A stretch of DNA of 40,680 nucleotides from Cyanobacteria bacterium FACHB-DQ100. GTDB taxonomy: Bacteria > Cyanobacteriota > Cyanobacteriia > Leptolyngbyales > Leptolyngbyaceae. Positions 1 to 40,680 of this stretch are shown piece after piece. Position 1 is the stretch's first letter. The number at the start of each line of letters is the position of its first letter. Under the pieces are notes generated by a model. It was not told the DNA's origin, did no database searches, and saw only the letters and a program-made list of their open reading frames with translations. The DNA lies in the NCBI GenBank assembly GCA_014695195.1, contig JACJNW010000042.1, forward strand, positions 1-40,680. The letters are read 5' to 3'. The position numbers and the translations under genes were made by a program.

Positions 1-131
1 TGCATCGTAAGACCTTGTGCTACTCGAAGTCAGTGGAGATGCTCAGTCATTCGATTCGCTTGTTACTGCACTACCTCAAATTTCGAGATGTGCCCATTCC
101 AGTCTAATTCATCCTCTCATTCAGCAATGCC
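1..131 (+). mobile_element. Right end of an IS1-type insertion sequence (truncated by window start)
   Basis: This stretch holds the last codons of an IS1-family transposase and the terminal inverted repeat. Bases 105-131, read on the minus strand, match bases 40568-40594 at the other edge of the window at 20 of 27 positions without gaps; both begin GGC(A/G)TTGC. That pairs the two stretches as the right and left ends of one IS family. The outer boundary is placed at about base 131 from this alignment. The flank just outside (CGTTATTTT) does not match the flank outside the other IS end, so the two ends are not the two sides of one insertion. Confidence 0.85.
3..107 (+). CDS. IS1-family transposase, C-terminal 34 residues (partial)
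   Basis: The frame from base 3 reads through motifs such as KTLCYSKSVEM and LLLHYLKF and ends at TAA 105-107. This is the conserved C-terminal tail of cyanobacterial IS1-type transposases (InsB-like DDE enzyme), recognised from family knowledge. The rest of the gene lies before the window. The stop codon overlaps the terminal inverted repeat, which is usual for compact IS1 elements. An N-terminal fragment of the same type of protein is at the far end of the window (from 40607). Confidence 0.85.
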   Translation, partial: HRKTLCYSKSVEMLSHSIRLLLHYLKFRDVPIPV

Positions 132-1121
132 CGTTATTTTAGTTTATTAATCAGCATACTCTTGGGAATTATAGTTCTGGGTGTATCAATAAGTCTTTTT
201 ACTTTAGCAAGGACAAAAGAGCAGAAAATTAATACGGTTGTCGCAGAAGAAGTCAAAGCACAAACAGTTGCTCTTAGGAAAGAACAAGAAGAAGCCTTAA
301 GAGCGTTTCAAGAAGCTCGGCAAAGGAAGCAGTCTGCTGAACTTGAACAGAGATTAGCTGAGGAACAACTGAAGGAAGCTAGGGCAGAAGTTCAGGTAGC
401 CTTAACTAAATTGGAGGGTGCCAAGATAGAACAACAAGCGATTCAACAAACCCTTCTTCTTGCTCAAGAGAGAGAGAAGGTTGCTCAAACTCAAACACGA
501 CAGGCACAGGCTAAGGCAGTAAAGCAGGTAACAATTGCAGAGATGCAGGTAACAATCGCAAAAGAGAAAGTAGCTGACGCAGAACAGCAGTTGTTACAAA
601 TTAAAAAGGAGATAGAAGCAATTCAAAAGCTTCAAGTCACGAAGATTGCCTATAGTCCTGAAGGAAAACTTATTTCGAGTGTAGGCATAGATGGAACGGC
701 TCGTTTATGGGATCAACAAGGAAATTTGATCACCGAGTTACGAAGCGCCGAGGGGAAAATCATTAGTATGGCGTTCAGCCCTGATGCAAAGCTTGTTGCA
801 ACTGCAGGAACAGATGGATCGGCACGCTTGTGGAATCAACAAGGAAGACAGGTACTAGCTCTTAAGGGTCACGAAGCAGAAGTTACTGGAGTTGCATTCA
901 GTCCAGATGGACGTACGATCGTAACAGCTAGTCGAGATAAAACTGTTCGGTTGTGGACCTATCAAGGTAAGTTATTAAACATTCTGCGGGGCCATCAAGC
1001 AGGAATTAGTAGTATTATCTTTAGCCCTGATGGCCAATACATTTGCTCTGCTAGTGAAGATGGTTCAATTAAGCTTTGGAATATTCAAGGAGAAGAAATG
1101 TTTTATCAGCACTCAAACTAA
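132..1121 (+). pseudogene. Membrane-anchored coiled-coil WD40-repeat protein, 5' end removed by the IS1 element
   Basis: The frame is open from the IS1 stop codon across the IS boundary, so no native start codon remains; a TTG at 162 could restart translation and give 319 aa. Seen in order are a hydrophobic segment (about residues 1-14 from the TTG, and longer upstream), a long Glu/Gln/Ala/Lys-rich coiled coil (about 18-155), and four WD40 repeats ending RLWD, RLWN, RLWT and KLWN (about 158-310). A typical propeller has seven blades, so four is few. In cyanobacteria this layout is usual for the C-terminal half of large STAND/NACHT or AAA-like proteins with WD40 sensors, so the lost N-terminus may have been an NTPase or effector domain. 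That identity is inference; the truncation is seen in the sequence. Confidence 0.75.
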
Positions 1122-1285
1122 AAACACCTGTCAGCTTTGGTTTGAGTTTGCTTAACTAAAGGTAAAAATTATGGCCTCCACCCTACTCGTATACCAGGAT
1201 CAGACTTTCTACAATCGCACCTCTTCTTCAGGCATCTAAAATTCGAGATAGGATACAGGCAAACTTTGTAGAGGTTTAAGTTTTT

Positions 1286-1792
1286 CTGAGCCTGTCTCTT
1301 GAAGAGTTCGATGCCATTATTGCCAAAATTGCCGTAGGAGAAGCTGATCAAGCAGAGATTAGTGCTCTGCGATGTGCCCTGGCTGCGAATGAGCTATCAA
1401 ACCAACACTTGGGAAAGTACAACATCAATATTAGGCAGGGTCAGAATGTCCGGATTGGTGACAACCTCTACTTTCCAGAACTGACTGATGAGGCAATTCA
1501 AGCGATCTTTCACCACATCTTTCGAAAACTGCAATCCACTGTTCAACCTGATTCATCTCCTACCAAGTCTGTTGATGAACTGGTGCAAGAAGTGCGATCG
1601 CGCTCTGAAATTGAATTGACTCTTTCAGGAAATGCAGTGTTTAGAAGTAGCTTTGGGCAAGGCTTTCAAAAATTGTTCAACCGTTTTATTACAAAAGTGG
1701 GTTGGACAATCGTCGAAAATGGAGCAAATTGTCCAACTATTTTTTTGCAGTATTCAAAATCTGAACGAAGAGATCGACATTACAGGCGATGA
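1286..1792 (+). pseudogene. Fragment of an effector-associated-domain (EAD-like) N-terminus of a STAND/NACHT-type protein
   Basis: Frame 2 is open from just after a TAA at 1277-1279 to the TGA at 1790-1792. It reads LSLEEFDAIIAKIAVGEAD, then GKYNINIRQGQNVRIGDN, then SVDELVQEVRSR. These are the recurring signatures of the small adaptor domain at the N-terminus of many cyanobacterial NACHT/STAND conflict proteins. No ATG, GTG or TTG precedes the domain; the first usable start is TTG 1409, in its middle. After the EVRSR motif (about base 1600) the sequence stops resembling such proteins, so I place a junction there. The NTPase part is missing. The next gene (tnsD) continues in the same frame right after the single stop codon. 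It is probably dead. Confidence 0.55.
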
Positions 1793-1804
1793 AATTGTCC
1801 AACT
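1701..1804. repeat. Inverted and direct copies of an ATTGTCCAAC motif
   Basis: GTTGGACAAT at 1701-1710 is the exact reverse complement of ATTGTCCAAC at 1728-1737. A 13-base stretch, AAATTGTCCAACT, occurs at 1726-1738 and again at 1792-1804, exactly 66 bases apart. The cluster lies at the junction between the EAD fragment and the truncated tnsD. It could be a remnant of protein-binding repeats, such as a transposon end, or a footprint of the rearrangement that joined the two genes. The function is unknown. Confidence 0.5.
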
Positions 1805-3730
1805 GCTTTATTACTCGACACCAATAAGAAGGGGATTGTACGAGAGCTATTTGGAGATGAGGCGGCGATCGCGGTTGTTGATCTACCCAGTAATCTTGGT
1901 CGTCTTGCCTCGGCATTACCACCTGGTAGCCAATATACGGTTGAACGTCTAATCAATAACCATACGCTCCTTCCATTCTTCGCGCCTTTCCTGCATCCCG
2001 AACAGGCTCAACAACTTTGGGCTGATATGGGAGGGGCACGAGGACCTGCAATTAAAATGCGGTCTGGCATCATGGCAAGTACGGTTCAACCTCCAGAGTG
2101 GCTCAGGTTTTGTCCCCTTTGTGTACAGGAAGATACACAGAACTTTGGAGAGTGCTACTGGCATCGTCTTCACCAACTACCGGGAGTCGAGGTTTGCCCT
2201 GACCACAACGTTCGTCTGCTCGATAGCGAAGTTCGGGTTCAGAATCCTCAAATTCGTCATGAGTTTGTTTCAGCAGAGCAGAGAATTCAACTGCCTCAGT
2301 CACGCTCTTTCAGCCTGTTGAACTCTCACCATAGAATCCTACTGAAGATAGCTCAGGATGCCACTTGGCTGTTACAACAGACAGCCTCCCCACCTGGACT
2401 AGATATTCTATTGAAACGGTATCGTCAGCTTCTTACGGAGCAGGGTCTTGCTACCTATAGCGGTAGAGTACGAGTGAGCGAAGTACTCAGGGATTTTCGT
2501 CAGTTCTATCCAAATAATCTTCTACAAAGCCTTCAGTGCGGAATTGATTCTGAAAGTCAGCATAGCTGGCTATTTCGGCTAGTACGATCGCCGAAGGGCT
2601 CTCAGCACCCCCTACGTCACCTGTTGCTCATGCAATTTCTTGGGCATACGGCTGAGTCTTTTTTCCAGCTTCCCCATCAGTTCAAGCCTTTCGGTGAAGG
2701 ACCCTGGATGTGTTTAAATAGGGTGGCTGACCACTTTCAGCAAAATGTGATTTATAGATGTGAAATTACATATAGCCGAGAGAATGGTAAACCAATAGGT
2801 ACGTTCAGATGCTCCTGTGGATTTACCTATGCTCGCACTGGACCAGACAAATCCGAGGAAGATCAATTCCGAATTAGTAAAATTCGAGCATTTGGCCCGA
2901 TTTGGGAGCAAGTATTAAAGGCGTTGTGGCAGGATTCGTCAATTAGTTTACGCGGGATTGCTCGTCAACTGGGAGTAGATGCCGCTACAGTTAAACTTCA
3001 TGCAGCAGCGCTAGAGCTGAAGTTTCCCCGTCAGGCGAAACGACAAAGCAATCGAATGAAAAGAAGGTTGTCTGACGCTCAAACTAGGGAAACAGTCTCT
3101 CCGAAGTTGCCTTTCAAAAGCTACCGAACAGAATGGTTAATCATAAGAACAGAACATCCTGATGCAGGACGTTCTGCGCTCAGGAAGCAGTTTCGGCGAG
3201 TTTACACGTGGCTGCAACGGAATGATTCGGAGTGGCTAGAAGCTCATCTGCCTCCACGTCTGCAAAAAACTATTCCAGTTATCCGGGTCGATTGGGAAAA
3301 TCGAGATGCTGAACTGGCTGAAGCCGTTGAAGTGGCAGTTCGTCATCTGCAAGAAAAACTAGGAAAGCCCAAGCGGATTACAATCGCAGCAATTGCACGT
3401 GAGCTAGGACAGCTTGCCGTAATCCAGAAACATTTGCATAAACTCCCTTTAACTGCACAGATTCTAAATCAAAAAACTGAGACGAGAGAGGCATTTGCTT
3501 TGAGACGAATTGAATGGGTTCGGGAATGCTATGAGAAAGAGCAAATCTGCCTACAAAGATGGCAAGTGGGTCGTCGAGCCGGTTTGAGACCGGATGTCGA
3601 AGCCCTGCCAGCGGTTCAGGATGCTCTGACAGCAGTAGTAGAGAACCTGTATCAAAAGCAAGCGTCAGCATGGGGACATTTAAGGACTGGACGTTTCAAT
3701 CAGGAGAAAAAGTTGCGTTCTGGTGGATGA
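1793..3730 (+). pseudogene. tnsD: TnsD/TniQ-family target-selection protein of a Tn7-like transposon, N-terminus missing
   Basis: TnsD proteins bind a specific attachment site and recruit the TnsABC transposase. Reading starts directly after the stop at 1790-1792 with IVRELFGDEAA, DLPSNLGRLA and ERLINNHTLLPFFAPFL, followed by a zinc-type cluster CPLCVQED...WHRLHQLPGVEVCPDH and a second one, CSCGFTYAR. An HTH-like stretch, LRGIARQLGVDAATVKLH, lies near 2950, and a long DNA-binding C-terminus reaches 3730. These are classic TniQ/TnsD features. The usual first 40 or so residues (a YPDELLYS-like motif) are absent, and the first in-frame ATG is at 2027, inside the domain. The frame itself is otherwise intact over about 645 codons. 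Genes for TnsA, TnsB and TnsC are not in the window, so it is probably an orphan remnant. The next ORF overlaps its end. Confidence 0.8.
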
Positions 3731-4559
3731 GGTCGCCTCGTCTTGATCCAGTCAATCGCTCATGGATAGCCACTGCTATTTTTCGTCGCTTATCAGGAGA
3801 GTGTCAGGAAATAGACTTTCCGTGGAGGGAGTTTTGGCGAACTCGCCAAGGCTGGATCTATCGAGATGGACGAATTAACACATGGCTTCAAGATCTTACA
3901 CAATTTAGGATCGAGCGTCGGAAAATTAAACTTGCTGAAGCACCAAAGACGATACTACTGAGTGCTCAAGAGGCTTTGGATACTAATCATAATTTGATTC
4001 AAGGGGCTAAGAATTTATCCGAATTTTGTATCGAGTTACGAGTTGACCAGCTAGTTTTGGTGATTCCAGTGCTTGTTCTGATCCGGAGCTTGACACCCAG
4101 TAGACACTTAGCTTTTGGAATACTGGAACCAAATTATCCAGAACGAATCATGACGGGGTGGGAAGTTGAAAAGGATACACTTTATCTCAACTTCTCAGAT
4201 GAGGTTCCTCATTCCTCACGTACAAAACCATTTGTTAAAACGATTGCAGAACTTCTTTATGACACTTTATTTAGAAGAATTTGGGATAGTGTTTATCGCA
4301 ATCGGATTCTAGATCGCGCAAATATCACTTTTTGAGTTGGGGAGTTGAAATTCCACTCAAAATGGAATTTCCAGAGTGCTCAGCCCTAGTTGTTCAGGGT
4401 GTACGTTATAGATCGGTCGAGTTTATCGATGAATTAATTTACACAGAGAGATTCCTGGTGCAGGATATATTGCTTCAACGCAAGACTGTATCTCTACCAT
4501 TTATGCAGATAGAAGTAAGGCATCCTAAATTGAGCAGTGTCAGAATTTACAAGTATTAA
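3670..4559 (+). pseudogene. Gene in tnsE position, split by a frameshift; function not recognised
   Basis: The ATG at 3670 overlaps the end of tnsD by 61 bases, as expected for an operon. The first part (221 aa) has FKDWTFQSGEKVAFWW, a tract of W, F and R residues around NRSWIATAIFRRL, and ends at TGA 4333-4335 just after a run of five T (4329-4333). A second frame, open from 4332 to 4559, continues without a gap (SWGVEIPLKMEFPECSALVV ... SSVRIYKY). One extra T would join them into a protein of about 296 aa. In Tn7 the gene after tnsD is tnsE, and the W-rich start is vaguely TnsE-like, but Tn7 TnsE is much longer (over 500 aa), so this is only a position-based guess. The frameshift may be a mutation, a sequencing error in the T run, or programmed. 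Confidence 0.4.
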
Positions 4560-4598
4560 GTAATCCGAGTCTCTAATGAAGGCGCATCGATCATTTAA

Positions 4599-4618
4599 GA
4601 TAATCGCTAGCGATTATC
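4599..4618. repeat. Perfect 20-bp palindrome between convergent genes
   Basis: The sequence GATAATCGCTAGCGATTATC is its own reverse complement. It sits between the end of the tnsE-position gene and the end of the first hybrid kinase, which converge here. There is no T tract, so it is a weak candidate for a terminator; it could be a protein-binding site or a variant built on the HIP1 core. Confidence 0.5.
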
Positions 4619-4623
4619 GAACT

Positions 4624-7600
4624 CTAGTTAACTATCTCAACGATCGCTTTCACTAATTTCTCCGGATCTACAGGTTTAGAAATATGCCGCTGAAATCCAG
4701 AAGAAAGTGCCTGCTGACGATCGTACTCTCCAGCATAGGCAGTCAGAGCGATTGCTGGTATCCCTCCTCCTGCTTCGGGAGATCGTTCTCGAATCTGTCG
4801 CATCAGTGCATAGCCATCCATTTCCGGCATCCCAATATCCGAGAGTAAAACATCAGGAACAGAGTGAGCCAGCGTTAACAATGCGTCTGCTGCGGAACTG
4901 GCAACTGTTACCTGAGCACCATGCTGCTCTAGGATGAATTCTGCCAAATCGCGCATGTCAGCTTCATCGTCCACAACGAGAATGTGCAGCCCGGTTAAAT
5001 CCTCAATTTGAATTCGCGATTCTCTGGTTGTAGAGCTTTCTGTTGCAACAGTGGCAATGGGTAAGCGAACGGTGAATGTTGCTCCCAATCCTTCTCCTGG
5101 ACTGTCTGCCTGAATTGTTCCACCATGCAGTTCCACAATTTGACGCGCGATCGCAAGTCCTAATCCCAATCCCCCAAACTGACGAGTCGTGCTGCTATCC
5201 GCTTGGCGGAAGTATTCAAACACATGGGGTAGAAAGTCTGAATGGATGCCTCTGCCTGTGTCAATCACCTGAATGTGAACGTGCTGGTCGAACTCCTCCA
5301 TCCCAATGATGACTTGTCCTTCATTCGGTGTGAATTTGATTGCATTTGAGAGTAGATTCCACAGAACTTGTTGCAATCGATTAGCATCTCCCAATATAGA
5401 TTTCGGGTATTCTTGCAACCGAGTTTGAATCTGAATCGATTTGGCAGAAGCCGCAAGTTGTACGGTTTCGATCGCGCTGTGAATGACAGTGATTAAGTTG
5501 ACTGGCACAATGTTGAAACTGAGTTTTCCTCGTAACATCCGAGAGATATCTAGCAAGTCTTCAATGAGCTGTGCCTGCAGTTTGGCGTTCCGTTCAATAG
5601 TTGCTAATGCTTGATCGACCTTATCAGGTTTTAGCTGTCCGGCTCGTAGAATTTTTGTCCAGCCCAAAATCGGATTAAGGGGCGATCGTAGTTCGTGAGA
5701 GAGCACGGCTAAAAACTCATCTTTCACCCGGTTTGCTTGTTCTGCTTCGGTTCTTGAAGTGCGTTCTGCCTCATACAACTGGGCACGGGAAATGGCTTGG
5801 GCACACTGACGACTGAGGGCAAGAATAAACTCACGATCCTCCTGGCTCAACTGCTTGAACTCCTTAAAGCTCAGCAACATTCCACCGATTGACTTGCCTT
5901 CCACCACCAAAGGAAGTGCCATCCAGGATTGAAAATCATACCGACTGTAAATCTCAGCGAGATGGGGATAGCGAGCAATGCGCTCTAACAACGTTTCTAC
6001 CCAAACTGGCTGCGCGGTTCGGACGGCTTCTGCTAGGGGAACATCTGTGTTGATCGAAAACTTGCGCCAAGACTTTACTAAGTCTGCTTGATAGCCGAGC
6101 GATTTCACAATCTCAAGTTCTGTCCTATCCTTACTCACTAGAACTACCAGTGCTGCCGCTGCTTTTAGGACTGCCATACTCTGTTCGACGATAACCTCTA
6201 TCACTTGTTCAGGTGTGAGGGATTCTGAAAGTGCGGCTGTCACCTCTTGTAGACGGGCAATACGATCAGCGGCTGAAAGTGCGTCCTGCTTTGCCTGCTG
6301 AGCCATGTGGTAAAGACGAGCATTATCAATTGCGATCGCTGCACGACGCGCTAAATCTTTAGCTAGATCCAGATCTTCCATACTGTACTGGCGATTTGAT
6401 TCGGCAAAAACAAAGGAAAGGCTGCCAAGCACTCGTCCACGAGCTTGCAACGGCGTTATAATGCAAGACTTCAAGCCTAATTCTCGTATGATTTTCAAAT
6501 AGTCAGGAATTGGGACACTCGCTGCAAGTTGCTCATCCGTAATCTCAATCGCAATTTCACTTTGCCCAGTTTTCATCACTTGAGAGATACCATACCCATC
6601 TTCCAAGTGCCTCGGAAAGCGCTTTGCTACCTCCCATGCAAACTTAACCTTATCAGGATCAGCATGAGCAACTGCAACGCGGCTAATAGAACCGTCATGA
6701 TTTAATAAATCAACACCACACCAATCTGCGAAACAAGGAACAGCTAGGCGTGCGACACTCTGGAGCGTTTGTTCATAATCTAGCGATGATGCCAGGAGTG
6801 TGCTGGCTTCCGCGAGAAAGGTTGATCGTCGCAAATCTGCTTCTGCCTCTAAACGGGCAGTTTGCTCCTGTATCTGCCGCCGCAACAATTGAACTCGTTC
6901 GATTTCTATTTGCTTGCGTTCTGTAATTTCCTTATTAATTCCAATGAGAAACAGAGGATTCCCTGCTTTGTCATACACCGTTTTGGCTGTAGTTTCGATC
7001 GGGACTTCTGAGCCATCCTTTCGCAAACAGGGAATTTCACCATGAAATTCGCCAGTTTCTTGAATCGACTGCATCATTTGAGCGGTCATTGCCGCTTTAA
7101 CATCGGGGCGGTGAACGAAACTGACAGGCTGACCAACCGCCTCCGCAGCCGTATAGCCAAAAATCTGCTCCGCATTCCCGAGCCAGCGTTGAATCTTTCC
7201 CTCCAAGTCAGTTAATAGAATTGCGTCAGGCATTTGTTGTAGAGCAATCTCCGAAATCAGACGCTCTGCCTCAGCTTCTTTGAGATCGGTGATATCGAAA
7301 AAGGAACAAACCACTGCATAAGGAGTTGCATCATTGGCTTGAAATAGCGGACGGGTATTGATCGAAATCCAGGTCAGTGTGCCATTAGGCTTGCGAATTC
7401 CCATGATTACGTTAGACTGAGGCTCTCCAGTTCGCAGCGTGATCATCGCTGGATGCAGTTCCCCGGGAAACGGAGAACCATCTTCATAGATCGCACACCA
7501 GCGCGGATCAAGAGAGGAACGCCCCATCATTTGATCGGCAGTTAGACCTAAGATTCTTTCAGCGCTGGCATTGCAGGTCGTGATCCTACCGTCCCTGTGC

Positions 7601-8511
7601 TGAAACACGATTCCTTCGGCTGCTGTTTCAATTACCAAACGATAGCGTTCTTCTGATTCTCGCAGAATCGCATCTGCTTGCTTACGCTCTGTAATGTCGC
7701 TGATGGCAGCAATTACATTGGTTATGCTTCCTTCTGCATTGAGCAATGGAGAAGCGTTGATCGATAAGATAATTTTCGTGCCATCGGAATGAGCGATCGC
7801 GTGTTCAACTTGATAAATCGGCTTCCCGGTTTGCATCACCTGCACAAACGGCAAATCTTCTTCGGGAAAGGGTTGTCCATCTACCGTTGTAATTGACCAA
7901 GACAAGTCATTGTACGTCCGTTCAGTCAGGTTACTACGAGTGAGTCTTAAAATCTGTTCTGCGGTGGGATTGGCACTAACAATCTGTCCCATCTGGTCAA
8001 GAATGACAATTCCATCTGGAATCGTCTGAAAAATGCTAGTTAATTGAGCTTCCCTTTCCCGTAAAGCCTTTTCAATCTGTTCCTTTCGCAAGGTCACTTC
8101 GATTTCCTTGCGTTCAGTAATGTCCTGGAAATAAGCAAAAACATTTCCTGTAGCAGGCAGGAGGCGTACTGCAAGCCAACGATTCAACACCGCATAAAAT
8201 GCTTCAAATTCAACAGCCTGTTGCTCGACTATCGGCTGGTGGAAGTGCTGATGGAGTGGAGAAAGGGCATCAACCCGAAAAACATCCCACACCGTTTTAC
8301 CGAGCAGGTGGGAGCGTTCAACTCCCAATATCTGTTCTGCTTTGCGGTTGAGATAGGTGCAGCACCCCATTGAGTCCAGCACAAAAAATGCCTCTATCAT
8401 GTTCTCCACAACGACAGCAAATTGTGCCTCAGCCATCTGAAGTGGCATCTGTGCTAATGATGCCAGAGGCTGGGGAAGATCGCCGTTTAGATTAGCCGAG
8501 TTGAGTTCCAT
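4624..8511 (-). CDS. Hybrid sensor histidine kinase, 4 PAS - 2 GAF - HisKA - HATPase - REC
   Basis: This is a 1295-aa protein with no membrane segment, so it is likely a cytoplasmic sensor kinase. Four PAS domains (about residues 30-135, 155-275, 285-410 and 418-535) are each closed by a D-I-T-x-x-K-like motif. Two GAF domains follow (about 560-730 and 755-915). The HisKA motif VLSHELRSPLNPILGW places the phospho-accepting His near 936. The ATP-binding N box is NLLSNAIKFTP and the G boxes are DTGRGI and GGLGLGLAI. A C-terminal receiver (about 1172-1290) has the acceptor Asp in LLSDIGMPEMDGY and the conserved Lys in SKP. It is the last gene of a leftward series of three, 33 bases after its neighbour, so probably co-transcribed. 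The signals sensed cannot be told from sequence. The ATG at 8509-8511 has no strong ribosome site. Confidence 0.92.
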   Translation of the reverse strand: MELNSANLNGDLPQPLASLAQMPLQMAEAQFAVVVENMIEAFFVLDSMGCCTYLNRKAEQILGVERSHLLGKTVWDVFRVDALSPLHQHFHQPIVEQQAVEFEAFYAVLNRWLAVRLLPATGNVFAYFQDITERKEIEVTLRKEQIEKALREREAQLTSIFQTIPDGIVILDQMGQIVSANPTAEQILRLTRSNLTERTYNDLSWSITTVDGQPFPEEDLPFVQVMQTGKPIYQVEHAIAHSDGTKIILSINASPLLNAEGSITNVIAAISDITERKQADAILRESEERYRLVIETAAEGIVFQHRDGRITTCNASAERILGLTADQMMGRSSLDPRWCAIYEDGSPFPGELHPAMITLRTGEPQSNVIMGIRKPNGTLTWISINTRPLFQANDATPYAVVCSFFDITDLKEAEAERLISEIALQQMPDAILLTDLEGKIQRWLGNAEQIFGYTAAEAVGQPVSFVHRPDVKAAMTAQMMQSIQETGEFHGEIPCLRKDGSEVPIETTAKTVYDKAGNPLFLIGINKEITERKQIEIERVQLLRRQIQEQTARLEAEADLRRSTFLAEASTLLASSLDYEQTLQSVARLAVPCFADWCGVDLLNHDGSISRVAVAHADPDKVKFAWEVAKRFPRHLEDGYGISQVMKTGQSEIAIEITDEQLAASVPIPDYLKIIRELGLKSCIITPLQARGRVLGSLSFVFAESNRQYSMEDLDLAKDLARRAAIAIDNARLYHMAQQAKQDALSAADRIARLQEVTAALSESLTPEQVIEVIVEQSMAVLKAAAALVVLVSKDRTELEIVKSLGYQADLVKSWRKFSINTDVPLAEAVRTAQPVWVETLLERIARYPHLAEIYSRYDFQSWMALPLVVEGKSIGGMLLSFKEFKQLSQEDREFILALSRQCAQAISRAQLYEAERTSRTEAEQANRVKDEFLAVLSHELRSPLNPILGWTKILRAGQLKPDKVDQALATIERNAKLQAQLIEDLLDISRMLRGKLSFNIVPVNLITVIHSAIETVQLAASAKSIQIQTRLQEYPKSILGDANRLQQVLWNLLSNAIKFTPNEGQVIIGMEEFDQHVHIQVIDTGRGIHSDFLPHVFEYFRQADSSTTRQFGGLGLGLAIARQIVELHGGTIQADSPGEGLGATFTVRLPIATVATESSTTRESRIQIEDLTGLHILVVDDEADMRDLAEFILEQHGAQVTVASSAADALLTLAHSVPDVLLSDIGMPEMDGYALMRQIRERSPEAGGGIPAIALTAYAGEYDRQQALSSGFQRHISKPVDPEKLVKAIVEIVN

Positions 8512-8544
8512 GAGTGCTTCTATCGATTCAATACAAGAAATTAT

Positions 8545-11500
8545 TTAACTAACGACTAAGCTGGCGATCGCTAAAATGAGATGATCCGGTTCAATCGGTT
8601 TCGAGAGATGCTTTTGAAACCCGGCAGCGAGAGCCTGTTGCTGATTTATTTCTCCAGCAAAAGCAGTGAGCGCGATCGCTGGGATAGATCCGCCCTGCTC
8701 TGGCGGCAAGGCTCGAATCTGACGAATCAGCATATACCCATCGGTGTCTGGCATTCCAATATCACTGAGTAAGAGACTGGCTTGAGACTGCATTAATGTT
8801 GCCAATGCTTCAGTTGCTGAGGCAGTTATTATAACCCTCGCGCCTGCTTGCTCTAGGACAAAGGCAACAAACTCACGAGTGTCCACGTCGTCATCCACAA
8901 CCAGAATCTGAAGCCCGTTAAGCTTGTTAGATTCTAAGAGTTGAATCTCTTCATTCACTATGGATTGCGTAGACATCAGCGGGAGTCTCACCGTAAAAGT
9001 TGCGCCTAGCCCTTCCCCTGGACTTTCTGCTTGAACCGTGCCCCCGTGCAGTTCAACGAGATGACGGACGATCGCAAGTCCTAATCCTAATCCGCCAAAC
9101 TGTCGAGTCGTGCTGCTATCCGCCTGACGAAAATACTCAAACACATGAGGCAAGAAATCTGGGCGAATCCCCTGCCCGTTGTCGCTAACCTGAATCTGAG
9201 CGTAGGCTTCGACCCGCGTGAGTCGAACTTCGATACGACCACCAGACGGTGTGAACTTGATCGCATTCGAGAGCAAATTCCACACGACTTGTTGTAGACG
9301 ATTGGCATCGCCGTTAACTTGCCCAACCTTCGAGTTCAAAATTGTCTGAATTTGAATGCCTTTTGCTTCAGCGGATAATCGCACTGTTTCGAGGGCGGCT
9401 TCGATCGTCGTCACTAAGTTCACAGGAAAAGAATTCAATCCCAGTTTGCCTTGCAGAATCCGAGAGACATCGAGCAAGTCTTCAATTAGTTGAGCCTGAA
9501 GTTTGGCATTGCGCTCGATTGTTTCTAGAGCGCGATCGGCAGCCTGTGGCTCAAAGGGGCGAGTGCGTAGCAGCCTTGTCCAACCTAAAATCGGATTGAG
9601 AGGGGTTCTTAATTCATGAGACAGCACTGCGAGAAATTCATCTTTAATGCGGTTCGCGGTTTCTGCCTGCTCACGGGCAATCTGTTCTCGCCTCAGCAGT
9701 TGTTCACGTTCTACCTCTATAGCTTTGCGCTCTGTCACATCAATCGTCGCGCCTAGCATTCGCACTGGGCTGCCTTGTTGGTCAAAAATCACGCCTCCTT
9801 TGGTCGAGAGCCAGCGAATTTCACCAGTGGGATGGACAGCCCGAAGTTCAATTTCATAGCCTGACCCATCCTTTAGAGCCTGCTGGATAGCTTCTGACAC
9901 TTTTGCCTGATCCTCAGGATGAATTAGTTCAGCAAAATCCTCGACTTTGCCGCTAAAGGTTCCGGGCGCTAAGCCATGAAACTGATAGATTTGCTCCGAC
10001 CACGTGATGTGATTATTCGCAATATCCCAATCCCAAATCCCTGATTGACCCACTAATAATGCTAAACGCAGCCGTTCTTCGCTCTGGCATAAGGATTCTT
10101 CTGCCTGCTTGCGATTCGTGATGTCAAAAAGAACTCCGATCGAGCGAACTGCCCGTCCCGCTTGATCGTAAGTAAAGTTTCCTAGCCCAGCTAACCAAGC
10201 GATCTGCCCGTTATCTGCTCGAATTACCCGATACTCAGCCTCATAGAGCGTGCGATCTTGCCGTGCCTGCTGCCATGCCTGAATCACTCGCTCCAGGTCA
10301 TCTGGATGAATGCGATCGCTCCACATCTCCTCGCTTGCTTCCCCAGTTGCAACAGGCTCATAGCCCATCATCGTAAAGTGGTGTTCTGACCAGATAGCTT
10401 TTCCGGTATTCAGGTCTACATCCCACGTGCCCATCTGAGCGCCTTCCGTTGCCAATCGCAACCGTTCTTCGCTCTGGCGCAGGGCTGCTTCTGCCCGCTT
10501 GTAGTCCGTTACGTCAGTGGCTACGGCAAGCACTGTTGTGATCTGCGCTCCTTGGACTAATTCAGGCACAAAGCGAGCCTGATACAACCGCATTTCGCCA
10601 TTGATATTGGGAAACTCATATTTAATCGAGGAACTCTGTCCCGTTTCAAAGACCTGCTGTAGAGTGGCGTACCAGAATTGCGATCGCTCGTCTGTAAATC
10701 CCAGTTCAACGCCTGTTTTGCCGATGAACTGTTCTGGTAGGATTCCTAATGCCCGCTCAATGCTGGGGTTGATGTAGAGATAGCGGAGGTCACGATCGTA
10801 GCGAACGATAATATCCGGTGTATTCTCAACGACCGCACGGAACATCTGTTCACTCTCTCGTAATTCGTCTTCAACCTGTTTGCGATCGGTAATATCGTGA
10901 ACTGTACCCACAACCTGATAGGCTCGTCCATCTGGCAACCGAGTCGAAACCGTGTTACGGCTCCACAGCCAACGCCACTCACCGTTCGCATGGCGCATCC
11001 GGTACTCATGATCAACAACCTCACCATCTTGTACCCGATTCAGCCGTTCGATCTGGCTTCCAAGGTTCGCAAAATCTTCAGGATGCATCAGTTGGGAAAA
11101 GAGCTGATCGCCAAATATCTGAATTTGTTCGGGTGTATAGCCTAGCAGTTCCCCAATTTGACGATTGACATAGACATTGCGCTGCTCCAGCACGTCATAA
11201 ACATAGAGCGTTCCCGGTATTGCATCGGCAATCTGCTGAATGAACCGTTGGCTTTCCTGAAGTTGTAACTCAGCACGTTTACGATCGTCTTCGACGCGCA
11301 CGCGTTCGCTAATGTCAGTTGTGCTACCAATAAGGCGTGTGGGGTTGCCGTCAGCATCTCGCTCTACGACTAAACACTGATCCAGAACATAAACATACTG
11401 ATTGGACTTGTTGAGAATTCGATATTCAGAGGTAAAGTAATCGTCTTTCGTCAACGCAACAGATGCTCGCTCTTGAATGGGTAGTAAATCATCTGGATGA

Positions 11501-11859
11501 ATGCGATCGTGCCACCATTTTCCCGTCGGTTCGGTTTCTTCCAACGAATAACCTAAAATCCGGGTTAACCCATCTGTTCGTTCAACTCGATCCCGTTCAA
11601 TATCCCAGTCATAAATCAAGCAATTGACTGCCTTTGCTGCGAGTTGAAAGCGTTCATTCGCCGCTCTTAAATGTTCTTCACTCCCCCGGAGTGCCGCTTC
11701 AGTTTGCTTTCGCTCTATTCTTTCTTGGCTAAGTTGCTGCTGGAGTTGCTGAAGTTCCTGCTGACATTGGCTGTGAGACTGCTCCAGATCTCGCAGGCGT
11801 TGGCGAAGTGCGTTGATCTCGTCAAGATACGGATTCGTAGGAGTGCTAGGGTTGTTCAT
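8545..11859 (-). CDS. Hybrid sensor histidine kinase, coiled coil - 5 PAS - HisKA - HATPase - REC
   Basis: This is an 1104-aa cytoplasmic hybrid kinase. A Gln/Glu-rich coiled coil (about residues 10-65) is followed by five PAS domains (about 70-190, 203-325, 330-455, 462-585 and 590-715), several with the HPDD/HPED and GE-R-W motifs of the PAS_3 type. The HisKA motif VLSHELRTPLNPILGW gives a phospho-accepting His near 743. The ATP-binding boxes NLLSNAIKFTP, DNGQGI and GGLGLGLAIV are intact. The receiver (about 985-1104) has SDIGMPDTDGY and a Lys in SKP. From the HisKA onward it is very similar to the neighbouring kinase at 4624-8511; a 20-base block at 9104-9123 is identical to 5183-5202. It lies 69 bases after the kinase upstream of it and 33 before the next, which suggests an operon. 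Confidence 0.92.
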   Translation of the reverse strand: MNNPSTPTNPYLDEINALRQRLRDLEQSHSQCQQELQQLQQQLSQERIERKQTEAALRGSEEHLRAANERFQLAAKAVNCLIYDWDIERDRVERTDGLTRILGYSLEETEPTGKWWHDRIHPDDLLPIQERASVALTKDDYFTSEYRILNKSNQYVYVLDQCLVVERDADGNPTRLIGSTTDISERVRVEDDRKRAELQLQESQRFIQQIADAIPGTLYVYDVLEQRNVYVNRQIGELLGYTPEQIQIFGDQLFSQLMHPEDFANLGSQIERLNRVQDGEVVDHEYRMRHANGEWRWLWSRNTVSTRLPDGRAYQVVGTVHDITDRKQVEDELRESEQMFRAVVENTPDIIVRYDRDLRYLYINPSIERALGILPEQFIGKTGVELGFTDERSQFWYATLQQVFETGQSSSIKYEFPNINGEMRLYQARFVPELVQGAQITTVLAVATDVTDYKRAEAALRQSEERLRLATEGAQMGTWDVDLNTGKAIWSEHHFTMMGYEPVATGEASEEMWSDRIHPDDLERVIQAWQQARQDRTLYEAEYRVIRADNGQIAWLAGLGNFTYDQAGRAVRSIGVLFDITNRKQAEESLCQSEERLRLALLVGQSGIWDWDIANNHITWSEQIYQFHGLAPGTFSGKVEDFAELIHPEDQAKVSEAIQQALKDGSGYEIELRAVHPTGEIRWLSTKGGVIFDQQGSPVRMLGATIDVTERKAIEVEREQLLRREQIAREQAETANRIKDEFLAVLSHELRTPLNPILGWTRLLRTRPFEPQAADRALETIERNAKLQAQLIEDLLDVSRILQGKLGLNSFPVNLVTTIEAALETVRLSAEAKGIQIQTILNSKVGQVNGDANRLQQVVWNLLSNAIKFTPSGGRIEVRLTRVEAYAQIQVSDNGQGIRPDFLPHVFEYFRQADSSTTRQFGGLGLGLAIVRHLVELHGGTVQAESPGEGLGATFTVRLPLMSTQSIVNEEIQLLESNKLNGLQILVVDDDVDTREFVAFVLEQAGARVIITASATEALATLMQSQASLLLSDIGMPDTDGYMLIRQIRALPPEQGGSIPAIALTAFAGEINQQQALAAGFQKHLSKPIEPDHLILAIASLVVS

Positions 11860-11928
11860 TGGGACAGGGAGCTTCAGGAGAGTGAGCGATAAAAGAGAAA
11901 AGTGTAAAAAACATTCTTGTTGTATTAA

Positions 11929-14900
11929 TCAAGTCTGATGCACTAACTCAGCGATCGCTTGCACTAACGCCTCTGGATTAACTGGCTTGGAAAGATGCCA
12001 CTGAAACCCAGCCGCTAAGGCTTGCCATTGATTCACATCACCGGCATAAGCCGTCAGTGCAATCGCTGGAATTTCTCCACCCTGTTCAGGGGGCAATTCT
12101 CGAACGCACTGTATCAGAGTATAACCATCTACTTCAGGCATCCCAATATCGGCAACAATCAAGTGTGGGTTTGATTGCCGGACCCTCTCTAGCGCCTCGG
12201 TTGCCCGAGATACGGAAATTACCGTTGCTCCTGCCTCTTCTAAGATAAATTGAACGAGTTCCAAGTTATCAACTTCATCATCAACCACCAGAACTTGGAC
12301 ACCTTGCAAATCCGTATCGCTCATCGGTACGGTCTCCTCTGAGGTTGAAGGGGATGTTGGCATTAGGGGAAGCATCACGGTAAACGTTGCCCCTTGTCCT
12401 TCGCCGGGGCTTTCTGCTTTGACTTGACCGCCATGTAACTCCACGAGATGACGCACGATCGCCAGTCCCAAGCCCAAGCCGCCAAATTTCCGGGTGCTTG
12501 CTCCATCCTCCTGGCGAAAATAATCAAATACGTAGGGTAGGAAATGAGCAGGAATACCTTTACCGTTATCGCGAACAGTAATTTCAGCATGATTGTTTGC
12601 CGCTGCTAGTATCACCTCGACTCGACCGCCTGTGGGCGTGAACTTCACTGCGTTGGACAGCAAATTCCAAACGACTTGCTGGAGGCGAGTTGAATCGCCC
12701 AAAACGTGCCCAACTTCAGTCTCTAGATTCGCCTTGATCGTGATCGATTTCGCTTCGGCGGCGAGTTGCACCGTCTCGATCGCGGCTCGGATCGTCGATG
12801 CTAAGGGAATTGGATTCACGCTCAGACTCAGTTTTCCTTGCAGAATTCGGGAAACATCCAGTAAATCTTCAATGAGTTCCGATTGCAGCTTGGCATTGCG
12901 CTCGATCGTCGTAATCGCCTGGACGGTTCTAGTTGCATCCAGATTGCCAGTTTTCAATAGCTTTGCCCAACCGAGAATGGGATTCAAGGGCGATCGAAGC
13001 TCGTGGGACAAGACGGCGAGAAATTCATCTTTCAGGCGATTCGCTGTTTCCGCTTGTTCTCGTGCTATTTTTTCGCGTGCCAGTAATCGTTCTCGCTCTT
13101 GTTCCGCTTGTTTTCGCTCTGTAATATTTTCAGCAAAAATGATGATGCCACCAATTTCGTTTTCACGGACGTACCAAGGCAGAATTTCCCAATGCAACCA
13201 AATGCCAGAGTTATCGTGACGGGGGTAGTAATCTTCTTCACACCGTTCGGTTGCTCCCGCAAGACAGCGTAGATGTACCTGCCGCCATTGATCGGGAATA
13301 TCAGGCATCACTTCATAGTGAGAAAGCCCTTCCAAATTCGTGTAGTCTGGGGCGTATTCTTGCATCCAGCGGCGGCTTGCAGAGATATAGTGCATCTGTC
13401 GATCGAACATGGCAACCGCAGCTGGAGTGTGTTCAATAAACATTTGCAGCGTCTGATTCGTTGCCTGTTCGCGAGCTAAGAGTTGTTCGCGTTCTTGTTC
13501 TGCCCGTTTACGCTCAGTGATATCCTGCACAACGCCTAACATTCCAAGAACTCGCCCTGAGGTATCATATTGAGCACGTCCTTTAGCAGCGATCCATCGC
13601 TGTGTGCCATCAGCAAGAGTTACTCGGTACTCAATGTCATAGTCATTGTGTTCGCTGACTGCCTGTTCGACAGCAATTCTTGCTTTTTCCTGATCTTCTT
13701 CGTGCAGCCGTTGTCGCAACTGTGTCCAGGTTAAATTTGCGCTAGGTTGAAGGTCGAAGATTTCGCACGCCTGCTGGGAGAAAGTAACGAGATCGGTTGA
13801 CGCATTCCAACTCCAGTCTCCCAGCTTGGCGGCGGTCAGAGCAAGACTAAGCCTCTCTGCACTGGCTCGGAGCGCTTCCTCATATTTTTTGCGATCGCTA
13901 ATATCACTAATCAATGCCACAAATCCCGTAACGCGCTGCTGCTTATCAAATTGAGGAATATAGTTAGCACTGATGTAGCGGGTTTCACCGTCCTGATAGG
14001 AAACCTGGCTTTCAAACGTCGTTGTTTGACCAGACAGGGCTTGCTCAACATAGGGTCGAATTGCTGCATATGCCCCTTCACCTAACACTTCCCAAAGGTG
14101 CTTGCCTTGAATCTCATCTGACGACCGCCCAAACCAGTCTTCGTAGCGTTGACTATTGAAGCGGTAACGTTGCTCGGCATCGACAAACGAAATCAGCACA
14201 GGAACAGTGTTAGTAATAACGCGCAATTCTTCCTCACGCTGCCGCAGAGAAGTTTCGGCTTGAATGCGATCGGTAATGTCAACAGACATCCCTCCTAGAT
14301 AGCGCTGACCTGATGCAATCTGAATAGGAAATTTAAATGCCATAAAGTGCCGTTCTTGCTCGCCAAATGGTACCGTTTCGAGAAACTGAATCGCTTCGTT
14401 TCTCTCTAAGACGGCTGCATCATTGGCACGAATTTGGCTGATCGAGCCTAACGGAAACCAGTCGAAATCAGTATTGCCGATTAGTTCAGTAGCTGGACGA
14501 TCAAACAATTGTTCAATCAAGGCATTGACATAAACATACTGCCCGGATTCGTGTTTGATGTAAGCGGCAACTGGGCTATGGGTCATGAAGCTATGGAACA
14601 ATGCTTGGCTTTCGTGCAACGCTGCTTCGGTTCGCTTGCGCTCCATAAATTGCCCAATTTGTCTCCCGATGGCTGCCATCAACTGAAGCAAGTCTTCATC
14701 AGGTTCTTGGGTACGATCGCTAAAACACTCAATCACCCCAAAGAATTCATCACCGAGCAAAATTGGAAACCCAAATGCAGAGCGTAATCCTGCTTCCAGT
14801 GCTTCTGCCACTCTGGGAAAATCTTGGTCTTGCGTTAAATCCGAAATCCAAACTGGCTGTTGCTCTCTCCAAATCCGCCCTGGAAGACCGATTCCAGGTG

Positions 14901-16623
14901 CAAATGAGGCGCGTTGATTCGCTTCAACAAACGATCGAGCATTGATCGTCGATTCCGACCAAGTATTGACGTGGCGGAGAACAGCATCGGCGCGATGTGC
15001 TCCACGAAACTCAGAAGGATCGTCACTCCAGATTACGCCCATTTGCCAACCGAGCGTTTCGCACAACGCTTGCAAAATCGTAGGAACCATCTCTACTAGC
15101 GTCGTTGCTTCAGCCAGAATCTTAGACACGGCATATTGAAGGGCTTTGCGCTGTTCTTCCTGTTTGCGATCGCTGATATCCCGCATGAATACCGAGATGC
15201 CTGACGCGGCTGGAAAAATGGATGCTTCGAGCCATCGGTTCACTGCTAGAGAAAACCCTTCACAATAAACCGTGACACGCTCGGTCATCGCTTTTTCAAA
15301 CTGTTGAGTGAAAATCGTCCCCTGCTGAACATACTCTGGGAAAATTTCCTGCCACCGTTTGCCTAACAGCTCCGCCGGAGGTTTTCCTAATAATCGTGCA
15401 GCTTCTTGATTCACATAGGTATAGCGCCACTCTTGATCAAAGGCAATGAACGCATCAGTAATGCTCTCAAGAATGTTAGAAACCCGTTGATTCGCTGCTT
15501 TGAGTGATTCTTCAAACTGCTTGCGTTCCGTAATATCGAGCGTGACCCCAACCAGGCGAATTGGATTGCCATTGTCATCGTAAATCAAACCGCCTCGTGC
15601 AATCAGCCAATGTAAACTCCCGTCTGGGTAGAAACATCGTTCTTCAACTTCATAATCAGTGCGCTCCTCGATCGATCGTTGGATTGCGGTTTGAACACGA
15701 TCTCGATCCTCTGGGTGCAGTGCAGCAAATAAGGTTTCATGAGTAAATTCAGCATCAGCAGGTAGCCCAAAGTTCGCTTTGCACTGATCAGAACAGGTGA
15801 GGACATTGGTCATCAAGTCATGCTGCCAGGAGCCAAGCTTTGCCGTGCGAAGGGCAATTTTCAGATGCTGCTCACGCTCTTGAAGGGTAGCTTCAATGCG
15901 TTTCTGCTCAGAAATATCGACAGCAACCCCACCCAGTAGTTTTTCTTCAATCTGATGATTGATCGGAAACTTGTATACCAGATAGTCTCCAGTACTTCCG
16001 TCAAGGCGAGGAGCACGCTCAATCGTCTCAATCACCGCTCCAGTTTCAAATACGCGCTGATTATTCTGTAAGAATTGTTCGGCTATTTCCGCCGGAAAGA
16101 TTTCCGAGATGTGTTTTCCGACTGCATCTTCAGGGCAAGAAAAGAGTTTGAAGTAGGTGGGATTTAAGTACAGCAATCGTCCTGATTGATCAGCAATCCA
16201 GGATGCCGCAGGATTGTGGTTCATAAAGGCTTGAAACCGCAATTCACCCTCTCGCAGGGCGGCTTCTTTTTGCTTTCGTTGAGTAATGTCGATCGTCAGA
16301 ATCGTAGTATTTGTGTCACACGGGCAAACTCGCAACTCAAACCAGCGTTGCCACTTCGAGCAAAAATACTCTAGCTGAACAGGTGTTTGCTCTGTCCTCG
16401 ATCGCTGAAATTGTTGCTGAACTTCAAGGGTTGCCCATTCAGGACAAATATCCCAAATAATTTTGCCGACTGTATCTTCTTTTCGGACTCCAAACCATTC
16501 AGTTTGTTGGCGATTCAGGTCGGTTAAACGCCACTCCTGATCAAGAACAGCGATGCCATCAGAAAGGCATTCCCAAATGCTTTTCTCACCCATTGCCAGA
16601 CTTGTTCCCTCTAAACTGCTCAT
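11929..16623 (-). CDS. Giant hybrid sensor histidine kinase, 8 PAS - 1 GAF - HisKA - HATPase - REC
   Basis: About 1564 aa from the ATG at 16621-16623; a GTG at 16633-16635 would add four residues. I prefer the ATG because a purine-rich stretch (GGGGGTGAG) stands at a suitable distance before it. Four PAS domains fill the first 500 or so residues, then a GAF domain (ILAEATTLVEMVPTILQAL to the RQIGQFMER region), then four more PAS domains, each ending in a DITERK-like motif. HisKA has VLSHELRSPLNPILGW with the His near 1206. The ATPase boxes NLLSNAVKFTP, DNGKGI and GGLGLGLAIV are intact, and the receiver contains VADIGMPEVDGY and SKP. No membrane segment is seen. It is the first gene of the leftward trio and follows directly on a receiver remnant, whose stop codon lies at 16632-16634, nine bases before the ATG. 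Confidence 0.92.
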   Translation of the reverse strand: MSSLEGTSLAMGEKSIWECLSDGIAVLDQEWRLTDLNRQQTEWFGVRKEDTVGKIIWDICPEWATLEVQQQFQRSRTEQTPVQLEYFCSKWQRWFELRVCPCDTNTTILTIDITQRKQKEAALREGELRFQAFMNHNPAASWIADQSGRLLYLNPTYFKLFSCPEDAVGKHISEIFPAEIAEQFLQNNQRVFETGAVIETIERAPRLDGSTGDYLVYKFPINHQIEEKLLGGVAVDISEQKRIEATLQEREQHLKIALRTAKLGSWQHDLMTNVLTCSDQCKANFGLPADAEFTHETLFAALHPEDRDRVQTAIQRSIEERTDYEVEERCFYPDGSLHWLIARGGLIYDDNGNPIRLVGVTLDITERKQFEESLKAANQRVSNILESITDAFIAFDQEWRYTYVNQEAARLLGKPPAELLGKRWQEIFPEYVQQGTIFTQQFEKAMTERVTVYCEGFSLAVNRWLEASIFPAASGISVFMRDISDRKQEEQRKALQYAVSKILAEATTLVEMVPTILQALCETLGWQMGVIWSDDPSEFRGAHRADAVLRHVNTWSESTINARSFVEANQRASFAPGIGLPGRIWREQQPVWISDLTQDQDFPRVAEALEAGLRSAFGFPILLGDEFFGVIECFSDRTQEPDEDLLQLMAAIGRQIGQFMERKRTEAALHESQALFHSFMTHSPVAAYIKHESGQYVYVNALIEQLFDRPATELIGNTDFDWFPLGSISQIRANDAAVLERNEAIQFLETVPFGEQERHFMAFKFPIQIASGQRYLGGMSVDITDRIQAETSLRQREEELRVITNTVPVLISFVDAEQRYRFNSQRYEDWFGRSSDEIQGKHLWEVLGEGAYAAIRPYVEQALSGQTTTFESQVSYQDGETRYISANYIPQFDKQQRVTGFVALISDISDRKKYEEALRASAERLSLALTAAKLGDWSWNASTDLVTFSQQACEIFDLQPSANLTWTQLRQRLHEEDQEKARIAVEQAVSEHNDYDIEYRVTLADGTQRWIAAKGRAQYDTSGRVLGMLGVVQDITERKRAEQEREQLLAREQATNQTLQMFIEHTPAAVAMFDRQMHYISASRRWMQEYAPDYTNLEGLSHYEVMPDIPDQWRQVHLRCLAGATERCEEDYYPRHDNSGIWLHWEILPWYVRENEIGGIIIFAENITERKQAEQERERLLAREKIAREQAETANRLKDEFLAVLSHELRSPLNPILGWAKLLKTGNLDATRTVQAITTIERNAKLQSELIEDLLDVSRILQGKLSLSVNPIPLASTIRAAIETVQLAAEAKSITIKANLETEVGHVLGDSTRLQQVVWNLLSNAVKFTPTGGRVEVILAAANNHAEITVRDNGKGIPAHFLPYVFDYFRQEDGASTRKFGGLGLGLAIVRHLVELHGGQVKAESPGEGQGATFTVMLPLMPTSPSTSEETVPMSDTDLQGVQVLVVDDEVDNLELVQFILEEAGATVISVSRATEALERVRQSNPHLIVADIGMPEVDGYTLIQCVRELPPEQGGEIPAIALTAYAGDVNQWQALAAGFQWHLSKPVNPEALVQAIAELVHQT

Positions 16624-16631
16624 CGCTGTTC

Positions 16632-16805
16632 TCACCCCCGGTTTACTAATGCTGCGGTTTCTTCAGAGTTGTAAAAAGTGCTAACTGCCCTCACAAGTTC
16701 TTCTTGCTCAACTGGCTTGGTCATATGCCGTTGAAATCCTGCTTGTAGGACTTGTTGCTGATCAATTTCTCCCGCATAAGCGGTCAAGGCGATCCACGAC
16801 TGACA
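16632..16805 (-). pseudogene. Remnant of a receiver (REC) domain C-terminus
   Basis: On the minus strand the frame reads SWIALTAYAGEIDQQ, AGFQRHMTKPVEQEELV and ends NRG before TGA (16632-16634). This is the last 50 or so residues of a receiver domain of exactly the type that ends the three kinases downstream; LTAYAGE and the K-P motif match them. Upstream of about 16805 the frame hits a stop, and there is no phospho-accepting Asp and no start codon. I read it as the tail of a fourth hybrid kinase whose body was deleted, leaving the XRE gene next to it. Confidence 0.8.
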
Positions 16806-16840
16806 CAATTTAGAGATTCGCTAAGTAATTTGCACCATCA

Positions 16841-17140
16841 TTAGAGTTCAGGGGCAAAGTAATGGTCTAAAAGCTGCTGACTCCGTTCACGTATCTCCCC
16901 AGTTGCAGATTGGTTGATCTCGTTGAGAACGGCGTAGATTTGTTTGAGAGCTAGGGTAGACGGCTGCATTCGTCCGTTTTCCCATCGATTAATCGTGCCG
17001 TAGGCAACGCCCAAGACTCTACCAAGCTCTTCCTGTGTTAGCGCGGTTAGTTGTCGCAGTTCTCGAATCAAGCGACTAACGTTAGGCTGCTCCAGCATAG
17101 GAGTCTTTGGTAGCAGAACCGTGTGAACAGTGGCTTTCAT
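16841..17140 (-). CDS. Small XRE-family helix-turn-helix regulator
   Basis: The gene encodes 99 aa. The centre (about residues 22-75) is a clear HTH_3/XRE domain: IRELRQLTALTQEELGRVLG for the first helices, then VAYGTINRWENGRMQPS, the typical recognition helix and turn. The last 25 residues are charged and probably serve in dimerisation. The gene points left, toward the receiver remnant and the three kinases, and its start faces a 670-base intergenic region containing several palindromes, so it may regulate itself and the divergent kinase gene at 17809. Targets are not known from the sequence. The start is ATG at 17138-17140. Confidence 0.85.
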   Translation of the reverse strand: MKATVHTVLLPKTPMLEQPNVSRLIRELRQLTALTQEELGRVLGVAYGTINRWENGRMQPSTLALKQIYAVLNEINQSATGEIRERSQQLLDHYFAPEL

Positions 17141-17808
17141 ATCTATAAACGGGTTTAACGGAAAATGGGTATAACGAACGTTACAGGCAGATTATCTACT
17201 GATTTAGTAGGACTCGTTTTCTACCTTAAGGTAGAAGAGGTTACCGCTTGATTAAACTGGAATCCGGGTAACTTCTGTTTTTATTCGTGTTTTCGATTTA
17301 ACCTACCTGTAGGTTGATGACTTAATATTGCTTTTAAGTTTTCCAAACTATGCTTCTGCGCTTCTGCATATTAGGAGGATGTCAGCTAAGCACGAGCAAT
17401 CCTAATAGTTAGGAGGCTGCTCAGAGAGCAGACAACTTCAAGCTGCACAGATTCAAGAGCAACTACTATGCTTTGATCTGTACTAGAGTTGTTGGGGAAT
17501 AACTTGATTTCAAAGTAGAATTCAGACGGTTGCTGTGTTTTGCTATCTGATCAAGCTGCTTTCGAACAGAGCCGCTTTAAGCAGTGATGGATTCAGGAAG
17601 AAAATCATGATGCAAAAACTACAAGGAACATAGAATTCAGGGAATACCAGCCTTGAGAACACAGCAAAAGATCCCAAATGTGTTCTATAGATGCCTTGAT
17701 GCCAGGAAGCGCCTTTAATTCTTAAATCCATCTTAAGGGGAATGTAAAAAAAAACTTCTCCCATATGGTAGTTTGAAAAACGCAATGTTCCGCCAATCGT
17801 CATAAGTC
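17141..17808. promoter_or_regulatory. Intergenic region between divergent XRE and kinase genes, with clustered palindromes
   Basis: Inverted repeats seen: CTACT-N5-AGTAG (17196-17210), the perfect 18-bp TTCTACCTTAAGGTAGAA (17219-17236), AACCTAC-CT-GTAGGTT (17300-17315), CCTAA-TAG-TTAGG (17401-17413) and CTGCTC-AGA-GAGCAG (17417-17431). The first three share a CTAC...GTAG core, lie within 120 bases and are nearest to the XRE start, so they are candidate operators. No convincing gene is present in the region. Confidence 0.5.
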
Positions 17809-20800
17809 ATGGGGCTAAAAAACTCTCTCTGGCTAAGAAATCATACTGTGCCATTTCTTGCAGTTGGGTTAGCGCTCCTGCTCACCTTGCTGCTACGATC
17901 GCTGCTCTATCCTACGTTGCTTCCCTTTTTCTATGCAGCAGTAGCGATTAGTGCTTGGTCGGGTGGAATGAGGGCGGGACTGAGCGCGATCGGCTTATCG
18001 GTGTTAGCCATTCAAGTCTTTTTGCTTGCCCCAATTGAGGCGCTGCCGACTGCCTTAAGCAGCGTTGCACAACTTGGAGCTTTTGTACTCGTCACAGGGT
18101 TGATTAGTTTTCTCGGCTCCGAGTTACGTACTAAACGGCGGATAGAAATCCTGTATCAACAGGTGCAAGAACAGTTTGATGTCTTGAATCGCATTCTGGC
18201 GGCATCGACCGATCACATTTATGTGTTCGATCGCTTGGGTCGCTATTCCTATGTGAGCCAAGGAGGCGCTCAGGTTTTGGGATTTCAACCGGTTGAAATC
18301 GTAGGGAAAACTTGGCGCGAGTTAGGATTGCCAGCCAAACTCATGGAGCGAGTAGATGCCCAGCGAGAGCAAGTGATGCAAACCGGGCAGCCCCTGAAGG
18401 AAGAAACCAATTTTGCAACTCCTGATGGCATTCGATATTACGAGTATATTTTCACGCCTTTGCAGACCTCAGAAAGCACGGTTGAGGCAGTTGTGGGGGT
18501 TTCTCGGGATATCACCGAACGCAAGCAAGCAGAAGCTGCCTTGCGAGAAAGCCAAGCGCTGTTTCAGAATTTTATGCAGCATAGCCCAGCGACAGCTTAT
18601 ATTAAGGACGAAGCGGGACGTTATCTTTACGTCAATCCATTAATTGAGCAAACGTTTGGACGATTGCTGAACGAATGGGTTGGTAAAACTGATTTTGATC
18701 TATTCCCTGCTGAAGTAGCACAACAATGGCGACAAAATGATTTGCAGGTATTGACTGAGGGCAAAACGCTGCAAGTCACGGAGATTGCTCCCCATGAGAA
18801 TGGAGATCGGTACTATCTCTCATTCAAATTTCCATTGCAAAATGCTGCTGGACAACAGCTAATGGCGGGAATGTCGATCGATGTGACCGAACAAAAGCGG
18901 GCTGAACAAGCGCTAGCAGAAAGCGAATACCGCTACGCCCAAATTCTCAACTCAGTTCAAGATATGGTATTTTGCAAGGCTCCCGGTTCCGTAGTGGTCT
19001 ACGCAAACAAAGCAGCCTGTGATTACTACGAAATGACGGTTGAGGAACTGCGCGGTATTACCGATGTCCCCTTTAACGAACTGGATTTCACTCAACAATA
19101 TTTGCAAGATGACCTGAAAGTGTTTACGACCGGAGAGCCCATCGAAGTTCTAGAAGAGCCAAACCGGCGAGCAGACGGAGAGATCCACTACTTCCATACG
19201 ATCAAAACTCCGGTTTTTGACACTCAGGGGAACGTGACTGAGTTAGTAGGAGTATCGCGTGACATCACAGAAAGGATTCGAGCAGAGGCGGCTTTGAGAG
19301 AAAGCGAGGCTCGGTTTCGCGCCGTTTTTGAGTCGAATATGATGGGCATTCTGTTCTGGAGCGCTGATGGATTATTTACCGATGCCAACGATGCCTTTCT
19401 TCAGATGGTCGGCTACACTCGCGACGATTTAGCACGGGGAGCCGTGCGCTGGGATGAAATGACTCCATCGGAATACCGTTCTTTAGACGAACACGCTTTA
19501 GCAGAGATTCTCGATCGTGGTGTCTGTGTTCCTTATGAGAAAGAATATCTCTGTCAAGATGGGAGCCGTTTGCCCGTTTTGATTGGGGGTGCGTTGCTGC
19601 AAGGGTTTACCGATCGAGGTGTTTGCTTTGTGCTTGATATTACTGATCGTAAGCAAAAAGAGATCGAACGGGCGCAACTGCTGGAACGGGAACAGAAAGC
19701 CAGAGCCGAGGCAGAGCTTCAGCGCAGTTATTTATATGCCCTATTGATGCAAGCTCCTGCCCATATCTGTATCCAGCGCGGAGCAGACCATGTGTTTGAG
19801 TTTGCCAATCCGCTCTATAGCCAATTAGTGGGTGGACGAGAGTTAATGGGTCATCCGGTGCGCGAAGCCTTTCCTGACCTGGAAAGACAGGGCTTTTTTG
19901 AATTGCTTGATCAGGTGTTGGAGACGGGGGAACCCTTTATCGGTAAAGAAGTGGCAGCCGAATGGGATCGACTGGGTAACGGCACCTTAGAGGAAGGATT
20001 TTTCAATTTCGTGTACCAACCGATGCAAGGTATTGATGGTAAGCCTGAAGGCATCATGACCTTTGCGTTTGAAGTCACCGATCAGGTACTGGCACGGCGG
20101 CAGGCAGAAACCCTGGCAGAAAATTTACAAATTCAGCAGCAGGCGTTGCGGGAGAGCGAAGCCCGCTTTCGTCACTTGGCAGATACCGCTCCTGTCTTAA
20201 TCTGGATGTCGGGTACTGATAAGCTCTGCACCTACTTCAATAAACCTTGGCTAGATTTTACGGGACGGACGATCGAGCAAGAGTTGGGTAACGGTTGGGC
20301 AGAGGGAGTACACAGAGACGATTTTCGATATTGCCTAGAAATTTACACAGGTTCGTTTGATGCGCGTCGGGAATTCAAAATGGAGTACCGTTTGCGACGG
20401 TTCGATGGGGAATATCGTTGGGTGCTTGATCACGGTGTCCCGCGCTTTACGCCGGATGGAGAATTTTTGGGCTACATCGGTTCTTGTATTGATATTCACG
20501 ATCGTAAACAGGCAGAAGAACAAATCCGCCGCCTGAACGAAGAACTAGAGTATCGCGTCAAGAAACGCACCCAACAATTACAAGCAACGAATAAAGAACT
20601 GGAAGCGTTTTCTTATTCGGTTTCCCACGATTTACGCGCACCTCTGCGGCATATCAATGGCTTTATCGATCTGCTGCAACGACGGCTAGGAACTTCCACT
20701 GCTTTAGATGAAACCAGCCAGCGTTATTTAAGAACCATTACTGACACCACTAAAGAAGCTGGCAGGATGGTAGATGATTTGCTGGCATTCTCCCGGATGG

Positions 20801-21291
20801 GACGAACCGAAATGCGACTGACAACACTAGATCTCAATCAGTTGTTGCAGGAAGTGCGGCGAGAGATGGAGCAAGATTTGGAGGATAGAACCATTGATTG
20901 GCACGTTGAATCCTTGCCTGTTGTTCAGGCTGATCCTTCAATGATGCGCTTAGTGTTACGCAACCTATTAGAAAATGCTGTGAAATATACCCGCACTCGG
21001 ACTGAAGCCATCATTCAAATCAGGAGTACCCGCACTGAGAATGAGACCATCGTCTCTGTGCATGATAATGGGGTAGGCTTTGATATGCAGTATGTACATA
21101 AACTTTTTGGCGTGTTTCAACGGCTGCATACTAATGAACAATTTGAAGGAACAGGCATTGGGCTAGCCAATGTGCAGCGCATTATTCACCGTCATGGTGG
21201 AAAGGTTTGGGCAGAAGGAGAACTCGATCGCGGTGCTTCCTTTTACTTCTCCTTGCCCAACACCCCAACGAAGGAGGCGACATGGAACTAA
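17809..21291 (+). CDS. Membrane-bound sensor histidine kinase, 4-TM (DUF4118-like) - 6 PAS - HisKA - HATPase
   Basis: The protein has 1160 aa. The N-terminus (about residues 12-105) has four hydrophobic helices resembling the KdpD-type DUF4118 sensor module. Six PAS domains follow between about residues 125 and 900, each ending in a DIT-x-RK-like or DIHDRK motif. The HisKA motif SYSVSHDLRAPLRHINGF (His near 940) and the boxes NLLENAVKYTR, DNGVGFD and GTGIGLA are the bacteriophytochrome (Cph1-like) type, unlike the other kinases here. There is no receiver domain. Its end overlaps by ten bases the next gene, an Rcp1-type regulator, which fits the known Cph1-Rcp1 partnership. None of its domains is a phytochrome GAF, so light sensing is not implied. 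The start codon is ATG 17809. Confidence 0.92.
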   Translation: MGLKNSLWLRNHTVPFLAVGLALLLTLLLRSLLYPTLLPFFYAAVAISAWSGGMRAGLSAIGLSVLAIQVFLLAPIEALPTALSSVAQLGAFVLVTGLISFLGSELRTKRRIEILYQQVQEQFDVLNRILAASTDHIYVFDRLGRYSYVSQGGAQVLGFQPVEIVGKTWRELGLPAKLMERVDAQREQVMQTGQPLKEETNFATPDGIRYYEYIFTPLQTSESTVEAVVGVSRDITERKQAEAALRESQALFQNFMQHSPATAYIKDEAGRYLYVNPLIEQTFGRLLNEWVGKTDFDLFPAEVAQQWRQNDLQVLTEGKTLQVTEIAPHENGDRYYLSFKFPLQNAAGQQLMAGMSIDVTEQKRAEQALAESEYRYAQILNSVQDMVFCKAPGSVVVYANKAACDYYEMTVEELRGITDVPFNELDFTQQYLQDDLKVFTTGEPIEVLEEPNRRADGEIHYFHTIKTPVFDTQGNVTELVGVSRDITERIRAEAALRESEARFRAVFESNMMGILFWSADGLFTDANDAFLQMVGYTRDDLARGAVRWDEMTPSEYRSLDEHALAEILDRGVCVPYEKEYLCQDGSRLPVLIGGALLQGFTDRGVCFVLDITDRKQKEIERAQLLEREQKARAEAELQRSYLYALLMQAPAHICIQRGADHVFEFANPLYSQLVGGRELMGHPVREAFPDLERQGFFELLDQVLETGEPFIGKEVAAEWDRLGNGTLEEGFFNFVYQPMQGIDGKPEGIMTFAFEVTDQVLARRQAETLAENLQIQQQALRESEARFRHLADTAPVLIWMSGTDKLCTYFNKPWLDFTGRTIEQELGNGWAEGVHRDDFRYCLEIYTGSFDARREFKMEYRLRRFDGEYRWVLDHGVPRFTPDGEFLGYIGSCIDIHDRKQAEEQIRRLNEELEYRVKKRTQQLQATNKELEAFSYSVSHDLRAPLRHINGFIDLLQRRLGTSTALDETSQRYLRTITDTTKEAGRMVDDLLAFSRMGRTEMRLTTLDLNQLLQEVRREMEQDLEDRTIDWHVESLPVVQADPSMMRLVLRNLLENAVKYTRTRTEAIIQIRSTRTENETIVSVHDNGVGFDMQYVHKLFGVFQRLHTNEQFEGTGIGLANVQRIIHRHGGKVWAEGELDRGASFYFSLPNTPTKEATWN

Positions 21292-21743
21292 AGCGAATTT
21301 TATTGGTAGAAGATAGTGCTAGAGATATTGAATTAATTCTGGCAGCCCTTGCAGAACATTGTTTAGCGAACGAAGTCATCGTTACACGAGATGGAGAAGA
21401 GGCTTTAGATTATTTGTATCGGCGTGGGATTTATCGCTTACGCAGTGAAGGGCTTCCGGGCGTAGTGCTCCTGGATTTGAAATTGCCCAAAGTCGATGGA
21501 CTAGAAGTGCTGAGCAAGTTAAAAGCTGACCCAGAGTTGAAAGCTGTGCCTGTAGTCATTTTGACTTCTTCACGAGAAGAAAAAGATTTGGTTAGTAGCT
21601 ATAACCTTGGTAGCAATGCTTATGTCGTTAAACCTGTAGACTTCCATGAATTTGTCGAAGCGATTAAGGAACTAGGGTTGTTTTGGGCAGTGGTGAATCA
21701 ACCGCCGCCTGGATCCCTTCCCCCTGCCCGTCCTACATCTTGA
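21282..21743 (+). CDS. Rcp1-type single-domain response regulator
   Basis: The protein has 153 aa and is a stand-alone receiver. The acidic pair is in LLVEDSARDIEL, the phospho-accepting Asp65 in VVLLDLKLPKVDG, the conserved Thr/Ser in VVILTSSREEKD and the Lys in AYVVKPVDF. The insertion DYLYRRGIYR between the early helices is the signature of the Rcp1 subfamily that serves phytochrome-like kinases. The ATG at 21282 lies inside the end of the kinase gene, with AAGGAGG at 21271-21277 as ribosome site, so the two are translationally coupled and are very likely cognate partners. With no output domain, it probably acts by protein contacts or passes phosphate on. Confidence 0.92.
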   Translation: MELKRILLVEDSARDIELILAALAEHCLANEVIVTRDGEEALDYLYRRGIYRLRSEGLPGVVLLDLKLPKVDGLEVLSKLKADPELKAVPVVILTSSREEKDLVSSYNLGSNAYVVKPVDFHEFVEAIKELGLFWAVVNQPPPGSLPPARPTS

Positions 21744-21763
21744 CGTTAGGATTACATATATTT

Positions 21764-23941
21764 ATGCTCCGTTTTTTATTACTTGAAGATAGCGCGATCG
21801 ATGCCGATCTCATTCAAGCAGTTTTGCTAGAAGGAGGATTGGAATTTGACCTTAAATTAGCTCAAACTCGCAACGATTTTATAACAGCCCTTGACCAGCA
21901 GGTGTTCGATCTGATTCTGGCAGACTATTCACTCCCTGGCTTCGATGGATCGTCTGCTCTTGAAATTGTCCAGGAACAGTGTCCGGCTATACCCTTCATT
22001 TTTGTTTCCGGGACGCTCGGAGAAGAAGTGGCAGTAGAAATGCTGAAAAGCGGTGCAACCGATTATGTCCTGAAACAACGACTAGAACGGCTGATTCCTT
22101 CGGTAAAGCGTGCTTTGAAAGAAGCGGAGGAACGGGCTGCTCGCAAAGATGCAGAAGAAAGACTGATCAATTATGCAAATCGCTTACAGACGCTATCAGA
22201 AACTTCTCGCAGCTTTTCCGAAGCGATTTTGGATTTTCAAACTCTACTCAATACGGTGTGCTGCACCATTGGAGAATTAATTGGGGATGCTTGCATTCTG
22301 AAACTTGTTTCTGATGATGAACAGTGGCTTCAGATTCGGGCAGTCTATCATCGTAATCCTGAACTGGTGGCGCGAGTACAGCAGGCTGCCAGCGCTTTCC
22401 CACAACGGATTTACGAAGGGCTGTCAGCTCAGGTACTCCAAACTCAGCAACCTTTGTTTCTGTCCACGACGACTAATGCAGAACTACAGGTTTCGACACA
22501 AACGGAAGCCTCCTACCTAGAGCAATTTATAGTCCATAGCCTCATGATTGTGCCACTCCGAGTCCGAAACCGGAGCATCGGCAGCCTCAGTTTGATTCGA
22601 GAGACACCTGATAAATCCTATATGATCGATGATCAAACGTTTTTGCAAGATTTAGCCAATCGCGCTGCGCTTGCGATCAACAATGCTCACCTTTACCGAA
22701 AATCCCAAGAAGCCAATCGAATTAAGGATGAATTTCTAGCGATGCTCTCCCACGAATTGCGGTCGCCCCTGAACGCGATTATTGGTTGGTTGAGTTTGCT
22801 GCGAAGTCGTCAGTTTGATGGAGCAACAACGACTCGCGCTCTAGAAACCGTGGAACGGAATGCCAAAGCTCAAGCAAGACTGGTTGAAGATTTGCTCGAT
22901 GTATCGCGTGTTCTTCAAGGCAAACTTCGTCTCACCCTCCGTCCTCTGGAACTATTGCCTGTTGTTGAAGCTGCGATCGACACGGTGCGACCAACGGCTG
23001 AGGCAAAAAACATCCAATTGCACCTAGCTCTAGATCCTCAAATCGGGAAAGTTTCGGGCGATGCGGAACGTTTGCAGCAAGTCATTTGGAATCTCATGAG
23101 CAATGCTGTGAAATTTACACCAAAGGGAGGACGGGTTGAGGTCAAGCTAGAAAAAGCTGGCGCAGACGCGGATGGGCAATCTGCTCTCGCTTTCGATGCC
23201 CAAATTACAGTATCTGACACCGGACAGGGGATAAAACCTGAATTTCTTCCCTATGTCTTCGATCGCTTTCGCCAAGCAGATAGTTCAATTACCCGGACGC
23301 ATGGCGGTTTGGGTTTAGGGTTAGCCATCGTGCGCCATCTCGTTGATTTGCATGAGGGGCAGGTTTTTGCGGATAGTGCAGGTGAAGGTAGAGGCGCAAC
23401 CTTCACTGTAAGGCTGCCGCTGCTGGCTCCAAAACCGGATCTGGGACGAACCCGGACTAACGCTTCTGAAATTGCCATGATTGATCCATTTCACTGTGCC
23501 GCTCGCTTAACCGGGCAACGGATTTTGATCATTGATGATGATTTGGATGCTCGCTTCTTATTGCTCTCGATTCTAGAAGAATGTGGTGCGGAGGTTGTCG
23601 CGGCGGCATCAGCGAGTGAAGGAATTTCAATCTTAACCAGTTCTGGAAACTCATTTGACCTGCTAATTAGTGATATTGGGATGCCCGGTGAGGATGGATA
23701 TACTCTCTTACGACGGGTACGCTCGCTGCACGTAGAGCAAGGGGAGCATATGTCCGCAATGCTGAAGAACGCTTGTCGTATTCCTGCGATCGCGGTCACT
23801 GCATATGCCAGAGAAGAGGATCGTCAGGCTGCACTCTTAGCAGGCTTTCAGGCTCATCTTGCGAAACCAATTGATCCAACTCGGCTTATTCTGTTAGTTG
23901 CAGATTTGGTCAGTCAAACAGCAACCGAAGTATTGTTCTAA
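21764..23941 (+). CDS. Hybrid kinase with receiver at both ends: REC - GAF - HisKA - HATPase - REC
   Basis: The protein has 725 aa from ATG 21764. The frame is open further upstream, but an earlier start would lie inside the preceding regulator gene, and the receiver begins right at this ATG (MLRFLLLEDSAIDADL). The first REC (about residues 1-120) has LILADYSLPGFDG. A GAF domain (about 150-305) follows, then HisKA with MLSHELRSPLNAIIGW (His near 329), boxes NLMSNAVKFTP, DTGQGI and GGLGLGLAIV, and a second REC (about 585-720) with LLISDIGMPGEDGY. It follows the Rcp1-type regulator by 20 bases, so the kinase, regulator and this protein probably form a phosphorelay operon, with phosphate entering at the N-terminal receiver. 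The sensory input of its GAF domain is unknown. Confidence 0.92.
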   Translation: MLRFLLLEDSAIDADLIQAVLLEGGLEFDLKLAQTRNDFITALDQQVFDLILADYSLPGFDGSSALEIVQEQCPAIPFIFVSGTLGEEVAVEMLKSGATDYVLKQRLERLIPSVKRALKEAEERAARKDAEERLINYANRLQTLSETSRSFSEAILDFQTLLNTVCCTIGELIGDACILKLVSDDEQWLQIRAVYHRNPELVARVQQAASAFPQRIYEGLSAQVLQTQQPLFLSTTTNAELQVSTQTEASYLEQFIVHSLMIVPLRVRNRSIGSLSLIRETPDKSYMIDDQTFLQDLANRAALAINNAHLYRKSQEANRIKDEFLAMLSHELRSPLNAIIGWLSLLRSRQFDGATTTRALETVERNAKAQARLVEDLLDVSRVLQGKLRLTLRPLELLPVVEAAIDTVRPTAEAKNIQLHLALDPQIGKVSGDAERLQQVIWNLMSNAVKFTPKGGRVEVKLEKAGADADGQSALAFDAQITVSDTGQGIKPEFLPYVFDRFRQADSSITRTHGGLGLGLAIVRHLVDLHEGQVFADSAGEGRGATFTVRLPLLAPKPDLGRTRTNASEIAMIDPFHCAARLTGQRILIIDDDLDARFLLLSILEECGAEVVAAASASEGISILTSSGNSFDLLISDIGMPGEDGYTLLRRVRSLHVEQGEHMSAMLKNACRIPAIAVTAYAREEDRQAALLAGFQAHLAKPIDPTRLILLVADLVSQTATEVLF

Positions 23942-24224
23942 AGCAGAAGAATTTGAATCTTTCCATCTCTAAATAATCACCAGTTGATGGGATGACAGGC
24001 TACTAGGAGTCTTTCTTTTTGCTCTTGGGCAAGACTTGTGCAATTGCTCCCATTAATTCCTATCAATCACTAGAACATAAATGCCTTGCAGATTAAAGAT
24101 TGCGTAACCCCTATCCTGCACAAATTCTCAGCATTTTTGTGCTCTTAAATATAGGCTCGCTGTCACCCCTCTAAACTTCGCCATTCAATTCTCACCTATC
24201 TTCATGCTCGTAATAGAAGTCGAT
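23942..24224. other. Non-coding stretch with no recognised feature
   Basis: This is about 280 bases after the kinase stop codon. No plausible gene, hairpin terminator with T tract, or RNA gene was recognised. It leads into the repeat array at 24225. Confidence 0.6.
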
Positions 24225-24375
24225 AGTGTACAACTTTATTTTCAGGAGCTTCTGCAACTAATCTAAAGCAGTGTACAACTTTAATTTCTAGCGGATCAGA
24301 AGAATGAATCTAACTATTAGCCTTTTGAGATAGTTCAGTGTACAAGTTTATTTTCAACTTACAGTTACGTTGACA
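24225..24375. repeat. Three spaced direct repeats and a TGT/ACA terminus; possible Tn7-like transposon end
   Basis: A motif with the consensus AGTGTACAA(C/G)TTTA(T/A)TTTC occurs at 24225-24244, 24270-24288 and 24337-24356. Read on the minus strand from 24375, the sequence starts TGTCAACGTAACTG and then enters the first motif copy (GAAAATAAACTTGTACACT). Three separated binding sites spread over about 150 bases behind a TGT terminus resemble the layout of the left end of Tn7, where TnsB binds; this comparison rests on general knowledge. If correct, the element interior lies to the left, toward the tnsD remnant, and the boundary is at 24375/24376. The matching other end was not found in the window. 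Confidence 0.45.
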
Positions 24376-24382
24376 TAAGAAG

Positions 24383-24422
24383 GAGTGGGGTATTGTTCTT
24401 TTTAACTCCCTACTCCCCACTC
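24383..24422. terminator. Weak inverted repeat downstream of thrB
   Basis: GAGTGGGG (24383-24390) pairs with CCCCACTC (24415-24422) across a 24-base loop, just after the thrB stop codon on the minus strand. There is no T tract on that strand, so termination is only a possibility. Confidence 0.3.
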
Positions 24423-24443
24423 TTTCACACTCAAACAGGATAG

Positions 24444-25349
24444 TTAAGTTACACTCGTACCTTGAACATCGATCGCTAAACTTTTTACTTGCACTCCAAC
24501 TTCTAATCCGATCCAAGCTTTCTCCATCGCTGCATTGACTGCTTCAGCTTTTTCCTGATGGGCCAACGCCAACACCGTCGATCCAGCTCCACTAATCACC
24601 ATGCCATAAGCGCCAGCACCGATCGCCGCTGTTCTCACTGCGTCGTATCCTTTAATCAGCTTTTCCCGATAAGGTTGGTGAATTCTATCCTGCAATGCTG
24701 CTTTTAACCAATCTGCGTTTCCGGTCTCTAAGCCCCGAATTAGTAGCCCCAAGTGAGACGCATTAAAAATCGCATCAGCGCGGCTATAAGTTGCAGGTAA
24801 AACACTACGAGCTTCGGCAGTTGATAGTTCAAAATCGGGAATGGCTACGATCGGTACAATGCTCGAATGCCAAGGTAGGTCGCAAATTTCCCAAGCGCGA
24901 TCGATGCCTGATGCCGCTAATCGACAGCCCCCAATTAACGCAGGCACCACATTATCCGGATGTCCCTCGATCTCGGTCGCGAACTCTGCAAGTTCAAGCT
25001 GTGATAACGGTGATCCTGCGAGTTCGTTTGCTCCGACTAATCCGCCGACGATCGCAGTTGCCGAACTGCCCAATCCCCGCGCTAACGGTACCTCCATTTT
25101 GATCTCGAGCTGGACGGCTGGAATGGGTTGATTGATGCGATCGTAAAGCTTTGCAAATGCCTGATACACCAAATTACTCGAACCCAGCGACACCCGCTTC
25201 GCTTCTGCTCCCGTTGCGGTAATTCTCAATCCAGAGTCGATGCGGGAAAACTGGAATTCGTTGTAGAGCGTTAACGCCGCTCCAAGACAATCGAACCCAG
25301 CACCGAGATTGGCAGTAGTCGCAGGAACACGGACAGTAACATTAGACAT
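24444..25349 (-). CDS. thrB: Homoserine kinase
   Basis: This is the GHMP-family enzyme that phosphorylates homoserine with ATP in threonine synthesis, in the cytoplasm. At 301 aa it has the usual family length. Diagnostic motifs are [18 protein letters not shown] at the N-terminus, the ATP-binding loop [16 protein letters not shown] (about residues 90-105), [14 protein letters not shown] and the C-terminal [10 protein letters not shown] motif. I choose the ATG at 25347-25349 because [11 protein letters not shown] is the conserved start; a GTG 15 bases upstream would add five residues. It stands alone on the minus strand next to the divergent folC gene, and its downstream side meets the putative transposon end. 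Confidence 0.95.
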
Positions 25350-25437
25350 GAGCAGCGATCGCACTAAGAATTCAGTCCTTTATTGTAGGGGTAAGCGATC
25401 ACAATGATTTAATAGAGAAGCATTTTGAATCTTGGCT

Positions 25438-26718
25438 ATGACCCACTCGGAACCGATCGAAAAAATAGAAGCGTTGCTACAATCCTACGAGCGCTTCGGG
25501 GTGCATCTTGGCTTAGAGGCGAGTCTAAAGCTGTTAACAGACTTGGGAAACCCTCAAGCGCAAGTTCCTGTCGTTCATGTGGCAGGCAGCAATGGAAAAG
25601 GTTCGGTCTGTGCTTATCTCTCAACCATTCTGACCGAAGCAGGCTATAAAACGGGTCGCTACACTTCGCCGCACTTAATCGATTGGACAGAGCGAATTTG
25701 TATTAACAATCAACCGATCGATCCCACAGCACTCTATCAAACGTTGCTGAAGGTGCAGTCGAAAATTGATCCGGCTTGTTCTCCGACTCAGTTTGAAGTG
25801 ATCACGGCGGCAATGTGGCTCTATTTTGCTGAACAAAAGGTAGACATTGCGATCATCGAAGTTGGCTTAGGCGGACGATTAGATGCCACCAATGTGATTG
25901 AGCATCCCTTAGTCAGCGTGATTGTTTCGATTAGTCGAGAACACTGGCAACGATTGGGATTTACGTTATCGAGCATTGCAGGTGAAAAAGCTGGAATTCT
26001 TAAACCTGAATGTCCTGCCGTGATCGGACAGCTACCCGATGAAGCGGCATCGGTGATCGATCGTCGAATTGCTGATCTCAATTGTCCCGCAGTTTATCCC
26101 GAACCCGCAAAGCTGAGCGACGGCTGGGCGCATCAAGGCACACTCAAATATCAATTGCCGCTCCAAGGTGACATTCAATTGCACAATTCAGCCTTAGCGA
26201 TCGCTGCGATTCAATTGCTCCGGCAGCAAAACTGGAATATTTCTGATAGTGCGATCGTCAATGGAATTAGAAACACAAAATGGGCAGGACGGTTACAGTG
26301 GTATGAGTGGAAAGGGCATAAAATTCTGATTGATGGCGCACATAATCCAGCGAGTGCCGAAGCATTGAGACAATACGTTGATCAACTTAAACAAAGCTCA
26401 AACCACTGTTCAACCCATTGGGTCATGGGAATGTTATCCACAAAAGATCATGCTGATATCTTCAAAGCACTCTTACGATCGCAAGACTCCCTCTTTCTAG
26501 TTCCCGTTCCGGGCCATAGTTCGGCTGATCCCACAGAACTCGCCAATCTTGCCCAAGAAATTTGCCCCGGTTTAGAACATTGTCAAATTTATCCAGATGT
26601 CGCTACTGCCCTAGACAGCGCGATCGCCCACGCTGAGTTAGTCGTATTCTGTGGCTCACTCTATTTAATTGGTGAATTTTTCAAACAACAAAGAAATATC
26701 GCCTCCATCTTTGGATAG
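25438..26718 (+). CDS. folC: Folylpolyglutamate synthase / dihydrofolate synthase
   Basis: The enzyme adds glutamate to dihydropteroate and folates using ATP (Mur-ligase family, cytoplasm). The protein has about 426 aa. Seen are the P-loop VHVAGSNGKGSVCAYL (about residues 44-60), TGRYTSPHLIDWTERI (the omega-loop folate site), EVGLGGRLDATNVI, the EHWQRLG stretch that replaces the common DHxxxLG motif, and the C-terminal ligase domain with ILIDGAHNPASAEAL. The ATG at 25438 is preferred over a TTG two codons upstream. It is divergent from thrB, with about 90 bases between them. It looks intact. Confidence 0.93.
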   Translation: MTHSEPIEKIEALLQSYERFGVHLGLEASLKLLTDLGNPQAQVPVVHVAGSNGKGSVCAYLSTILTEAGYKTGRYTSPHLIDWTERICINNQPIDPTALYQTLLKVQSKIDPACSPTQFEVITAAMWLYFAEQKVDIAIIEVGLGGRLDATNVIEHPLVSVIVSISREHWQRLGFTLSSIAGEKAGILKPECPAVIGQLPDEAASVIDRRIADLNCPAVYPEPAKLSDGWAHQGTLKYQLPLQGDIQLHNSALAIAAIQLLRQQNWNISDSAIVNGIRNTKWAGRLQWYEWKGHKILIDGAHNPASAEALRQYVDQLKQSSNHCSTHWVMGMLSTKDHADIFKALLRSQDSLFLVPVPGHSSADPTELANLAQEICPGLEHCQIYPDVATALDSAIAHAELVVFCGSLYLIGEFFKQQRNIASIFG

Positions 26719-26794
26719 AAGTTTCTAGAGATCCGCAGTGTTAGGTTAATCAAAATGCCCCCATGCGGGTATTTTCTCCATTCTTGGTCTGCTC

Positions 26795-28861
26795 ATGATG
26801 GACGATTCTTGCTCTCAAACCGATGATTTCTATGAAACGCGCCCTAATTCCGAGGGTGAGAGCTGTGCAGAAGCTTCTAAAGTAAAGCCAACTAATTCCC
26901 AAATCCTGGAGCGCCTTCACCAAACAGAAGCTGCTCTACAAGAAAGTGAAGCGCGATTTAAGCGATTTGTTCAAGGCAGCCAGGACGGATTTTGGGACTG
27001 GGATGTTGTACGTGATCGCTGGTACGTCTCCGATCGCTGGAAGCAACTGCGCGGAATTGCCCCCGATGCCACCATCGCAGATACTGTTACTACTTGGTAC
27101 GAATCTACACATCCAGACGAGCGCGATCGCGTTTTAGACGGATTTCGGCACTATGTTGCTCAGGGATCAGGACAGTACAGCGAAGAATATCGGATCGTAC
27201 AGCCAGACGGAACGATCATTTGGGTGCTCGATCGGGGTCAGGCGACTTGGGATGAAACTGGACGTGCAATTCGAGTCACCGGATCACAAACGGATATCAC
27301 AAAACTAAAACGCACAGAAGAAGCGTTAGAAGAAAGTCAGTTGATCTATAAAACGCTGGCGGACACAATGCCGCAAATGTTTTGGATCACACAAGGCAAT
27401 GGCTATCATGATTACTTTAATCAACGCTGGTATGATTACACCGGAACAAAGCCGGGAGAAACTGACGGCGAGGGCTGGCAAACCTGCCTTCACCCGGAAG
27501 ATGCTAAGAAAGCGGCTGTAACCTGGCAAGAATGCCTCAAAACGGGACAGCCTTATAACGTCGAATATCGCCTCCGATGCGCCAAAACTGGAGAATATCG
27601 CTGGCATCTCGGACAGGCGCTCCCCCTGCACGATTCAGACGGCGATATCGTCAGATGGTTTGGCTCTTGCACCGATATTCACGATCAGAAATTACTCATC
27701 GAAGAGCGAGACAGCGCCTTAGAACGAGAACGCGCCGCCCGACTTGAACAAGAAAAAGCCAACCGTACCAAAGACGAATTTCTCGCCGTCGTCTCACACG
27801 AACTGCGATCGCCCCTCAATCCGATCTTGGGCTGGATCAGACTGCTCAGAACCCGAAAAATGGGAGAAGCTCAAACTCAGCAAGCCCTTGAAACGATCGA
27901 GCGCAACGCCAAGCTGCAATCCCAACTGATCGAAGATCTGCTTGATGTGTCCAGAATTCTGCGTGGGAAATTGGCGCTGAAAATCACACCTGTCAATTTA
28001 GTCACGGTGATCGAATCGGCGATCGAAACCGTTCGCCTTTCTGCTCAAGCCAAAAATATTCAGATTCAAACCCGCGTCAACGCCAACCTCACTTATGTTT
28101 CCGGCGACTTTAATCGACTTCAACAAGTCGTCTGGAACCTGCTCTCGAATGCCGTAAAATTCACCCCGGACCACGGCACCATTACGATCGAGCTATGCGC
28201 CACCGACTCTACGATCAACATTAGGGTTCAGGACACCGGAAAAGGCATCGCACCCGAATTTTTACCGCACGTCTTCGAGCAATTTCGCCAAGCCGATAGC
28301 AGCATCACTCGGCAATTTGGCGGTTTAGGATTGGGTCTTGCGATCGTGCGTCATATTGTCGAGCGTCATCAGGGTCAAATCCGCGTCGAAAGTAGGGGCG
28401 AAAATCAAGGCGCAACCTTCATTGTGGAGCTACCGTTATTGAATACTCCTGTAAACTCTGCGATCGCCCCACTGGATCACACCCCCGACGAGCAGTTAAC
28501 CGGGCTATCGCTGCTGATTGTCGATGATGAAGCCGATGCCCGCGAACTGCTTGCCTTTTTGCTAGAGCAACAAGGTGCGATTGTCACGGCTACCAGTTCC
28601 GCCAAAGAAGCACAAGCGAAGCTAGCAAAGTTTCAGCCCGATCTTTTAATTAGCGACCTGGGCATGCCCGATGTCGATGGATTTCAACTGATTCGGCAAC
28701 TCCGGGCAGAAGGTCGATCGATTCGAGCGATCGCCGTGACTGCCTATGCGCGGGAAGAAGATCGTCAAGCGGCCCTCGCGGCTGGATTTCAGGCGCACGT
28801 CACTAAGCCGATCGAACCTGCGGAACTGTTCAAGGTAATCCGGGCAGCCGTGCAGAAATAG
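26795..28861 (+). CDS. Hybrid sensor histidine kinase, 2 PAS - HisKA - HATPase - REC
   Basis: The protein has 688 aa and no membrane segment. Two PAS domains of the PAS_3 type span about residues 55-170 and 183-300. HisKA has VVSHELRSPLNPILGW with the phospho-accepting His335. The ATP-binding boxes are NLLSNAVKFTP, DTGKGI and GGLGLGLAIV. The receiver (about 565-685) has LLISDLGMPDVDGF and a Lys in TKP. Its catalytic and receiver parts belong to the same subfamily as the three tandem kinases at 4.6-16.6 kb and the REC-flanked kinase at 21.8 kb, although it lies among housekeeping genes. It starts 76 bases after folC; of two adjacent ATG codons I list the first. Confidence 0.92.
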   Translation: MMDDSCSQTDDFYETRPNSEGESCAEASKVKPTNSQILERLHQTEAALQESEARFKRFVQGSQDGFWDWDVVRDRWYVSDRWKQLRGIAPDATIADTVTTWYESTHPDERDRVLDGFRHYVAQGSGQYSEEYRIVQPDGTIIWVLDRGQATWDETGRAIRVTGSQTDITKLKRTEEALEESQLIYKTLADTMPQMFWITQGNGYHDYFNQRWYDYTGTKPGETDGEGWQTCLHPEDAKKAAVTWQECLKTGQPYNVEYRLRCAKTGEYRWHLGQALPLHDSDGDIVRWFGSCTDIHDQKLLIEERDSALERERAARLEQEKANRTKDEFLAVVSHELRSPLNPILGWIRLLRTRKMGEAQTQQALETIERNAKLQSQLIEDLLDVSRILRGKLALKITPVNLVTVIESAIETVRLSAQAKNIQIQTRVNANLTYVSGDFNRLQQVVWNLLSNAVKFTPDHGTITIELCATDSTINIRVQDTGKGIAPEFLPHVFEQFRQADSSITRQFGGLGLGLAIVRHIVERHQGQIRVESRGENQGATFIVELPLLNTPVNSAIAPLDHTPDEQLTGLSLLIVDDEADARELLAFLLEQQGAIVTATSSAKEAQAKLAKFQPDLLISDLGMPDVDGFQLIRQLRAEGRSIRAIAVTAYAREEDRQAALAAGFQAHVTKPIEPAELFKVIRAAVQK

Positions 28862-28934
28862 CGGTGTCCCGACCAATATTCGGTACAATCTGATCTGCAC
28901 TGCTTGTGATTAGACCTATCCCTGATTAACCGCC

Positions 28935-30227
28935 ATGATCCACGAAATTTTCATGCCCGCTCTCAGTTCCACGATGACCGAAGGAAAAATCGTGTCCTGG
29001 GTCAAATCTCCGGGCGACAAAGTTGAAAAAGGCGAAACCGTCGTGGTGGTGGAATCGGACAAAGCCGACATGGATGTCGAGTCGTTTTACGAAGGCTATC
29101 TCGCCACGATCGTCACCCAAGCAGGTGAATCCGCGCCCGTTGGCAGCGCGATCGCGCTGCTTGCTGAAACCGAAGCCGAAATCGAACTTGCCAAACAGCA
29201 AGCCGCCTCAGTTTCCGCTCCGGCTGCTGCGCCTGCGCCTGCGCCCGCACCTGTTGCTGTTGCCGCCTCGACCAACGGCAGCAGCACCGCCGCCAAAAAC
29301 GGTAGAACGATCGCCTCTCCCCGCGCCCGCAAACTTGCCAAGGATCTCAAAGTTGATCTAGCGACGATCGCGGGTTCTGGGCCTCACGGTCGCATTGTCG
29401 CGGAAGATGTCGAATCTGCTGCTGGAAAAACTCCAACACCCGCAGCAACTGTTGCAAAACCCGCTGCTCCAGCTCCTACGATTTCTGCTCCTGCTCCGGT
29501 TGCCGCAGTCGCTCCTGCACCTCGTCCCGCACCCGCTCCAACACCTGCACAGCCCGGACAAGTCCAGCCGATGACGACGCTGCAAGGTGCCGTTGTACGA
29601 AATATGATGGCAAGTTTGGAAGTTCCAGTCTTCCGCGCCGGTTACACCATTACGACAGATGCACTTGACAAGCTTTACAAGCAGGTGAAATCGAAAGGCG
29701 TAACGATGACTGCTCTACTGGCGAAAGCGGTTGCTGTAACGCTGCAAAAACATCCGCTGCTATATGCAAGCTACGTTGAAAATGGTATTCACTTTAATGG
29801 TTCGATTAATATCGCTGTTGCTGTTGCCATGGAAGATGGCGGATTAATCACACCGGTATTGAAGAATGCAAATCAGCAGGATCTCTACTCGCTGTCTCGC
29901 AGTTGGAAAGATTTGGTCGATCGTGCCCGCGCCAAACAACTCCAGCCTGACGAATATAGCTCTGGAACCTTCACCATCTCAAACTTAGGGATGTTTGGAG
30001 TCGATACATTCGATGCAATTTTGCCGCCGGGGCAGGGATCAATTCTGGCGATCGGAGCTTCCCGCGCCAATGTCGTCGCCACCGATGATGGAATGCTGGG
30101 CGTTCGTCGGCAAATGCAAGTCAACATTACTTGCGATCACCGAATTATTTACGGTGCTGATGCCGCAGCATTTCTGCGCGATTTAGCAAAACTGATTGAA
30201 ACCGATGCTCAATCCTTGACGTTGTAG
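28935..30227 (+). CDS. pdhC: Dihydrolipoamide acetyltransferase, E2 of the pyruvate dehydrogenase complex
   Basis: This enzyme transfers the acetyl group from its lipoyl arm to coenzyme A. In its 430 aa are a lipoyl domain (about residues 1-77) with the lipoylated Lys43 in ESDKADMD, an Ala/Pro-rich flexible linker, the E1/E3-binding domain (ASPRARKLAKDLKVDL ... GPHGRIVAEDV, about 117-157), a second Ala/Pro linker (about 160-210) and the catalytic domain. The active His402 is in TCDHRIIYGAD. The Tyr where many bacterial E2 proteins have Asp in HRxxDG is, to my knowledge, normal for the cyanobacterial and plastid type. It is followed by a strong intrinsic terminator. No other PDH subunit genes are adjacent. 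Confidence 0.95.
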   Translation: MIHEIFMPALSSTMTEGKIVSWVKSPGDKVEKGETVVVVESDKADMDVESFYEGYLATIVTQAGESAPVGSAIALLAETEAEIELAKQQAASVSAPAAAPAPAPAPVAVAASTNGSSTAAKNGRTIASPRARKLAKDLKVDLATIAGSGPHGRIVAEDVESAAGKTPTPAATVAKPAAPAPTISAPAPVAAVAPAPRPAPAPTPAQPGQVQPMTTLQGAVVRNMMASLEVPVFRAGYTITTDALDKLYKQVKSKGVTMTALLAKAVAVTLQKHPLLYASYVENGIHFNGSINIAVAVAMEDGGLITPVLKNANQQDLYSLSRSWKDLVDRARAKQLQPDEYSSGTFTISNLGMFGVDTFDAILPPGQGSILAIGASRANVVATDDGMLGVRRQMQVNITCDHRIIYGADAAAFLRDLAKLIETDAQSLTL

Positions 30228-30245
30228 AACCCTCGATCGTTGGTC

Positions 30246-30280
30246 AAACCTCCAGGCTCTCAAAGAGCCTGGAGGTTTTT
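30246..30280 (+). terminator. Intrinsic terminator after pdhC
   Basis: CCTCCAGGCTCT (30249-30260) pairs perfectly with AGAGCCTGGAGG (30264-30275) around a three-base loop. The stem can extend through AAA/TTT, and a run of T follows (30276-30280). It starts 18 bases after the pdhC stop codon. Confidence 0.92.
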
Positions 30281-30341
30281 GCTTGGGACAAAATCGGAGC
30301 GATCGCAGCCGATACCCAACCAATTTGTTAATGCTACAGAT

Positions 30342-30434
30342 TCTTTGCCCCCTAAATCCCCCAAAATGGGGGACTTTGAGAATTCAATCTTTCTTTGCCC
30401 CCTAAATCCCCCACTCGTGGGGGATTTAGGGGGC
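30342..30434. repeat. Two tandem copies of a CCCCCTAAATCCCCCA hairpin repeat
   Basis: The 22-base direct repeat containing TCTTTG followed by CCCCCTAAATCCCCCA starts at 30342 and again at 30392. Each copy continues into the complementary TGGGGGA. In the second copy the hairpin is nearly complete: 30397-30434 has a 17-bp perfect stem around CTCG. A third copy is at 35168. This is a dispersed intergenic repeat of the kind common in cyanobacterial genomes. An ORF of about 70 codons runs through it on each strand, but these are repeat artefacts. Confidence 0.85.
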
Positions 30435-30778
30435 TTGCAAGATCTGTAGGGATTAAAGATCAATTTGGTACGAGACAATCAGTCCGTGAACAACGCAGGT
30501 TAATTTTGCAGCTTATAGAATTATTCAAAAAATTCGCGGTAGACAAACTCTATTGAGTTGTTTTCCATGCAGCAATGCAGAGAAAAATGAAGTTTTTGTA
30601 AGGCAACCGTAATAAAACGGAAAAGATTCAAACAGGTTTACAGGAAATTACGGGGGTAATGAAGATTTTTTGTGATTAAATTACCCTTGGCTGGCTCCAT
30701 CGCCAAAGCGCAACGCTCTGCGGTGTGATGTCTGTTGGTTTGCATCTGCCCGCGCTCTTCACACACAAGGAGAAATGA
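30435..30778. promoter_or_regulatory. Upstream region of the M23 peptidase gene
   Basis: This is about 340 non-coding bases. An inverted repeat GGGTAAT...ATTACCC lies near 30655-30690, and a good ribosome site AAGGAGA ends six bases before the ATG at 30779. I looked for a ydaO-type (cyclic di-AMP) riboswitch, which can precede cell-wall peptidase genes, and could not recognise its conserved parts. Confidence 0.4.
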
Positions 30779-31426
30779 ATGAGGCAAGTATGGAGGTCAT
30801 TAATCACCCGATCGCGGTTCACGCTGAAACGGTTTTGCATCGTCATCAGTCTCGGATTTTTAGCAGCGATCGCTTTATCTTGGGGTCAACAAGGACTCTT
30901 AGCATTCGAGACCAATTTAATCGCAACTGGAAGTAGCTGGCAGGGCGCATCTTTCCCTGTAGAAAACTTTCAAGGCTACACCTCACCTTTTGGCTATCGG
31001 CTGTCGCCGGACGGCTCCTACAACCGCGAGTTTCATCGTGGTTTAGACATGGCAGCCCCGGAAGGCAGCTACATTCGTAACTGGTGGACAGGAAAAGTCG
31101 TTGAAGTTTCAGACGGTAGCGCCTGTGGTACATCGGTTGTAATCCGATCGGGTGACTGGGAGCATATTTACTGCCATATGCAAGGATCAGCAGGGCGTAA
31201 CGGTCAAGGCAAGTTTATTCGATCGGGCGATGTCCAAATCTATGAAGGTCAGACGGTGACAGCAGGACAGCGCATTGGACGAATCGGCATGACCGGACGC
31301 ACGACAGGCCCGCACTTGCACTGGGGACTGAAATACTCAAGCCAATGGGTTGATCCCGCGCTTGTTCTCCGGGCAATGTATGCTGAGCAAAGAACTGGAC
31401 AGCCCGTATCGAGCCGCCCAGAGTAG
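30779..31426 (+). CDS. M23-family (LytM-type) peptidase, secreted or membrane-anchored
   Basis: This is a zinc metallo-endopeptidase that probably cuts peptidoglycan cross-links in the periplasm. The protein has 215 aa. A basic N-terminus and a hydrophobic segment (about residues 19-43) act as signal peptide or anchor. The M23 domain follows (about 68-205) with the first zinc motif H86-x3-D90 in FHRGLDMA, HIYCHM, and the second motif His179-x-His181 in GPHLHWGL. All metal ligands expected for an active enzyme are present. The ribosome site AAGGAGA supports ATG 30779. The substrate is inferred from the family. Tail-to-tail with hslO. Confidence 0.9.
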   Translation: MRQVWRSLITRSRFTLKRFCIVISLGFLAAIALSWGQQGLLAFETNLIATGSSWQGASFPVENFQGYTSPFGYRLSPDGSYNREFHRGLDMAAPEGSYIRNWWTGKVVEVSDGSACGTSVVIRSGDWEHIYCHMQGSAGRNGQGKFIRSGDVQIYEGQTVTAGQRIGRIGMTGRTTGPHLHWGLKYSSQWVDPALVLRAMYAEQRTGQPVSSRPE

Positions 31427-31458
31427 TTGATCTTTTGTAGCTGATTTTTTTGCTGAAT

Positions 31459-32355
31459 TTAGTTTGCTTCTTTTAACTCATCGATCAACTGTTCTAGTTG
31501 GTCGATGTTTGCTTTGTAGACTTCGCCGCAGAAATGACAGGTTGCTTCTGCACCTTGATCGGTTTCAATCATGTCACGCAGTTCGGCTTCGCCCAGCAGT
31601 TTGAGCGCTCCCAGGACGCGATCGACCGAACAGCCGCAATGAAATCGTACCAACTGCGTGTCGGAAAAGAGCTGCAAGCCCATATCCCCTAGCAATTCCT
31701 CGAATATCATCGGCAGAGTTTTACCCGCTTGCAGCAAAGGCGTAAATCCTTGCAGCGTGGACAGTCTCGACTCTAGCAGCGCGACAAGTTCAGGATTTTC
31801 TGCGGCTTTCGGGAGAATTTGAATTAATAATCCCCCTGCCGCCTGCACACCACTCGGATCAACGAAAACTCCCAGAAACAAGGCAGAAGGGGTTTGCTCT
31901 GACGATGCCAGATAGTGAGTAATATCGTCGCCAATTTCGCCTGAAACGAGTTCTACGGTGCTGGAGTAGGGATAACCATAGCCGACATCTCGTACAACAT
32001 ACACATATCCATCGTTACCGACTGCACCGCCGACATCTAATTTTCCCTTCGCGTTGGCTGGCAATTCGACCTCTGGATTGTCCACATACCCGCGAACTGT
32101 TCCATCTGTGCCTGCATCGACCATCAATCCGCCCATGGGGCCATTGCCGCGAATGCGGATATTCACTCGTGACTCCGATCGCTTCATGCTCGATGCCAGC
32201 AACAATCCTGCCGACATTGCTCTGCCGAGTGCAGCGGTCGCAACATACGATAATTTGTGGCGCTGTCTTGCTTCTTCGCTGAGGCGGGTGGTAATCACCC
32301 CGACTGCCCGGATTCCACCCTCTGCGGCAGTTGCTCGAATTAACTGGTCAGCCAT
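31459..32355 (-). CDS. hslO: Redox-regulated molecular chaperone Hsp33
   Basis: Hsp33 is a cytoplasmic holdase that protects proteins during oxidative stress and is switched on by disulphide formation and zinc release. The protein has 298 aa, the normal length. The N-terminal core starts MADQLIRATAAEGGIRAVGV, includes RIRGNGPMGGLMVDAG, and the C-terminal zinc switch is intact: Cys240-x-Cys242 (HCGCSVDRV) and Cys273-x2-Cys276 (CHFCGE). It follows vipp1 on the same strand with 98 bases between, containing a small hairpin, so it may be transcribed separately. Confidence 0.95.
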   Translation of the reverse strand: MADQLIRATAAEGGIRAVGVITTRLSEEARQRHKLSYVATAALGRAMSAGLLLASSMKRSESRVNIRIRGNGPMGGLMVDAGTDGTVRGYVDNPEVELPANAKGKLDVGGAVGNDGYVYVVRDVGYGYPYSSTVELVSGEIGDDITHYLASSEQTPSALFLGVFVDPSGVQAAGGLLIQILPKAAENPELVALLESRLSTLQGFTPLLQAGKTLPMIFEELLGDMGLQLFSDTQLVRFHCGCSVDRVLGALKLLGEAELRDMIETDQGAEATCHFCGEVYKANIDQLEQLIDELKEAN

Positions 32356-32427
32356 GAAAAACCTTTTCGTTTCAATCTAGAGACTTTCTTTGATTGTAAC
32401 GATTTCTTATTAATAACGGGATGAAGC

Positions 32428-32444
32428 GGGGAGGAACTCTCCCC
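32428..32444 (-). terminator. Small GC hairpin after vipp1
   Basis: GGGGAG (32428-32433) and CTCCCC (32439-32444) form a six-base-pair stem with a five-base loop, ten bases beyond the vipp1 stop codon. There is no T run on the minus strand, so terminator activity is uncertain. Confidence 0.3.
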
Positions 32445-32453
32445 ACTCCCCAC

Positions 32454-33230
32454 CTAGAGATTGTCTAACTGCTTTTTGAGATCCTCTAACTCAGAATCGA
32501 TCGCTGTATCTTTCGGGGCTTGCGTGGCCTGAGGGGCTGCCGTTCCAGGTAGCGATTGCTGCGCTGGCTGTGAACCTGCTAGCATTTGCTGCTTCATTGC
32601 TTCGAGTTCGAGGTCAACATCACCAGACTCAAGCGCCCGGAATTGCGCTTCAAGGTCGGCTCCAGCCAGTTCACCTGCGGCTTGCGATCGTGCTTCGAGT
32701 TGCAGCACCTTGTCTTCCATCCGCTCGAATGCTGCCATTGCGGTGCTGGTTCCCATGTTGTTAACCATCCCTTGCAGTTGCTCTTGAGCCTTGGCTGCGC
32801 TGGCGCGGGCTTTGAGCATATCTTTTTTGGTCTTGGCTTCTGAGATCTTGCCTTCGAGGGCGATGAGGCTGCGCTTGAGGGTATCAACCTGACTAGATTG
32901 GGTATCGAGTTGAGTTTTGAGCGCGGTCGCAGTTTCAGTATGAGTTTTTCTGCGGGTGAGGGCTTCGCGGGCAAGATTTTCGTCGCCTTTTTGCAGGGCG
33001 AGTTGTGCCCGTTGTTGCCAATTGTTCGATTCCGTTTGAGCTTGATTATATTGTTGCTGGGTGCGTTTTTGCGAGGCGATCGCCTGCGCGACGGCTTGAC
33101 GAAGCTGCACCAAATCTTCCTGCATATCTTGGACAGCTTGCTCCAGAATCTTCTCTGGATCTTCTGCCTTGCTCACCATGTCATTCACGTTGGAGCGGAC
33201 AACGCGGCTGATGCGGTCAAATAATCCCAT
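32454..33230 (-). CDS. vipp1: Vipp1/IM30 (PspA family) thylakoid membrane maintenance protein
   Basis: This is an ESCRT-III-like membrane-remodelling protein needed for thylakoid biogenesis and membrane stress protection. The protein has 258 aa and is almost all helix: an amphipathic start MGLFDRISRVVRSNVNDMVS, then EDPEKILEQAVQDMQEDLVQLRQA and long coiled coils to about residue 215. The linker and the C-terminal helix DSELEDLKKQLDNL mark it as Vipp1 rather than plain PspA, which lacks this tail. The start agrees with the conserved MGLFDR. The gene is divergent from the GmhB-like gene, with about 220 bases between. No other psp genes are near. Confidence 0.92.
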   Translation of the reverse strand: MGLFDRISRVVRSNVNDMVSKAEDPEKILEQAVQDMQEDLVQLRQAVAQAIASQKRTQQQYNQAQTESNNWQQRAQLALQKGDENLAREALTRRKTHTETATALKTQLDTQSSQVDTLKRSLIALEGKISEAKTKKDMLKARASAAKAQEQLQGMVNNMGTSTAMAAFERMEDKVLQLEARSQAAGELAGADLEAQFRALESGDVDLELEAMKQQMLAGSQPAQQSLPGTAAPQATQAPKDTAIDSELEDLKKQLDNL

Positions 33231-33450
33231 AGTTCTTTCCTTCTGGCGTTTCTTAGAGTTGAAGTTGCCGTTGCTTTATACGTTAGCTCACACCGCTGAT
33301 GTTGCAGCACTTGCGTAGGGTTTAGCTCACTTTCCCGTAAAGTAGGGTCGGAGCCTCGGCAGATATGCAAATCGGACAGCCTCCTTTAGTTTAAAAACTT
33401 CAGGCGAAAATCGGTAGATTTCGCAGAATTTTTTTGGAGTCGTCGATCGT

Positions 33451-34002
33451 ATGTTTCCCGCTATTTTTCTTGACAAAGACGGAACGCTGATTCCGGATAT
33501 TCCTTACAATGTGGAACCAAGTAAGATTCAGTTAGCTGAGTTTGCACGATCGGCGTTGAGGCTTTTGCGCGATCGTGGATTCAAATTGATTGTGGTCTCG
33601 AATCAATCGGGAGTAGCGCGAGGTTATTTTCCTGAGTCTGCCTTGATCGGCGTTGAGCAGCGATTACAGGAATTACTAAACCCGATTGAGTTAGATGGAT
33701 TTTATTACTGTCCACATCATCCGCAGGGCACGATCGCCGAATATCGCCTTGAGTGTGAGTGTCGTAAACCCCGTGCTGGAATGTTGCTCAAGGCGGCACA
33801 GGAACATCAGATTGATTTAGCGCGATCGTGGATGATTGGCGATATTTTGAATGATGTGGAAGCCGGTCGAAGTGCGGGATGTCGGACGATTTTGATCGAC
33901 AACGGCAATGAGACGGAGTGGATTCTGAATGAATCGCGAACTCCTCATTTTAAGGTTGCTAACTTAGCCGAAGCCGCAGAAGTGATTGTTCAATCAATCT
34001 AG
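33451..34002 (+). CDS. gmhB: HAD-IIIA phosphatase, D-glycero-D-manno-heptose-1,7-bisphosphate phosphatase-like
   Basis: The protein has 183 aa. The catalytic motif FLDKDGTL gives the nucleophile Asp8 and acid/base Asp10, VVSNQSGVARG is motif 2, KPRAGML and MIGDILNDVEAG are motifs 3 and 4. A zinc loop with Cys87, His89, Cys102 and Cys104 (CPHH...CECRKP) is characteristic of GmhB and of the phosphatase part of HisB. GmhB removes the 7-... or 1-side phosphate during nucleotide-heptose synthesis for lipopolysaccharide; the exact substrate here is inferred. No other heptose genes are adjacent. It might instead be a histidinol-phosphatase-like enzyme. Confidence 0.75.
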   Translation: MFPAIFLDKDGTLIPDIPYNVEPSKIQLAEFARSALRLLRDRGFKLIVVSNQSGVARGYFPESALIGVEQRLQELLNPIELDGFYYCPHHPQGTIAEYRLECECRKPRAGMLLKAAQEHQIDLARSWMIGDILNDVEAGRSAGCRTILIDNGNETEWILNESRTPHFKVANLAEAAEVIVQSI

Positions 34003-34195
34003 TTTGCTCCGCATTTGTGCGTACTCCATGCGCTCAACTCGGCGGTTTAAATCTCTAAATTGTCGATTGATATCTCGCTCGCCGGGTGTGTTTGGTTGCG
34101 TCATTACTGAATTTCCGGCTGATTTTGCTAGATTAGCATTCCTTCATCTTGGGCAGAGAAGCTTTTATCATAAAAGAGTTCTGCTCAATGGTTTT

Positions 34196-35122
34196 ATGAA
34201 TATCGTCTGGCTTTTGTTGATGGTGTCGATCGTATTGGCACTGATCTATCTACTGAATCCGCGTCGGTATCAATCGGGCGATTCGGTTGCAACCGCTTAT
34301 GATGAATGGACTCAAGACGGCATTCTAGAGTTCTACTGGGGAGAACATATCCACCTCGGTCATTACGGCTCTCCGCCTCGGTCTAAAAACTTTCTCACAG
34401 CAAAATCAGACTTTGTGCATGAAATGGTGCGCTGGGGTGGATTAGACAAGCTTCCCGCTGGGACAACCGTTTTAGATGTAGGCTGTGGAATTGGGGGAAG
34501 TAGCCGGATTTTGGCAAGGGACTATGCCTTTGATGTGACGGGAATTACGATCAGTCCTGGACAAGTCAAACGAGCACAGGAACTCACGCCATCGGAACTT
34601 TCGGCAAAATTCCAGCAAGATGATGCGATGAATTTATCGTTCCCGGATGCCAGCTTTGAGGTGGTGTGGTGCATTGAAGCAGGCCCACATATGCCAGATA
34701 AAGCGGTATTTGCAAAAGAACTCATGCGAGTGCTTAAACCCGGTGGAATTCTGGTAGTTGCGGACTGGAATCAGCGAGACGCGAGAAAGCAGCCGCTCGT
34801 TTTGTGGGAGCGTTGGGTGATGCGCCAACTGCTGGATCAGTGGGCACATCCAGAGTTTGCCAGTATTGAAGGATTTGCAGAACAATTAGAGGCGACACAT
34901 TTGACGGATGGAGCGGTTCAGACGGCAGATTGGACAAGGGAAACGCTACCGTCTTGGCTAGATTCGATTTGGCAAGGAGTTGCACGTCCTCAAGGGTTAA
35001 TCCGCTTCGGAGTTCCTGGCTTGATCAAGTCCCTGCGAGAAGTGCCAACCCTGCTATTGATGCGATTAGCGTTTGGGGCGGGATTGTGTCGCTTTGGTAT
35101 GTTCCGCGCTGTGAGAAAGTGA
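34196..35122 (+). CDS. MPBQ/MSBQ-type methyltransferase (tocopherol and plastoquinone pathway)
   Basis: This SAM-dependent enzyme methylates 2-methyl-6-phytyl-benzoquinol in tocopherol synthesis and probably acts at the membrane. The protein has 308 aa from ATG 34196; the frame is open upstream, but that part has no conserved content. An N-terminal membrane helix (about residues 2-18) precedes YQSGDSVATAYDEWTQDGIL and YWGEHIHLGHYG. The SAM motif is VLDVGCGIGGSSRIL, followed by GITISPGQVKRAQEL, EAGPHMPDKAVFAKEL and VLKPGGILVVADWNQRD. The C-terminus AFGAGLCRFGMFRAVRK matches what I remember of Synechocystis sll0418. The gene stands 193 bases after the GmhB-like gene. Confidence 0.88.
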   Translation: MNIVWLLLMVSIVLALIYLLNPRRYQSGDSVATAYDEWTQDGILEFYWGEHIHLGHYGSPPRSKNFLTAKSDFVHEMVRWGGLDKLPAGTTVLDVGCGIGGSSRILARDYAFDVTGITISPGQVKRAQELTPSELSAKFQQDDAMNLSFPDASFEVVWCIEAGPHMPDKAVFAKELMRVLKPGGILVVADWNQRDARKQPLVLWERWVMRQLLDQWAHPEFASIEGFAEQLEATHLTDGAVQTADWTRETLPSWLDSIWQGVARPQGLIRFGVPGLIKSLREVPTLLLMRLAFGAGLCRFGMFRAVRK

Positions 35123-35167
35123 GCGATCGTTACAGATAAGTATTCGCTGCGATGCTGTATCCGGGGT

Positions 35168-35200
35168 GCCCCCTAAATCCCCCAGAATGGGGGACTTTGA
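35168..35200. repeat. Third copy of the CCCCCTAAATCCCCCA hairpin repeat
   Basis: GCCCCCTAAATCCCCCA followed by GAA and TGGGGGACTTTGA repeats the block at 30347-30379 with two base changes. It lies between the methyltransferase and the convergent zf-TFIIB gene. Confidence 0.85.
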
Positions 35201-35229
35201 AGGTTAAAACACCGCTCAAATTTTGGGAG

Positions 35230-35829
35230 TTACCTCGGTTCAGAATTCTGCGGCTTCACTTCCTGAGCAAAATTCTCAAATCGCCGCATCAAATAGGCTA
35301 CACCAAAATCCCCGTTTGGATGGTTCTTCAGCACTTCCGCTAACTCAAACACTTGAGTTGCTAACTCGACTCCTAAGCGATCGATCGTCGCCTGCTTCTC
35401 AATGGCGAGATGTTCGCGCTCTCTCGATAAAGTTTGCCACTCACTGGAGAACAACTGCTCGATCGCAAGGTGCAATCCCATTGTTTCGAGTGCGTCCCAT
35501 TCACCACGATCGCACCAAATTCCCCCACAGCTTAAACAGCGTTCCACATAAAAGGGCGTTTTCATGCCGACTTTGACTCGCGCAAGATAGCTCCCGCACT
35601 CAGGACACAGCGCTGCCTTAGCATCAAGCGGCGACTGTACGAACTCCACATCTAATGTTTTGGGAATTAGATCTGCAACAGTTTTAGGATGGGGTCTTTC
35701 TGCCTGCCATGCCTTGTAATTCTCAGACGGAATCCAGGTTCCTTTACAGTCAGGACACTGTTTCACCGCTAATGCCTCGGTTAATGTGCCATCAATTAGC
35801 GTGATTTTTCTCTCTTTTGGGCACTGCAT
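35230..35829 (-). CDS. zf-TFIIB domain protein of unknown function
   Basis: The protein has 199 aa. Two zinc-ribbon units of the zf-TFIIB type are visible: MQCPKERKITL...KQCPDCKGTWI at the N-terminus (about residues 1-40) and CPECGSYLARV...ERCLSCGGIWCDRGEWDAL (about 75-115). The rest is a helical C-terminus with YLMRRFENF. Such proteins are widespread in cyanobacteria, and I do not know a role. It probably binds zinc and may contact nucleic acid or protein. It is followed on the same strand, upstream, by the PatD-like gene 29 bases away, so the two may be co-transcribed. Confidence 0.75.
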   Translation of the reverse strand: MQCPKERKITLIDGTLTEALAVKQCPDCKGTWIPSENYKAWQAERPHPKTVADLIPKTLDVEFVQSPLDAKAALCPECGSYLARVKVGMKTPFYVERCLSCGGIWCDRGEWDALETMGLHLAIEQLFSSEWQTLSREREHLAIEKQATIDRLGVELATQVFELAEVLKNHPNGDFGVAYLMRRFENFAQEVKPQNSEPR

Positions 35830-35858
35830 GGCGCAATCCTCAATCCGACGTTTCTTAT

Positions 35859-36209
35859 TTAATCAGGCTCAGTCCCTAGAATCGCACTGCAATAGGTGGT
35901 CAAGAATTTAATGCGATCGCGAACCTGCCCAAGCCGCATTTCGACGGTTCCAGCCTGCCGCGCAGTCTGTAAAAACATTCCATCCATCCCAAGCAACCGC
36001 ATTTGTTTATTGATTTCCACTAAGACAGAATGCGTTTGATAGTGCTCGGATTGAATCGGCTGAATCTCCTCCTGGAAAATCTGCTGGAGCGATCGTATCT
36101 TTTGATGAAGCGCAGGTCGATCCAGTTCGACCGTGTTGAGAGTTTGATCGAGTGCAACGATCGCGTTTTGGAATCGTTGAAAAACGCGGACTTGGTTCTC
36201 TGTTAACAT
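35859..36209 (-). CDS. patD: PatD-like protein (heterocyst frequency control family)
   Basis: The protein has 116 aa, helical, with no membrane segment. The central YQTHSVLVEINKQMRLLGMDG and MFLQTARQAGTVEMRLGQV with the closing FLTTYCSAIL match my memory of the PatD family (about 115-120 aa), in which the Anabaena member limits heterocyst frequency. The family also occurs in strains that make no heterocysts, so the role here is open. It starts with ATG 36207-36209 and is the first gene of a leftward pair with the zf-TFIIB protein. The assignment rests on motif memory only. Confidence 0.6.
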   Translation of the reverse strand: MLTENQVRVFQRFQNAIVALDQTLNTVELDRPALHQKIRSLQQIFQEEIQPIQSEHYQTHSVLVEINKQMRLLGMDGMFLQTARQAGTVEMRLGQVRDRIKFLTTYCSAILGTEPD

Positions 36210-36734
36210 GCTTGAACTTTAGTGAAAGAGCGGGGATCGCTGAAAAGCATAATTGGATGTAGAACGGTGTTTCAGTAGATGGTTGAAGCTCTCGGTATAA
36301 ATTCGCTCGAAATTGTCCACATCGTGGGAAGTACGTATGCAAGACCCTGAGTTTTGCTTGAGTTGAGGACGATCGCAAAATTTCTCAACAATCCAAAATT
36401 TCCGCCAAGAAACGGATCACCATTCGATAGAATGAGCGTTACGATTGTTTTAACAAGCTTAAGATATACCCTCTATTTTCACTTGAATCGACCTGAGTGC
36501 GAGACGATTTCAAGGGCGCTATCTCTGTGAATTCTTTGTCTCGCCGTTTGTCGATTCTGAAGTTCAAATCTTAGTGTCTAGCCGTTAGGAAAGCTCCTTA
36601 TGCTAGACTCATTTTCTATTCATTGATTCTTTTGTATAGCGCTATACATTAATCCAGGATTTGAATTTCCTCCACGATCTCTTTATTGTCTAGATCTGAT
36701 TGTCTGAACCTGCACTCTAGTCACGCAAATCAGC
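36210..36734. promoter_or_regulatory. Divergent promoter region of patD-like and (p)ppGpp synthetase genes
   Basis: This is about 525 non-coding bases between divergent genes and presumably carries both promoters. I could not recognise a specific operator, hairpin or RNA gene in it. An ORF of about 120 codons on the minus strand overlaps the PatD-like gene in another frame and shows no protein-like features. Confidence 0.4.
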
Positions 36735-38996
36735 ATGAATGTAGCGGCATCCATCCCCACCATTGACTTTGCTTTACCCGATTGGTTGCGTGAGTGTTTC
36801 CTCAAACCCTCCGACGACAACCAACGCGATCAAGATTTGATCTGCCGTGCGTTTGAATTTGCTTATCAACTGCACGCAGGGCAGAAGCGTGCCTCCGGCG
36901 AACCGTACATCGCTCATCCTGTCGCGGTAGCAGGCATTTTAAGAGATCTCGGTGGGAGCGGCGTAATGATTGCCGCCGGATTTTTGCATGATGTCGTTGA
37001 AGATACGGATGTCACACCCGAAGAAATCGAAGAGCGGTTTGGGTCTGAAGTTCGATGTCTGGTCGATGGCGTGACCAAGCTTTCTAAATTTAACTTCTCT
37101 AGCAAGACCGAGCGACAGGCAGAAAACTTCCGCCGCATGTTTCTTGCGATGGCGCAGGACATTCGCGTGATCGTGGTGAAACTTGCCGATCGACTCCACA
37201 ATATGCGAACGCTGGAGCATCTGCCATCCGAGAAGCAGCAGCGAATCTCGCTCGAAACCCGCGAAATTTTTGCGCCACTGGCGAACCGCTTGGGGATCGG
37301 TAATATCAAGTGGGAACTCGAAGACCTCGCATTCAAGTATCTCGAAACCGATGCTTATCGAGAAATTCAGAAATTAGTTTCAGAAAAACGGGGTGATCGC
37401 GAAGCCAGACTCAGCGAAGTTGCAGCGACATTCAAACGTCGTCTTGATCAAGTAGGAGTCCATTGCGTCGAAGTCAGCGGTAGACCCAAGCATCTTTACG
37501 GCATTTACCAAAAGATGCAGCGTCAGCAAAAAGACTATGAGCAAATTTACGATGTCGCGGCTGTCCGAATCATTGTAGAAAACAACGATGAATGTTATCG
37601 CGCTCTCGCAATCGTGCATGACACCTTCCGTCCGATCCCCGGACGCTTCAAAGACTACATCGGGTTACCTAAACCGAACCGTTATCAATCGCTGCATACG
37701 GTTGTGATTGGAGATTCTGGTCGTCCCTTAGAAGTCCAGATTCGGACGCTCGGAATGCACCATGTCGCAGAATACGGGATTGCAGCGCACTGGAAATACA
37801 AAGAATCCGGCGGCTCAACCTCGAAGCTCACTAGCGACGACGAGAAATTTACCTGGCTGCGTCAACTGCTTGACTGGCAAAACGATCTTAAAGACGCGCA
37901 AGAATACCTTGAAAGCATTAAAGACAACCTCTTCGATGGCGATGTGTATGTGTTCACGCCGAAAGGAGAAGTCGTTGCTCTCAGTCCGCGATCGACTCCG
38001 GTAGATTTTGCGTACCGGATTCATACCGAAGTTGGCAACCACTGTGCAGGCGCGAAAGTGAACGGTCGCATGGTTCAGCTCGATACGCAATTGAGAATGG
38101 GCGATATCGTCGAAATCATTACTCAAAAGAACGCCCGCCCCAGTTTGGACTGGCTGAATTTTGTCGTCACCACAGGTGCAAGAAACCGGATTCGACAAGC
38201 GTACAAGCGATCGCACCATGACGAGAACGTGCTGCGCGGTCGTGAAATGCTGGAGAAAGAACTCGGCAAAAACGGCTTTGAAGCGTTGATGAAATCCGCC
38301 CCGATGCTAACGGCGGCTGAACGCTGCAACTATCACAGCGTTGAAGATTTCGTGGCAGCCGTCGGATACGGCGAAATCACTTTGAATCTAGCCCTCAACC
38401 GCATTCGAGATGCCGTCAAAGCACAGCAATCGCTGTCTCACCCTCAACCTTCACCGTCGAGTTTGGCAAACGATGCGGCTCTCATTCCCTTGCTTCCTGC
38501 TGCACCGAGAGCCGTACCTGCACCAACGGCGAAATGCCCGATCGCGGGAGTCGAAGGCTTGTTGCATTACATGGCAGGCTGTTGTCATCCCTTGCCCGGA
38601 GAATCGATTATTGGAGTCATTACCCGCAGCAATCGCGGCATTTCAATTCATCGTCAAGGCTGTCCCAACGTCGATTCTGTTCCGGGCGATCGCTTAGTAC
38701 CCCTGAGCTGGAATCCTACCCAACAGACCACTGGACGCGCTCAAACTTATCCGATCGACATCCAAATCGAAGTCATCGATCGTGTGGGAGTGCTCAAAGA
38801 CATTCTTTCTCGCCTTACCGACAACAATATCAACGTCCGCAATGCCCAAGTCAAAACCTTTCCGGATCAAACGGCGGTGATTGACCTGGGCATTGATATT
38901 TGCGACCACGCTCAGCTAGAACGCACCTTTGCTCAGATTAAAAAGATGACAGACGTGCTGAATATGCGACGAGTCAGCCAGATCGATGACAACTAA
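36735..38996 (+). CDS. Bifunctional (p)ppGpp synthetase/hydrolase, RelA/SpoT family
   Basis: This cytoplasmic enzyme makes and degrades the stringent-response alarmone. The protein has 753 aa. The HD hydrolase domain (about residues 30-190) has AHPVAVAGIL, the metal-binding HDVVEDT and KLADRLHNMRTL, all intact. The synthetase domain (about 230-350) has GRPKHLYGIYQKM, DVAAVRIIV and GRFKDYIGLPKPNRYQSLHT; its RxKD motif is that of bifunctional Rel/SpoT enzymes, not of RelA. A TGS domain (about 390-455, DVYVFTPKGEVV), a Cys/His region (HYMAGCCHPLPGE) and a C-terminal ACT domain (about 675-748) complete it. The gene stands alone with a 525-base upstream region. Gene symbols vary (rel, spoT, relA), so none is given. 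Confidence 0.95.
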   Translation: MNVAASIPTIDFALPDWLRECFLKPSDDNQRDQDLICRAFEFAYQLHAGQKRASGEPYIAHPVAVAGILRDLGGSGVMIAAGFLHDVVEDTDVTPEEIEERFGSEVRCLVDGVTKLSKFNFSSKTERQAENFRRMFLAMAQDIRVIVVKLADRLHNMRTLEHLPSEKQQRISLETREIFAPLANRLGIGNIKWELEDLAFKYLETDAYREIQKLVSEKRGDREARLSEVAATFKRRLDQVGVHCVEVSGRPKHLYGIYQKMQRQQKDYEQIYDVAAVRIIVENNDECYRALAIVHDTFRPIPGRFKDYIGLPKPNRYQSLHTVVIGDSGRPLEVQIRTLGMHHVAEYGIAAHWKYKESGGSTSKLTSDDEKFTWLRQLLDWQNDLKDAQEYLESIKDNLFDGDVYVFTPKGEVVALSPRSTPVDFAYRIHTEVGNHCAGAKVNGRMVQLDTQLRMGDIVEIITQKNARPSLDWLNFVVTTGARNRIRQAYKRSHHDENVLRGREMLEKELGKNGFEALMKSAPMLTAAERCNYHSVEDFVAAVGYGEITLNLALNRIRDAVKAQQSLSHPQPSPSSLANDAALIPLLPAAPRAVPAPTAKCPIAGVEGLLHYMAGCCHPLPGESIIGVITRSNRGISIHRQGCPNVDSVPGDRLVPLSWNPTQQTTGRAQTYPIDIQIEVIDRVGVLKDILSRLTDNNINVRNAQVKTFPDQTAVIDLGIDICDHAQLERTFAQIKKMTDVLNMRRVSQIDDN

Positions 38997-39200
38997 GGTT
39001 TCAAGCCTTATAGAAATTTCACGCAATCTAGATATTTCTTAAAGAAGCTAGAAAACCCTGACAGATTCAAGCTTTTTTGTGATCGATTTTAATAATTCAA
39101 TGCCATACTGATTGGACAGCTTTGTGATGCAAAAAATCACTCCTTAGATAGGTGCATCCGAACTTGTTCTACTCCTAGCACAGATTACTCGACCCCTTGC
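38997..39200. other. Short intergenic stretch, nothing recognised
   Basis: This AT-rich stretch of about 200 bases lies between the (p)ppGpp synthetase/hydrolase gene and a small ORF. No clear terminator or promoter was recognised; a T run occurs near 39073. Confidence 0.4.
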
Positions 39201-39401
39201 ATGAATTATTCCTCCGATCGTTTCCCGTGGTGGGACTATCTCAATCAAGAACTATTTGACCGTGAGCGTCCGTTCGTTTGGAACTTAGAGAAGTTTTGGC
39301 ATACCCATCGCGTTCAGAAGCTAGAGCGCTGTTGGGAGCGATCGGAAGTTTACCTTCTGGAGCATTGCTGGCGACAGGAAACCGACGAGAAAAACACCTA
39401 A
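39201..39401 (+). CDS. Small Trp/Arg/Glu-rich protein of unknown function
   Basis: The ORF encodes 66 aa with six Trp residues, in motifs such as FPWWDYLNQELF, FVWNLEKFW and CWERSEVYLLEHCW, and many charged residues. There is no signal peptide or membrane helix. I do not recognise the family. Support for a real gene: it fills the gap between two well-supported genes, has an ATG start, and is followed 22 bases later by an intrinsic-terminator-like hairpin. Against: no clear ribosome site, and a longer ORF overlaps its 3' half in another frame. Confidence 0.5.
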   Translation: MNYSSDRFPWWDYLNQELFDRERPFVWNLEKFWHTHRVQKLERCWERSEVYLLEHCWRQETDEKNT

Positions 39402-39423
39402 TTTATAGTTCTCAACTTGTATC

Positions 39424-39459
39424 AGAAGTCCGGTTCTTTTGCGAAATCGGACTTCTTTT
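39424..39459 (+). terminator. Intrinsic terminator after the small ORF
   Basis: AGAAGTCCG (39424-39432) pairs perfectly with CGGACTTCT (39448-39456), followed by TTT. The loop is 15 bases. It lies between the small ORF and the convergent lysozyme gene. Confidence 0.75.
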
Positions 39460-39463
39460 GTGT

Positions 39464-40459
39464 TTATGGCTGTCTCCAGCGCTTCGCGAAGTCATCCAGA
39501 ACCGATTGAGGAATCTGGCTTTGCAGCCATTTCAGGGCAGCATCTTGATGGGCTGCACCCCGGTAGGACTTCGCGACGTTGATGAGGTCGATCGGGGGTG
39601 GAGAGGCGGGAGTTGGAGTTGGAATCGGAGTCGGTACTGCGGTTTTACCTGCTAGTAGCGCTGCCCAGGTTGCCACTCCAACAATGCCATCTGCCACTAG
39701 ATTTTTTGCTCTTTGAAACGCAGCGACTTGCGCCTTGGTTTTTGGTCCAAAATCCCCATCGGGCGTTCCGACATCGAATCCCTGCGCTTCCAACAAATTC
39801 TGCATTTCTTGCACGACATCTCCTTCTGAGCCTTGTCTAAGGGGAATGCGACCTTTTAACAGCTTTTGTAGTCCATCTAAATTGCCATTGAATTGGTTTA
39901 AATCGACATTGCCTACAATTCCGCGCAGTGTCCCGGATTCAGAATATTGATGGAATGTCCAGCGGCTCCAGGTGACAGGAACAAAGGGTGATCGGGTGCC
40001 GAAGTTCGCAATCCAAAGCGGGTAGGCTGCAAACTGTTTAGGATTTCTAAGTTTTTCTTCCCAATAACTTGGAAATGTATAGAGAATGGGTTTGCGTCCG
40101 GTTCTGGTTTCGATAATGTCAAGCCATTGCAGCGCTCGATCGATCACTGTTGCCGCGCTTAATCCGTCGTCGATTTCTAAATCAAGCACAGCAGGCAAAT
40201 CGAATGCCTCGATCGATTGCACAGTTTGCAGGAAGTTATTCGCTTGAGTAGCAGGATCTCGACCGGGGCGGAAAAAATGGTATGCACCTCGGACAATGCC
40301 GACCGATCGCATTCCTGCCCAGTTGCGCGTAAATTTATCGTCTCGGCTGGTTGCGCCCTCGGTGGCTTTGGCAAATCCATAAAACACACCCTGGCTGGCG
40401 ACGGTTGCCCAATCAATATCGCCCTGGTAGGTCGAGACATCTATCCCTAATAAAGCCAT
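39464..40459 (-). CDS. GH25 lysozyme with a peptidoglycan-binding domain
   Basis: This is a glycoside hydrolase family 25 enzyme (muramidase) that cuts peptidoglycan between MurNAc and GlcNAc. The protein has 331 aa. The catalytic domain (about residues 1-200) starts GIDVSTYQGDIDW (Asp7), and has GAYHFFRP and the catalytic pair Asp93/Glu95 in AVLDLEIDDG. A PG_binding_1 domain (about 207-270) has LRQGSEGDVVQEMQNLLEAQ and FGPKTKAQVAAFQ. A Pro/Thr linker (about 274-290) and a 40-residue tail follow. There is no N-terminal signal peptide, which is odd for a wall hydrolase and more like a phage endolysin, but no phage genes are near. Start ATG at 40457-40459. Confidence 0.9.
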   Translation of the reverse strand: MALLGIDVSTYQGDIDWATVASQGVFYGFAKATEGATSRDDKFTRNWAGMRSVGIVRGAYHFFRPGRDPATQANNFLQTVQSIEAFDLPAVLDLEIDDGLSAATVIDRALQWLDIIETRTGRKPILYTFPSYWEEKLRNPKQFAAYPLWIANFGTRSPFVPVTWSRWTFHQYSESGTLRGIVGNVDLNQFNGNLDGLQKLLKGRIPLRQGSEGDVVQEMQNLLEAQGFDVGTPDGDFGPKTKAQVAAFQRAKNLVADGIVGVATWAALLAGKTAVPTPIPTPTPASPPPIDLINVAKSYRGAAHQDAALKWLQSQIPQSVLDDFAKRWRQP

Positions 40460-40567
40460 AATTCAAACCTCTAAACCTTGCTACTGGGTACATTCACGAT
40501 TGAAGGATTTAATTCCCCAAGTTTGCCTGAGATTAGTTGAAGATGCGATTAAATTGATTTACAAATC

Positions 40568-40680
40568 GGCGTTGCCTAATGGAGAGATGAATTAAGGTGA
40601 CTCTCAATGCAGTGCCCTGAATGCCAATCCACTCATATTCGCAAGAATGGAAAACGCAAAGGCAAGCAAAATCATATTTG
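40568..40680 (+). mobile_element. Left end of an IS1-type insertion sequence (truncated by window end)
   Basis: The terminal inverted repeat starts at 40568 (GGCGTTGCC...) and matches the right-end repeat at 105-131 at 20 of 27 positions. The transposase start codon follows at 40607. The orientation is the same as for the IS end at the start of the window. The flank outside (TTTACAAATC) differs from the flank of that other IS end. Confidence 0.82.
40607..40680 (+). CDS. IS1-family transposase, N-terminal 24 residues (partial)
   Basis: The frame reads MQCPECQSTHIRKNGKRKGK to the window edge. The CPEC zinc-finger half and the basic stretch after it are the usual start of IS1-type InsA/transposase proteins in cyanobacteria. 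The gene continues beyond the window. The C-terminal end of a copy of the same family is at 3-107. Confidence 0.85.
   Translation, partial: MQCPECQSTHIRKNGKRKGKQNHI

Follow-up and report, generated by a model that had tools for sequence, protein, structure and literature searches.

Three copies of a short repeat lie between a block of histidine kinase genes and the homoserine kinase gene thrB in the cyanobacterium FACHB-DQ100, and they raise the question of whether they mark the end of a transposon of the Tn7 type and whether the kinases next to them travelled as its cargo. The window, i.e., the whole stretch of DNA that was analyzed, has a length of 40,680 nucleotides and comprises all of contig C42 of a genome of 5.5 Mb in 44 contigs. 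The reading preferred here, to which we give a probability of roughly 0.8, is that the repeats (termed L1) are the distal end of a decayed, glmS-homing Tn7-like element that once bore tnsE, that a second Tn7-like element lies beside it, and that the kinases are likely former cargo.

Results

Repeats and terminus of the end L1

The 19-bp repeat AGTGTACAASTTTAWTTTC was found with its three copies beginning exactly at 24225, 24270 and 24337 and with spacings of 45 and 67 bp, as the initial annotation of this DNA had described (Table 1). The window holds three matches to the pattern, whereas 100 shuffled versions gave 0.02 on average, a figure that speaks for the repeat nature and not for the identity of the sequence, as the pattern was derived from the copies themselves. 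With one copy as query and up to three mismatches allowed, a search of the own genome returned the L1 trio with 0, 1 and 2 mismatches and a single further match, on contig C28 with three mismatches and at about chance level. Thus, the repeat is not dispersed, and the scattering through the genome that had been named as an argument against a transposon end was not seen in this search.

Read from outside to inside, L1 consists of TGTAAGTT followed by GAAAATAAACTTGTACACT and by sites at positions 76 and 121. It agrees with the left end on contig18 (G007:C90) of FACHB-63, the closest relative among the genomes compared (G007), at 81% over 24138–24363 and with that on contig133 (G007:C39) of the same genome at 88% over 23887–24364. 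Because homology stops at 24363 and 24364 and because 8 bp precede the first site as a rule, the terminus is best put at the ACA of 24361–24363, exactly 8 bp outside the first site. The terminus proposed earlier, 24375, was rejected: an ACA does stand at 24373–24375, but homology stops 11–12 bp before it, and the rule of 8 bp plus site fits 24363. L1 hence shows multiple TnsB-type sites, spaced as in a left end and lying 8 bp inside a TGT terminus, and judged by sequence the trio of repeats forms the left end of an element of the Tn7 type, with predicted TnsB-type sites. The adjoining GTTAC gave no clear match with the glmS flank of the own genome when compared by eye, and no target duplication is demonstrable for the window copy, the right end of the element (R1) being lost.

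Table 1: Features of the window, with coordinates, strand and basis of assignment.
Feature	Position	Strand	Basis or remark
End of insertion sequence (IS), perhaps IS1-type	1–131	+	8-bp duplication CGTTATTT (132–139 in the window) shared with contig C11
Interior of second element: WD40-repeat gene (to 1121, broken by IS) and EAD10 open reading frame (ORF; 1409–1792, into L')	132–1670	+	
Predicted left end L' of second Tn7-like element, terminus 1820	1671–1820	-	Sites at 1671, 1727, 1793
tnsD remnant without first ~28 codons (listed ORF from 2027)	1821–3730	+	Pfam TnsD; homology to intact tnsD
tnsE remnant, about residues 7–275 of 541	3664–4532	+	ORF ends 4335
Kinase 1, PAS/GAF hybrid histidine kinase, 1295 aa	4624–8511	-	Pfam
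Kinase 2, multi-PAS hybrid histidine kinase, 1104 aa	8545–11859	-	Pfam
Kinase 3, multi-PAS/GAF hybrid histidine kinase, 1568 aa	11929–16635	-	Pfam
Kinase 4, DUF4118 + multi-PAS histidine kinase, 1160 aa	17809–21291	+	Pfam
Kinase 5, GAF hybrid kinase, 752 aa	21683–23941	+	Pfam; tail inside left end of FACHB-63 element
Stretch 94% identical to inner side of FACHB-63 contig133 left end	23887–24224	+	Kinase 5 tail and intergenic sequence
Inner predicted TnsB-type site of L1, position 121 from terminus	24225–24243	-	Same position in FACHB-63 contig18 left end
Middle predicted TnsB-type site of L1, position 76	24270–24288	-	
Outer predicted TnsB-type site of L1, position 9	24337–24355	-	
Terminal 8 bp TGTAAGTT, predicted element terminus at 24363	24356–24363	-	Homology limit in two FACHB-63 left ends
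GTTAC, putative half of a target duplication whose other copy is lost	24364–24368		Position only
thrB, homoserine kinase, 3' end toward L1	24444–25364	-	TIGR00191, E 2.8e-89

Occurrence of the end in other genomes

Looking for the repeat at the ends of other cyanobacterial elements had been proposed as a check, and it was found at Tn7-like elements of FACHB-63 and of Stenomitos frigidus ULC18, whose left ends have the same site layout; the earlier comparison with a three-site end of the Tn7 type is borne out. In a scan of the genome collection the exact 19-bp site occurred in 14 stretches. Nine additional stretches among them were examined, four of which contain at least three site-like matches (up to five mismatches) within about 150 bp; two of these four ends, in FACHB-471 and in a Peptococcaceae genome, lie behind glmS, and thrB was present in none of the nine. 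The 19-bp end site behind glmS of Peptococcaceae bacterium BRH_c8a (a Firmicute; L144) comprises one exact and two near copies at a spacing of 20 bp. Microcoleus sp. FACHB-61 (L140 7546–7689) has two inward-facing ends of the L1 family about 144 bp apart, a possible mini-element without genes.

Remnants of tnsD and tnsE

The tnsD/tnsE-like remnant annotated at 1.8–4.6 kb was located about there. Its TnsD matches the Pfam family TnsD with E 6.5e-117, and the homology to intact tnsD starts at CCAATAAG, position 1821, at about codon 29. About half of tnsE is left in the window: the N-terminal half is 41% identical to full TnsE over 214 aligned positions, the matching frame shifts near 4308, and beyond that point the match is weak (30% identity), so that TnsE is recognizable by its N-terminal part only.

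TnsD-like matches were obtained in 13 of 42 genomes of the family, the own genome counted. The TnsD of the window is 65–72% identical to five TnsDs of elements with L1-type end sites, and in a tree of 14 TnsD-like proteins it groups at 99/99 with those of G018, G026, G061 (ULC18) and the two FACHB-63 elements (C90, C39), i.e., within the glmS clade of TnsD/TniQ proteins, although the gene is truncated. In four of these five elements glmS adjoins the right end; in C39, the fifth, a piece of the 3' end of glmS at the contig end takes its place. TnsE is described as almost universal among elements targeting glmS in the part of the literature drawn upon here (PMC11406308). In the elements compared, tnsE was found in three of the five (G061, G026, C90). 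A second tnsD stands in tandem in G018 and C39, and no full tnsE is present in the stretch read (L071 867–4638, L069 12792–16944). Among plasmids, the best match to the window TnsD reached 38%.

No match to tnsA, tnsB or tnsC was detected within the window. The TnsB of G061 as query found nothing in the own genome in a search that had no built-in control, and the same query recovered tnsB by tblastn in all four related elements (C90, C39, G018, G026). The TnsA family profile PF08722 was silent, as it was on its controls, and PF00665 gave six weak matches in the own genome, none of them above the cut-off. Since tnsA, tnsB and tnsC are missing, the element was classified as a remnant and not as a working member of its family; without right end, tnsABC and the start of tnsD it is, by its gene content, judged to be dead and should not be able to move by itself. 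The Tn7 order of tns genes, cargo and distal end that had been recognized before is retained, with the restriction that the tns part is such a remnant without tnsABC.

A second element and the probable link to glmS

The tns side of the block leads to glmS by way of a second Tn7-like element at 1–1820, which is absent from the initial annotation. Its left end L' (TGTCGAGT AATAAAGCAGTTGGACAATT...) has sites at positions 9, 75 and 131, and the tnsD homology begins exactly at its terminus. Scanning the own genome for the L' site yielded 13 matches, three in the window, three on contig C11 (309289, 309309 and 309329, with a spacing of 20 bp) and seven others, all with three mismatches; a reversed control pattern gave six. 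The right end R' on C11 starts 24 bp behind the stop codon of glmS, and R' and L' carry the same sites 8 bp inside their termini. An R'-like end followed by tnsA and tnsB matches also lies behind glmS in G009.

Contig C11 ends within an IS a few hundred bases past R', and the window opens with the end of what is presumably the same IS. Because CGTTATTT stands outside the IS on both contigs, because the joined flanks form a single open frame from C11 into the WD40 gene, and because three other edges of the IS that were met (window right end at 40568, C1, C23) have other flanks, C11 and C42 are very probably neighbours, which would place the window directly behind glmS. Contig C1, with a copy of ftsH, was discarded as a neighbour, for it shares the common IS end only and has other flanking bases. 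The window closes (40568–40680) with the beginning of the same IS, equally oriented and with unlike flanking bases. One IS peptide matched an InsA-type zinc ribbon of Pfam with E 0.002, below the cut-off, the other had no match, and the name IS1-type is tentative.

Without the IS, the second element (window 1–1820 and C11:309281–309711) measures about 2 kb, and no tns genes were seen in it. Its 5-bp flanks are unlike, TTGAG at R' and CCAAT at L', so that it does not represent one clean insertion; the unmatched flanks point to recombination between copies or to an adjacent deletion. The overall order is glmS, second element (R'..L'), tnsD/tnsE remnant, five kinases, L1 and thrB.

To place this arrangement among others, 32 stretches downstream of glmS were compared, of which 30 had been collected (one with only 2 bases) and two, from G061 and G026, were added as known carriers of such ends. 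At least two sites within 220 bp were present in six of the 32 for the first family (four of 30 without the added two) and in three for the second (three of 30), with 35–40 bp between the end of the glmS match and the first site. Random stretches yielded 4 of 5,000 and 3 of 5,000, respectively, from a pool which itself contains such ends. In FACHB-63 both left ends have right-end-like repeats of another family outside (L099 61–838, L100 1–1094), and one of these repeats adjoins a tnsA match of 45% identity. Hence, tandem stacking is not peculiar to the own genome.

The kinase block

That about 20 kb of kinase genes are cargo, as first suggested, finds direct support for the last kinase by its 94% identical tail, and for kinases 1–4 the case is one of position. 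The 338 bp shared with contig133 include roughly the final 17 codons of kinase 5; contig133 retains only ~55 bp of this gene, in the same frame and without a stop codon, and an IS110-like gene (named by eye) lies next to this piece. For the rest of kinase 5, compared with 58 genomes and with five candidates scored per genome, matches of at least 300 bp did not exceed 69% and some of the short ones (76–120 bp) reached 77–81%, among the matches listed. The sequence thus supports kinase 5 as cargo through its tail only, whereas kinases 1–4 would be cargo by their position.

In their aligned parts the five kinases are 24–62% identical to each other and 31–53% identical to a resident kinase at 26795; kinases of this class are accordingly common in the own genome. 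Kinase 4 stayed below 60% in a plasmid search, among the matches listed. The end of the tnsE remnant lies ~90 bp from kinase 1, and since tnsE is truncated so close to it, a rearrangement has joined the two, and kinases 1–4 may have arrived by another route.

Discussion

Proposed history of the locus

An intact element would have consisted of right end, tnsABCDE, cargo and left end, and by analogy with its family TnsA and TnsB would have cut both ends, TnsC would have regulated transposition and TnsD or TnsE would have picked the target. A different, second Tn7-like family may then have inserted at glmS and into tnsD. Most likely, recombination between the glmS copy and the tnsD copy removed R1, tnsABC and the first ~28 tnsD codons; such recombination of two copies of the second family would account for the unmatched flanks as well as for these losses. 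With tnsE decaying as well, there would have remained the present row from glmS and R'..L' over the tnsD/tnsE remnant to five kinase genes that are still open, L1 and thrB. Most likely, the kinases once were cargo of the element and have since become fixed in the chromosome.

The thrB side and alternative explanations

The position of L1 at thrB differs from the place at glmS occupied in its relatives and counts against this explanation; L1 would have come there either by inserting at a site other than glmS or through a rearrangement. It had been stated that thrB starts right after 24375. The gene does adjoin the repeats, but it lies on the minus strand, and its stop codon (24444–24446), not its start, faces them. 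The region behind thrB was readable over 3.8–10.4 kb in six of seven genomes of the same genus, the contig of G003 stopping inside thrB. None of the six has the kinase block or a multi-site end there, and G007 has one lone site match with four mismatches 3.4 kb away; the case regarded beforehand as contrary to a transposon, kinase block and thrB side by side in relatives without ends, was thus not met with in these six. The suggested comparison of this region for an empty site and a 5-bp duplication demonstrated neither, no empty site being recognizable in the six genomes, whose sequence there differs from the window. For the genes after thrB in G007 and G004, the best-matching sequences of the own genome are located on other contigs.

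Among the alternatives, an insertion next to thrB, by the TnsE pathway or without target choice, with a later rearrangement to the glmS side, deserves the most attention, though we consider it somewhat doubtful. Three findings would suit such a course: L1 follows the stop codon of thrB at a distance of about 80 bp; in G002, G004 and G006 a single contig holds glmS and thrB at a great distance from each other; and tnsE was once present. On the other hand, distant loci would have to have been joined by a deletion or translocation that coincided with the junction of L' and tnsD, and the five closest TnsD relatives are located at glmS (four with glmS, one with its contig-end piece).

It is unlikely, to a slightly greater degree, that kinases 1–4 are resident chromosomal genes that were caught between two relics by rearrangement, with kinase 5 as sole cargo. 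The short junction between the tnsE remnant and kinase 1 and the frequency of similar hybrid kinases in these genomes would agree with it, yet the block is absent beside thrB in the six same-genus genomes read and lies in its entirety between tnsE and L1, where related elements have their cargo.

That thrB serves as a new TnsD attachment gene is very improbable and was dismissed. Where thrB finishes, there is a terminator-like hairpin (by eye) with the end just behind it, a position comparable to that of Tn7 behind glmS; nevertheless it is the left end that faces thrB and not the right one, the five TnsDs closest to that of the window, with which it forms the glmS clade, belong to elements at glmS, and thrB is absent from the nine of 14 pattern loci that were checked. 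The portion of the target-selector survey drawn upon here does not mention thrB (PMC10293859). An ordinary dispersed intergenic repeat can practically be discounted, as the own genome has no other copy within two mismatches and the ends homologous to L1 bound elements that have tns genes.

Significance

Returning to the preferred reading of a decayed glmS-homing element, the three-site end that had been read from sequence alone was confirmed by comparison, exact termini are proposed for one Tn7-like group from these cyanobacteria, and a stack of two dissimilar Tn7-type elements behind a single glmS, with their transposase genes lost, is documented. If all five kinases were cargo, elements of the Tn7 type would move sensory genes. 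One might speculate, with considerable reserve, that in this genus unlike Tn7-like families pile up in tandem behind glmS, that recombination between them strips their tns genes while the cargo stays as chromosomal genes, and that the five-kinase block was delivered and fixed in this way; the Tn7-type site would then serve as a gateway by which new sensory circuits come in.

The 2021 cargo survey describes nested mobile elements, and neither ‘histidine kinase’ nor ‘two-component’ occurs in its main text (PMC8649781). On Tn7 elements with kinase cargo in cyanobacteria, the literature searched, outside of which many relevant papers lie, yielded one review, off-subject by its title, and it contained no paper title on such arrays in this genus. 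Sensor-kinase cargo appears somewhat unusual for an otherwise known kind of element.

Comparison with known systems

The element on contig18 of FACHB-63 has site positions in its left end (9/76/121) identical to those of L1 and possesses all five tns genes in the order glmS–R–tnsABCDE, with tnsC in two frames. The contig133 element has tnsA, B, C and D, a second tnsD, and the contig-end piece of glmS beside its right end. Their TnsDs are 65–68% identical to that of the window, from which both elements differ in that tnsABC is kept, the right end is retained behind glmS and the cargo is unlike. Between tnsE and the left end of the contig18 element lie type I-B cas genes (Cas1 with a Cas4 part, Cas3, Cas7, Cas8; L070 1–7850), which are probably normal CRISPR-Cas cargo and not a guide system for transposition.

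The element of ULC18 (G061:C73) carries the same TnsB-type sites as the window at both ends, and its left end has the same layout of 8 bp plus site. Its TnsD is 68% and its TnsE, over the N-terminal part, 41% identical to those of the window. In contrast to the window remnant, tnsABCDE is complete, in the order glmS – right end – tnsA – tnsB – tnsC – tnsD – tnsE – cargo – left end. The element is flanked by the 5-bp duplication AGATC (by eye, with termini set by the 8-bp rule), and a duplication of this length is ascribed to Tn7 and its relatives in the part of the source used here (PMC11406308).

Tn7 itself, for which the same part of that source describes TnsB sites overlapping in the right end and spaced in the left (PMC11406308), was compared by its left-end sequence, which matched NC_002525.1 at 100%. 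Its left end likewise has 8 terminal bp followed by three spaced sites, at 9/73/129 as against 9/76/121 in the window. The site sequence differs, the window copy is dead and the cargo is unrelated, whereas glmS is the attachment gene of Tn7 and of the intact relatives of the window element alike.
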